From the NCBI RefSeq assembly GCF_003671765.1, contig NZ_QPIB01000002.1, positions 1,903 to 48,434 of the forward strand: 46,532 nt of DNA. Direction: 5' to 3'. The notes under the pieces are model-generated. The model was not told where the DNA came from and ran no database searches. It was given only the letters and a program-made list of their open reading frames with translations. Below, piece by piece: positions 1 to 46,532 of this stretch. The position numbers and the translations under genes were made by a program. This DNA comes from Xenophilus sp. E41 (lineage in GTDB: Bacteria; Pseudomonadota; Gammaproteobacteria; Burkholderiales; Burkholderiaceae_C). Position 1 is the stretch's first letter. Every line of letters starts with the position of its first letter.

Positions 1-337
1 GGTTGTCGCTGCGATTGAATGCCAGTGCCGCTTTGTTGGTCACGGCGCCCGTGCCCAGCGTGCCGCTGGCGCCGCCGTTGCCCACCTGCAGCGTGCCGGC
101 GCTGATGGTCGTCGTGCCGCTGTAGTTGTTGGTGCCGGTCAGCACGGTGGTGCCCGCGCCGGCCTGCGTCAGCGTGCCCGTGCCGCCGATGGCGTTGGCG
201 ACGACGAGGTTGTCGCTGCGATTGAAGGCCAGTGCCGCGTTGTTGGTCACGGCGCCCGTGCCCAGCGTGCCGCTGGCGCCGCCGTCGCCCACCTGCAGCG
301 TGCCGGCGCTGATGGTCGTCGTGCCGCTGTAGGTGTT
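1..337 (-). repeat. 207-bp tandem repeat encoding 69-residue passenger repeats
   Basis: The sequence at 1-125 recurs at 208-332 with only a few substitutions, giving a period of exactly 207 bp (69 codons), in frame with the autotransporter. Each unit encodes the passenger-associated transport repeat motif (YSGTTTISAGTLQVG). The array continues beyond the left edge. Near-identity at DNA level indicates recent duplication or gene conversion. Confidence 0.9.
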
Positions 338-2035
338 GTCGGCAGTCAGGATCAGCGTGCCAGCGCCCGACTGGGTCAGCGCGCCGGTGCCGGAGACGAC
401 GCCGCCCAGCGTCAGCGTAGTGCCGGCAGTCGGTGCCAGGGCCCCACCTGCAGCGCCCAGCAGCACAGCGCGCGTGGTCGTAATGGCAGCCGTCGTCTGC
501 AGCGTGCCGCCGTCGAGCGTCAGGCCGCCGGCCACGGCGCCCAGCGCGCCGTCGCTGGAGATCGACAGCGTGCCGCCGGACACGGTCCACGGCGTGGTCA
601 AGGCGTTGGTGCCCGTGAGCGTCCAGGTGCTGGAGTTGACCTTGCTGAAGCCAGTGAAGCCCTGGTACTGCGCGCCGATGCCCGAAACATCGAAGGTGCC
701 GGTGGCAGCGCCCCCCAGCCGCAGGGCGTTGTTGGCGCCGGTCGCAACGACGTCGCCGCTGAAGCCGTAGCCTGCGTTGAGTTCGAGGGCATTGTTGTTG
801 CCCGTGATGGTCACGGCATTGGCCTGCCCGCCCAGCCCGTTGCCACCCGCGATGCTGCCTGCGTTGACCAGCGTGTTGCCGTCGCCGGTCAGGCGGACAC
901 CCACGCCGCCGACGCCGGCCACGCCATTGGCCTCGCTGTTGACGCTGGCCCCGCCTGCGCCACCCGCACCGCCAGCGATCGTGCCGGCGTTGTAGATCGT
1001 CTGGTTGCTCACCGTGGCGGCCACGCCGTCGCCGCCGCCGCCGCCGTTGCCGGGCCGGCCGTTGGCGGTGCTGCCGTTGGCGTTGACGCCGCCGGCGCCG
1101 CCGGCACCGCCGACGATGGAAGCGCCCAACTCGTTGCGCAGCCCGCCGTTCAGGAGCACGACGCCGTTGCCGCCGCCACCGCCGCCGCCGCCGCTGGGGC
1201 CGTTGGGCGAGGCCGCACCCGCGGTACCGGCACTGCCTCCTGCCCCGCCGGCGCCGCCGGCGATGCTTCCCGTGTTGATCACCGTGCCGGTGGTGTTGGC
1301 ATAGACGCCCGAACCGCCGCCGCCGCCGCCGCCGCCCTGCGAATAGGCATTGCCGCCGGCCCCGCCGGCGCCACCGGTCACGCTGCCACTGTTGGTGAAG
1401 TCAGTGGCCAGGCCGTCGAGGACGACTCCGTAGGCACCAGCGCCGCCACCGCCCGCCGCCCACACGGCATTGGCACCCTTGCCGCCGTTGCCGCCGGCGA
1501 TCGTGCCGGCGTTGGCGGGAATGCCCGAAGCACCGAAGTAACCCGCACCGCCGCCGCCGCCATAGCTTTGGGTGGCATCGCTGTCGATCGCGAAATCGGG
1601 CGCCGCGCCGCCATCGAGCGAACCGGCAGTGCCGGCCGCCCCGCCGGCCCCGTTGTTGCCGGCCGCGTAGTTCCCGCGATCGCCGCTGGCGCCTGCCGAC
1701 GCACCGGTCGGGGTGGCGCTGCCGCCCGTGCCTCCGATGCCGCCGGAGGGCACGTCGTTGATGGCGCCCCCTCCGCCCTGGTTGTCGTTGCCGCCAGTGC
1801 CGCCGTTGAGCTGGGTGGCGGTGGCCGGGTCACCGCCGAGCCCACCCTGGCCGGCCATGCCGGGCGCAGCCGCGAGTCCGAGCGCCGCCGCGACGAGGAG
1901 CGGACCCGCCATGCGCAACAGCGGGCGATCGGCCGCCGCCGTGCTGGCGCTTCGCGTGCGCCCGCGCGCGGTTTCGCTGACAGCCTGCCAGCTGTTGAGG
2001 GACTGGTTGAAGACGACGCGGTGGATACGGTTCAT
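1..2035 (-). CDS. Glycine-rich type V autotransporter, N-terminal part (runs off left edge)
   Basis: The reading frame from ATG at 2035 stays open to the window edge, so at least 678 codons are visible and the C-terminal beta-barrel lies outside. The first residues, MNRIHRVVFNQSLNSWQAVS, match the extended signal peptide region (ESPR) of large type V proteins, followed by a basic stretch and a hydrophobic core (LLVAAALGLAAAPGMA) around residues 45-61. The next roughly 350 residues are a low-complexity passenger of GGAGGAGG, GGGGGG and N/T/S-rich turns, interleaved with 'VxNxGSIxGG' units. Toward the left edge come autotransporter-associated beta-strand repeats (GTLTLxGxNxYSGTTTISAGTLQVG). Predicted role: surface-exposed adhesin or biofilm protein exported by Sec and its own barrel. 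The substrate is unknown. Family assignment is firm; function is inference. Confidence 0.85.
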   Translation of the reverse strand, partial: MNRIHRVVFNQSLNSWQAVSETARGRTRSASTAAADRPLLRMAGPLLVAAALGLAAAPGMAGQGGLGGDPATATQLNGGTGGNDNQGGGGAINDVPSGGIGGTGGSATPTGASAGASGDRGNYAAGNNGAGGAAGTAGSLDGGAAPDFAIDSDATQSYGGGGGAGYFGASGIPANAGTIAGGNGGKGANAVWAAGGGGAGAYGVVLDGLATDFTNSGSVTGGAGGAGGNAYSQGGGGGGGGSGVYANTTGTVINTGSIAGGAGGAGGSAGTAGAASPNGPSGGGGGGGGNGVVLLNGGLRNELGASIVGGAGGAGGVNANGSTANGRPGNGGGGGDGVAATVSNQTIYNAGTIAGGAGGAGGASVNSEANGVAGVGGVGVRLTGDGNTLVNAGSIAGGNGLGGQANAVTITGNNNALELNAGYGFSGDVVATGANNALRLGGAATGTFDVSGIGAQYQGFTGFSKVNSSTWTLTGTNALTTPWTVSGGTLSISSDGALGAVAGGLTLDGGTLQTTAAITTTRAVLLGAAGGALAPTAGTTLTLGGVVSGTGALTQSGAGTLILTADNTYSGTTTISAGTLQVGDGGASGTLGTGAVTNNAALAFNRSDNLVVANAIGGTGTLTQAGAGTTVLTGTNNYSGTTTISAGTLQVGNGGASGTLGTGAVTNKAALAFNRSDN

Positions 2036-2121
2036 CGGCTGGATCCGGCAAGAAGAAAGTGGAAGAACGGGGGCCCGAATGCAACGAAATAGTTACTCGG
2101 GAAACAAATGTGAGCAGGTGA

Positions 2122-2151
2122 AATGTAGCTATTTTTATTACATCTTGGCAA
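2122..2151 (-). promoter_or_regulatory. Possible sigma70 promoter of the autotransporter
   Basis: On the minus strand TTGCCA (2151-2146) and TACATT (2127-2122) are 18 bp apart, about 90 bp upstream of the autotransporter ATG, in the only AT-rich patch of the 2036-2330 spacer. The match is moderate. The spacer holds no gene I can support; no signal-peptide-like reading frame for the downstream secretin was found in it. Confidence 0.35.
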
Positions 2152-2330
2152 CCGCTTACGCTTTCGGTGCATGTCGGACAAGGCCTATTCCTGTGCGACC
2201 GTGGGTGCGTGACGGCGCTGCGGGCTGGGTTTGATGTCTCAATGACCTGCTGACGCGGACCGGCCTGGGAGACCGGGGTTGCTCTGAGTCACCCCGGGAA
2301 CCACAGAGCCATCAGGCTTGGATTCGCGCG

Positions 2331-3830
2331 GTGACGCCGCCGGAGTGGAAGGACTTGACCTACAGCCACGTCGGCTCGACCGACAGCCTGGCTCGTGTAT
2401 TGGGCGACTTCTGCGGGGTGCTGGGCTTGCGGCTTGAGATGCCAGCCACAGAAATGGCGCGTCGACCGTCAGGTGCGCTGGGCGGCGCAACAAATCCGGC
2501 GGGTTTTCTGGATCGCCTCGCCTCCCGGCACGGCTTTTCATGGTTCGTGTATGCGGGCACCCTGTATGTGGATGCCGGTCGCCACCTCGCTGCACACCGG
2601 CTGGAGCTTCGAGGCGACTCGGCATCGGGCATCAAGCAAGCACTGGTGGGCCTGGGCTTGTTCGAGCCGCGCTTCGGCTGGGGCGAGCCGGATGAGCGAA
2701 GCTCCGTTGTTCTCTTGTCCGGGCCGCCGTCGTACGTGGGCCTGGTGCGCGACGTGGTGTCCAAGTTCACCCGCGATCCGCCGCAGCAGGCGCAGGTCAT
2801 GCTCTTTCGACTCAATCATGCGCCGGTGGCGGACTACGAGGTGATCGTCCGCGACAAGGTGGCCACGCAACCGGGCGTTGCCACTGTCTTGCGTGGGCTA
2901 CTGGGTGACCCGGCGGGCCGCGACGTCCGTTCGGCGCGTTCGGCTCTTGATGGATTCAAGGCGCCAGTGCAAGACCCCGCGAAGCCAGGCAGCGATGCCG
3001 CGGCATTGCTGCGACGCTCAACGGGGAACGGTGCACTTTCTATTGAACCCTTTCCCGCCATCAACGCCGTGCTGATCCGCGACAGCCTGGACCGGCGGCC
3101 CCTGTATGAGCAGTTGATCTCGGAACTGGACAAGCCGCTGCAGCAGATCGAAATACTCGCCACCGTCATCGACGCGCAAGCGGGCACGCTGCGTGAATGG
3201 GCGCTGGACCTGTCGTTGGGTGGCCGCCGGTGGGGGGCCCAGTCCCGCATGCTGGGTGCCGCGGTTTCGTCTTCCGAACCGACGATTACCTTGTGGGGCG
3301 CAAGTGCCTTGGAGTTGCGGTTGCGCGCCCTCGAGTCCGATGGTCGGGCCCAGGTGGTGGCCCGTCCCTCGGTCCTCGCCCTGGACAACCGCGGCGCGAT
3401 TCTTGACCTGAGCACGACGGCCTACCTGCGCCTGGTCGGCGAAAGAGCCGTAGACGCCAAACCCATTACCGTCGGGAACTTGCTCTACGTCACGCCCCGC
3501 GTCGTTCCAGGCGATGGGGAATCCTCCGTCCTGCTCGACATCAACATCGAAGACGGAACCATCAGTGCCAACGAGAGCTTTCCACAAGCAACGCGGAACA
3601 CCATCACGACGCAGGCAGTACTGGGCCTGGGACAGGCGCTTGTGATCGGAGGCTTCCAGCAGGACCAATCGGACGCTCGCCATGCGCAGGTGCCTGGACT
3701 ATCGTCGATCCCGCTGGTGGGCGCGCTGTTCAAGGGCACAGCCAATCAGCATTCGCACCGGGAGCGGATCTACATGATCTCCGCCCGCATCGTCGCACCG
3801 CAGGGAGTCACGGCGGCCGTCGCGAACTAA
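2331..3830 (+). CDS. sctC: T3SS outer-membrane secretin SctC (HrcC/YscC family), no visible signal peptide
   Basis: This is the ring-forming secretin of a type III secretion system. The start of the protein (TPPEWKDLTYSHVGSTDSL) corresponds to the mature N0 domain of HrcC proteins, N1/N3 modules fill residues about 90-300, and the C-terminal secretin core carries the signature VPGLSSIPLVGALFK near residue 460. At 499 residues it is shorter than typical HrcC proteins (600-700). The GTG at 2331 is the only plausible start: the frame is open upstream to 2235, but the added residues are polar, and I found no hydrophobic signal sequence in any frame back to 2100. A secretin subunit needs Sec export, so the gene may have lost its 5' end. 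It diverges from the autotransporter; an IS relic follows. Confidence 0.85.
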   Translation: MTPPEWKDLTYSHVGSTDSLARVLGDFCGVLGLRLEMPATEMARRPSGALGGATNPAGFLDRLASRHGFSWFVYAGTLYVDAGRHLAAHRLELRGDSASGIKQALVGLGLFEPRFGWGEPDERSSVVLLSGPPSYVGLVRDVVSKFTRDPPQQAQVMLFRLNHAPVADYEVIVRDKVATQPGVATVLRGLLGDPAGRDVRSARSALDGFKAPVQDPAKPGSDAAALLRRSTGNGALSIEPFPAINAVLIRDSLDRRPLYEQLISELDKPLQQIEILATVIDAQAGTLREWALDLSLGGRRWGAQSRMLGAAVSSSEPTITLWGASALELRLRALESDGRAQVVARPSVLALDNRGAILDLSTTAYLRLVGERAVDAKPITVGNLLYVTPRVVPGDGESSVLLDINIEDGTISANESFPQATRNTITTQAVLGLGQALVIGGFQQDQSDARHAQVPGLSSIPLVGALFKGTANQHSHRERIYMISARIVAPQGVTAAVAN

Positions 3831-3859
3831 CTGTCGAGTCGCAGCGGTTGGTTCTCCTA

Positions 3860-4240
3860 ACGCGGCAAGCTGGGGCCTCTTGGCCTAGTGCCGAGTGCGT
3901 CTTCGGGCGTTGTCGAAGCTCAAGAAAGGCAGCCAGGCCGTGCGCCCGGCGCTGTTGCGCGCGCCCACAGGCCTCTCGCGCAGGCATGTCTGAATGACTC
4001 TCTCGGCCTTGCCACTGTCTGCAGGCGCCGAAGTTGGGTCAGCGTGGCTTGATGCCCAGGCCTGGCGGCTGTTGGCGAACAACTGCGTTCGGCCGATCCG
4101 TCGTGGGGGTAAGGCGCTTGATCTTCACGCCCAGTGCGCCGTAGTGCCAGCACGACGCTCACAGCCGAGTTCTGCTTGTCGACCGACCTGTATCTGCACG
4201 ACGCTCACGCGCGAATGGTTGTCGATCGCAAGGTGTGGGA
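3860..4240 (-). pseudogene. Relic of an IS481-type transposase (DDE domain, frameshifted)
   Basis: Read on the minus strand, pieces in different frames match the catalytic core of IS481/IS3-like transposases. The fragment HLAIDNHSR starts near 4235, GVKIKRLTP follows in another frame, and FANSRQAW...GKAERVIQTCLRE (4082 to about 3980) runs into LPFLSFDNARRRTRH (to about 3885). These correspond to the 'LAIDDHSR', 'TNGKAERFIQT' and 'YNxxRPHSALG' blocks of intact enzymes. At least two frameshifts break the frame and no start is present, so it is dead. It sits between sctC and the rest of the T3SS genes and probably marks the event that removed intervening genes. Confidence 0.7.
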
Positions 4241-4322
4241 ACCGGGTCAGCACCGCCCAGCAACAGAACGATCGTGCAAAGCCAGCGCGCGCAGGCGCAG
4301 AACGCCATGGTCTGCCAAGACC

Positions 4323-4611
4323 TCACAGGCCGGGGCTCCACCCGGCATGCCTGCTGCCGCGCTCGGCCGCCACGCGAGGCATTTGCTCAAGGGATAACGC
4401 CGCAAAGCGAGCGAGGCCCAGCCGGCGGATACGGTAGTGCAGGGTCTGCGGCGCCACGCCCAGCAGCGCGGCTGTTCTTGCGACATTGCCCTGCGAACTG
4501 GCCAGCGCGTTGGAGATGAGATCTCGCTCATAGCGCTTGAGGGCATCTCGAAGTTGCACCGGTTTGGCGCCCTCTTGCGGTGCTGGCGCTCGAGCGGGTT
4601 CGACTAAGGGC
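4323..4611 (-). pseudogene. C-terminal Fis-type HTH fragment of a sigma54-activator-like regulator
   Basis: The minus-strand frame ending at 4323 contains LRDALKRYERDLISNALASS followed by QGNVARTAALLGVAPQTLHY, the C-terminal Fis-type helix-turn-helix of NtrC-class activators. No AAA+ domain precedes it: upstream the frame runs antisense to the sctQ fragment and is not protein-like. It is therefore a C-terminal stub. Because HrpR/HrpS (NtrC class) activate hrpL in Hrp1-type clusters, this could be the remains of such a regulator, but that is inference. A free-standing start near 4643 (106 residues) cannot be excluded. Confidence 0.55.
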
Positions 4612-4632
4612 TGCGAAGCCCAGCCGTTCCCC

Positions 4633-4851
4633 GTGGACAGCATCGAGATCGCGCTTGAACTCGTCGCAGGCCGCACCAGCCTCACGCTGCGCGAACTGCG
4701 GGCCCTGGAGGCCGGATCGATCGTGCACCTCACCGCCCCGGCCTCGGCCGTCGTGGAGCTGCGCGCGGCGGGAGTCCGTATCGGCAGCGGCGAGCTGGTG
4801 CAAGTCGGTGATTGCCTCGCAGTCGAAATCCTGCAGATCGCCGCGTCATGA
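4633..4851 (+). CDS. sctQ: SctQ C-terminal SpoA domain only (truncated C-ring protein)
   Basis: The product VDSIEIALELVAGRTSLTLR...VGDCLAVEILQIAAS is the C-terminal SpoA (FliN-like) domain of the cytoplasmic sorting-platform protein SctQ. Full SctQ proteins are about 300-350 residues; here only about 72 residues from GTG 4633 (or 104 from TTG 4537) remain. Homology stops at about 4620, where the sequence becomes the antisense of the Fis-type fragment. Some systems do make a separate C-terminal SctQ product (HrcQb, SctQ-C), so a functional small protein is possible, but the abrupt junction beside IS debris favours truncation. The TGA overlaps the sctR ATG (ATGA), so translational coupling is retained. 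Confidence 0.65.
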   Translation: MDSIEIALELVAGRTSLTLRELRALEAGSIVHLTAPASAVVELRAAGVRIGSGELVQVGDCLAVEILQIAAS

Positions 4852-5513
4852 CAACCGAGTTCGATCCCATCGGCCTGGCCCTCATGCTGGGGGCGCTGTC
4901 GCTGCTGCCGGCCGTGCTCCTGTCGACCACCTGCTTTCTCAAGATTTCCATCGTGCTGGTGGTGGTTCGAAACGCGATCGGCGTCCAGCAGGTGCCGCCT
5001 TCGGTTGCACTCTACAGCGTGGCCTTGGCGGCCACGCTGGCCGTCATGGCGCCGACCTTCCTGCAGATGTCCGAGGCCTGGCCGGCAGCCAGCGCGGCTT
5101 CCGCCGGCGCAACCGGAAAGCCGCCGAAGTTCGGCGTGCCGGAAGCCAAGGCAGCGTTCGAGCCGCTCAGAAAGTTCATGGAAAGAAACACTTCCCCCGA
5201 CCAGCGCGAGCGCTTTGTGCGCCTGGTGAAACGACAGTGGCCCAAAGACATGGCCGACAAGCTGGAGGAACACAGCTGGGTGGCCCTGGTGCCTGCCTTC
5301 ATCGTGTCGGAGCTCCAGGTGGCATTCGAAATCGGGTTCTTGCTGTATGTGCCATTCGTGGTCATCGATCTGCTGATCTCCAATCTGCTGCTGGCCTTGG
5401 GCATGCAGATGGTCTCGCCCATGACGATCTCGCTGCCGCTCAAGCTCCTGCTGTTCGTCATGCTGGACGGATGGGGCCGCCTGATCGAAGGCTTGGTCCA
5501 GTCGTACCTCTAG
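4848..5513 (+). CDS. sctR: T3SS export apparatus protein SctR (HrcR/YscR)
   Basis: The 221-residue inner-membrane protein belongs to the FliP/SctR family. Together with SctS and SctT, SctR forms the helical export gate at the base of the injectisome. Visible are the N-terminal hydrophobic helices (LMLGALSLLPAVLLSTTCFL, IVLVVVRNAIGVQQVPPSVA), a central soluble loop (about residues 80-150), and the conserved C-terminal pair containing VPAFIVSELQVAFEIGFLLY and PFVVIDLLISNLLLALGMQM. Length and motifs are normal and no defect is seen. The start at 4848 overlaps the sctQ stop; sctS starts 6 nt after its stop. Confidence 0.95.
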   Translation: MTTEFDPIGLALMLGALSLLPAVLLSTTCFLKISIVLVVVRNAIGVQQVPPSVALYSVALAATLAVMAPTFLQMSEAWPAASAASAGATGKPPKFGVPEAKAAFEPLRKFMERNTSPDQRERFVRLVKRQWPKDMADKLEEHSWVALVPAFIVSELQVAFEIGFLLYVPFVVIDLLISNLLLALGMQMVSPMTISLPLKLLLFVMLDGWGRLIEGLVQSYL

Positions 5514-5518
5514 CTGCG

Positions 5519-5788
5519 ATGAGTGAAACGCTGGCGTTCTTCAAGGAAGGGCTTCTCCTGGTGGTCTGGCTCACCTTGGTTCCGCTGTCGACGGCCGTGG
5601 TGGTAGGCGTGCTTGTGTCGTTGATCCAAACCATGCTGTCCCTGCAGGACCAGTCGCTGCCGTTCGCCTTCAAGCTCCTCGCCGTCGGTCTGGTGCTCGC
5701 GCTGAGCGGCCGCTGGATGGGGATTGAACTCATCTCGCTCGGCAGCAAAGCGCTCCAGGCAATTGCAACGGTGCGACGAGTGCCGTGA
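5519..5788 (+). CDS. sctS: T3SS export apparatus protein SctS (HrcS/YscS)
   Basis: An 89-residue protein of the FliQ/SctS family with two transmembrane hairpin helices (around residues 13-37 and 48-70) and the conserved linker LIQTMLSLQDQSLPFAFKLL. Four or so copies join the SctR/SctT export gate. Full length, ATG at 5519, 5 nt after the sctR stop. The next gene in standard order would be sctT, but no SctT-like frame follows; the next 91 bp are non-coding and contain an 8-bp inverted repeat (5799-5806 with 5825-5832). Confidence 0.93.
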   Translation: MSETLAFFKEGLLLVVWLTLVPLSTAVVVGVLVSLIQTMLSLQDQSLPFAFKLLAVGLVLALSGRWMGIELISLGSKALQAIATVRRVP

Positions 5789-5879
5789 TCACAGTTTTGG
5801 CTGGCAGGCCGGCGCAGGGGCGCATGCCAGCCGTTTCGCAGGCCGCAAAGCCATTGTTCATCACCATGAAGGAGTACCT

Positions 5880-6875
5880 ATGTTTCCATTAATCGGGGCG
5901 CTCGCTGCCTCCGTCATTCCGCAGGCGGTCGGCCAGATCACCGGTCAGCTCGTTGGCGGGCAGTCCAGCCCGGTGGGGGGTGCGGGCGGCTTGCTGTCGT
6001 CCCTGCTGGCCGCACCGCAACAGCTGTCCGCGCTCGCGGCGCTCGGGACGACGCTGGCGCAGACGCGCTTCAATGTTGCGTCCAAGGCGCTCAACGAGGG
6101 CATGAAAAAGCTCAACCCCGGCCAGAACCTCCGGCAAATCATTTCAGGAAAGAAATTGCTGATGCTCGCGCTGAGCCTGCTCAAGGTGGGGGTGGTCATC
6201 GCCGTTTGCTTTGTTCACATTCGAGGCGCGCTGCCCGACATACTGCGCCTGCACCGGCTCGACCTACCTCAGGGATGGGCTTTCAGCGTGGACAGCCTGC
6301 ACGGACTGATACGCGCGGCACTGATCGCCATGACCGCCTTGGCCGGCCTGGACTTCGTCCTTCAGCGCGTGCTGGTGTGGCGTAGCTTGCGCATGGACCA
6401 TGAAGAGGCCAAGCGCGACTATAAGGAGACCGAGGGCGATCCGCATGCCAAAGGACATCGCAAGGAACTGAAGAAATCCCTGCTGCGGGAAAGCAAGCCG
6501 GCAGCGGCCAGGCCCCCGAACGCTGTGGTGGTCAACCCTCAGCACATCGCCATTGCGTTGTCTTACGACTTCTTGGAGGACGGCTTGCCCCGCATCGTGC
6601 AAAAGGCGGCGGGCAGCGCCGCCGCCGAACTGCGCCACTGCGCCATGTGCGCAGGCATTCCCGTGATTCGCTACGTGGCCCTGGCCCGCGTACTCTACGC
6701 GGTGGGCCAGGTGGGCGCCTTCGTTCCGAGTTCGACTGTCAAGGCCACCGCTCTCGTGTACGCCGCGTTGCGTGAGCTGATGGAGATGCCGCGAGCGCTC
6801 GACGAGGAGTTCGAGATCCAGGCGGAACTGGCCGATGCCATGCTTCCCCTGGACACGTCGGTCGGGCTACATTGA
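5880..6875 (+). CDS. sctU: Chimeric SctU-like switch protein with NPQH autocleavage motif
   Basis: From about residue 50 on, the 331-residue product is SctU (YscU/FlhB family). It has KALNEGMKKLNPGQNLRQI, two membrane segments (about 92-113 and 144-165), the cytoplasmic linker RMDHEEAKRDYKETEGDPHA, and the substrate-switch domain with the autocleavage site at residues 219-222. That site reads NPQH rather than the near-invariant NPTH. The normal N-terminus with the first two membrane helices is missing; instead the protein begins MFPLIGALAASVIPQAVGQI followed by a Gly/Ser-rich segment unlike SctU. A strong ribosome-binding site (AAGGAG, 5-nt spacer) supports the ATG at 5880, so the first part looks like the start of another small gene fused by deletion. 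sctT, expected just upstream, is absent. Confidence 0.75.
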   Translation: MFPLIGALAASVIPQAVGQITGQLVGGQSSPVGGAGGLLSSLLAAPQQLSALAALGTTLAQTRFNVASKALNEGMKKLNPGQNLRQIISGKKLLMLALSLLKVGVVIAVCFVHIRGALPDILRLHRLDLPQGWAFSVDSLHGLIRAALIAMTALAGLDFVLQRVLVWRSLRMDHEEAKRDYKETEGDPHAKGHRKELKKSLLRESKPAAARPPNAVVVNPQHIAIALSYDFLEDGLPRIVQKAAGSAAAELRHCAMCAGIPVIRYVALARVLYAVGQVGAFVPSSTVKATALVYAALRELMEMPRALDEEFEIQAELADAMLPLDTSVGLH

Positions 6876-7436
6876 CAAGGGCTTGAGCAATTCACGTACC
6901 CGATGGGCCCGCGAGCGAATCGTGCCGACGGGCACGCCGAGCTCCTGCGCTGCTTCGACATAAGAACTTTCGCGCACGAAAAGCAGCTCAAAGGTCTGCT
7001 GCAAGGACGCGGGCATCGACGCGACATGATGAGACAGGCGCTGCGCCAATTGCGCCGATTGCAGATATCGCGATGGATCCGTCCGGTCACAGGATTGCTG
7101 CGTGTAAGACGCGGCATCCGGTGTACGCTCCAGCAGGTCGTCGAGGCTGCAGGTCTGGCGATTGCGTGATGACGCGTTCCCGACATGATGCCGGGCCACG
7201 TTCAGCATGATGCCGAACATCCAGGTTTCCAGGGACGACATGCCCTGAAACTTTCCGAGGCAACGCAGCGCTTCGACAAACGCATCCTGAATGATGTCCT
7301 GAACATCGGCGTCGTTGCATTCGTATCGTGAGAGAAATCTCCTGATCCGCAAGGGGTTCGATTGCCAGGACTTGGCAATCTGCTCCAGGGCGGCGGCTTC
7401 ATTTTGTGGCGCATGCTTGTTCACTCTTGTGTCCAT
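6867..7436 (-). CDS. HrpL-like ECF sigma factor of the T3SS cluster
   Basis: The 189-residue protein has the two domains of group 4 (ECF) sigma factors. Region 2 is at about residues 28-90 (RFLSRYECNDADVQDIIQDA, core-binding and -10 recognition). Region 4 is at about 135-187 (PASLQQTFELLFVRESSYVE followed by the GTIRSRAHR helix that reads the -35). It has no anti-sigma partner or extra domain. Position inside a T3SS cluster suggests the role of HrpL/BtrS, the sigma factor driving secretion genes; this is inference from context. It is convergent with the sctU-like gene, and the two coding regions overlap by 9 bp at their 3' ends. I did not find a convincing GGAACC-N15/16-CCAC hrp box nearby. 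Confidence 0.85.
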   Translation of the reverse strand: MDTRVNKHAPQNEAAALEQIAKSWQSNPLRIRRFLSRYECNDADVQDIIQDAFVEALRCLGKFQGMSSLETWMFGIMLNVARHHVGNASSRNRQTCSLDDLLERTPDAASYTQQSCDRTDPSRYLQSAQLAQRLSHHVASMPASLQQTFELLFVRESSYVEAAQELGVPVGTIRSRAHRVRELLKPLSM

Positions 7437-7705
7437 GGGGTTGTCTCGTGGGTATGAAGCGGCCTGTGCCTCCTCCGCCTCCAGGCCGCCACCCCGCAAC
7501 GCACGTGGCGTGCCACTTGCGCGCCAATGCGTAACCCACTGATTTGGAAAGGACATCGACTTGCAGGTGGCGCGTCCTTGCTGAGTTCTCGTGCCTGCGC
7601 CACAAGGATTGGGGCCAGAAATTCGCATTTGCAAAGCAAGCCTCGCTTGGCCAGCCCATCCGCACAGAAGCGAACCTTTCCTGCGCACCGGCGCACTCAC
7701 AGCAC

Positions 7706-8062
7706 ATGTCGCGTGCTTCGGATCTTTCGCATATTGCAGGCGGGCTGAGCGAGTCCATCGTGGCGGGGCAACCGTTGTCGCCCCGGGTCTTCGACGGATT
7801 TGCCGTGTCCAGCCACGACGGCCAGCAGCTCTGCGTCGCCAGCGCAGAAGCGCGCCAGGACGCCCTGCACCTTGCGCGGACCTGCCTAAAGCGCCAGTGC
7901 GCCGAGCTAGAACGGTATGCGATGTTCCAGATCGGCCTGAATGCTTCCTCGCGCGTGTGCGCGCTGTGGCGGCCATCGCCATCGCAACGAGCCGATCGCC
8001 TGGCCATGGAAGCGCACCTCGGCCTGATGATGGAACTTCTGAGCGGCGGAAGGTCGCGATGA
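7706..8062 (+). CDS. Small unknown protein upstream of sctV
   Basis: A 118-residue soluble protein (MSRASDLSHIAGGLSESIVA..., ending LGLMMELLSGGRSR) that I do not recognise. The frame is open further upstream, but ATG 7706 is the first start giving a protein-like N-terminus. Its stop overlaps the sctV start (ATGA), so it is almost certainly the first gene of the sctV-D-N-O operon. In Hrp1 clusters this place is held by hrpJ (SctW gatekeeper, about 350 residues); no such domain is visible. A chaperone or small regulator would fit by size and position, without direct evidence. The 7437-7705 spacer between this gene and the divergent sigma gene must hold both promoters. Confidence 0.6.
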   Translation: MSRASDLSHIAGGLSESIVAGQPLSPRVFDGFAVSSHDGQQLCVASAEARQDALHLARTCLKRQCAELERYAMFQIGLNASSRVCALWRPSPSQRADRLAMEAHLGLMMELLSGGRSR

Positions 8063-10068
8063 GCGCAGCGCCCGCCGATACCTCGATGCTCCAGCATCTG
8101 TGGAGCAAGGGCAGTCGCGCCGAAGTGGCGACCGCCGGTATCGTGATGGCCATCGTGATCGCAATGATCCTGCCGCTGCCGGTGTGGCTGCTGGACACCC
8201 TGCTGGCGATCAACATCAGCGCCTCCGCGCTGCTGATCGTACTGGTGATCCAGGTCAAGGACATCATCGGGCTGAGCACCTTTCCAACGCTGGTGCTGAT
8301 TACCACGCTGATGCGCCTGGCGCTGGAGGTCGCGAGCACACGGCTCATTCTTCTCGAAGGCTATGCCGGCCACATCATCGAAGCCTTTGCCCAGGTCGTC
8401 GTCGGCGGCAACATCGTGGTGGGCTTTGTCGTTTTTCTCATCCTGACCCTCGTGCAGTTCATCGTCATCACCAAGGGGTCGGAGCGCGTCGCCGAAGTCG
8501 GCGCGCGCTTCACCCTTGACGCGATGCCAGGCAAGCAGATGGCCATCGACATGGAGCTTCGCGCGAACACGATCACGCCGGAGCAGGCGCGCGAGCAGCG
8601 CGCCATGCTTGCACAGGAGAGCCAATTTTTCGGCGCGATGGACGGCGCAATGAAATTCGTCAAGGGCGACGCGATCGCCGGCATCGTGATCATGCTGGTC
8701 AACCTCATCGGCGGTCTCGGAGTGGGCATCCTTCAACGGGGCATGTCGGCGTCCGAAGCGATGCACACGTACTCCATGCTGACCATCGGAGACGGCCTGG
8801 TCACACAGGTGCCGGCCTTGCTGACTTCGCTCACGGCAGGGCTGCTGGTCACCAAGACAGGCGGTGTGGGCGAGAACGCGTCGAATCTGGGGCACAAGCT
8901 GGCCGACCAGCTGGCGGCGCAACCCAAAGCCTGGGTCACAGCCAGTGCGCTCATTGGCACCCTCGGGCTGATTCCCGGCATGCCGCTCATCGTTTTTGCC
9001 GCGGTGGCCGCATTTGCGCTGGGTTTTGGGCTGCACCTCATCCAGGGCAAGCGAACCGCCGCACGCGCAGAGTTGTCTGCGCGTCGCGGTTTGCTGCAAG
9101 ACGTGCGCGAGTTCGAACTGGTGTCGCCGCTCAGCCTTCGGATCTCTGCGCGGCTGCGCGATCACTCCGACAAACTTCGCCTGATCAACGCCACACGCAG
9201 CGTGCGAAACGCCATCGTGGTCAGCTATGGAATGATGCTGCCGCAGCTGGATATCGAGCCGATGGCAAGCGATACATCGTTCGATGTCGCACTTTGCCAG
9301 AACGACGTTGCACTCGTGCAGCTTCGCGTTCCTCAAGAAGCGTCCATGCCGCCCGAATGGTGGGCCAGCTACGAATTGCAGATGCGCGAGGCACTGCTGC
9401 GGGCGGCGCCCCGGACCTTCGGCGTGCAAGAGGCGCAGCACCTTTTTGACTGGATTGCCAAATTGCACCCTCAGCTGCACAAGGAACTCGAGCGCGTGGT
9501 TCCGGTGGGCCGGTTCGCCGAGATCGTGCAAAGGCTGATCTCCGAACAGATCAGCGTGCGCAACCTCAAACTCATCGCACAAGCACTGGTCGAAGCGGGG
9601 CCGCGCGAGCGCGATCCCGCGCTTCTCGCCGAGCAGGTGCGCCAGGCCTTGAGCCGGGAGATCTGCGCCGCTTACGCCGAGCATGGCGTCTTGTCGGCCT
9701 TCATGCTGGAGACGGAACTGGAAGACGCCATTCGCGATGCCATCCGCCCCACGTCGCACGGACAACTGCTCACATTCGACAGCGATCGCGCCGAGCCGAT
9801 TCTGAACCAGATGGAGGCGCTTCTTCGCAACGCTCGGCTGCCCGCCCCCGTGCTGCTGTGCAGCGAGGACATCAGGCCGTTCGTACGGCGGATTTTTTCC
9901 GCCCGGTTCTTCCTCGTGCCGGTGCTCGCCCTCGGCGAAGCGACGGCGCACTGCAGATTCGAGATCAAGGGCGTTCTCGAACTTCACCCACAGCGCCGGG
10001 CGCAAGTGTTGACCGCGGAAGAGCCGGCCATGCACGCGACCACTGCCGCCTCGACAAGCCATGGCTGA
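8059..10068 (+). CDS. sctV: T3SS export gate protein SctV (HrcV/YscV)
   Basis: A 669-residue member of the FlhA/SctV family. The N-terminal half carries about eight transmembrane helices with the conserved FHIPEP-type cytoplasmic loop (GSERVAEVGARFTLDAMPGK, residues about 152-171). The C-terminal half is the soluble domain that forms the nonameric ring docking chaperone-effector complexes. Length is close to that of other SctV proteins and no key block is missing. ATG 8059 overlaps the preceding stop; sctD begins 8 nt before the end of this gene. This is one of the fully intact parts of an otherwise incomplete T3SS. Confidence 0.95.
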   Translation: MSAAPADTSMLQHLWSKGSRAEVATAGIVMAIVIAMILPLPVWLLDTLLAINISASALLIVLVIQVKDIIGLSTFPTLVLITTLMRLALEVASTRLILLEGYAGHIIEAFAQVVVGGNIVVGFVVFLILTLVQFIVITKGSERVAEVGARFTLDAMPGKQMAIDMELRANTITPEQAREQRAMLAQESQFFGAMDGAMKFVKGDAIAGIVIMLVNLIGGLGVGILQRGMSASEAMHTYSMLTIGDGLVTQVPALLTSLTAGLLVTKTGGVGENASNLGHKLADQLAAQPKAWVTASALIGTLGLIPGMPLIVFAAVAAFALGFGLHLIQGKRTAARAELSARRGLLQDVREFELVSPLSLRISARLRDHSDKLRLINATRSVRNAIVVSYGMMLPQLDIEPMASDTSFDVALCQNDVALVQLRVPQEASMPPEWWASYELQMREALLRAAPRTFGVQEAQHLFDWIAKLHPQLHKELERVVPVGRFAEIVQRLISEQISVRNLKLIAQALVEAGPRERDPALLAEQVRQALSREICAAYAEHGVLSAFMLETELEDAIRDAIRPTSHGQLLTFDSDRAEPILNQMEALLRNARLPAPVLLCSEDIRPFVRRIFSARFFLVPVLALGEATAHCRFEIKGVLELHPQRRAQVLTAEEPAMHATTAASTSHG

Positions 10069-11092
10069 GCCCGCCGACGAACCACTGGAACTGCGCGTGC
10101 TGACCGGCCTGCACCGCGGGGCGGCACTGTTTCTTGTCGACGACGAATTCTTTCTCGGCAGTGATCCCGCCTGCGCCGTGGTGCTGCTTGACGCCGGCAT
10201 CGCAGAGCGGCACCTGCGCATCAGCCGCCACGGGGAGGCCTGGGTCGTCGAGCCGTGCAACGGCGCGAGCACCTTCTGCCCGGGCGTGGCAACAGCGGGC
10301 GGCGCTCTGCCGATCGACAGCACGAGACGCGTGCGGGTGGGCGACGTCTGGATTGGCTTTGCACGGCTCGAGGACCCCTGGCCCGATGCCGCCGAGCTGG
10401 CGCTGCTGCAGCAGAGCGCAGAGCAGGTCAACACCGTTGCCGGCAATCCCGCCAGCGGGGATCACGCGCCACGGCAGTCCCGGCGCAGGCGCATCAACAA
10501 ATGGATCGCCGTGCTGGGGACAGCGGCCGTCCTTTTCTTTGCAACGTGGCTGCTGGGGCGTGGCAAGCATTTTTCCACCGCGCCGACCTCCCCGGGGCAG
10601 GCTGCAGGGGCTGCCCCTGCCGCACCGGCTCCCAATGCGTTTGCTTCGCACAGCGAAACTGCCACGCACTCCAATATGACCACCGCGGCGCCTCCCGGGG
10701 CGCAAGCCGGGCCGGAGCAGATGCGGGTCGCCGTGGCCGGCGTGCTTGGGCAATACGGACTGGACCACGCCGTGAAAATCGACGCAGAGCCTGGACGATT
10801 GAATTTGCATGCCGTCCTATCGCCTCGTGACGTGCCGCGCTTTGAAAAGAGCCTGCTGCTCATCCAGCGGCGTTTCGGAGAAAACACGCGCATCGATGCC
10901 ACAGTAGCTCCAGTGGAGTCCGCGCTCCCCTTCCGAGTGCGGCAAATCCTGCTGGGTGGCGATTCCCGCATCATCCTGTCCGACGGGCGATCCATGTATG
11001 AGGGCGACCAATTGGACGGCGTGAAACTGGTATCGATCCGTGCGGGAACATTGGTATTCACCGGGCGAAGCAAAATCGAGGTGCCGTGGTAG
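10061..11092 (+). CDS. sctD: T3SS inner-membrane ring protein SctD (HrpQ/YscD-like)
   Basis: A 343-residue single-pass protein. Residues about 10-105 form an FHA-like cytoplasmic domain (ELRVLTGLHRGAALFLVDDE, LGSDPACAVVLLDAGIAERH), residues about 148-165 a transmembrane helix after a basic stretch (RQSRRRRINKW), and the rest a periplasmic part with a BON-like module (LGQYGLDHAVKIDAEPGRLN). This is the layout of SctD, which with SctJ builds the basal-body rings; the partner SctJ is not in the window. The gene sits between sctV and sctN exactly as hrpQ does in Hrp1-type clusters, with overlaps at both ends. Confidence 0.88.
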   Translation: MAEPADEPLELRVLTGLHRGAALFLVDDEFFLGSDPACAVVLLDAGIAERHLRISRHGEAWVVEPCNGASTFCPGVATAGGALPIDSTRRVRVGDVWIGFARLEDPWPDAAELALLQQSAEQVNTVAGNPASGDHAPRQSRRRRINKWIAVLGTAAVLFFATWLLGRGKHFSTAPTSPGQAAGAAPAAPAPNAFASHSETATHSNMTTAAPPGAQAGPEQMRVAVAGVLGQYGLDHAVKIDAEPGRLNLHAVLSPRDVPRFEKSLLLIQRRFGENTRIDATVAPVESALPFRVRQILLGGDSRIILSDGRSMYEGDQLDGVKLVSIRAGTLVFTGRSKIEVPW

Positions 11093-12477
11093 GCCGATCC
11101 GCAATTGCAACGGAATTGGGGCGCCCCGCAGAGCTGGAGGTCGCCGCGCAGCGGGTGCAGTCGCTTGCGCTCGACCGGATCGGCCGCCTGACGCCTGTGG
11201 CTGTCATTGGCAAGGTGCGCAAGGTGCTGGGCACCCTGATCGAGGGGACTGTACCCAACGCCAGCGTCGGCGAGCAGTGCGAGATCTTCCATCCCGCGCG
11301 GCCACAGGAAGGCATCCGTTGCGAAGTCGTTGGGTTCACGGAAGAGTCCGTGCTCTTGTCGCCCCTGGTGGCGATCGAAGGTATCTCAAGCGTCTACCTG
11401 ATCCGCCCCCTGCGCTGCGCACACTCCGTCGTCGTCGGCCCCGCGCTCCTGGGCCGCATCCTCGACGGCTTTGGACAGCCCTTGGATGGGCGCCCACCGC
11501 TGCAGCCGGATGGCAAGTCCGCAAGTGCGCACCTGGTGATGGTGGAGGCGCCGGCGCCCACAGCCCGTCCTCGCATTGTGCAGCCCTTCCCGACGGGCGT
11601 CCGCGCGGTAGATACCCTGCTGAGCCTCGGCGTGGGGCAACGTATCGGGATACTGGCAGCGCCTGGATGCGGCAAGACCACCTTGCTGGCAGCCATGGCG
11701 CGGGGCAGCGAGGTCGATGCCATCGTGCTCGCACTCATCGGCGAGCGTGGGCGAGAGGTTCGGGAGTTCACCGAACACGAGTTTGAAGCGACCTTGCTGA
11801 AAAAGACGGTCATTGTGTGCGCGACGTCGGACCGCACCTCCATCGAGCGCGTGCGCGCGGCATTCACGGCCATGGCAGTGGCCGAGGGCCTGCGTGACCA
11901 GGGCCTGCGCGTGCTGCTCATGGTGGATTCGCTCACGCGGCTGGCGCGCGCGCAGCGGGAAATCGGCTTGGCCGCAGGCGAACCCCCAGCGCGCGCGGGC
12001 TACCCGCCTTCGGTCTATTCGTTGCTGCCCAGGCTGATCGAACGTGCTGGAAACTTCGAGACGGGGTCCATCACGGCTGCATTCACCATTCTCTCCGATG
12101 GCGAAGTCCGCAGCGACCCCATCAGCGAAGAAGCCATCTCGCTGCTGGACGGGCACATTCTGCTGTCGCGCAAGCTCGCCGAGCAGGGGCATTACCCGGC
12201 CATCGACATACTGGCCAGCATCAGCCGTGTGATGTCCAACATCGTCGGGCGCAAGCACATCAACGCCGCCATGCACGTGCGCGAGATACTGGCGAAGTAC
12301 CGGGAAATCGAGCTGCTCCTGCGGCTGGGCGAATACAAAAAGGGATTGGACCTGGCCATGGATCGGGTCATCGAGCGCCACCCGCACGTCGTGCAGCTCG
12401 TACGCCAAGACACCCGCCAGCCGATTCCCTCGCGCGACGGAATACAACAGTTGCTGGCGATTGCGGAGGCTGCGTGA
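11086..12477 (+). CDS. sctN: T3SS ATPase SctN (HrcN/YscN)
   Basis: The 463-residue ATPase removes chaperones and unfolds substrates at the cytoplasmic face of the injectisome. The Walker A loop AAPGCGKTTL spans about residues 191-200 (Lys197), LIGERGREVREF follows, and the Walker B strand is LLMVDSLTR. The segment SIGxTAAFTILSDG-like and the C-terminal helical domain are present. Length is normal. The start is GTG 11086, overlapping the sctD stop; there is no better start. sctO overlaps its stop. The stator SctL, normally encoded close by, is missing. Confidence 0.95.
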   Translation: MVGRSAIATELGRPAELEVAAQRVQSLALDRIGRLTPVAVIGKVRKVLGTLIEGTVPNASVGEQCEIFHPARPQEGIRCEVVGFTEESVLLSPLVAIEGISSVYLIRPLRCAHSVVVGPALLGRILDGFGQPLDGRPPLQPDGKSASAHLVMVEAPAPTARPRIVQPFPTGVRAVDTLLSLGVGQRIGILAAPGCGKTTLLAAMARGSEVDAIVLALIGERGREVREFTEHEFEATLLKKTVIVCATSDRTSIERVRAAFTAMAVAEGLRDQGLRVLLMVDSLTRLARAQREIGLAAGEPPARAGYPPSVYSLLPRLIERAGNFETGSITAAFTILSDGEVRSDPISEEAISLLDGHILLSRKLAEQGHYPAIDILASISRVMSNIVGRKHINAAMHVREILAKYREIELLLRLGEYKKGLDLAMDRVIERHPHVVQLVRQDTRQPIPSRDGIQQLLAIAEAA

Positions 12478-12950
12478 TATCACCACGCTTCGCAGTCGCG
12501 CGGCACGATGTGCCTGCAGAGCCCGGCGCACCCGACGAAGTGGTAGCGCAACTGGTGCAAGTGCAGACACTTCAGCGGCGCCGAAAACTGCTGGCCACCA
12601 TCGAGCTGGCATGCGCGCGCAGCGTCATGCAGGCGTGCGAGCAGCGCCTGCAACAGGCGCGGGAGGCATTGACCGTGAACGAGGAGAGCGCCGCAATCCA
12701 GCGCGCACATCAACTGCGCGAGCTGACCAACACCCAGCGCAGCGCACAAGACGTGGCGCGCTGGCGGCGATCAGACGTGGCCAGGATCAACGGTCTGATG
12801 GAGCACCGGCGCGCCCTGGACACGGCGACCGATGCACTGGCCAAGGCCAACGCGGACGTGGCGCAGCGCCGTCGTCACCAGCGGCGGCTCGAAATCATCG
12901 ACGAGAAATACGCGGCCATGCTCGAACAGCTACTCGACAGCACATGCTGA
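12474..12950 (+). CDS. sctO: T3SS stalk protein SctO (HrpO/YscO)
   Basis: A 158-residue, highly charged alpha-helical protein with an almost continuous coiled coil (RRRKLLATIELACARSVMQA through RRRHQRRLEIIDEKYAAMLE). That is typical of SctO, the central stalk linking SctN to SctV. The start is GTG 12474 overlapping the sctN TGA. In related clusters sctP and full sctQ would follow; here the T3SS genes simply end, and 147 bp later comes the stop of an unrelated minus-strand gene. Sequence conservation of SctO is low, so the call rests on size, coiled coil and position. Confidence 0.82.
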   Translation: MISPRFAVARHDVPAEPGAPDEVVAQLVQVQTLQRRRKLLATIELACARSVMQACEQRLQQAREALTVNEESAAIQRAHQLRELTNTQRSAQDVARWRRSDVARINGLMEHRRALDTATDALAKANADVAQRRRHQRRLEIIDEKYAAMLEQLLDSTC

Positions 12951-13097
12951 GGCAGCGCCAGCGCCAGCGCCGTGGACGGCGCGAAGCGCTGCCTATGCCT
13001 CCACGGTCCGCCGCGATGAATGACCCTCGAGCGAGCGCACGCGCCTCTTAGTCATCGTGTTCGCCGCAGCACTTCAGCTTGTTGAGAATATCGCGCG

Positions 13098-14060
13098 TCA
13101 GTCCGCGACCAGCTTTTGCTGCGCCACCACCTTCTTGTAGACCTCGTACTCCGCCTTGATCTGTGCCGCGAACTGCTCGGGCGTATTGCCCACGACCAGC
13201 GAGCCTGTGTCCTCGATGCGCTTGCGCACGGCCGGGTCTTGCAGAGCCTGTTTGACGCCGGCGCTGATCTTGTCCACCACCTCCTTGGGCAATCCTTTGG
13301 GCCCATAGATGCCGTAGTACGCCATGCGGTTCACCGGCTCGAGCCCCACCTCCTTGAAGGTGGGCACGTTGGGCAGTTGCGCCAAGCGCTGCGGCGCGGC
13401 GACCACGATAGGCACCAGGCGGCCGTCCTTGATGAAAGGCAGCGCCGAAGGAAGGTTGTCAAAAATCATCGGCACCTGGCCAGCCACCGCGTCGTTCAAC
13501 GCGGGGCCTGCGCCGCGGTAGGGCACATGCGTGAGGAAGATGCCCGAGAGGCTCTTGTACAGCTCCATTTGCAGGTGGCCGATGCCGCCCGTGCCCGATG
13601 TCGCAAATGAATATTTGCCCGGTGCACTCTTCACCAGATCGATGAACGCCTTGTAGTCCTTGGCCGGGAAAGCCGGATGCACCGCCAGCACGTTGGGCGT
13701 GGCCGCGATGTTGATGATGGGCGTGAAGTCCGTCACCGGGTTGTAAGGCACCTTGGGGTTGATCGCCGGGTTCGCCGCCGTGGTGGACACCGTGGCCACG
13801 CCCAGCGAATAGCCATCGGGCGCGGCACGTGCCGTTTCGGTCGCACCGACCACCCCACCGGCGCCGGCCTTGTTCTCGACCACCACCGGCTGTCCGAGTA
13901 TTCTGCCCAGTGGCTCGGCAATCACGCGGGCCACGATGTCGGTGGTGCCGCCCGGTGCGAATGGCACCTGGAGCTTGATCGGCCTGTTGGGGAATTCCTG
14001 GGCCAGCGCACAGTTGCCGATTGCAAGCAGGCTCAAAGCGAGCACAGCGCGTCGTTTCAT
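13098..14060 (-). CDS. Tripartite tricarboxylate transporter substrate-binding protein (Bug/TctC family)
   Basis: A 320-residue periplasmic binding protein. The signal peptide is residues 1-20 ([20 protein letters not shown]), followed by the family motifs [34 protein letters not shown] and [20 protein letters not shown]. Such proteins bind carboxylates or other small organic acids; the large Bug expansions are typical of Bordetella and Comamonadaceae, and most ligands are unknown. No TctA/TctB membrane genes lie next to it, as is usual for orphan Bug genes. The start is supported by GGGAG upstream. An 11-bp perfect dyad lies about 40 nt upstream of the ATG. Confidence 0.9.
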
Positions 14061-14100
14061 TTTCTTGTCTCCCTGGGCTTGTTGACTGTATGGCGCGAAA

Positions 14101-14128
14101 TGGGCAACAGCGTTATTGCTGTTGCCCA
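14101..14128. promoter_or_regulatory. Perfect 11-bp dyad in the leader of the TctC-type gene
   Basis: TGGGCAACAGC (14101-14111) and its exact reverse complement (14118-14128) flank a 6-nt spacer, 40-68 nt upstream of the ATG at 14060. It could be an operator or an RNA hairpin in the 5' leader. No T-run follows, so it is not a classical terminator. Confidence 0.6.
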
Positions 14129-14556
14129 GTCGGGCATTAGGCCAGCGGCGTCCGCGGAAAACGTGCGAACAAGTACTCGAAATATTCGTAAATTGGACCA
14201 GAGCGCGATCGGTGGACGCCACGAAGCGCCATGAGCGCTGTCCACGTACGGCCGGTTCGGTCGCTTTCGACCAAGCGGCAGGCCCCAGGCAATGAGTAAG
14301 ACGGTGAGCCGCAAGCGCGAAGTCTGCGCTTTTTTTGTACGCATTCTTCGCGCGTCACGGCCCTTCGGCTTTTGTCGCAGCCGGCTCACCTCTGCCCGCG
14401 GCAACGGCTGCGCCGGCGCGGGCTGAGCATCTGGTGGCCCTCGCCGGCACGGCACACCCACGTTGCCCGACAGCTTCAGCGAACGAGCCCCGGCCGCCAC
14501 TGACTGGCCGCCCTCGATCGCCTGTTCGATCGCCGTGCCTTGAAAGCATGGGTGAG
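14129..14556. other. Gene-free spacer between the TctC-type gene and bufC
   Basis: About 430 bp without a supportable gene; the frames that are open are antisense artefacts of GC-rich sequence. It must contain the promoter of the TctC-type gene (minus strand). The only structured feature I see is the hairpin with T-run at 14313-14337. Confidence 0.5.
14313..14337 (+). terminator. Weak Rho-independent terminator-like hairpin
   Basis: AAGCGC (14313-14318), 7-nt loop, GCGCTT (14326-14331), then a run of T to 14336. The stem is only 6 bp. No plus-strand gene is visible upstream that would need it, so it may be fortuitous or a remnant. Confidence 0.35.
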
Positions 14557-15330
14557 TCAGTCGAGCGTTACCTTGGCCAGCAGGTCTTCGCTGACCCACT
14601 GATGAAGCCATCGCCCAAGCTTTGCAATCGCCTGTGCATCGGTGGTCTGTTGGGCCAGTGCTGCACACAGGTCCGAGAAACGGACCCCATCGTCAAGATC
14701 GACCAGCGCAGCCGCCTCCTGGGCGTCGACGCTTCGAAAGTGCGGGTTGTGACCACGCCGCCACACCAGCACCTTCTGTGGACTCGCCAAGGACACAGTC
14801 TCTGGCGGGGCTTCGTTGCGATCGAGCGCAAGCCACAGCGCCAAGGTGTTGAAGCGCTGCTCCAGCAATCGCCACGTTGGCACCAGCATGAAGCCGGCCC
14901 GCGACCAGTCCTCAGACTTCACCTCGGCCAATTGGTCGCTGGACACGACAGCGCTATCGGGACCATCGAATGCCCTGCGCAAGGCCCAGTCCATGCACGC
15001 AAGTTCGGCACAGGCTGGATGTTCGATCGCAGTGGCGGCGATCCAATCCGCGAAACCCTCCCCGTACTCGTTGATGCTGCGGTTGACCGAGACATGCGTC
15101 GTGATGTAGTTCAAAGCGAGGCTGTCGAATCTGTCCTGGCCGAGCCACTGAACGGTATGTCCATAGCTGTCTCTCAGCGCGGCAAGCAGGCGCAGGACAT
15201 ATCCCTCACGATAGATGGCTAGCCGACGTCTGATGCCGATGCCGCCCTTACGCAGCATGTTGGCAATCTCCATGTCGCCGTGCAGAAGATATTCCTGCAG
15301 TGCACTTTGCGTTGAGTGAAGAGAACTCAT
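14557..15330 (-). CDS. bufC: DUF2063-family bufferin maturation partner (BufC/MbnC-like)
   Basis: A 257-residue soluble protein whose N-terminal helical part ([40 protein letters not shown]) matches DUF2063, the partner subunit that brings precursor peptides to the DUF692 enzyme in MbnBC and BufBC pairs. The start at 15330 overlaps the bufB stop (ATGA), so the two are translationally coupled. The C-terminal half contains the variable winged-helix-like domain seen in this family. It is the last gene of the bufA-bufB-bufC operon. The family call is firm; the symbol rests on operon context. Confidence 0.85.
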
Positions 15331-16166
15331 GCAGCTGCCACTGGCGCACTGGCGGCTATTTGACGCGCAACGTCGAGTTCGGCGACGAGTTCGGCCAGAG
15401 GTGGAATGTGGTCGTCGCGCTCGATCATCGTGGCGACGGGGCCGAAGCGCTCTAGCGCCGCAGCATACAGCGCCCAAACCGGATCGCTCACTGCTGCGTC
15501 ATGGGTGTCGACAAGATGGTCGCCGTGAGACGTGTGCCCGGCGAGATGGAACTGACGCACGCGGTCGTCGGGCACCGCACGCAGATAGTCCATCGGATCA
15601 TGGCCATGATTGACTGCGCTGACATAGATGTTGTTGAGATCCAGCAAGATCAGGCAATCGGCCGATTCGGAGACTTCTCGAAGGAAGTCCCATTCGTTCA
15701 TCGTCGAGTCAGTGTACTCGAGGTAACTAGAGACGTTTTCGAGAAGGATGCGCTCACCGAGCGCCTCCTGTGCGCGCAGAACATTCCGGACCACGACGCT
15801 CAACGCCTCTTCGGTGTAGGGTAGCGGCAACAGATCGTGTGTATTGCGACCGTGCACGCCCGTAAAGCAAAGGTGGTCGGAAATCCACATCGGATCGACG
15901 CGATCAGCGAGCTGGCGCAGGCGCCGGAGGTAAGCGGGGTCCGGCCCGTCGAAGCTGCCAAGGGACATTGACACGCCGTGCATCGCCATGGGGTAGCGCT
16001 GGCGTATCGCGTCGAGCATGGCCAGCGGTTTGCCCCCCGGCACCAGGTAATTGTCTGAGATGACCTCGAGCCAGTCGACCCGCTGCGCCTCAGAAAGGAA
16101 TTCACTGTAGTGCGCGGTTCGCAGACCGAGGCCAAACCCAGCGTTGCATGGTGCCTGCGGGGACAC
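15327..16166 (-). CDS. bufB: DUF692 multinuclear iron oxygenase-type enzyme (BufB/MbnB-like)
   Basis: A 279-residue TIM-barrel protein of the MNIO (DUF692) family, which modifies cysteines of a precursor peptide into metal-binding heterocycles using iron. Metal-ligand blocks visible in order are [69 protein letters not shown] and VDTHDAAV. The GTG at 16166 gives the family's normal N-terminus ([14 protein letters not shown]) and lies 8 bp after the bufA stop; longer starts would run into bufA. With BufC it should process the cysteines of the BufA peptide encoded just upstream. Confidence 0.9.
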
Positions 16167-16174
16167 GCGGGCAC

Positions 16175-16465
16175 CTACTTCTTGATCGTCAAGTCGCCAA
16201 TGGTGCCTCCATTTGACAGGCACTGGCCGGCTTCCATGCCCTTGAAGCTGTGCCCCTTGCAGGCGTTCTGGCCTTTGCAGGCGTTCTCGGTCGTCTTGCA
16301 ATCGGCCATGCCCTTGCATTCGTGCACGCCATAGCAGTGAACCTTGTCGCTGGCAGCAATGGCTAGGCCGTTGCTGCCTGCCGGCGGCTGGGCGGCAATG
16401 GCCGAGAGGGAGAACATGGCGGCCGCAGCAGCCAGGGAAGCAGCAGAAGTCTTGGAAGGATTCAT
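16175..16465 (-). CDS. bufA: Six-cysteine bufferin precursor (BufA2-like copper-binding RiPP)
   Basis: A 96-residue precursor with a signal peptide (residues 1-25, ending SAIAA) and a mature core holding six cysteines at 44, 50, 56, 63, 69 and 82 in [15 protein letters not shown] and [11 protein letters not shown] contexts. This spacing is that of the six-Cys bufferins, periplasmic peptides whose cysteines are converted by the BufBC enzymes and which sequester copper. The start ATG 16465 is chosen because it gives a clean signal peptide; the longer frame is polar. First gene of the operon, with an ECF-type promoter about 95 bp upstream of the ATG. Confidence 0.88.
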
Positions 16466-16558
16466 GGTTGTTGCTTTCTCTAAGAACAATGTTGTGTGAC
16501 AGCAGATTTGCATCCGGACCTTTGGGCCGTCATCGAGTTGCGAGTAGGACCCAACCAA

Positions 16559-16586
16559 TATTCGATATCGGTCCGCTGGGGGTTAC
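16559..16586 (-). promoter_or_regulatory. ECF sigma (SigF-type) promoter of bufABC
   Basis: On the minus strand GTAACC (16586-16581), exactly 16 bp, then CGAATA (16564-16559). This GTAAC...CGAA form is typical of ECF-dependent promoters and resembles the SigF promoters known to drive bufferin genes in Caulobacter. The expected leader before the bufA ATG at 16465 is about 85 nt. The cognate sigma/anti-sigma pair is not in the window. Confidence 0.65.
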
Positions 16587-16963
16587 AGCTGCGGCCCCCA
16601 AAAATCTCCGCGGCACGGTCGACATAAGTGGCTGGGGTACACGATGCGCAGACGCAGCACGTCGTGCAGGTTTGTGCGGATGGTCAATGAATGTGAACTG
16701 CTCCAACAAACCCCATTCACCGTGTCCTCGAAGCGCTTGCGCCAGTTGCGTGTCGTGTCTGGGTGGATGCCGGCAGCTCGGCTACAGGCATCAACGCCGC
16801 ACTGCCATGCGCTGGGGAAGCTTGCACCCTTCAAAGGTCAGTTTGGCATTCTTGTGCCTGTTCGCTCTGTTGCGCCTTCTGGGTGACTGAAGCATGGCAA
16901 ACCAAGTTGCCCAGCCCTTTCCGGGTGAACGGGCCAATGCGACATTGCATCTAGGATCCCGGC
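16587..16963. other. Spacer between bufA promoter and the EamA gene; possible HTH fragment
   Basis: No firm gene. A minus-strand frame at 16583-16834 (83 residues) contains ACSRAAGIHPDTTRNWRKRF, which looks like a helix-turn-helix from a transposase or regulator, but the rest is not protein-like, and its end overlaps the bufA promoter. I treat it as a possible decayed fragment only. Confidence 0.3.
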
Positions 16964-17812
16964 ATGTCATCGACCGCCTATGCCATTGCCGCCATCGCGC
17001 TGTGGGCCACCCTGGCCAGCCTGGGCACCACCCTGGCGCAGGTGCCGCCCTTCCTGCTGACGGGCGCCGCACTGATCGTGGGCAGCATGCCGAGCTGGCC
17101 GCTGGTGCTGCGCGACCGGACCGCCTGGCGCGTGCCGCCGCGCACGCTGGCGCTGGGCGTCTACGGTCTGTTCGGCTTTCACTTCCTGCTGTTCATCGCG
17201 CTGCGCCACGCGCCGCCGGTGGAGGCGAACCTGGTCAACTACCTCTGGCCACTCGGGATGGTGGTGATGGCGCCGCTCTTCCTGCCGGGCACGACGCTGC
17301 GGCCGCTGCACCTGGCAGCGGCGCTGCTGGGTTTCGCGGGCGCGGCGGTGGCGATCCTCGGGGCCCGCAGCGCCGCAGCCGACGGGGCCGGCAACACCGG
17401 GTACTGGGGCTTCGTGCCGGCGCTGGGCTCGGCCTTCATCTGGTCGAGCTATTCGCTGTGGACGCAGCGGGTGCCGCCGTTCCCGACCGCGGCGATCGGC
17501 CTGTTCGGGCTGGTGTCGGGCGCGCTGTCGCTGCTGTGCCATGCACTGCTGGAACCGGCCGTGGCGCTGTCGGTCCGCGACTGGGGCCTCATTGCGCTGT
17601 GCGGGCTCGGCCCGCTGGGCGCGGCCTTCTTCCTGTGGGACCGCGCGCTCAAGGGCGGCGACGCGCGGCAGATCGGGATCCTGAGCTACATCACGCCGCT
17701 GGCGTCCACCGCCCTCCTGCTGCTGGTGACGGGCCGGCCGCTGAGCTGGAGCATCGCGATCGCGGCCGCCATGATCATCGCGGCGGCGGTGATGGGCACC
17801 CGGGCGCGCTGA
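16964..17812 (+). CDS. EamA/DMT-family exporter (YddG-like)
   Basis: A 282-residue inner-membrane protein with about ten hydrophobic helices in two EamA repeats. The motif ALRHAPPVEANLVNYLWPLG followed by a gap and then GFAGAAVAILGARS is characteristic of the YddG-like aromatic amino acid or metabolite exporters of the drug/metabolite transporter superfamily. C-terminal repeat: FFLWDRALKGGDARQIGILS. Substrate cannot be read from the sequence. It stands alone on the plus strand, 167 bp before zwf. From here rightward the sequence is visibly more GC-rich than the T3SS/buf part. Confidence 0.85.
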   Translation: MSSTAYAIAAIALWATLASLGTTLAQVPPFLLTGAALIVGSMPSWPLVLRDRTAWRVPPRTLALGVYGLFGFHFLLFIALRHAPPVEANLVNYLWPLGMVVMAPLFLPGTTLRPLHLAAALLGFAGAAVAILGARSAAADGAGNTGYWGFVPALGSAFIWSSYSLWTQRVPPFPTAAIGLFGLVSGALSLLCHALLEPAVALSVRDWGLIALCGLGPLGAAFFLWDRALKGGDARQIGILSYITPLASTALLLLVTGRPLSWSIAIAAAMIIAAAVMGTRAR

Positions 17813-17978
17813 CCCGGGTTTTGAGGACCGAATCGGCGTCCGGCGCCCGTCCTGACGGCGCGAACAGCGCCTGATTTCATGGCACCCCGGGCCATTCGCG
17901 GCATCGGCCGGCCGGCACCGGGCCCGTGGCACCGAATTCGCTTGCCCGGCCGGCACAACAACTCCGGAGATTGCCGAG

Positions 17979-19442
17979 ATGGCCAAGATCCCCGCCGGCG
18001 TCGGGCCGCGCTTTCCGCAGGTGGTGGTGCTCGTGGGCGCCACCGGCGACCTGTCGCGGCGCAAGCTGCTGCCGGGCCTGTTCCACCTGTGCAGCGCAGG
18101 CTTCATTCCCGACTGGCGCATCGTCGGCGTCTCGCTCGACGACATCGACGTCGACGGTTTCAAAGCCATCGCCCGCAGCGCCCTGGACGAGTTCGGCAGC
18201 CGCAAGACCAGCCCCGCCGCCTGGGAGCGCTTTGCTGCCCAGCTCGACTACGTGCCGCTGGCCGCCGGGGCGCCGGCGCTGAAAGACGCGGTGGCGCGCG
18301 CCGAGGCCTCGCTGGGTGTCGAGTGCCGGCGGCTGCACTACCTCAGCGTGCCGCCCTCGGCCGCGCTGCCCGTGGTGCGCATGCTGGGCGATGCGGAACT
18401 GGTCGAGCGCTCGCGCATCGTGATGGAAAAGCCCTTCGGCACCGACCTGGCCAGCGCGCGCGTGCTCAACGCCAGGCTGCACGAGGTCTTCGACGAATCG
18501 CAGATCTTCCGCATCGACCATTTCCTGGGCAAGGAGCCGGCGCAGAACATCCTGGCCTTCCGCTTCGCCAACGGCCTGTTCGAACCGATCTGGAACCGCA
18601 ACTTCATCGACCACGTGCAGATCGACGTGCCCGAGACGCTGGGCCTGGGCAAGCGATCGGGCTTCTACGAGCAGACCGGCGCGTACCGCGACATGGTGGT
18701 CACGCACCTGTTCCAGATCCTCGGCTTCATGGCGATGGAGCCGCCCACCTCGCTCGACCCCGAGCACATCGGCGAGGAGAAGAACAAGGTCTTCCGCAGC
18801 ATGCTCCCCATCCTGCCCGGCGACGTGGTGCGCGGCCAGTACAGCGGCTACCGCGGCGAGGAAGGCGTCGACCCCGACTCCGACACCGAGACCTTCATCG
18901 CGCTGAAGTGCCACATCGACAACTGGCGCTGGGCCGGCGTGCCCTTCTACCTGCGCACCGGCAAGCGCATGGCCGAGAGGCAGCGCATCATCTCCATCGC
19001 TTTTCGCGAGCCGCCCAAGAGCATGTTCCCGCCCGGCAGCGGCGTGGGTGCGCAGGGGCCGGACCACCTCACCTTCGACCTGGCGGACGCGTCGAAGATG
19101 AGCCTGTCGTTCTACGGCAAGCGCCCCGGCCCCGGCATGCGGCTGGACAAGCTGAGCCTGCAGTTCGCGATGACCGACACCGGCCTGGCCGGCGAGGTGC
19201 TGGAGGCCTACGAGCGCCTGATCCTCGACGCCATGCGCGGCGACCGCACCCTGTTCACCACGGCCGAGGGCATCGAGCGCCTGTGGGAGGTGTCGCAGCC
19301 GCTGCTGGACGCACCGCCGCCCGTGCGCCTGTACGAGCCCGGCTCGTGGGGACCCAAGCCCGTACACCAGCTGATCGCGCCGCATGCCTGGCGGCTGCCC
19401 TTCGAGCGGGCGTGGCGCAATCCGAACAAGAGCGGCAGCTGA
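17979..19442 (+). CDS. zwf: Glucose-6-phosphate 1-dehydrogenase
   Basis: A 487-residue enzyme oxidising glucose-6-phosphate to 6-phosphogluconolactone with NAD(P)+, the entry of the Entner-Doudoroff and pentose phosphate routes. The N-terminal Rossmann motif is VLVGATGDLSRRKLLPGLF; the active-site signature RIDHFLGKEPAQNI contains the catalytic histidine and substrate lysine, preceded by VMEKPFG. Length is normal. The ATG at 17979 follows a GGAG-type site. No pgl, edd or hexR gene is adjacent, so it appears to be a single-gene unit. Confidence 0.95.
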   Translation: MAKIPAGVGPRFPQVVVLVGATGDLSRRKLLPGLFHLCSAGFIPDWRIVGVSLDDIDVDGFKAIARSALDEFGSRKTSPAAWERFAAQLDYVPLAAGAPALKDAVARAEASLGVECRRLHYLSVPPSAALPVVRMLGDAELVERSRIVMEKPFGTDLASARVLNARLHEVFDESQIFRIDHFLGKEPAQNILAFRFANGLFEPIWNRNFIDHVQIDVPETLGLGKRSGFYEQTGAYRDMVVTHLFQILGFMAMEPPTSLDPEHIGEEKNKVFRSMLPILPGDVVRGQYSGYRGEEGVDPDSDTETFIALKCHIDNWRWAGVPFYLRTGKRMAERQRIISIAFREPPKSMFPPGSGVGAQGPDHLTFDLADASKMSLSFYGKRPGPGMRLDKLSLQFAMTDTGLAGEVLEAYERLILDAMRGDRTLFTTAEGIERLWEVSQPLLDAPPPVRLYEPGSWGPKPVHQLIAPHAWRLPFERAWRNPNKSGS

Positions 19443-19453
19443 GGCGCACCGGC

Positions 19454-19479
19454 AAAAAAAAGGGCCCCCAGGGGGACCC
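19454..19479 (-). terminator. Rho-independent terminator, minus strand
   Basis: Read on the minus strand: GGGTCCC (19479-19473), CCTG loop, GGGGCCC (19468-19462), then eight T (19461-19454). One G-T wobble in a 7-bp stem. It should end transcription of the minus-strand gene at 19606-20148, about 125 nt downstream of its stop. It also lies just past the zwf stop. Confidence 0.7.
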
Positions 19480-19605
19480 GTGCAACGCCGTTACGGTGAA
19501 CGACGAGGAGACAAACCCCGCTCCGTCAGAGTTTGCAGCCTCAATGTACGGTGGCGCATCCCGATCACCAACGACCGAGTGGTGATATGCGTCTGACGCA
19601 AACGT

Positions 19606-20148
19606 CTATGGCTGCCGGCGCGTCGTGGCAGCCGCTGCACGCCGGGCGGGTGGGGTCGCCATCGGCCGCTGCACGGGCAGCATCACCAGCACCACGCTGC
19701 GCTCGCCGTCGAGCCCTTCGGCTTCCACGCGCAGGCCGAACTGCAGGTCACCCGACGCGCGGGCTGCCGCGCCGATCGCGGGCACCGTGCATTGGCGATG
19801 GCCCGCGGTGCCGCCGCCGCAGTCGATGCGCACCGGCAGCCCGTGCACCTGCAGCTCGCCCGCCGCGCCGCTGCGCGTGAAGGTGCTCACCTCCACGCGC
19901 GACAGCGCATCCACCGCCACGTAGCTCAGCGACACCTGCGACACCCCCCGTGCCGCATCCTCTGCCGACAGGCTGCGCGGGCTGACGTCGAAGACCACGA
20001 AGGGCGCCTCGTTGGACAGGTACTCGACCTGCGCCGGCTGCATGCCCAGGGCGGCCATCGACGCGCGCGCGCCCGGTGCCGCAGGTGCGGCCGTCGCAGG
20101 CAGCACGCCGGCGAGCAGCCACAGCGCAAGGAAGGAAGGGCGGTGCAT
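19606..20148 (-). CDS. Secreted protein of unknown function
   Basis: A 180-residue protein with a signal peptide (MHRPSFLALWLLAGVLPATA), then a beta-rich domain with two cysteines (IDCGGGTAGHRQCTVP) likely to form a disulfide, and a low-complexity Ala/Arg C-terminus. I do not recognise the family. A slightly longer start at 20160 (MGDVMHRP) is possible. It has its own terminator downstream. It is followed at some distance upstream by the dehalogenase-like gene on the same strand, with 129 bp between them, so they may or may not be cotranscribed. Confidence 0.6.
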   Translation of the reverse strand: MHRPSFLALWLLAGVLPATAAPAAPGARASMAALGMQPAQVEYLSNEAPFVVFDVSPRSLSAEDAARGVSQVSLSYVAVDALSRVEVSTFTRSGAAGELQVHGLPVRIDCGGGTAGHRQCTVPAIGAAARASGDLQFGLRVEAEGLDGERSVVLVMLPVQRPMATPPARRAAAATTRRQP

Positions 20149-20277
20149 CACATCGCCCATTGCAGCGAGCCCCGCACCGCGGCGCAAGCGGGAAAACGCG
20201 CCGACTCGAGTCAGCGAGGTGCACGTGCACGGACGGCGGATGGCGCGCGCCGGCCGGGGCTTCGACCGGGCGCCGGC

Positions 20278-20958
20278 TCAGCGCCCCACCCAGCCGCCGC
20301 ACACCGGAAACACCTGCCCGACGAAGCAATCCGCCGCCGCGCTGCACAGGTAGGCCGCGAACTGCGCGTCCTCGCGCGCGGCGACCAGCCGGCCCAGCGG
20401 CACCTCACGCCGCAGCCGCTCCTGGAAACGCGGGTTGGCCTGCACCTCGGCCGGGAAGTAGGTCGGGTTGTCGACGAAGTTCTGCGCGATCGCATTGACC
20501 TGCACGCCCTGCGGCGCGAACTCGACGCCCACCGCCTGCGCATAGGCCAGCTGGGCGCCGCGCGCCGCGCTGTAGGTCGACGCGCGCTTCATGCCGCGCA
20601 GCGCCGAGGCGCTGCCCAGGATCAGGATCTTGCCCGCGCCGCGGGCCAGCATCGCCGGCGCCGCCGCGCGCACCAGGCGCGGGAGCGGGTCGACCAGCGC
20701 CGCGAAGGCGCTTCGCCACTCGTCCTCGTCCACCTCCTGCGCCAGCGTGGTCGGGGCCGCGAACGCGAGGTTGGCGACCAGCACGTCGATGGGGCCGGCC
20801 TCGCGCACGACGCGCTCGGCGGCATCGGGTGCCGAGAGCGCCTCGGCGCTGGCGACCACCGTCGCGCCCTGTTCCTCGAACACCTCGCACAGCACCGGGC
20901 CCATGAATTCGGTGGACTGGGTGATGAGCACGCGTCGGCCGGTGAGCAAATCCTTCAT
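20278..20958 (-). CDS. Halohydrin (haloalcohol) dehalogenase-like SDR protein
   Basis: A 226-residue Rossmann-fold protein of the short-chain dehydrogenase superfamily in which the cofactor and catalytic motifs are changed in the way that defines halohydrin dehalogenases. The glycine-rich NAD(P) loop TGxxxGxG is replaced by T13-QSTE-F18-M-G20, i.e. T-x4-F-x-G. The catalytic triad is Ser116-x12-Tyr129-x3-Arg133 (Ser-Tyr-Arg instead of Ser-Tyr-Lys). The C-terminal part NFVDNPTYFPAEVQANPRF resembles the halide-site region of HheC as I recall it. Such enzymes convert vicinal haloalcohols to epoxides with release of halide, without a nucleotide cofactor. A TGGAG site precedes the ATG. Activity is predicted from motifs only; physiological substrate unknown. 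Confidence 0.8.
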   Translation of the reverse strand: MKDLLTGRRVLITQSTEFMGPVLCEVFEEQGATVVASAEALSAPDAAERVVREAGPIDVLVANLAFAAPTTLAQEVDEDEWRSAFAALVDPLPRLVRAAAPAMLARGAGKILILGSASALRGMKRASTYSAARGAQLAYAQAVGVEFAPQGVQVNAIAQNFVDNPTYFPAEVQANPRFQERLRREVPLGRLVAAREDAQFAAYLCSAAADCFVGQVFPVCGGWVGR

Positions 20959-21005
20959 GGGCGGCTCCAAAGTTTCGAATCGCAGCGTTGTGAAAGGCTG
21001 CGCAG

Positions 21006-21563
21006 TCAGGCCACGCGGCGTGCGTGCTCGACGAAGGCCTCGCGCGTCTGAACCATGTACAGGGCCGGGCCGTCCGGCGTGTCGATGGTCCGGAGCGCCG
21101 CGAAGCCGGCCTTTTCGTAGCAACGGATCGCGCGCAGGTTGTCCGGCGCGGGGTCGGTCTGGATCCTGGTCACCGCCGGGTCTTCGAACAGCCTGGCGAC
21201 CAGCGCGCGGACCAGCAGCGTGCCCAGGCCTTGACCCAATCGCGATGCGTCCGCGAGCGACTGGTCGATGCCGCGCACGCCGGGGTCGGTCTCGTCCTCC
21301 CACCAGCCACCTCCGCTGCCCACGGCGACGTACGACTGCGCATAGCCGATCGGCTCGTCGCCCAGCATCGCGATGTAAGGCGTGACGCCCTCCGCCGCCA
21401 TGACGCTCGGCCGGTATTGCGCCTGCACGTCGTCCCACGACGGGCGCGCCGCCTCGCCGCCCCACCACTGCACGATGTGCGGGCGGTTCAGCCAGTCGTG
21501 GAGCATGGGCAGGTCCTGCTCGGTCATGGGGCGCAGGGTGACGCGACGCGGTACCGGGGTCAT
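21006..21563 (-). CDS. AAC(6')-Ib-like aminoglycoside 6'-N-acetyltransferase
   Basis: A 185-residue GNAT-fold protein strikingly like AAC(6')-Ib: VTLRPMTEQDLPML, WLNRPHIVQWWGGE, VTPYIAMLGDEPIGYAQSYV, GWWEDETDPGVRGIDQSLAD, GLGTLLVRALVARLF, IQTDPAPDNLRAIRCYEKAG and TPDGPALYMVQTREAF all align with that enzyme as I remember it. Predicted reaction: acetyl-CoA-dependent 6'-N-acetylation of aminoglycosides. The Trp and Asp positions changed in the fluoroquinolone-active '-cr' variant are unmodified here. The Gln-Ser in GIDQSLAD corresponds to the form reported to favour gentamicin over amikacin (Gln-Leu). GGAG precedes the ATG. No integron attC, integrase or IS flanks the gene, so it looks chromosomal and native. 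Confidence 0.88.
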   Translation of the reverse strand: MTPVPRRVTLRPMTEQDLPMLHDWLNRPHIVQWWGGEAARPSWDDVQAQYRPSVMAAEGVTPYIAMLGDEPIGYAQSYVAVGSGGGWWEDETDPGVRGIDQSLADASRLGQGLGTLLVRALVARLFEDPAVTRIQTDPAPDNLRAIRCYEKAGFAALRTIDTPDGPALYMVQTREAFVEHARRVA

Positions 21564-21588
21564 GGGATTCTCCGCTTCGTGGGCACCG

Positions 21589-22029
21589 TCAGTCTTCGTC
21601 CTCGAACCAGAGGCAGGCGGTACGCTGCGGCACGAGAACGAGGATGCCGGTGTCGAAGGTGGCGTCGGTGGCCGGCGACAAGGAGGCGCCGCCCGCAACC
21701 GACGGGTTCGGCAGGCCCGGCGCGCCGTTGGTGAAATAGCGTGCGCCGAGCCCGCCGGCCGCCTGCACGAAGGCGATGGCCAGCCGTTGCGCCCTGGCTG
21801 GAGGCACCAGCTCCACGCCATAGGCCAGGTCGCCATGGATCACACGCTGGAGTACGGAGACGGCCTGCGCCGCATCGATCTCTGCGTAGATGCCCGGCTC
21901 ACTCGCCAGGCCGAACGACCGTGCCGCAGCTTCCGGCGAATCGAAGCCCTGCGGCAAGGCGCCGCCGCGCACATGCCCGGCCCTGCGCAGGGCACGGACC
22001 TCGGCCACGATGTCGTCCGCATCCGCCAT
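21589..22029 (-). CDS. Protein of unknown function
   Basis: A 146-residue soluble protein (MADADDIVAEVRALRRAGHV...) that I do not recognise. It has a short helical N-terminus (residues 1-35) followed by an alpha/beta stretch with DFDTGILVLV-like strands and ends WFEDED. The start at 22029 lies 5 bp after the stop of the OsmC gene, so the two form an operon; the acetyltransferase gene follows 25 bp later and may belong to the same transcript. Confidence 0.6.
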   Translation of the reverse strand: MADADDIVAEVRALRRAGHVRGGALPQGFDSPEAAARSFGLASEPGIYAEIDAAQAVSVLQRVIHGDLAYGVELVPPARAQRLAIAFVQAAGGLGARYFTNGAPGLPNPSVAGGASLSPATDATFDTGILVLVPQRTACLWFEDED

Positions 22030-22034
22030 GCGGG

Positions 22035-22463
22035 TCAGCCGGTCACCGAACTCTGGGCGCCTTGCGCCTGCACCCACCGCACCGGCACGCCGGCCCGCAG
22101 CGTGTTGTGCACCTCGGCCACGGCATCGGTTTCCGCGAGGAGCCGCTCGATCGCCTCGGGCGGGGCACTCGACTGCACCCGTGCCGTGTAGCGAATGTCG
22201 CTGGCGGCCAGACCGACGCCGGGGAACTCGGCACTCGCTTCCACCTCGACCGCATCGAGCACGAGGCCCAGCCGCGCCGCCTCGCGGAACAGGTCGTTGC
22301 AGTAGCAGGTGGCCAGCGCCAGCATCAGGAACTCACCGCCGTTGACGGTCGAGCCCCGGCCCGCGGGCTTGGGCGGCACGTTCAGCGACTGGCGCACCTC
22401 GCCGGTCTCGACGGTGGTGGCGTGCGATGACGCGGTGTTGCGGACGGTGGCTCGGATGCGCAT
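22035..22463 (-). CDS. OsmC-family protein
   Basis: A 142-residue OsmC/Ohr-like protein. The family core is recognisable as GGEFLMLALATCYCNDLFRE, with the cysteine of ATCYCND in the helix that carries the first catalytic Cys of Ohr/OsmC, then VEVEASAEFPGVGLAASDIR. Classical OsmC has a second cysteine that I do not see in the expected later position, so peroxidase activity is uncertain. Complete, with ATG 22463; first gene of a short run that includes the 146-residue unknown. Confidence 0.75.
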   Translation of the reverse strand: MRIRATVRNTASSHATTVETGEVRQSLNVPPKPAGRGSTVNGGEFLMLALATCYCNDLFREAARLGLVLDAVEVEASAEFPGVGLAASDIRYTARVQSSAPPEAIERLLAETDAVAEVHNTLRAGVPVRWVQAQGAQSSVTG

Positions 22464-22566
22464 GGGACCTCCGGGGAGCGCGGGGCTCGGCGGATTCTGC
22501 CTCTGCGTTGAAGCCCGGCACCAGCCAGCCGCACGGCAGACCGCCTGTGCGCCATGCCGCCGGTGC

Positions 22567-23616
22567 TCAGTCCTTCGCGACTTCCAGCACCAGCTTGCCG
22601 AAGTTCTCGCCCGAGAACAGCTTGCCCAGCGCCTCGGGGAAGTTCTCGATGCCCTGCACGATGTCCTCGCGGCTCTTCATGCGGCCGTCCTTGAGGTAGC
22701 CGGCCATTTCGGCGATGGCGACGTGGTAGCGGTCGGCGTAGTCGAAGACGACCATGCCTTCCATGCGCGCGCGGTTCACGAGCAGGCTCAGGTAGTTCTT
22801 GGGGCCCGCGGCGGGCATGCTGTTGGCGTTGTTGTACTGGCTGATGGCGCCGCAGATGACGATGCGGGCCTTGCGTGCGAGCTTGGCCATCACGGTGTCG
22901 AGGATCTCGCCGCCGACGTTGTCGAAGTACACGTCGACGCCCTTGGGCGCATGTTCCTTCAGGCCCTCGCGCACGGCGCCCGGGCCGGCCTTGTAGTCGA
23001 TGCAGGCGTCGAAGCCCAGTTCCTTGACGACCCACTCGCACTTGGCGGCGCCGCCGGCGATGCCGATGGCGCGGCAACCCTTGATCTTCGCGAGCTGGCC
23101 CACGGTCTGGCCGACGGCACCGGCCGCGCCGGAGACGACCACCGTGTCGCCCGCCTTGGCCAGGCCGACCTCGAGCAAACCGAAGTAGCCGGTCATGCCC
23201 GGCATGCCGAGCACGTTGAGCCACTGGCTGGCGGTGCCGGCCTTCAGGTCGATCTTGGTGAGGCCACTGCGCTTGACTTCGTCGGCCGACACCAGCGCGT
23301 ATTCCTGCACGCCCAGCGTGCCGTACACCACGTCGCCGACGGCGAAGGCCGGGTTCTTCGACGCGACCACGCGGCCCACGCCACCGGCACGCATCACCTC
23401 GCCGATCTGGACCGGCGGGATGTAGCTCCTGCCCTCGTTCATCCAGCCACGCATCGCGGGGTCGAGCGAGAGCATCAGGGTCTTGACCAGCACGCCGCCG
23501 TCGGCCGGCTGGGCGACGGGCGCCTCGCCGTAGCTGAAGTTCTCGCGCGTGGCGGCGCCCGTGGGCCGGCTGGCGAGCTTGAACTGGTGGTTGGTGGCGG
23601 CGATGGCAGTGCTCAT
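22567..23616 (-). CDS. NADP-dependent zinc-independent oxidoreductase (CurA/LTB4-dehydrogenase type)
   Basis: A 349-residue medium-chain reductase of the leukotriene B4 12-hydroxydehydrogenase group, which reduces enone double bonds with NADPH. The N-terminal domain contains LMLSLDPAMRGWMNEGRSYI; the Rossmann motif is VVVSGAAGAVGQTVGQLAKI; YKAGPGAVREGLKEHAPKGV and DVYFDNVGGEILDTVMAKL follow. No zinc ligands are present, as expected for this group. The ATG at 23616 is favoured over longer starts because it begins directly with the conserved N-terminus. Faces the CMD-like gene across a 281-bp divergent spacer containing an intergenic repeat. Confidence 0.9.
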   Translation of the reverse strand: MSTAIAATNHQFKLASRPTGAATRENFSYGEAPVAQPADGGVLVKTLMLSLDPAMRGWMNEGRSYIPPVQIGEVMRAGGVGRVVASKNPAFAVGDVVYGTLGVQEYALVSADEVKRSGLTKIDLKAGTASQWLNVLGMPGMTGYFGLLEVGLAKAGDTVVVSGAAGAVGQTVGQLAKIKGCRAIGIAGGAAKCEWVVKELGFDACIDYKAGPGAVREGLKEHAPKGVDVYFDNVGGEILDTVMAKLARKARIVICGAISQYNNANSMPAAGPKNYLSLLVNRARMEGMVVFDYADRYHVAIAEMAGYLKDGRMKSREDIVQGIENFPEALGKLFSGENFGKLVLEVAKD

Positions 23617-23711
23617 GGCGGATGTCTCCTGCGTGGATGTTGGACAGCGGGCGGCCATCCTAGCCGTGGGCGCGGGCGGCCGCAGGCGCGCAGGCGACAT
23701 GGCAGCCTCAA

Positions 23712-23769
23712 GCCGAATCGGGCCCCAGCGCCCACCGGGCTTGCATCGACAGCTATCAATTCAGGAGCG
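23712..23769 (-). repeat. Dispersed intergenic repeat, copy 1
   Basis: Read on the minus strand this begins CTCCTGAATTGATAGCTGTC and continues to a GGTGGGCGCTGGGGCC block. Three further members occur at 28978-29033, 32849-32892 and 36905-36952. Shared pattern: AATT-ATAGCT, a GC-rich stretch around ACGGGCG, then a GGCC end. Confidence 0.65.
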
Positions 23770-23897
23770 TTTCCAAGCACCGGTGCGTGGCGGTGGGCAC
23801 ACGGCTGTCACAACGCCTGGACGTCCCCCGTCTTGCTGATGAACGGCCGGCGTCCCGCCGCGCCGTCCTCCACGCATCACGAAAGGATCCGCACACC

Positions 23898-25867
<1,970 letters not shown>

Positions 25868-25896
25868 TCAACGAACAAATGGCCTGGGAGCTCACG

Positions 25897-26094
25897 ATGC
25901 ACTCGATGGAAAAATACTTGGCGCTCGAACCCTTTGCCCTGCGCAGGAGCGAGCACTCGGACGTCAACGTGAACGATCCCTCGGAGGTGCGCCACGTGGC
26001 CCAGGAATTCGGCGTGGATGAAAGCCTGCTCGCACGCGCGGCGGAGCGCGCGGCGCTGACGACGCGGGCCATGCAGGCGCAGCTGTCGCGCTGA
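25897..26094 (+). CDS. DUF3606 small protein
   Basis: A 65-residue protein containing VNVNDPSEVRHVAQEFGVDE, the core of DUF3606, a family of small proteins common in betaproteobacteria and alphaproteobacteria with no defined biochemical role. I prefer ATG 25897 because GGGAG lies 6 nt upstream; the in-frame ATG at 25879 has no ribosome-binding site. It is divergent from dgdA and 116 bp upstream of the ABC transporter gene. Confidence 0.75.
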   Translation: MHSMEKYLALEPFALRRSEHSDVNVNDPSEVRHVAQEFGVDESLLARAAERAALTTRAMQAQLSR

Positions 26095-26210
26095 GTGCCA
26101 CGCCGCCACCGACCTTGCGGCTCGCGGCGGCTGCCGACTGAAGGACGCGCGATGCAGCGCACTTCTCGGCAGGCCGCAGGCGCCCGATTCCGCTCCCCGC
26201 CAGACGCCTG

Positions 26211-28001
26211 ATGTCCGCCATCGCGCCAGCCGACATCGGCTCCACGCTCCCCACCGATGGTCCTGCTGCGCCGCCGAGGCGGCGCGCCGCCCGGCCGCCC
26301 ACGCTGTCGATGGCCGCGTGGAAGCAGTTCATGGAAGTTGCCCGGCCCTACTGGGTGGGCGGGCAGCGCCGCAGCGCGTGGGCGCTGCTGGGCATGCTGA
26401 TCGTGGTGATGCTGTGCGAGACGCAGCTCGCGGTGATGCTCGTCTCGCGCACCGGCGACATGACCTCGGCGCTCGCGGCCCGCGACGCCGACCGTTTCTG
26501 GACGGCGGTGCGCTGGAGCCTGGTCGTGCTGGCCTTCGCCGCACCGACCTATGCCGGCTACTACTACCTGCGGGACTACCTGGGCAACCACTGGCGCCGC
26601 TGGCTCACCCACCACTTCCTCGACGGCTACCTGCACCGCCGGCGGTATTACGAACTGGGCGGGCGCGAGGACCTGGACAACCCCGACCAGCGCATCAGCG
26701 AGGACATCAACACCTTCACCGGCCGCTCGATCAACTTCGCCCTGATATTCCTCGGCTCGCTGATGCAGCTGGTCGCGTTCAGCGCGGTGCTGTGGTCCAT
26801 CTCGAAGACGCTGGTGCTCTTCCTGGCCGTGTACGCCGCCTTCGGCACCTTCGTGGCGCTGTATGTCTTCGGTGCCCCGCTGATCCGTCTCAACTTCTGG
26901 CAGCTGCGGCGCGAAGCGGATTTCCGCTTCGGACTGATGCGTTTTCGCGAGAACGCCGAATCGATCGCGTTCTACCGCGGCGAGGCCCAGGAGCGCGCCG
27001 AGCTGAACACACGGTTCCAGGCGGCCTTCGCCAACTACGGGCGACTGATCCGCAAGCAGCGCACGCTCAATCTCTTCCAGCGCGCATTCAGTCAGCTGAC
27101 GCTGGTGGTGCCGAGCATCATCCTCGCGAACGAGGTGCTGTCGGGCCGGATGGAGGTCGGCCGTGCGGTGCAGGCCGGCGGCGCCTTCGCCGCGGTGCTG
27201 GGCGCCGTGGGGCTGATCGTCGACAACTTCGAAGGACTGAGCCGCTTCGTCGCGGGCATCGATCGCCTGCACGCGCTGGCGCGCGCGGTGGTCCCGGGTG
27301 ACGCCGACCCAGAAGCGGCAGCAAGCGCGGGGCAGGAGATCCGCAGCGAATGCGGCGACGACGAGCTGTGCGTCGAGAACGTGACGCTGTATGTTCCGCG
27401 CTCGGACCGGCTGCTGATCCGCGACCTGTCGCTGCGCCTGGGCCCCGGCGACGGCCTGATGATCGCCGGGCCCAGCGGCTGCGGAAAGAGTTCGCTCCTG
27501 CGCGCCCTGGCCGGCCTGTGGCGCACCGGCAGCGGCACGGTGCGCACCCTGGCGCCCGAGCAGGTGTGCTTCCTGCCGCAACGGCCCTACATGCAGCTGG
27601 GCACGCTTCGTCACCAGATCCTCTATCCCGCCGATGGCCGTGCACACACCGACGAAGAGTTGCTGGAGTTGCTCGACGCCGCGCATCTCGGCGGGCTGGC
27701 CGAGCGGGTCGGCGGGCTCGACGCGGTGCGGGACTGGGACAAGCTGCTCTCGATGGGCGAGCAGCAGCGCATGGCCTTTGCGCGCGTGCTGTCGCGTCGC
27801 CCGCGTGCCGTCATCCTCGACGAGGCCACCAGTGCGCTGGATGCCGCCACCGAGGCCGCGCTCTACCAGCGCCTGCGCGACACGGGGGCCACGCTGATCA
27901 GCATCGCGCACCGTCGGGCCGTGCTGCGCTACCACACGCAGGTGCTGGAGCTGCAAGGCGGAGGCAGCTGGCGCCTGGTGCCGGCGCGCGAGTTCTCCTG
28001 A
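26211..28001 (+). CDS. ABC transporter half-molecule, SbmA/BacA-like membrane domain fused to ATPase (ABCD-type)
   Basis: A 596-residue fusion. Residues about 45-330 are the ABC_membrane_2 (SbmA/BacA-like) domain, with YYYLRDYLGNHWRRWLTHHF, DNPDQRISEDINTFT and FGLMRFRENAESIAFYRGEA. The ATP-binding domain follows, with Walker A GPSGCGKSS near residue 420, signature LSMGEQQRMAFARVLSRRP near 513 and Walker B AVILDEATSALD near 533. Relatives (E. coli YddA, mycobacterial Rv1819c, human ABCD) move cobalamin, peptides or acyl-CoA; here the substrate is unknown. The first 40 residues are Pro/Ala/Arg-rich and may be mis-started, but no better start is visible. The LysR gene follows after 116 bp. Confidence 0.88.
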   Translation: MSAIAPADIGSTLPTDGPAAPPRRRAARPPTLSMAAWKQFMEVARPYWVGGQRRSAWALLGMLIVVMLCETQLAVMLVSRTGDMTSALAARDADRFWTAVRWSLVVLAFAAPTYAGYYYLRDYLGNHWRRWLTHHFLDGYLHRRRYYELGGREDLDNPDQRISEDINTFTGRSINFALIFLGSLMQLVAFSAVLWSISKTLVLFLAVYAAFGTFVALYVFGAPLIRLNFWQLRREADFRFGLMRFRENAESIAFYRGEAQERAELNTRFQAAFANYGRLIRKQRTLNLFQRAFSQLTLVVPSIILANEVLSGRMEVGRAVQAGGAFAAVLGAVGLIVDNFEGLSRFVAGIDRLHALARAVVPGDADPEAAASAGQEIRSECGDDELCVENVTLYVPRSDRLLIRDLSLRLGPGDGLMIAGPSGCGKSSLLRALAGLWRTGSGTVRTLAPEQVCFLPQRPYMQLGTLRHQILYPADGRAHTDEELLELLDAAHLGGLAERVGGLDAVRDWDKLLSMGEQQRMAFARVLSRRPRAVILDEATSALDAATEAALYQRLRDTGATLISIAHRRAVLRYHTQVLELQGGGSWRLVPAREFS

Positions 28002-28117
28002 GGGCAGGCCCGCGCGCGTGCGCCGGGCACCGCCGCGAAATATCGCGGCCCATGCGCGCGAGCGCATCGACACTCGGCGCTTCCGCCCCCCGCCGGGCGC
28101 CCCGCCCCTTTCGCAAG

Positions 28118-28975
28118 ATGAGACCCCTCCTCGACGTCGACCTGCTGCGCACCTTCGTCGCGATCGCCGAGACGCGCACGCTGGGCCGTGCCGCCGCGCG
28201 CATCGGCCGCACGCAGGCCGCGGTGAGCATGCAGGTCAAGAAGCTGGAAGACATGCTCGCCCAGCCGCTGCTCCACCGCACCGGCCGCGGCGTGACGCTC
28301 ACGCTGCACGGCGAACGCCTGCTGGTCCATGCGCGCACGCTGCTGCGGCAACACGACGCGGCGGTAGCCGACCTGTCGGGCACGGGCCTGGCGGGCACGC
28401 TGCGCTTCGGCTGCCCCGACGACTACGCGGCCGCCTTTCTGCCGGCGATCCTGCGCAGCTTCGCGGGGCAGCATCCCAACGTGCTGGTCGAGGTGGTGTG
28501 CGCGCCGACGCCGCGCTTGCTCACGCAGTTGCAGCAGCACGCCCTGGACCTGGCGCTGGTCTCCACGCCCGACGCCGACGACCCCGTCCCGCCGCTGCGC
28601 CGCGAGCCACTGGTGTGGGTGGGCCACCGCCACGACGCCGCTGCCCTGCGCGAGCCGCTGCAGATCGCGCTGTCGGACCCCGACACGCTGGACCACCGCG
28701 CGGCCTGCGAACGGCTCGACGCGGCGCAGCGGCCCTACCGCGTGGCCTACGCGAGCGGCAGCATGTCGGGGCTGCTGGCGGTGGTGCGCTCGGGCCAGGC
28801 GATCGCGGTGCTCACCCAATCGGCGGTGCCGGCCGACCTGCAGGTGCTGGCGGCCGGCGAGGGCCTACCGCCGCTGCCCACCGTGGGCCTGCATGTGCGC
28901 TTCGGCCTGCCGCACCCGCCGGCGCTGGTCGCCGCGTTCGCGGAGCACCTGCAGCGGCTGGTGCCGGATCTGTGA
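28118..28975 (+). CDS. LysR-family transcriptional regulator
   Basis: A 285-residue regulator. The N-terminal winged helix is LRTFVAIAETRTLGRAAARI followed by GRTQAAVSMQVKKLEDMLAQ, and the periplasmic-binding-type effector domain covers residues about 90-285 (LRFGCPDDYAAAFLPAILRS). The target is unknown: LysR proteins usually act on a divergent neighbour, but here both neighbours are convergent or co-directional. The ABC transporter upstream is the nearest candidate, and dgdA is a second one because dgdA is LysR-controlled in B. cepacia. ATG 28118 begins directly at the conserved N-terminus. Confidence 0.88.
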   Translation: MRPLLDVDLLRTFVAIAETRTLGRAAARIGRTQAAVSMQVKKLEDMLAQPLLHRTGRGVTLTLHGERLLVHARTLLRQHDAAVADLSGTGLAGTLRFGCPDDYAAAFLPAILRSFAGQHPNVLVEVVCAPTPRLLTQLQQHALDLALVSTPDADDPVPPLRREPLVWVGHRHDAAALREPLQIALSDPDTLDHRAACERLDAAQRPYRVAYASGSMSGLLAVVRSGQAIAVLTQSAVPADLQVLAAGEGLPPLPTVGLHVRFGLPHPPALVAAFAEHLQRLVPDL

Positions 28976-28977
28976 AT

Positions 28978-29033
28978 GAAATCGGCCTCAAACGCCCGTG
29001 GTACAGGCGCGTGTAGCTATGAATTCAGGAGCG
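28978..29033 (-). repeat. Dispersed intergenic repeat, copy 2 (supplies the kinase stop codon)
   Basis: On the minus strand: CGCTCCTGAATTCATAGCTA, then ACGGGCGTTTGAGGCCGATT. It overlaps the last codons of the histidine kinase gene, whose TAG stop lies inside the ATAGCT block. See copy 1 for the shared pattern. Confidence 0.7.
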
Positions 29034-30366
29034 CCGTGACGGCCAGCCCGGGCCCGGCGTTGCGCAGCGTGAGCCCGCCGCCGTGCGCCTGCGCCACGAG
29101 CCGGCACAGGTACATGCCCAGGCCCACGCCGCCGGCGCTGCGGGTGCGCGCGCTGTCGGGGCGGTAGAAGGGCTCGGCCAGGCGCGCGAGCTGCTCGTCG
29201 GGCACGCCGGGGCCGAAGTCGCGCACCTCGATCTCGACGCCGCCCCGACCTTCGCTTGCACTCGCGGAGCGCAGCGACACCACCGGCGGCTGCGCGCCGC
29301 CGGCGCCGTGGCGCAGCGCGTTGTCGAGGAGGTTGCGCAGCAGCAGGCGCACGCGCGAGCGGTCGAGCGCCGGCGCCGGCAGGCCGGGCGCCACCTCGAC
29401 TCGCACCGCCTGCGCCATCGGCACGCCGCGCGCGGCCAGTTCGTCCTGCACCTCGCGCACCAGCGCGGGCAGGTCGACAGGCTCGCGCTGCAGGGCGACG
29501 TGCGGGCTGGCCAGGCGCTCGCTTTCGAGCAGGTCGCTGATGAGCTCGCGCATCTCGCCGAGGTCGCGCAGCAGCGCTTCGCGTTCGGCCGCGCCCTCGC
29601 CGGCTTCGGGCAGCAGTTCGGCATTGAGCCGCGCGCGGGTGAGCGGCGAACGCAGCTCGTGGCTCATGGCCAGCAGCAGCGTGCGCTTGGCGTCGAGCAT
29701 GGCGCGGATGTCGTGCGCCATGGTGTTGATGCGCTGCGCCAGGTCGCCCAGGTCGTCGCAGTGGCGGATGGGGATGGGCTTTTCGAACTCGCCGCGGCCG
29801 AAGCGCTCGGCCCCTTCGCGGATGTCGATCAGCGGGCGCAGCAGGCGGCTGATGCCGGCGTACACGCCCACCACCAGCAGCAGCAGCGCGGCCAGCGTGC
29901 CCCAGCCCGCCGCGCGAGGCGCCTGCTCCCACACGCGCGGCGCCCAGCCGAAGACCACGCGGTGGCCGTCGGCGGTCTGGCGCACGTACCAGCGCTCTTC
30001 CTCGCCGTTGGCGGGCCGCGCGTCGCGCAGGAAGCCGTGTTCGGGCTGGCCGGGGTGCGAGTCCCAGTTGACCTGCGGGCCGCTGATGCGCAACGTGATC
30101 GGCAGGCGCGCGACCAGGGCCTGCGCCTTCGCCACGTCGGGCGGCGTGCCCAGCTCGGCCACGATGCGGTCCTCGTAATCCATCAGCAGGGGCTGCGCGA
30201 CCGCCCCCCAGCCGTTGGAGAAGGAGCGCTTCATGCCGCCCAGGAAGATGCCCGCCATCACCAGGGCGAGCACCAGGAACCACATCACCAGCCGCACGCG
30301 CAGCGAACGGCGCCAGCGCGGGCGGTGCCGCCCATCGACCGGATGCGAATGTGCGCGCCGCCTCAC
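29017..30366 (-). CDS. Sensor histidine kinase (CpxA/RstB-like)
   Basis: A 449-residue membrane kinase. TM1 spans residues about 26-43, a periplasmic sensor about 44-150, TM2 about 155-175, then HAMP, HisKA with phosphoacceptor His236 in LAMSHELRSPLTRARLNAEL, and the ATP-binding domain with LLRNLLDNALRHG (N box), EVRDFGPGVPDEQL (G1) and GGVGLGMYLCRLVAQ (G2). The start GTG 30366 overlaps the regulator's TGA (GTGA), so the pair is coupled. A Spy/CpxP-like gene lies nearby, which suggests envelope-stress sensing. The last residues (LLNS) and stop come from the dispersed repeat, so the C-terminus may differ from relatives. Confidence 0.9.
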   Translation of the reverse strand: MRRRAHSHPVDGRHRPRWRRSLRVRLVMWFLVLALVMAGIFLGGMKRSFSNGWGAVAQPLLMDYEDRIVAELGTPPDVAKAQALVARLPITLRISGPQVNWDSHPGQPEHGFLRDARPANGEEERWYVRQTADGHRVVFGWAPRVWEQAPRAAGWGTLAALLLLVVGVYAGISRLLRPLIDIREGAERFGRGEFEKPIPIRHCDDLGDLAQRINTMAHDIRAMLDAKRTLLLAMSHELRSPLTRARLNAELLPEAGEGAAEREALLRDLGEMRELISDLLESERLASPHVALQREPVDLPALVREVQDELAARGVPMAQAVRVEVAPGLPAPALDRSRVRLLLRNLLDNALRHGAGGAQPPVVSLRSASASEGRGGVEIEVRDFGPGVPDEQLARLAEPFYRPDSARTRSAGGVGLGMYLCRLVAQAHGGGLTLRNAGPGLAVTALLNS

Positions 30367-31070
30367 AACGCCGCTGCTTCGGAGCTGCCGGGCGCCACGG
30401 CCAGGGTGTAGCCGGCGTTGCGCAGCGTCTTGATGCAGTCCAGCGGCTCGAGCTTGCGGCGCAGGCGGCTCACGACGATGTCGACCGCGCGCGTGTACAG
30501 GTCGGCCTCGTGGCCGCGCAGGCGGTTGAGGATGTCGTCGCGGCTGAAGACCTTGCCGGGCTCGGCGGCCAGCAGCGCGAGCAGCTCGAACTCGGTGCCG
30601 GTGAGCTCGACACGCTCGCCGGCACGCTGCACCTCGCGCCGGTCGAGGTCGATGGACAGGCCATCGAACACCAGGCGCTGCGCCGATGACGCCGGCACCG
30701 GCGCACGCACGCGCTGGCGGCGCAGGATGGTCTGCACCCGCGCCACCAGCTCGCGCGGCTCGAAGGGCTTGGGCAGGTAGTCGTCGGCACCGAGCTCCAG
30801 GCCGACCACGCGGTCCATCACCTCGCCGCGGGCGGTGAGCATGACGATGGGAATGTCGCTCTCGGCACGGATCTGCCGGCACAGCGCGAAGCCGTCCATC
30901 TCGGGCAGCATGACGTCGAGGATCGCCGCGTCGTAGTCGCCCTGCCTCAGTTTCAGGAGACCTTCGCTCGGCCGCTGCGCGCTGTCGAGCGTGCAGTCGA
31001 AACGCGCGAAGTAGGTGGTGAGCGGCGGCGCGAGGTGCGCGTCGTCGTCGATCAGCAGGATGCGCGGCAT
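30363..31070 (-). CDS. OmpR/CpxR-type response regulator
   Basis: A 235-residue regulator. The receiver domain (residues 1-115) has acidic pocket IDDD (8-10), phosphoacceptor Asp52 in ILDVMLPEMDGF, the MLTARGE threonine strand and the YLPKPFEPRE lysine. The C-terminal winged helix (about 135-228) contains ELTGTEFELLALLAAEPGKV and DIVVSRLRRKLEP. It is cotranscribed with and overlaps the kinase gene. The ATG 31070 lies only 41 bp from the edge of a 265-bp nested palindrome, which therefore occupies the position of its leader or promoter. Confidence 0.93.
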   Translation of the reverse strand: MPRILLIDDDAHLAPPLTTYFARFDCTLDSAQRPSEGLLKLRQGDYDAAILDVMLPEMDGFALCRQIRAESDIPIVMLTARGEVMDRVVGLELGADDYLPKPFEPRELVARVQTILRRQRVRAPVPASSAQRLVFDGLSIDLDRREVQRAGERVELTGTEFELLALLAAEPGKVFSRDDILNRLRGHEADLYTRAVDIVVSRLRRKLEPLDCIKTLRNAGYTLAVAPGSSEAAAL

Positions 31071-31110
31071 GGCGGGATTGTGCCCATGAGAGAACAGGGC
31101 GGCGAGCGAA

Positions 31111-31375
31111 GAGCCTGCCTGCGCGGGCCAAGGGGTCGCGTTGGAGCGCAATCGGGATGAGCGCGGTGGCCGGGCGCGCCGCATGGGCCTGCGCCCATGC
31201 GAGCGACAGGGCGTCGCGATCGCCCGATTTCGCTCCAACCCGAAGGGCAGCCGTCTTGCCGGGCGGCCTGCGGCGTTGCGCCTCTTGCTCGTAGATGACT
31301 ACGAGCAGCGCGCCGCGCCTTGCAGGCCACCCGGCAAGATGGCTGCGCGACCCCTTGGCCCGCGCAGGCAGGCTC
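31111..31375. repeat. 265-bp nested palindromic (branched) element
   Basis: Outer arms 31111-31140 and 31346-31375 are perfect 30-bp inverted repeats. Between them lie two further inverted-repeat pairs side by side: 31141-31156 with 31223-31238 (15 of 16 match), enclosing a perfect 8-bp hairpin (31181-31188/31193-31200); and 31247-31271 with 31322-31346 (23 of 25), enclosing a 9-bp hairpin TGCTCGTAG/CTACGAGCA with loop ATGA (31286-31307). The whole can fold into a three-way junction with two capped arms. It fills nearly all of the 31071-31398 spacer. No protein-like frame is present. Confidence 0.9.
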
Positions 31376-31398
31376 TCCGGCCGGCGGGCATCCGGGCG

Positions 31399-31866
31399 TC
31401 ACCAGGCGTCGCGCGGCCCGAGCCGGCCCAGGTGGGTGAAGCCGAAGCCGCGCGTGTACTTGAGGCCGTAGCCCAGCATCCGGTCGAAGCCGATGTGCGC
31501 GGCCCACACCAGGGCGAAGGCCATCGCCACCGGCGCGCCGAAGCCCAGGCCCGCGCCGCCCAGCAGTGCCGGCCCCACGAGACTGTGCGTCGTGTTGTAG
31601 AGCGCGGCGCCGACGCGCGGTCCGGCCAGGTAGCCGAACATCGCGATGTCGGGTGCGAGGAAGAGCAGCGCGAAGCCACCCCAGCCCGCGCCCAGCTGCG
31701 CATAGCCCGCAACGGCGAGCACGAGCAGCGCCAGCCCTTCGAGGCGCAGCAGCGCGCGCACGCCGCCCTGTGCCGCGCCGTCGGCGGATGGGGCGGCCGC
31801 AGCGCGCTGCCAGGCGCTGCGTGCCGGCCAGGACGCGGCGGCTGCGGTGGCGAGTTGCTCAGCCAT
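31399..31866 (-). CDS. DUF4260 membrane protein
   Basis: A 155-residue protein with about four hydrophobic helices after an Ala-rich soluble N-terminus of about 35 residues. The conserved DUF4260 blocks are visible: LEGLALLVLAVAGYAQLG, LFLAPDIAMFGYLAGPRVGA, YNTTHSLVGPALLGGAGLGF and WAAHIGFDRMLGYGLKY, with His and Asp residues inside membrane segments. No function is established for the family. The start overlaps the end of the Spy-like gene by 8 bp, so the two are coupled. Confidence 0.85.
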   Translation of the reverse strand: MAEQLATAAAASWPARSAWQRAAAAPSADGAAQGGVRALLRLEGLALLVLAVAGYAQLGAGWGGFALLFLAPDIAMFGYLAGPRVGAALYNTTHSLVGPALLGGAGLGFGAPVAMAFALVWAAHIGFDRMLGYGLKYTRGFGFTHLGRLGPRDAW

Positions 31867-32317
31867 GGCGCGACCAGCGGCGGCCGCCGCGGTCCATGAA
31901 CTCGCGCACCTTCTGCTGCTGCGCGGGGCTCAGGTGGTCGAAGAAATCGGCCGCTGCGGCGATGACCTCGGGGCTGCCGTTGCGCACGGCGGCGGTCTTT
32001 TCCTCGACCAGCTTCGCGGCCGCCGCCTGGTCGAGCCGGTCGCCGGCGAACAGGGCCTTGAACTGTGCGCGCGGGTCGCCCGTGCCGCGCATGGCCTGGC
32101 GCTGCGCTTGCAGCTTCTGCGCCAGCACGTCGAGCTTCTGCTTCTGCGTGGCGTCGAGGTCGAGCTTGCTGCCCACGCGCTCGACCATCTTCGCGCGGAA
32201 CTCGGTGCTGTCGGCCGCGCCCCAGCCGTGGCGGTGGCCGGCACAGCCGGCGATGCTGCCGGCAACGAGGGCGCCGCCGAAGAGGCCGAAGAGGGCGCGT
32301 CGGATCCAGGGTTTCAT
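31859..32317 (-). CDS. Spy/CpxP-like periplasmic protein, probable lipoprotein
   Basis: A 152-residue protein with an N-terminal lipoprotein-type signal (ALVAGSIAGC, acylated Cys about residue 25), a short His-rich patch (GHRHGWG) and an all-helical domain with LDLDATQKQKLDVLAQKLQA and FFDHLSPAQQQKVREFMDRG. The two spaced LxxxQ motifs typify the LTXXQ/Spy/CpxP family of periplasmic chaperones and metal-stress sensors. Given the Cpx-like regulator and kinase 0.8 kb downstream on the same strand, it is a good candidate for the accessory protein of that two-component system. The link is inference. Confidence 0.82.
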   Translation of the reverse strand: MKPWIRRALFGLFGGALVAGSIAGCAGHRHGWGAADSTEFRAKMVERVGSKLDLDATQKQKLDVLAQKLQAQRQAMRGTGDPRAQFKALFAGDRLDQAAAAKLVEEKTAAVRNGSPEVIAAAADFFDHLSPAQQQKVREFMDRGGRRWSRHG

Positions 32318-32363
32318 GGTGCGTGTGTCCTTGAGGATGAGGGAATGCGAGGTCGCAAGCGCG

Positions 32364-32738
32364 TCACTGCGCCGCGTTGGTGCCGCGGGCCTGCGCCTCG
32401 GCGCGCACGTCGACCGGGTTGCGCATCGTCGAAACGACGCGGCTGTTCACGCGGGAGCCCGAGCTGACGTTCTGGTCGGGCGCGGCAGCGGTGCGCACGG
32501 CTTCGGCCTGCACACCAGCGCGTGCCTGCGAGACGGCGACGGTCTCGGCACCGCGCGAGCCGCGCACCACGTTCTGATCGCGGGCTGCGGCGGCACGGAC
32601 GGCTTCGGCCTGCACCGCGCTGCGGCCCAGGGCGCCGGCGGGCGCGTGCACGCCCTCGTAGCTTTCGGCCTGCGCGGCGGTGGTGCCCAGCAGAGCCAGG
32701 GCGGAAACGGCGAGAAAGGTGGCGCGGATGCTGTTCAT
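32364..32738 (-). CDS. Secreted protein with duplicated motif, DUF4148-like
   Basis: A 124-residue protein with a clear signal peptide (MNSIRATFLAVSALALLGTT, cleaved near AAQA) and a mature part built from two similar units: AVQAEAVRAAAARDQNVVRG and GVQAEAVRTAAAPDQNVSSG. The pattern is reminiscent of DUF4148 proteins, small secreted proteins abundant in Burkholderiales without known function; the assignment is tentative. It lies 46 bp upstream of the Spy-like gene on the same strand. Confidence 0.65.
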   Translation of the reverse strand: MNSIRATFLAVSALALLGTTAAQAESYEGVHAPAGALGRSAVQAEAVRAAAARDQNVVRGSRGAETVAVSQARAGVQAEAVRTAAAPDQNVSSGSRVNSRVVSTMRNPVDVRAEAQARGTNAAQ

Positions 32739-32848
32739 GTCGAGGCCTTTCGAGTGAAAGTGGTGAAGGAGCCTCGATGGTGCGCACGCGGGCCGGCGCG
32801 GTCTTTTCAGTGCCGTCGCGCTATGTTTCGTTTGATTTCAACGCTACG

Positions 32849-32892
32849 GGTTCCATAGCTGTCTGCGCAATTGGGACGGGCGCTTGGGCCCC
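32849..32892 (+). repeat. Dispersed intergenic repeat, copy 3
   Basis: On the plus strand: GTTCCATAGCTGTCTGCGCA, then GGGACGGGCGCTTGGGCCCC. Same order of blocks as copies 1, 2 and 4 but in the opposite orientation. It lies between the ends of the DUF4148-like and ptsI genes. Confidence 0.6.
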
Positions 32893-32931
32893 ACATCATT
32901 CGCGAAGTGCGCCGAAGGCAGCGCGGCCGGC

Positions 32932-34716
32932 TCACTCGGCCAGCATCTGCGCCGGGTCGTCGGACTCGAGCACGCGCTGCGCCCAGGGCGCGAGCTTGGT
33001 GGTGTCGGCGCGCAGCACTTCCTGCTTGACGGCCAGGATCTGAGAGGGATGCATCGAGAAGCTGCGCAGGCCCAGGCCCAGCAGCAGCCGCGTGAAGTGC
33101 ACGTCGCCCGCCATCTCGCCGCACACGCTCACGCCCTTGCCCTGGCGGCGGCACTCGGCGATGGTGTCGGCCACCAAACGCAGCACCGCCGGGTGCGCGG
33201 GGTCGTACAGGTGGGCCACGGCCTCATCGGCGCGATCGATCGCCAGCGTGTACTGGATCAGGTCGTTGGTGCCGATCGAGAGAAAGTCGAAGTGCCGCAG
33301 GAAGAGCTTGACGGTGAGCGCTGCCGCGGGCACCTCGATCATGGCGCCGAGCTTCACGGCGCCGTGCGCCAGGCCGCGCGCGTCGAGCTCGGCGCGCGCC
33401 TGCTCGATGAGCGCCAGCGTCTGCCGGATCTCGGAGGCATGCGCGAGCATCGGGATCAGCAGGTGCACCGACCCGTGCGCCGCGGCGCGCAGGATGGCGC
33501 GCAGCTGCGTGAGGAACATCGCCGGCTCGGCCAGGCTCCAGCGGATGGCGCGCAGGCCCAGCGCGGGGTTGAGGTACTCCTGCTTGCCGCTCTTGCCATC
33601 GAGCGGCTTGTCGGCGCCGATGTCGATGGTGCGGATGGTGACCGGCATGCCCTGCATGCCGTCGATGGCGCGGCGGTAGGCCTCGTACTGCTCCTCTTCG
33701 TCGGGCAGCTTCTCGCCGCGCTCCGTGCGGCCCATGAAGAGGAACTCGCTGCGAAACAGACCCACGCCCACGGCGCCGGCTTTCACGGCGCCGGCGGTGT
33801 CGTCAGGCAATTCGATGTTGGCGAGCAGCTCGACGCGCTGGTTGTCGAGCGTGACGGCCGGCTTGTGGCGCAGGCGCCAGAGGCGTTCGCGCTCGAGCTC
33901 GCCCTGGCGCTGCTTGAAGCCGTACTCGGCCAGGATGATGGGCGAGGGGTCGACGATGACCACGCCCGCATCGCCGTCGATGATGACCCAGTCGTCCTGC
34001 CGCACCAGCTGGCTGGCGCCGCGCGCGCCGACCACCGCCGGGATGTCCATGCTGCGCGCCACGATGGCGGTGTGCGAGGTGCGCCCGCCCACGTCGGTGA
34101 CGAAGCCGGCGAACACGCTTTTCTTGAACTGCAGCATGTCGGCCGGCGCCAGGTCGTGCGCGATGAGCACGAGCGGCGCGTCGAAGCCGTCGTCCGTGCC
34201 GTCGTCGCCCTCCTCGCCGGTGCGCGCCTTGCGCTTGGGCGGCGGCGGCGCCAGCACCGCGGCCGTGCCCTTCATCTGGTGCAGCAGGCGCTCGACGACC
34301 TGTTCGAGGTCGGACTTGCGCTCACGCAGGTACTCGTCCTCCATCTCGTCGAACTGGCGCGCGACGATCTCCAGCTGCGTGGTCAGCGCCCATTCGGCGT
34401 TGTAGAGGCGCTCGGTGATCCAGTGCTTGACGCCGTCGGTCAGGGCCTCGTCCTGCAGCAGCATCTGGTGCACCTCGAGCAGGGCCGACAGCTCGTGCGG
34501 TGCCTCCTGCGGCGTCATCTGTGCCACGCTGGCCTGCAGGCGCTGCAGCTCCTCGGCCACCGCGTTGCGCGCCGTGCGCACCCGGCCGATCTCGGCCTCG
34601 ACCTCGTGCGGCTGCACGAAGTAGTGCGCCACGTCGACCCGGCTGGACACGACCAGCACCGCACGCCCGATCGCGATGCCGCGGGCGACGGGGAGGCCGT
34701 GAAGGGCGAAGGTCAT
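32932..34716 (-). CDS. ptsI: Phosphoenolpyruvate-protein phosphotransferase (PTS enzyme I)
   Basis: A 594-residue enzyme I, transferring phosphate from PEP to HPr in the cytoplasm. The phosphoacceptor His215 sits in GGRTSHTAIVAR; the PEP-binding C-terminal barrel includes GVGLFRSEFLFMGR, IRTIDIGADKPL, SIGTNDLIQYTLAIDRADE and the catalytic Cys in VSVCGEMAGD. Between the HPr-binding helices and the phosphohistidine domain there is a Pro/Lys/Asp-rich insert (about residues 152-178) absent from E. coli enzyme I. It is the last gene of EIIA-ptsH-ptsI; no sugar permease is near, pointing to a regulatory PTS. Confidence 0.96.
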   Translation of the reverse strand: MTFALHGLPVARGIAIGRAVLVVSSRVDVAHYFVQPHEVEAEIGRVRTARNAVAEELQRLQASVAQMTPQEAPHELSALLEVHQMLLQDEALTDGVKHWITERLYNAEWALTTQLEIVARQFDEMEDEYLRERKSDLEQVVERLLHQMKGTAAVLAPPPPKRKARTGEEGDDGTDDGFDAPLVLIAHDLAPADMLQFKKSVFAGFVTDVGGRTSHTAIVARSMDIPAVVGARGASQLVRQDDWVIIDGDAGVVIVDPSPIILAEYGFKQRQGELERERLWRLRHKPAVTLDNQRVELLANIELPDDTAGAVKAGAVGVGLFRSEFLFMGRTERGEKLPDEEEQYEAYRRAIDGMQGMPVTIRTIDIGADKPLDGKSGKQEYLNPALGLRAIRWSLAEPAMFLTQLRAILRAAAHGSVHLLIPMLAHASEIRQTLALIEQARAELDARGLAHGAVKLGAMIEVPAAALTVKLFLRHFDFLSIGTNDLIQYTLAIDRADEAVAHLYDPAHPAVLRLVADTIAECRRQGKGVSVCGEMAGDVHFTRLLLGLGLRSFSMHPSQILAVKQEVLRADTTKLAPWAQRVLESDDPAQMLAE

Positions 34717-34741
34717 GGGGCGTCTTGAATGCGGGCTTCCC

Positions 34742-34844
34742 TACGCGAAGGGCGCGAAGGTTTCGCGAAGGTCGCGAAAGAACTTTCAGAGAAATCTGAA
34801 TGGACTTTTTCGCGACCTTCGCGCGCTTTCGCTTCCTTCGCGTA
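34742..34844. repeat. Imperfect inverted repeat built of CGCGAAGG units between ptsH and ptsI
   Basis: The left arm 34742-34780 and right arm 34811-34844 are imperfect inverted repeats made of CGCGAAGG/CGCGAAAG-type units, separated by a 30-bp AT-rich loop. Together they form one large hairpin in the 145-bp ptsH-ptsI spacer, with a potential role in transcript stability or attenuation. Confidence 0.8.
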
Positions 34845-34861
34845 CGGGAGTCCGTATCCCA

Positions 34862-35131
34862 TCACTCGCCCTCGCCGAACTTGTCGTTCATCAAGGCGAG
34901 CAGCGCATCCATGGCTTCCTGCTCGCGCTCGCCGTTCGTCTCGAGTTCGACGGTGGCGCCCAGGCCCGCGGCCAGCATCATCACGCCCATGATGCTCTTG
35001 GCGTTGACGCGCCGGTCGCCGCGCGCGATCCACACCTCGCAGGGGTAGCTGCCGGCCAGCTTGGTGAGCTTGGCCGACGCGCGGGCGTGCAGGCCCAGCT
35101 TATTGCTGATGGTCACGGATGTCTTGATCAC
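34862..35131 (-). CDS. ptsH: Phosphocarrier protein HPr
   Basis: An 89-residue HPr. The phosphorylation site is His15 in KLGLHARASAKL; a regulatory-type serine is at position 46 in VNAKSIMGVMML, the region recognised by HPr kinase in other proteobacteria. It carries phosphate from enzyme I to EIIA. The start overlaps the end of the EIIA gene by 32 bp, so translation is coupled. A large hairpin separates it from ptsI. Confidence 0.96.
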   Translation of the reverse strand: MIKTSVTISNKLGLHARASAKLTKLAGSYPCEVWIARGDRRVNAKSIMGVMMLAAGLGATVELETNGEREQEAMDALLALMNDKFGEGE

Positions 35132-35558
35132 TGTATTTTCTTCTCACCTGGTTCTGGGGGGCGGCCACGGCCACCTGCATGACACCCGCCGTGCCACCGG
35201 CGATCGCGCGCTGCACCTGGGCATCGAGCGGCTCGTGCCGGTAGGTGACGGCACGCAGCAGCATCGGCAGGTTGACGCCGGCGACGAGGCGCGAGCGCAC
35301 CCCGTCGACCAGCTGCTGCGCGACGTTGCAGGGCGTGGCGCCGAACACGTCGGTCAGCACCAGCACCTGGGCACGCGGCGCGCGCCCGAGTTGCTGCGCG
35401 AGGATGATGCGGGCCGCGCCCAGCGTCTCTTCGGGCGACACGTTGGGCAGCACGTCCAGGGCGCCGACGCAGTCCTCGGCCTCGGGAAAGACATGCAGCG
35501 CGCATTGCCGCAGGGCATGGGCCAGCGGCGAGTGGGCGATGAGGAGGATGCTGTTCAT
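35100..35558 (-). CDS. PTS EIIA component, mannose/fructose (ManX) type
   Basis: A 152-residue EIIA of the mannose family: SILLIAHSPLAHALRQCALH with the phosphoacceptor His9, LVLTDVFGATPCNVAQQL (subunit fold and active-site loop) and VAGVNLPMLLRAVTYR. In many betaproteobacteria this EIIA with HPr and EI forms an incomplete, regulatory PTS without permease, linked to carbon storage and metabolism control. ATG 35558 begins the conserved fold; the longer frame adds only MRAHAAR. First gene of the operon. Confidence 0.9.
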   Translation of the reverse strand: MNSILLIAHSPLAHALRQCALHVFPEAEDCVGALDVLPNVSPEETLGAARIILAQQLGRAPRAQVLVLTDVFGATPCNVAQQLVDGVRSRLVAGVNLPMLLRAVTYRHEPLDAQVQRAIAGGTAGVMQVAVAAPQNQVRRKYSDQDIRDHQQ

Positions 35559-35628
35559 GCGGGCGGCGTGGGCTCGCAAGCATTATGCGGGCGCGCCTGT
35601 CGCCGACCGGGCCCGCGGCAAGGCGTGC

Positions 35629-36204
35629 TCATCGCAGGCGCAGCCCGTCGAAGAAGGTCTCGGCCGCGTCCGCGGCGGACGGGCGGCCGAGCACCATGGC
35701 CTGGTACAGCATGATGCCGCCCTGCCCGTCGGGGCCGGCGAACCAGCGCAGGTGCGCCTCGGCCGGGCGGCCGTCGGCAGCCGCGTTCGTGACGTCGAGC
35801 GCCCACGGGGCCGGCGCGGTGGCGGCGCGCGGCAGCGTCCAGGGCGCCTCGGCGAGCTGCGCGCCGGCCCACGGGCTTTTTGCCGCCTGGCGCCAGGCGG
35901 CGAGCCGCGCCTCGGCCTGCGACGCATCGCCGCCCGGCAGGCGCGCAACGGCGAAGGTGGCACCGCCGGCCTCGCAGCCGGCCATGTCGATGGGCACGGT
36001 GGCGGGCCCTATCGGCAGGCTGCGTTCGGCGCGGTCGGGCTTGCAGGGCAGCATGGCCACCAGCGACTCGCCCACCGGCACCTCGCGCCAGTTGAATACC
36101 GGGCTGCAGGCCATGGCCAGCGTAGCCAGGGCCATCAGCGCACCCGCCGGCTTCGCGCTCGCCAGCGCTTTGGCCCTTGCGGAACTAAAATCGCGCCACT
36201 TCAT
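35629..36204 (-). CDS. Unknown lipoprotein-like protein
   Basis: A 191-residue protein with an N-terminal hydrophobic segment ending ALATLAMACSPVFNW, which reads as a lipobox with acylated Cys. The mature part contains FNWREVPVGESLVAMLPCKP and PVRLPGG-like alpha/beta repeats with a second pair of cysteines, and ends ETFFDGLRLR. I have the impression of a conserved Burkholderiales family of unknown role. ATG 36204 is preferred; the longer frame to 36249 adds a polar extension. It lies 70 bp upstream of EIIA on the same strand and may be cotranscribed. Confidence 0.65.
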   Translation of the reverse strand: MKWRDFSSARAKALASAKPAGALMALATLAMACSPVFNWREVPVGESLVAMLPCKPDRAERSLPIGPATVPIDMAGCEAGGATFAVARLPGGDASQAEARLAAWRQAAKSPWAGAQLAEAPWTLPRAATAPAPWALDVTNAAADGRPAEAHLRWFAGPDGQGGIMLYQAMVLGRPSAADAAETFFDGLRLR

Positions 36205-36307
36205 CGATCCGCTCCATGCATCTCCACCTTCACGCTTGCCCTGCCCCACGGTCGATGCCCCTTGCAGGAGCGCTCGGTCTTCATGCCCGGGGAGTTCAGC
36301 GATGAAG

Positions 36308-36378
36308 AATGCCCCCCACGCTCCCCACTTCGTGTGGTTCGCTGCCCCCCGAGGGGGCGCTTTTCATCTTGGGGCGGC
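36308..36378. repeat. GC-rich repeat-like element upstream of the TlpA-like gene
   Basis: A stretch with CCCCCCACGCTCCCCACTTC, then GCCCCCCGAGGGGGCGCTTT and CTTGGGGCGGCCCGGCG. The block GCCCCC-CGA-GGGGGC forms a compact hairpin. I recall similar phrases scattered through Comamonadaceae intergenic regions, but only one copy is in this window. It ends directly at the ATG of the TlpA-like gene and must contain its ribosome-binding region. Confidence 0.4.
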
Positions 36379-36384
36379 CCGGCG

Positions 36385-36882
36385 ATGAAAAAAGCCCTCT
36401 ATGGTGCCGCAATCGCGGTCGCGCTGGCCGTCGGCGTAGGCGTGTACGTGAGCACCGGCAGCTCGCCGGCCCCCGCCTCCACCTTCGTGCTGCTCGACGG
36501 CAGCAAGAAGAGCACCGAGGACCTCAAGGGCAAGGTGACGCTGGTCAACTTCTGGGCCACGAGTTGCGTGACCTGCGTGGGCGAGATGCCCAAGGTCATC
36601 GCGACCTACGACAAGTACAAGGCGAAGGGGTACGACACCCTGGCGGTGGCCATGAGCTACGACCCGCCGAGCTACGTCATCAACTACGCCGAGACGCGCA
36701 AGCTGCCCTTCAAGGTCGCCATCGACAACACCGGCGCCGTCGCCAAGGCCTGGGGCGACGTGCAGCTGACGCCGACCACCTACGTGGTCAACAAGAAGGG
36801 CGAGATCGTCAAGCGCTACGTCGGCGAGCCCGACTTCGACGAACTGCATCGCCTGATCGAGAAGTTGCTGGCCGAAGCCTGA
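36385..36882 (+). CDS. TlpA-like membrane-anchored thioredoxin
   Basis: A 165-residue periplasmic thioredoxin-fold protein held by an N-terminal signal anchor (residues about 5-23). The active site is Cys61-Val-Thr-Cys64 in VNFWATSCVTCVGEMPK; the cis-Pro region is LTPTTYVVNKKGEIV. CVTC is unusual compared with the CxPC of classic TlpA/ResA, but occurs in this subgroup. Likely role: thiol reduction in cytochrome c maturation or periplasmic redox balance. A cytochrome c' and a cytochrome b gene follow nearby, though not in one operon. Confidence 0.88.
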   Translation: MKKALYGAAIAVALAVGVGVYVSTGSSPAPASTFVLLDGSKKSTEDLKGKVTLVNFWATSCVTCVGEMPKVIATYDKYKAKGYDTLAVAMSYDPPSYVINYAETRKLPFKVAIDNTGAVAKAWGDVQLTPTTYVVNKKGEIVKRYVGEPDFDELHRLIEKLLAEA

Positions 36883-36904
36883 GCGGCCGGGCTTTCAAGC
36901 CTTT

Positions 36905-36952
36905 TTGGCCTGCGGCGCCCGTCGGACGGGCGCCAATAGCTACCAATTTCAT
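36905..36952 (-). repeat. Dispersed intergenic repeat, copy 4
   Basis: On the minus strand: ATGAAATTGGTAGCTATTGG, then CGCCCGTCCGACGGGCGCC and a GCAGGCC end. The internal GGCGCCCGT/ACGGGCGCC is a 9-bp hairpin. Shares block order with copies 1-3. Confidence 0.6.
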
Positions 36953-36954
36953 AG

Positions 36955-37171
36955 CACTCGACCGTCAGTCGGCGAGCGCAGCGAAGCCCCCAGGGCACCC
37001 GAGGAACTGGCTTTGCCAGGCCTCTGGGAAGGCCTTGCAGGCCGCGCGAGGCCAGTGGCCTCGCCCTTCGCCAGTCACAGAATGTCCACCGGACATTCTG
37101 TGTACGGGCTCAGCCCCCTTCCAAGCCGAAGGCGCCAGGGAGGGGGGAGCCGCGAAGCGGCTTGGGGGGTG
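36955..37171. repeat. Hairpin-dense spacer after the TlpA-like gene
   Basis: No gene. Contains a perfect 12-bp hairpin at 37076-37102 (CACAGAATGTCC, loop ACC, complement) and smaller ones such as GAGGCC/GGCCTC and GCCGC-GAA-GCGGC near the cytochrome c' stop. Likely mixes convergent terminators with repeat elements; no T-run marks a classical terminator. Confidence 0.55.
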
Positions 37172-37636
37172 TCACTCCCGGTACATGTCGTGGCACGCCT
37201 TGCAGCTTGCACCGGCGGCGCCGATCGAGGCCTTGATGGCGGCCAGGTCGCCGGTCTTGGCGGCGGCGGCCACCTTGGCCACTTCCTCCTCGCTACGCGC
37301 GGCGGCAGCCTTGAACTTGTCCTGCTCCTTCCAGATGGCGGGCTTGGCCTTGCCGCCCTCGGTGCCCGGACCGAAGCCCACCCAAGGCATCTTGATCAGT
37401 TCGGCCGCGCGCGCGGCGCTCGTCTCGGCCACCTTGGCATCGAAGTCCGCCCGGCCGCTGGCCATGTCGGCCACGCGCTTGAAGTTCTGCTGCATCTCCT
37501 TGAGGGTCTGCTGGCGGTACTTGATCGCGTCCTGGGGCGTGGCGAAGGTGGGCTGCGCCGACGCTGGCATGGCCGCCAGGGCGGCGACGGCCGCGACAAG
37601 GCCGAAGGCAGCAGCAGCGGTACGGGAACGAGGCAT
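37172..37636 (-). CDS. Cytochrome c' (class II c-type cytochrome)
   Basis: A 154-residue periplasmic haem protein. The signal peptide ends near MPASA (residue 27), the body is a four-helix bundle (PQDAIKYRQQTLKEMQQNF, KVAETSAARAAELIKM), and the C-terminal haem motif is Cys145-x-x-Cys148-His149 followed by DMYRE, as in cytochromes c'. These bind NO and other gases or act in electron transfer. AAGGAAG precedes the ATG. It is divergent from the cytochrome b561-type gene, a common partner, across 187 bp. Confidence 0.92.
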   Translation of the reverse strand: MPRSRTAAAAFGLVAAVAALAAMPASAQPTFATPQDAIKYRQQTLKEMQQNFKRVADMASGRADFDAKVAETSAARAAELIKMPWVGFGPGTEGGKAKPAIWKEQDKFKAAAARSEEEVAKVAAAAKTGDLAAIKASIGAAGASCKACHDMYRE

Positions 37637-37823
37637 CGTGGGTTCTTCCTTCTCATGCATGAATGCGCCGGGGATACGGCGCGCGGCAGTGTAGGGGCCG
37701 GGCGTCCAGCCCCGTGCCAAAAGGCCCATGCAAGCACCCGCTCACGGCCTTGCCGCGCAGTTTTGTTAATCTGGCGGGCCGCCCACAGCCGCCGGATGCC
37801 GCGCCGCACCTGCCCGCCCGCCG

Positions 37824-38528
37824 ATGCCCGCCTCTTCTTCCTCGCCCTCCCCTGCCACCGCAGCCGCGCGCACCGTGCGCGTGTGGGACCTGCCCACCCG
37901 CCTCTTCCACTGGGGCCTGGCGGCCGCCGTGGTCGGCCTGGTGGTCACGGCCAAGACGGGCGCGATGGACTGGCACTTCCGGCTCGGCTACGCGGTGATG
38001 GCACTGCTGGTCTTCCGACTGGTGTGGGGCTTCGTGGGTGGCCGTTGGTCGCGCTTCTCGAGCTTCGTCTATGCGCCGGGCAGCATGCTGGCCTACCTTC
38101 GCGGGCGCGCCCACCCCGACCACCTCGTCGGCCACAACCCGCTGGGCGCCGCGTCGGTGTTCGCGCTGCTGGCCGTGCTGCTGCTGCAGGTGGCGACCGG
38201 GCTGGTGTCGGACGACGCGATCACCTTCACCGGCCCGCTGGCCGCCCTGGTGCCCGGCAGCTGGTCCAGCGCCGCGACCAGCTGGCACAAGGGCCCCGGC
38301 CAGTGGCTGCTGATTGCGCTGACGGCGCTGCACGTGGCGGCCGTGCTGTTCTACGCGTCGGTCAAGCGGGTGCGGATGGTGCGGCCGATGCTGTCGGGCG
38401 ATCGCATCGTCGAACGCCGCCACGCACCCGAATCCAGCCGCGACGATGGGCAGTCGCGGCTGCTCGCACTGGTGCTGTTCGCGCTCAGCGCCGGGCTGGC
38501 GGCCTGGGTGTCGACGCTGCAGTCATGA
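37824..38528 (+). CDS. Cytochrome b561-type membrane protein
   Basis: A 234-residue integral membrane cytochrome b with four to five helices and histidine haem ligands in VWDLPTRLFHWGLAAAV, MDWHFRLGYAVMALLVFRLV and LIALTALHVAAVLFYASVKR. It resembles the di-haem cytochrome b subunits of Ni-Fe hydrogenase/b561 type that pass electrons from quinol to a periplasmic cytochrome, here plausibly the cytochrome c' encoded divergently. The first 16 residues are Ser/Pro/Ala-rich; ATG 37824 is the first start in frame. Confidence 0.88.
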   Translation: MPASSSSPSPATAAARTVRVWDLPTRLFHWGLAAAVVGLVVTAKTGAMDWHFRLGYAVMALLVFRLVWGFVGGRWSRFSSFVYAPGSMLAYLRGRAHPDHLVGHNPLGAASVFALLAVLLLQVATGLVSDDAITFTGPLAALVPGSWSSAATSWHKGPGQWLLIALTALHVAAVLFYASVKRVRMVRPMLSGDRIVERRHAPESSRDDGQSRLLALVLFALSAGLAAWVSTLQS

Positions 38529-38580
38529 CGAAGTCGGCGTCCTCGATGCGGCCCTGCCGCGCCTGGCAGGCGCTGCGGCC

Positions 38581-39162
38581 ATGAGCGTCCTCGGCTCCCG
38601 CCCGCTGCCCCTGGCCGACACGCCCGCGATCGTGCTGGCGGTGCCGGACGACGCCCATGAGCTGGCCGAGGCCCGGGCGATCTTCCGCGAGTACGCCGCG
38701 TCGCTGAAGATCGACCTGTGTTTCCAGAATTTCGACGACGAGCTGGCAGGCCTGCCGGGCGATTACGCCGAGCCGCGCGGCACCCTGCTGCTGGCCCTGG
38801 TGGAAAGCGCTTCGACGAGCGCGCCATCCGCCACGCCGGCGCTGGTGCGCCCCGATGGACGCACCCTGCAGGTGGCGGGCTGCTGCGCGCTGCGGCCGCT
38901 GGACACGGTGGACTATGCGAACGCGGCCGAGATGAAGCGCCTGTACGTGCGACCCGGTTTCCGCGGCCTGGGCCTGGGACGGCAGCTGGTCGAAGCCGTG
39001 CTGGATGCCGCCCGCGGTGCCGGCTATGCCTGCGTGCTGCTCGACACGTTGGACGACATGGAATCGGCCCGCGCGCTGTACGAGGACCTGGGCTTCGTCG
39101 AGGTGCCGCCCTACTACCACAACCCCATCGCCGGCTCGCACTACCTGAAGGTCGAGCTCTGA
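38581..39162 (+). CDS. GNAT-family N-acetyltransferase
   Basis: A 193-residue acetyltransferase. The acetyl-CoA binding segment is MKRLYVRPGFRGLGLGRQLV (R/QxxGxG/A type), followed by EAVLDAARGAGYACVLLDTL and SARALYEDLGFVEVPPYYHN, the normal C-terminal GNAT motifs. Residues 1-80 include an IDLCFQNFDDELAGLPGDY stretch typical of a subgroup of small-molecule acetyltransferases. Substrate unknown. It lies 52 bp after the cytochrome b gene on the same strand and may be read through from it. Confidence 0.85.
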   Translation: MSVLGSRPLPLADTPAIVLAVPDDAHELAEARAIFREYAASLKIDLCFQNFDDELAGLPGDYAEPRGTLLLALVESASTSAPSATPALVRPDGRTLQVAGCCALRPLDTVDYANAAEMKRLYVRPGFRGLGLGRQLVEAVLDAARGAGYACVLLDTLDDMESARALYEDLGFVEVPPYYHNPIAGSHYLKVEL

Positions 39163-39208
39163 GTTCGCGCGCCCGAAGGCGCCGCAGCGCCCGGCCAGCG
39201 GACGCGGA

Positions 39209-40063
39209 TCAACCCGGCGCGTTCGACTTCAGGTGTTCGCGGCCGTGCAGGGCCAGCGGCATGCCTGGGGGCCCGCCCACCGCGTGGGGCAGCGCGTTGA
39301 CCAGCGAGTTGGCGAAGTCGCCGCGGTACATCTTCGAGCCCTGGTGGCTCAGATTGGAGTTGGCGTCGACGTACACGTGTTCGCCCAACCCGGTCCAGAG
39401 GCGGCAGAAGCCGTAGTCCTCCGAAAGGTAGCGGCGCGACACGGGGTCGACCATCACGTCGAAGAAGCGGTAGTGCAGGCCCTGGTCGGGCATGCCGCTG
39501 TCGGGCACATAGCGCAGGTCCGGGTAGGCCGCCATGATGCGCTCGAAGACGCGGCGCTTGATCACCATGAAGCCGGTCGGCGCCTCTTGCATGCGCATGA
39601 AGCCGTCGGGCCGCACCTCCAGGTCGATCCGGCCGGTGTCCGGCGCCGGCGATGCATTCACGGTGTAGCGTGTGTAGGTCGCCTCGAAGCTGGCCTGGGT
39701 GGTGCCGGCCGGCACGCCCCCGTCGGGCCAGCCTTCGCGCTTGAGCGGGTAGACGCCCGCCGCCACGTCGTGGTCCGACAGCAGCAGCCGGAAGGCCGCC
39801 TCGGGCGAGAAGCCGATGTCGGCATCGATCCAAAACAGGTGCGTCCACTGCGGGTTGGCCAGGAAGTTGGCCACGCAGTCGTTACGGGCGCGCGTGACCA
39901 GGCTCTCGCCCTTGTGGAAGTAGGCCTGGATGCGCATGCCGCCCCGTTCGCATTCCACCACCAGCGACAGCAGCGAGGTGACGTAGTTCTGGAAGAACTT
40001 GCCGTCGTGGCTGGGCGTCATCACGACGGGGAAGAAGCCCTGGAGAGCGGAGGGATCGAGCAT
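39209..40063 (-). CDS. Putative glycosyltransferase-fold protein (GT-A, DxD)
   Basis: A 284-residue soluble protein. The motif THLFWIDADIGFSPEAAFRL (Asp-x-Asp) and the preceding RARNDCVANFLANPQW are typical of GT-A glycosyltransferase folds acting on nucleotide sugars; RVFERIMAAYPDLRY and SEDYGFCRLWTGLGEHVYVD (second acidic motif near the C-terminus) agree. No donor or acceptor can be inferred. ATG 40063 is chosen because upstream sequence in this frame is the antisense-like overlap with the peroxiredoxin gene. No polysaccharide genes are nearby. Confidence 0.65.
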   Translation of the reverse strand: MLDPSALQGFFPVVMTPSHDGKFFQNYVTSLLSLVVECERGGMRIQAYFHKGESLVTRARNDCVANFLANPQWTHLFWIDADIGFSPEAAFRLLLSDHDVAAGVYPLKREGWPDGGVPAGTTQASFEATYTRYTVNASPAPDTGRIDLEVRPDGFMRMQEAPTGFMVIKRRVFERIMAAYPDLRYVPDSGMPDQGLHYRFFDVMVDPVSRRYLSEDYGFCRLWTGLGEHVYVDANSNLSHQGSKMYRGDFANSLVNALPHAVGGPPGMPLALHGREHLKSNAPG

Positions 40064-40149
40064 GGGTGTGGTGGTCGGGGCCTGCGCGGCCGGCATGCGC
40101 CGTCGCGAAGGCCGGGTGGGCTGGTCGGTCGCGTCGGTCCGGCGGGGCC

Positions 40150-40656
40150 TCAGGCCTTGGCCTGCGCCAGCAGCGTGTCGGCGTCGCTGACCTCGAACTT
40201 GCCGGGCGCCTCGACGTTGAGCGTCGCGACCTTGCCGTCCTTGACCAGCATCGAGTAGCGGTTGCTGCGCAGGCCCATGCCGCGCGCCGTCAGGTCGAGC
40301 GTCAGCCCGGTGGCCTTGGCGAAGTCGGCGCTGCCGTCGCCCAGCATGCGCACCTTGCCGTTGGTCTGCTGGTCGCGCGCCCAGGCGCCCATCACGAAGG
40401 CGTCGTTCACGCTCAGGCACCAGATCTCGTCGACACCGGCGGCCTTGAAGTCCTCGAAGTGCTGCACGTAGCCCGGCACATGCTTGGCCGAGCAGGTGGG
40501 GGTGAAAGCGCCGGGGAGTGCGAAGAGCGCGATGGTCTTGCCGGCCGAGGCCTTGGCCACGTCCACCGGGTTCGGGCCGATGCTGCAGCCTTCGCCCTCC
40601 ACTTCGGAATATTCCTGCAGGGTCACGGAAGGAAGGGTGTCGCCGATCTTGATCAT
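40150..40656 (-). CDS. Peroxiredoxin (Prx5 family)
   Basis: A 168-residue thiol peroxidase. The peroxidatic cysteine is Cys55 in FALPGAFTPTCSAKHVPGYV, followed by DEIWCLSVNDAFVMGAWARD and GMGLRSNRYSMLVKDGKV, the standard Prx5 (AhpC/TSA, atypical or glutaredoxin-dependent) pattern. Reduces H2O2 and alkyl peroxides in the cytoplasm. A good ribosome-binding site (CAGGAG) precedes ATG 40656. It lies just downstream of the S10 operon terminator and needs its own promoter within about 40 bp or read-through. Confidence 0.93.
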   Translation of the reverse strand: MIKIGDTLPSVTLQEYSEVEGEGCSIGPNPVDVAKASAGKTIALFALPGAFTPTCSAKHVPGYVQHFEDFKAAGVDEIWCLSVNDAFVMGAWARDQQTNGKVRMLGDGSADFAKATGLTLDLTARGMGLRSNRYSMLVKDGKVATLNVEAPGKFEVSDADTLLAQAKA

Positions 40657-40695
40657 GGGGAATGCTCCTGAAGGAAATGGGAGAGTGGAAAAACA

Positions 40696-40722
40696 AAAAC
40701 GGCCCACATTGTGGGCCGTTTT
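40696..40722 (-). terminator. Terminator of the rplC-rpsQ operon
   Basis: A perfect 12-bp stem, AAAACGGCCCAC (40696-40707) with GTGGGCCGTTTT (40711-40722) and a 3-nt loop. On the minus strand it is followed by TTTTTGTTTTTCC, a strong Rho-independent terminator 35 bp after the rpsQ stop. The T/A tracts on both sides make it partly bidirectional. Confidence 0.9.
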
Positions 40723-40756
40723 CGGGACAGGCGCCGCGCAGGGCAGGCGCCGGGGA

Positions 40757-41032
40757 TCAGACCGCTGCGGCCTTTTCCACGAGACGCGTGGCGATCCAGT
40801 TCTTCGACTTCGAGATCGGGCGCGACTCGGTGATCTCGATGAGATCGCCCAGGTGGAACTCGCCCTGTTCGTCGTGCGCGTGGTACTTGCTCGAGCGAAT
40901 CATGATCTTGTTGTAGATCGGGTGCTTGACGCGGCGCTCGACGAGCACGGTCACGGTCTTTTCGCGCTTGTCGCTGACGACCTTGCCGACCAGAGTGCGC
41001 TTGAGGGATTGCTTGGCTTCCGTCATGTTCAC
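40757..41032 (-). CDS. rpsQ: 30S ribosomal protein S17
   Basis: A 91-residue primary 16S rRNA binding protein with the OB-fold motifs [19 protein letters not shown] and [20 protein letters not shown]. Last gene of the cluster: the terminator hairpin follows, and rplN (the usual next gene, start of the spc operon) is not there. Confidence 0.98.
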
Positions 41033-41035
41033 TCC

Positions 41036-41275
41036 TTACTTGGCGGCAGCAGCCGAAGCTTGCTTCTGCGCCAGGATGGTCTTCGCGCGGGCGATGTCGC
41101 GACGGGTCACGCTCAGCGTGCCGGTGTTGCTCAGCTGTTGCGTCGCCTTCTGCATGCGCAGGCCGAAATGGGCCTTCTGCAGGTCCTTGATTTCGGCCTG
41201 CAGGCCTGCGACGTCTTTTTCACGCAGCGCGGCGGCCTTGGAGACCTTCGCGGTTTGCTTTTTCTTCGTTGCCAT
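41036..41275 (-). CDS. rpmC: 50S ribosomal protein L29
   Basis: A 79-residue two-helix protein at the peptide exit tunnel. The core [20 protein letters not shown] and [18 protein letters not shown] is flanked by a Lys-rich N-terminal extension ([13 protein letters not shown]) that makes it longer than the 63-residue E. coli protein. 3 bp before rpsQ. Confidence 0.96.
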
Positions 41276-41290
41276 GAGAGTTCTCCTCGA

Positions 41291-41707
41291 TCAGGCGCCG
41301 AGCTGGCGTGCGACGAAGGTCGTACGCAGGGGCAGCTTGGCGGCAGCCAGGCGGAACGCTTCACGAGCGAGTTCTTCGGGCACGCCGACGATCTCGTAGA
41401 TGACCTTGCCCGGCTGGATCTCGGCCACGTAGTACTCGGGGTTGCCCTTGCCGTTACCCATCCGGACTTCGGCGGGCTTGGTCGAGATCGGCTTGTCGGG
41501 GAACACGCGGATCCAGATACGGCCACCGCGCTTCACATGGCGCGAGATGGCACGGCGGGCGGCTTCGATCTGGCGCGCCGTGAGGCGACCGCGATCCACC
41601 GACTTCAGGCCGAAGTCACCGAAGGCGACCGAGTTGCCTCGGGTCGCGACGCCGGTGTTGCGGCCTTTCTGTTCCTTGCGGAACTTTCTGCGTGCAGGTT
41701 GCAGCAT
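41291..41707 (-). CDS. rplP: 50S ribosomal protein L16
   Basis: A 138-residue protein near the peptidyl-transferase centre. Its N-terminus [20 protein letters not shown] and the [20 protein letters not shown] block are diagnostic. Normal length; 15 bp upstream of rpmC. Confidence 0.98.
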
Positions 41708-41738
41708 TTGATTTCTCCGTCTTTCTCAAAGACTGGGT

Positions 41739-42650
41739 TTATTCAGTCTTGGCGCCGTCCGCTGCTGCAGCGGGCGCGGCTTTGCGGACGCGCTTAACGG
41801 CGGGCTTGTCACCGGCGGCGCCGGTGGCTTCTGCGGGCTTGTCGCTGCCGTCGGCCGGGGCGGCATTGCCACCCAGCGGGCCACGGGCACCGGGGCCGCC
41901 CGAGCGCGGACCGCCACGGCGGTCGTTGCCACCGGGACGGCCGTCACGGCGCGGACCGCGCGGACCACGGCGCTCTTCGCCTTCGGGACGCGGGGTGCTG
42001 TCCAGCGAGGGAGCGTCGTTGCGGCCCAGCGTGTCGCCCTTGTAGACCCACACCTTGACGCCGATGACGCCGTAGGTGGTCTTGGCTTCGGACGTGCCGT
42101 AGTCGATGTCGGCGCGCAGGGTGTGCAGCGGCACGCGGCCTTCGCGGTACCACTCGGTGCGCGCGATCTCGATGCCGTTCAGGCGGCCGGCCGACATGAT
42201 CTTGATGCCCTGGGCACCCAGACGCATGGCGTTCTGCATCGCACGCTTCATGGCGCGGCGGAACATGATCCGCTTCTCGAGCTGCTGCGTGATGCTGTCG
42301 GCGATCAGCTGTGCATCGACTTCGGGCTTGCGCACTTCCTCGATGTTCACGGCGACGGGCACGCCGAGCTGCTTGCCGAGTTCCTTCTTCAGGTTCTCGA
42401 TGTCCTCGCCCTTCTTGCCGATCACGACGCCCGGACGTGCCGAGTAGATCGTGATGCGGGCGTTCTTGGCGGGGCGCTCGATCAGCACGCGCGACACCGA
42501 CGCGTTCTTCAGCTTCTTCTTCAGGTACTCGCGCACCTTGATGTCTTCGGCCAGCATGCCTGCGAAGTCGCGGTTGTTGGCGTACCAGCGGCTGGCCCAG
42601 TTGCGGCTGACCGCGAGGCGGAAGCCGGTCGGGTGGATTTTCTGTCCCAT
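41739..42650 (-). CDS. rpsC: 30S ribosomal protein S3 with long RGG-like tail
   Basis: A 303-residue S3. The core to about residue 212 is standard ([22 protein letters not shown] motif [20 protein letters not shown]). It is followed by about 90 residues of low-complexity Arg/Gly/Pro and then Ala/Lys sequence ([31 protein letters not shown]). E. coli S3 has 233 residues in total. The start ATG 42650 is fixed by the conserved N-terminus; the longer upstream frame overlaps rplV. Confidence 0.97.
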
Positions 42651-42664
42651 GTTTCTTCCAGACC

Positions 42665-42997
42665 TTAGTTGCCGACCGTCACGTACACATGGCACGTGGG
42701 CTTGCTGATGCGGTTGCCGCGGCCCTTGGCGCGCGCGGTGAAACGCTTGAGCGTCGCACCTTGCTCGACATAGATGGTCTTGACGCGGAGGTCGTCGATG
42801 TCGGCGCCGTCGTTGTGCTCGGCGTTGGCGATGGCCGACTCGAGCACCTTCTTGACGATGACGGCGGCCTTCTTCTGCGTGAATTGCAGAATGTTCAGCG
42901 CCTGGTCGACCTTCTTGCCGCGGATCAGATCGGCAACGAGGCGGCCCTTGTCCACCGACAGGCGGACGCCGCGGAGAACTGCACGTGTTTCAGACAT
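42665..42997 (-). CDS. rplV: 50S ribosomal protein L22
   Basis: A 110-residue protein lining the exit tunnel; motifs [20 protein letters not shown] and, near the C-terminus, [20 protein letters not shown] (the macrolide-relevant hairpin region). No deletion is seen in that hairpin. Full length. Confidence 0.98.
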
Positions 42998-43009
42998 GTT
43001 CTCTGCTCC

Positions 43010-43288
43010 TTACTTCTTCTGGACTTTCTTGTCCGCGGGGTGGCCCTTGAACGTGCGGGTGAGCGCAAATTCGCCGAGCTTGTGGCCGACCATCTGGTCG
43101 GTGACGTACACGGGCACGTGTTGCTTGCCGTTGTGCACGGCGATGGTCAGGCCGATGAACTCGGGCAGCACCATCGAACGGCGCGACCAGGTCTTGATCG
43201 GCTTCTTGTCCTTGTTCGTCACGGCCTTGTCGACCTTGGCGACGAGGTGGTGGTCGACGAAGGGACCTTTTTTGAGAGAGCGAGTCAT
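43010..43288 (-). CDS. rpsS: 30S ribosomal protein S19
   Basis: A 92-residue head protein: [40 protein letters not shown] and [20 protein letters not shown] are the standard S19 blocks. Lies between rplB (9 bp) and rplV (12 bp). Confidence 0.98.
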
Positions 43289-43297
43289 GGCTGTCCC

Positions 43298-44122
43298 TTA
43301 CTTCTTGCGACGCGACACGATGAAGACCTGCGTGCGCTTGTTGTTGCGGGTGCGATAACCCTTGGTCAGGTTGCCCCACGGATCGACCGGGTGGCGGCCT
43401 TCGCCGGTCTTGCCTTCGCCACCACCGTGCGGGTGGTCCACCGGGTTCATCACCACGCCGCGAACGGTCGGGCGGATGCCGCGGTGGCGCGTGGCGCCGG
43501 CCTTGCCGTACTGGCGCAGGCTGTGTTCTTCGTTGGCCACTTCGCCGATGGTGGCGCGGCACTCGATGTGGATCTTGCGCACTTCACCCGAGCGCATGCG
43601 CACCTGGGCGTAGACGCCTTCGCGGGCCAGCAGCGTCGCCGAGGCACCGGCCGAACGCGCGACCTGCGCGCCCTTGCCGGGCTGCAGTTCGATCGCGTGG
43701 ATGGTCGAACCCACGGGGATGTTGCGGATCGGCAGCGTGTTGCCGGCGCGGATCGGGGCTTCCGAACCGCTCAGCAGCGTTGCACCGGCTTCGACACCGC
43801 GCGGGGCGATGATGTAGCGGCGCTCGCCGTCGGCGTAGCACACCAGCGCGATGTGGGCGGAACGGTTCGGGTCGTACTCGATGCGTTCGACCTTGGCCGG
43901 GATGCCGTCCTTGTTGCGCTTGAAGTCCACCACACGATAGTGGTGCTTGTGGCCACCGCCCTTGTGGCGGGTGGTGATGTGGCCGTTGTTGTTGCGGCCG
44001 GCCTTCTGGAACTGGGGTTCCAGCAGCGGCGCGTAACCTTCACCCTTGTGCAGGTGATCGCGCGAGATCTTGACGGTACCGCGCTGACCCGGGGTGGTCG
44101 GCTTGAGCTTGATGACGGCCAT
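43298..44122 (-). CDS. rplB: 50S ribosomal protein L2
   Basis: A 274-residue core protein needed for subunit joining and peptidyl transfer. It begins [20 protein letters not shown]; the C-terminal catalytic-region motif is [20 protein letters not shown] with the conserved histidine. Full length. Confidence 0.98.
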
Positions 44123-44125
44123 GAT

Positions 44126-44461
44126 TTAAGCGGCCTCCGAAACGAGATTGAGCTCCTGACCGGGCTTGAGCGTCACGTAGGCCTTGCGAACGTTGTCGCG
44201 GCGGCCCACCGAGCGGCCGAAGCGCTTGGTCTTGCCCTTGATGTTGGCCACGGACACGCCCTTGACCTCGACCTTGAACATCAGTTCAACGGCCGCCTTG
44301 ATCTCGGGCTTGGTGGCGTCCTGCAGCACCTTGAAAGTCACGGCATTCGACTTCTCGCCGACCATCGTGGCCTTTTCGGACACGATCGGGGCGACCAGCA
44401 CGCTCATGAGGCGGCCTTCGTCGAATTCACGCTGAGCGGGGGTGGGGTTCACGCGGCTCAT
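44126..44461 (-). CDS. rplW: 50S ribosomal protein L23
   Basis: A 111-residue protein at the tunnel exit, docking site for trigger factor and SRP. It has a short non-standard N-terminus ([19 protein letters not shown]) before the conserved [20 protein letters not shown]. The first ATG (44461) overlaps the rplD stop (ATGA); an internal ATG about 18 codons later would give the length usual in other bacteria. Confidence 0.95.
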
Positions 44462-45078
44462 GCGAACATCTCCTTGAGCTTGTCGACGGCACCCTTGGTC
44501 ACCAGCACCTTCTTGTAGTGCACCAGCGAGACGGGGTCGGCGTAACGCGGCTCGACAACCAGCACGTTGGCCAGGTTGCGCGAGGCGAGGTACAGGTTCT
44601 CGTCGACTTCTTCGGCGATCACGAGCACGGACTCGAGATTCATCGCCTTGAACTTGGCAGCCAGCGCCTTGGTCTTGGGCGAGTCGACCTTGATCGAATC
44701 GACCACGGCCAGGCGGCCTTCGCGTGCCAGCTGCGAGAAGATGGACGCCATGCCGGCGCGGTACATCTTCTTGTTGATCTTCTGGGTGAAGTTCTCGTCC
44801 GGCATGTTCGGGAAGATCCGGCCGCCCCCACGCCACAGGGGCGAGGACGTCATACCGGCACGGGCGCGGCCCGTTCCCTTTTGCTTGAACGGCTTCTTGG
44901 TCGAGTGCTTGACCTGCTCGCGGTCCTTCTGGGCACGGGTGCCCTGGCGCGCGTTGGCCTGGTAGGCGACGACGATCTGGTGGACCAGGTCTTCGTTGTA
45001 GTCACGACCGAACACGGTCTCGGGCGCGTCGTACTTCGACGCGGCCTGGCCCTGCTCATTCAGGAGTTCGAGTTGCAT
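44458..45078 (-). CDS. rplD: 50S ribosomal protein L4
   Basis: A 206-residue protein that in E. coli also represses the S10 operon. Blocks: [40 protein letters not shown] and GVAHGPxx-like [20 protein letters not shown]. The start ATG overlaps the rplC stop by one base (TAATG). Confidence 0.98.
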
Positions 45079-45758
45079 TACTTCGCTCCTTCGGCCGCTT
45101 GCGGCTTGGCCTTGACGGCGGGACGCACGGTGACGAAGCCACCCTTGGAGCCCGGGATCGCGCCACGGATCATCAACAGCTGACGGGCCTCGTCGACGCG
45201 GATCACGTCGAGGTTCTGGGTCGTGACGGTTTCGTCGCCCATGTGGCCGGTCATCTTCTTGCCGGGGAAGATCCGGCCGGGGTCCTGCGCCATGCCGATC
45301 GAGCCCGGCACGTTGTGCGAACGGCTGTTGCCGTGCGACGCGCGCTGCGAGCTGAAGTTGTGGCGCTTGATGGTGCCCGCGAAGCCCTTGCCGATCGAGG
45401 TGCCCTGCACGTCGACCTTCTGGCCCACGGCGAACAAGCCCTGCGCGGCGATCACGGCGCCAGCCTTGTGCTGGGCAGCCGTTTCGGCGGTGACGCGGAA
45501 TTCACGGATGATTTCGCCGGCTTCGACGCCGGCCTTGGCCAGGTGACCCGCCTGCGGCTTGGTCACGCGCGATGCCTTTCGTGCACCGAACGTCACCTGC
45601 AGGGCGACGTAGCCGTCGGTCTCTTGGGTCTTGACCTGGGTCACGCGGTTGTTGGACACGTCCACCACCGTGACGGGCACTGCGTCCCCGTCGTCGGTGA
45701 AGAGGCGCATCATGCCCACCTTGCGGCCCAGCAACCCGAGGGAGTTGCTTTGACTCAT
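45078..45758 (-). CDS. rplC: 50S ribosomal protein L3
   Basis: A 226-residue protein; diagnostic loop [20 protein letters not shown] (containing the methylated glutamine region) and [23 protein letters not shown] 45758 is preceded by GGAG. First gene after the internal terminator and promoter. Confidence 0.98.
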
Positions 45759-45918
45759 GTTGTTTCTCCAAAACTCTCGCCGCTGCCACTTCAATTGGCG
45801 ACAGCGTTCGGGTTTCGCGGCCTGCGCCGTGAGAACCCAGCGAAAGAAGGTTGATAAGGACTCCGTCGACTGCGCCGCTCGCCATAGGCGTACGGCCGCA
45901 AAAACGGCAGAGCCCAGG

Positions 45919-45948
45919 ATTCTACTGCGTTGCCGTCTTTTTGTGCAA
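45919..45948 (-). promoter_or_regulatory. Sigma70-type promoter of the rplC-rpsQ operon
   Basis: On the minus strand TTGCAC (45948-45943), 18 bp, TAGAAT (45924-45919). It lies downstream of the rpsJ terminator and gives a leader of about 150 nt before rplC, long enough for ribosomal-protein autoregulation. The match to consensus is good at -10. Confidence 0.65.
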
Positions 45949-45990
45949 GCGCGGTCCGTGGAACTGGCGGTGCCCGCTCGCAAACGCCAC

Positions 45991-46023
45991 AAAAAAAGCC
46001 CGGCCGCGCGAGCAACCGGGCTT
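45991..46023 (-). terminator. Rho-independent terminator after rpsJ
   Basis: On the minus strand AAGCCCGG (46023-46016), 12-nt loop, CCGGGCTT (46003-45996) followed by a T-run to 45991. It separates tuf-rpsJ from the rest of the S10 cluster. Confidence 0.85.
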
Positions 46024-46053
46024 GCATTCGGCCCGCAGGCCGACTCGCAGTGA

Positions 46054-46368
46054 TTACTGGAGCTTGATCTCGACGTCCACGCCGGCCGGCAGGTCGAGCT
46101 TCATCAGCGCGTCCACGGTCTTGTCGGTGGGGTCGACGATGTCCATCAGGCGCTGGTGCGTACGGATCTCGAACTGGTCGCGGCTGGTCTTGTTGACGTG
46201 CGGCGAACGCAGGATGTCGAAACGCTTCATGCGCGTCGGCAGGGGCACGGGGCCCTTGACGATGGCGCCGGTGCGCTTGGCGGTGTCCACGATCTCGGCG
46301 GCCGACTGGTCGATGAGCTTGTAGTCGAACGCCTTCAGGCGGATGCGGATCTTCTGCTTGGTGGCCAT
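46054..46368 (-). CDS. rpsJ: 30S ribosomal protein S10
   Basis: A 104-residue protein, also the antitermination factor Nus[21 protein letters not shown] and [20 protein letters not shown] are standard. It starts 11 bp after the tuf stop and is followed by a strong terminator, so here it is the last gene of a tuf-rpsJ unit. Confidence 0.98.
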
Positions 46369-46379
46369 GGTGCCCGTCC

Positions 46380-46532
46380 TTATTCGATGATCTTGGCCAC
46401 GACGCCGGCGCCGACGGTGCGGCCGCCTTCGCGGATGGCAAAGCGCAGGCCTTCTTCCATGGCGATCGGCGCGATCAGCTTGACGGTGATCGACACGTTG
46501 TCACCCGGCATGACCATTTCCTTGTCCTTGGG
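46380..46532 (-). CDS. tuf: Elongation factor Tu, C-terminal end (cut by window edge)
   Basis: The last 50 residues of EF-Tu ([20 protein letters not shown] ... [20 protein letters not shown]), domain 3, which contacts aminoacyl-tRNA. The 5' part is beyond the right edge. Directly upstream of rpsJ, as in the str-S10 arrangement of betaproteobacteria. Confidence 0.98.

Follow-up and report, generated by a model that had tools for sequence, protein, structure and literature searches.

Few antibiotic-resistance genes are as common in hospitals as that of the AAC(6')-Ib (aacA4) cassette, whose source appears to be still open as far as the available parts of the literature go. The sections available of a survey of resistance gene origins name proposed origins for two aminoglycoside genes, AAC(6')-Ih and APH(3')-VI (which the table prints as -IV), with Ib not among them (PMC7782503). 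An attC-based survey predicted a source for 29 of 108 cassettes, aacA4 not being among them in the available part (PMC8352920), and a wide screen of aminoglycoside-modifying enzymes does not place Ib in the portion available (PMC10400643). A preliminary description of the locus studied here had stated that AAC(6')-Ib cassettes lack a firmly known chromosomal source. In the available parts of the openly licensed PMC literature, including PMC12444791, no report of a Rhizobacter/Piscinibacter source for Ib was found. Openly licensed PMC papers also yielded nothing on a Piscinibacter gummiphilus integron or on a Xenophilus aminoglycoside acetyltransferase. Residues Y80, D117, L120, Y166, E167 and F171 affect the activity or specificity of AAC(6')-Ib, and a serine at position 119 is tied to the AAC(6')-II type phenotype, according to the available part of PMC3656343.

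The window, the whole 46,532-nucleotide stretch of Xenophilus sp. E41 DNA that was analyzed, contains a putative aac(6') gene of the AacA4 family at 21006..21563, where the preliminary description had correctly placed it. Read from the minus strand, it encodes 185 amino acids plus stop (ATG at 21563, stop at 21006). Its protein scores 329.2 bits against the AacA4 equivalog model TIGR04431, above the cut-off of 260, and 305.1 bits against the AAC(6')-Ib model NF033074, under the cut-off of 400; the Ib allele of locus L161 reaches 433.4 bits against the latter. Pfam models of the GNAT superfamily are matched as well (PF13523 with 113 bits, also PF13302 and PF00583). A phmmer search against PDB sequences returns AAC(6')-Ib (1v0c, E 2.7e-86), and a global alignment to an Ib allele gives 135 identical positions out of 184 (73.4%), both of which bear out the earlier identification as an AAC(6')-Ib homologue. 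Identities to other cassette-encoded enzymes are similar, with 137/184 for AAC(6')-31, 134/181 for IIa and 126/184 for IIc. As judged from these sequence comparisons, the gene is a further member of the already known AacA4 family. An identical protein is encoded by X. aerolatus E41 (L008), which places the genome in Xenophilus.

Residues Y80, D117, Q118, L120, Y166, E167 and F171 of Ib are all kept in the aligned window protein, and the two '-cr' positions (W104 and D181 as numbered in PMC3656343) have the wild-type residues, as had been noted. The Gln-Ser pair reported at the specificity site is present as Q101-S102, encoded on the minus strand at 21258..21263 and corresponding to Q118/L119 of AAC(6')-Ib by translation and alignment, and the window protein thereby carries the serine at 119 that marks AAC(6')-II specificity. 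The pair is, however, not special. Among 42 chromosomal rows, window and P. gummiphilus cassette included, position 119 is serine in 21, phenylalanine in 21 and leucine in none. Within Ib, Leu119 is found in the alleles Ib3 and cr5 and Ser119 in the alleles of genomes G141, G243 and G267; locus L070 has X at this position. Gln-Ser is a common state and no sign of special descent, because serine is one of two common chromosomal states.

The window protein would be an AacA4-family aminoglycoside 6'-N-acetyltransferase with a GNAT fold, which most likely acetylates aminoglycosides at their 6'-amino group with acetyl-CoA as the donor. A gentamicin-type (AAC(6')-II-like) profile would be expected, as Ser119 gives in Ib. 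The gene could also encode a housekeeping GNAT enzyme whose physiological substrate is a different one and for which any aminoglycoside acetylation is incidental, given that it sits among metabolic genes on the chromosome, that Phe119 is found in the deeper members of the family and that a consensus scan revealed no sigma-70-like promoter nearby. A score over the AacA4 equivalog cut-off, 73-75% identity to four named resistance cassettes (Ib, IIa, 31 and A8) and the retention of active-site and specificity residues make such a role possible but unlikely.

The gene is located in a variable slot of the Xenophilus chromosome. One edge of the slot is formed by the downstream neighbor, an SDR-family oxidoreductase gene (20278..20958, minus strand; PF13561/PF00106) found at 85% identity or more in 6 of 15 genomes of the genus. 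The other edge is a zinc-binding dehydrogenase gene (ADH; 22567..23622, minus strand; assigned by Pfam and genus comparison) that is present in all 15. Between the aac gene and the ADH lie the upstream neighbor, an ORF without Pfam match and with an uncertain start codon (21589..22077, minus strand), and, overlapping it, a gene for an OsmC-like protein (22035..22463, minus strand; PF02566). A glucose-6-phosphate dehydrogenase gene (17979..19442, plus strand) represents a chromosomal anchor on the SDR side, and an S10 ribosomal-protein operon was recognized by eye at about 41-46 kb of the window. The 10 neighboring ORFs scanned against Pfam belong to metabolic or transport families or have no match.

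Comparison across the genus places the gene in the ADH-SDR slot of four of the 15 genomes. These are the window's own genome (G000), G006, which is scored as the same species and has the gene order of the window, G007, with the order ADH-OsmC-AAC-SDR and without the ORF at 21589..22077, and G010, in which OsmC and AAC are split across two contigs and followed by a small ORF and then the SDR. In G001 the slot holds a decayed aac remnant (residues 85-133, 76%) and the SDR is lost, while in G005 a different GNAT ORF was recognized by eye. Two further genomes encode a homologue elsewhere (G002, 63%; G014, 49%). The window gene has a GC content of 0.711 and a GC3 of 0.909, compared with GC3 values of 0.837-0.949 for six neighbors. 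Divergence from its congeners is mainly synonymous, with pN 0.064, pS 0.286 and dN/dS 0.186 against G007 and pN 0.053, pS 0.181 and dN/dS 0.263 against G010. The gene looks native to the Xenophilus chromosome and long resident there because of its host-like GC3, a dN/dS of 0.19-0.26 and a common slot in four genomes plus one remnant. This is consistent with the preliminary description, which had seen a native gene in an environmental betaproteobacterium, in that host-like GC3, purifying selection and a stable slot are all observed. We picture it as an old resident of the variable place between ADH and SDR, a native AacA4 family member that is ordinary-looking yet informative.

No homologues of IntI1, Sul1 or QacEdelta1 are found in the window at E 1e-6, and a home-made scan, which can miss sites, found no attC near the window gene or its sister copies. 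Unlike AAC(6')-Ib, the gene is not an integron cassette, as neither an integrase nor an attC was found at it. Two attC-like inverted repeats are seen at window positions 1124-1208 and 11253-11335 (R-box pairing 7/7, L-box 5-6/7); they lie far from the gene and are probably due to chance. The earlier statement that integron context is lacking holds for the window but not for two sister species, which have integrase remnants beside the ADH. In G009, a degraded integron integrase (L126 5806-6773), whose pieces reach 72% identity to IntI1, lies beside the ADH, next to a sequence that by eye resembles attI. The SDR contig of the same genome, unjoined to the ADH contig in the assembly, opens with an attC (L125 44-103) and cassette-like ORFs. 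This attC shares 53/60 positions with the IIa attC and is of a common type, the IIa attC itself sharing 52/60 with that of aadA1. In G002, an N-terminal integrase remnant (L130 7758-7952) and an attI-like sequence are found beside the ADH. These remnants appear to represent a decaying chromosomal integron in Xenophilus, and the variable ADH-SDR slot has been home to a chromosomal integron in sister species.

The window gene might accordingly be read as a former cassette, left in a slot that was once a chromosomal integron whose integrase and attC sites have decayed. The integrase and attI-like sequences by the ADH in G009 and G002 and the attC with cassette-like ORFs on the G009 SDR contig would fit such a history. 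On the other hand, neither integrase nor attC was found at the gene in the window, G007 or G010, gene composition is host-like and unlike that of plasmid cassettes (GC3 0.57-0.65), and integrase traces are limited to 2 of the 15 ADH loci searched in the genus, with the G009 contigs unjoined. We therefore regard a cassette past as doubtful and favor a native resident.

Elsewhere in the window's own genome, the end of a contig encodes a protein 100% identical to IntI1 over residues 52-337 (G000:C5:103284-104141, L183), and a 7.3 kb contig (G000:C21, L184) carries a further IntI1 fragment together with FloR, TetR and Tet(G), all over their NCBI cut-offs. Integrase matches are also present at G006:C47 and G006:C23. 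This class 1 integron region, which lies outside the window, appears from its content to be acquired.

Homologues of the window protein are patchily distributed. They are found in 6 of 15 genomes of the genus and in at least 30 of 399 genomes of the family, of which at least four are class 1 or IIa cassettes. In the order sample at least 4 of 399 genomes have a homologue, two of them from family f1, and in the phylum sample at least 21 of 398 match, with all 19 matches outside f1 being at most 43% identical. On plasmids, 3669 of 72,556 records contain a homologue at E 1e-20. Among 28 AAC loci (L134-L161), IntI1 homologues at E 1e-5 are present in three (L135, L160, L161) and an attC adjoins the gene in five (L135, L160, L161, L159, L137); the integrase of L137 lies beyond the stretch examined, and the attC of L159 was missed by the first scan and found with another pattern. 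In locus L135 (G238, 7557-10150), an AAC(6')-IIa-like gene follows an integrase whose identity to IntI1 is only 55%, and an attC is located at 9517-9576; the protein of the gene has the same core as in L014 and L017, and the locus represents a IIa cassette in another integron class.

The slot is stable within the Xenophilus subclade, but synteny does not extend widely between genera. In a comparison of 43 loci, in which a few places are represented by two entries, with the first 40 clusters listed and ORFs overlapping the aac gene itself left out of the count, no neighbor family was common to more than four loci. Partial sharing of neighbors was observed between Polaromonas BC and C12 and G212, between G188 and G530, and between G090 and G194 and G211. 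Old horizontal transfer of the family is likely because of this patchy distribution and the lack of a widely common neighbor between genera. The preliminary description had named patchy distribution with flanking mobile DNA in relatives as a sign of recent import; the patchiness is real (6/15 and at least 30/399, with no widely common neighbor), while no mobile DNA is found at the gene.

Trees of the family were inferred. The first contained 109 rows (5 of 19 distant homologues and 54 of 202 listed proteins, identical rows removed) and the second 75 of these, long, distant and near-duplicate rows being dropped, with an unsettled bootstrap. In the 109-row tree, the cassettes are nested among chromosomal rows from Burkholderiales together with unnamed metagenomic proteins, and the named deep branches within the family are Burkholderiales. 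Other names do occur in the cassette clade, namely L030 (a Synechococcales MAG), P0183 (Leptothoe) and P0193 (Granulosicoccus), and P0301 (Nakamurella) and P0259 (an Anaerolineae MAG) are 66-69% identical to a deep G224 gene. In the 75-row tree, the Xenophilus group (100/100) falls outside a clade that includes all 13 cassette rows (83/94). Ib and P. gummiphilus form a clade with values of 98/89 in this tree, subject to its unsettled bootstrap, and of 88 in the 109-row tree.

Approximately unbiased (AU) tests were run on the 75 rows with groups named after the first tree had been seen. A clade of the seven Xenophilus rows with Ib is not rejected at 0.05 (p 0.089), and neither is a clade of Ib, 31 and A8 without P. 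gummiphilus (p 0.256). One clade of the 13 cassette rows, set against the five chromosomal rows within that clade, is rejected (p 0.021). Stricter values (p 0.0028 for Xenophilus with Ib and p 1.1e-8 for all cassettes as one clade) were set aside as overstated because P0007, a Xenophilus-group row, in the first and P0051 and P0062 in the second stood on the wrong side. With the fairer grouping, the tests thus make more than one mobilization of cassettes from the pool probable. The close family would be mainly a Burkholderiales chromosomal gene pool that gave rise to cassettes, probably on more than one occasion. The P. gummiphilus gene falls within the Ib/31/A8 group or beside it, and the tree alone leaves the order near Ib unfixed.

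Relative to Ib, the window gene stands as a cousin and is an unlikely parent, mainly because closer homologues exist. As a direct progenitor of AAC(6')-Ib it would have in its favor membership in the same family at 73% identity and a clade with Ib that survives the fairer AU test at p 0.089. Closer Ib homologues, the position of the Xenophilus group outside the cassette clade in both trees, the lack of an attC at the window gene and a sequence difference of 27%, which excludes recent descent, render direct parentage extremely improbable. The suggestion in the preliminary description that the gene is a possible relative of the progenitor holds for the wider lineage but probably not for the window gene itself; the P. 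gummiphilus gene is closer, being 84.6% identical to Ib as opposed to 73.4%. Likewise, the phylogenetic check proposed there places the Xenophilus group outside the cassette clade, though a grouping with Ib is not firmly rejected.

The best Ib match with a named chromosome is P0153 of P. gummiphilus, a protein identical to that of genome G354. It shares 154 of 182 residues (84.6%) with Ib, compared with 148 of 184 for 31, and its best NCBIfam match is the Ib model at 364 bits, under the cut-off of 400. At the DNA level, identity to Ib is 82.4% over 649 bp including the attC, while Ib is 85% identical to 31 and A8. Unnamed metagenomic proteins come closer to Ib (P0034 87%, P0040 88%, P0148-P0152 90-91%), and none of the 11 genomes of the P. 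gummiphilus genus that were searched yielded an allele closer to Ib than the P. gummiphilus gene. The gene is flanked by attC sites at 9244-9312 and 9874-9945 (L137) within an array of 22 sites in 19.5 kb, as detected by a home-made scan, with an overlap of stop codon and attC such as Ib also shows. An integron integrase free of stops, 69% identical to IntI1 and scoring 525 bits against a cut-off of 435, precedes the first attC listed by about 1.1 kb and lies on the same contig as the aac gene, about 55 kb from it. Flanked by attC sites and lying in an array with an integrase, the gene is organized as a cassette of a sedentary chromosomal integron.

The distribution of the attC type of Ib points to the same lineage. 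Using home-made patterns, a 19-base Ib-type attC core was counted in a family sample of 399 genomes and found in 40, with 207 copies in G224, 124 in G354 and 0-6 in the other 397; the reversed core gave no matches. Four of the 40 (G141, G238, G243 and G267) also matched AAC searches as carriers of Ib or IIa. G224, a metagenome-assembled Rhizobacter sp. (P0204), and G354 belong to one genus, g119, of which the two other genomes in the family sample have 1 and 0 cores; the pattern was run on these 4 of 11 g119 genomes. In the phylum sample, the core is present in 1 of 329 genomes, namely G141, where Ib is part of a class 1 integron. A looser pattern yields 142 attC sites in 99.5 kb of G354 (L202-L206) and 245 in 159 kb of G224 (L207-L214). 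The cassette ORFs of these arrays are mostly without identification, some being GNAT-like by eye.

One attC of G224 (L210 11409-11480) is identical to the Ib attC of G141 at 72/72 positions and to the Ib3 attC of L069 at 71/72, and by eye its cassette carries a GNAT gene of a different family. The same attC matches 3309 plasmid records, with an identity of at least 99% in 2872; the plasmid matches listed are 100% identical in 8 of 8 rows and located at AAC(6')-Ib4, five being of human source. The attC of the P. gummiphilus aac gene shares 66/74 positions with that of Ib and matches 3315 plasmid records, with 38 of 40 among the matches listed lying at AAC(6') features. Its first 65 nucleotides occur three times in the stretch of its own array and seven times in the G224 stretch, as opposed to zero times in 27 further loci, of which 26 come from other genomes. 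GC contents are 0.571-0.572 for the arrays, 0.57 for the P. gummiphilus gene and 0.55 for Ib. The IIa and IIc cassettes have attC types other than that of Ib.

Integron cassettes move, and the P. gummiphilus cassette might itself be an import from mobile integrons that is uninformative on origin. Ib alleles are in fact found in three other family genomes, two of which (G141 and G267) have a class 1 integrase in the stretch; in the third (G243), the allele is on a short contig with the Ib attC. An import is quite improbable in view of the 85% identity to Ib, which is not that of a clinical allele, the repetition of the first 65 attC nucleotides in the gene's own array and in G224 as opposed to 0 of 27 further loci, and a gene GC of 0.57 equal to the array GC of 0.571.

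We favor instead an origin in which the Rhizobacter/Piscinibacter lineage most likely supplied the AAC(6')-Ib cassette, gene and attC together, from a sedentary chromosomal integron. This source is proposed mainly because of the attC evidence, with which gene similarity and base composition agree. The direction of transfer and the branch order next to Ib are inferred here, and the exact donor was not found among the genomes searched. In its full form, with such an integron drawing on a Burkholderiales chromosomal aac(6') pool, the Xenophilus gene being a branch without sign of mobilization and IIa and IIc, with their other attC types, having left the pool separately, this history seems rather likely. 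We assign a probability of roughly three in four to the overall reading, according to which the window gene encodes a putative 6'-acetyltransferase, is a Xenophilus resident and a cousin rather than the parent of Ib, and stems from a Burkholderiales pool, with Rhizobacter/Piscinibacter as the source of the Ib cassette. The history of the family opens the origin of AAC(6')-Ib to testing, with the window gene serving as a non-mobile outgroup and the Rhizobacter/Piscinibacter integrons representing a concrete place to seek the donor.

Compared with known systems, the window protein resembles that of the AAC(6')-Ib cassette in its 73% identity, equal length, active-site residues and '-cr' positions. 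It differs in that its gene is not a cassette, has no detected attC and is high in GC, and in its score of 305 bits against the 400 of the Ib model. AAC(6')-IIa, AAC(6')-31 and AacA8 are 74-75% identical to it and share Ser119, but are mobile cassettes, an attC having been observed in 31, in A8 and in the L014 copy of IIa. The gene of Acidovorax kalamii (G335, L134) is likewise chromosomal, 75.5% identical and of the Ser119 type, but falls inside the Ib/A8/31 clade and has a lower GC3 of 0.674. The P. gummiphilus cassette (P0153, G354) also belongs to the AacA4 family, has Ser119 and is 69% identical to the window protein; in contrast to the Xenophilus gene, it resides in a large chromosomal integron and groups with Ib.
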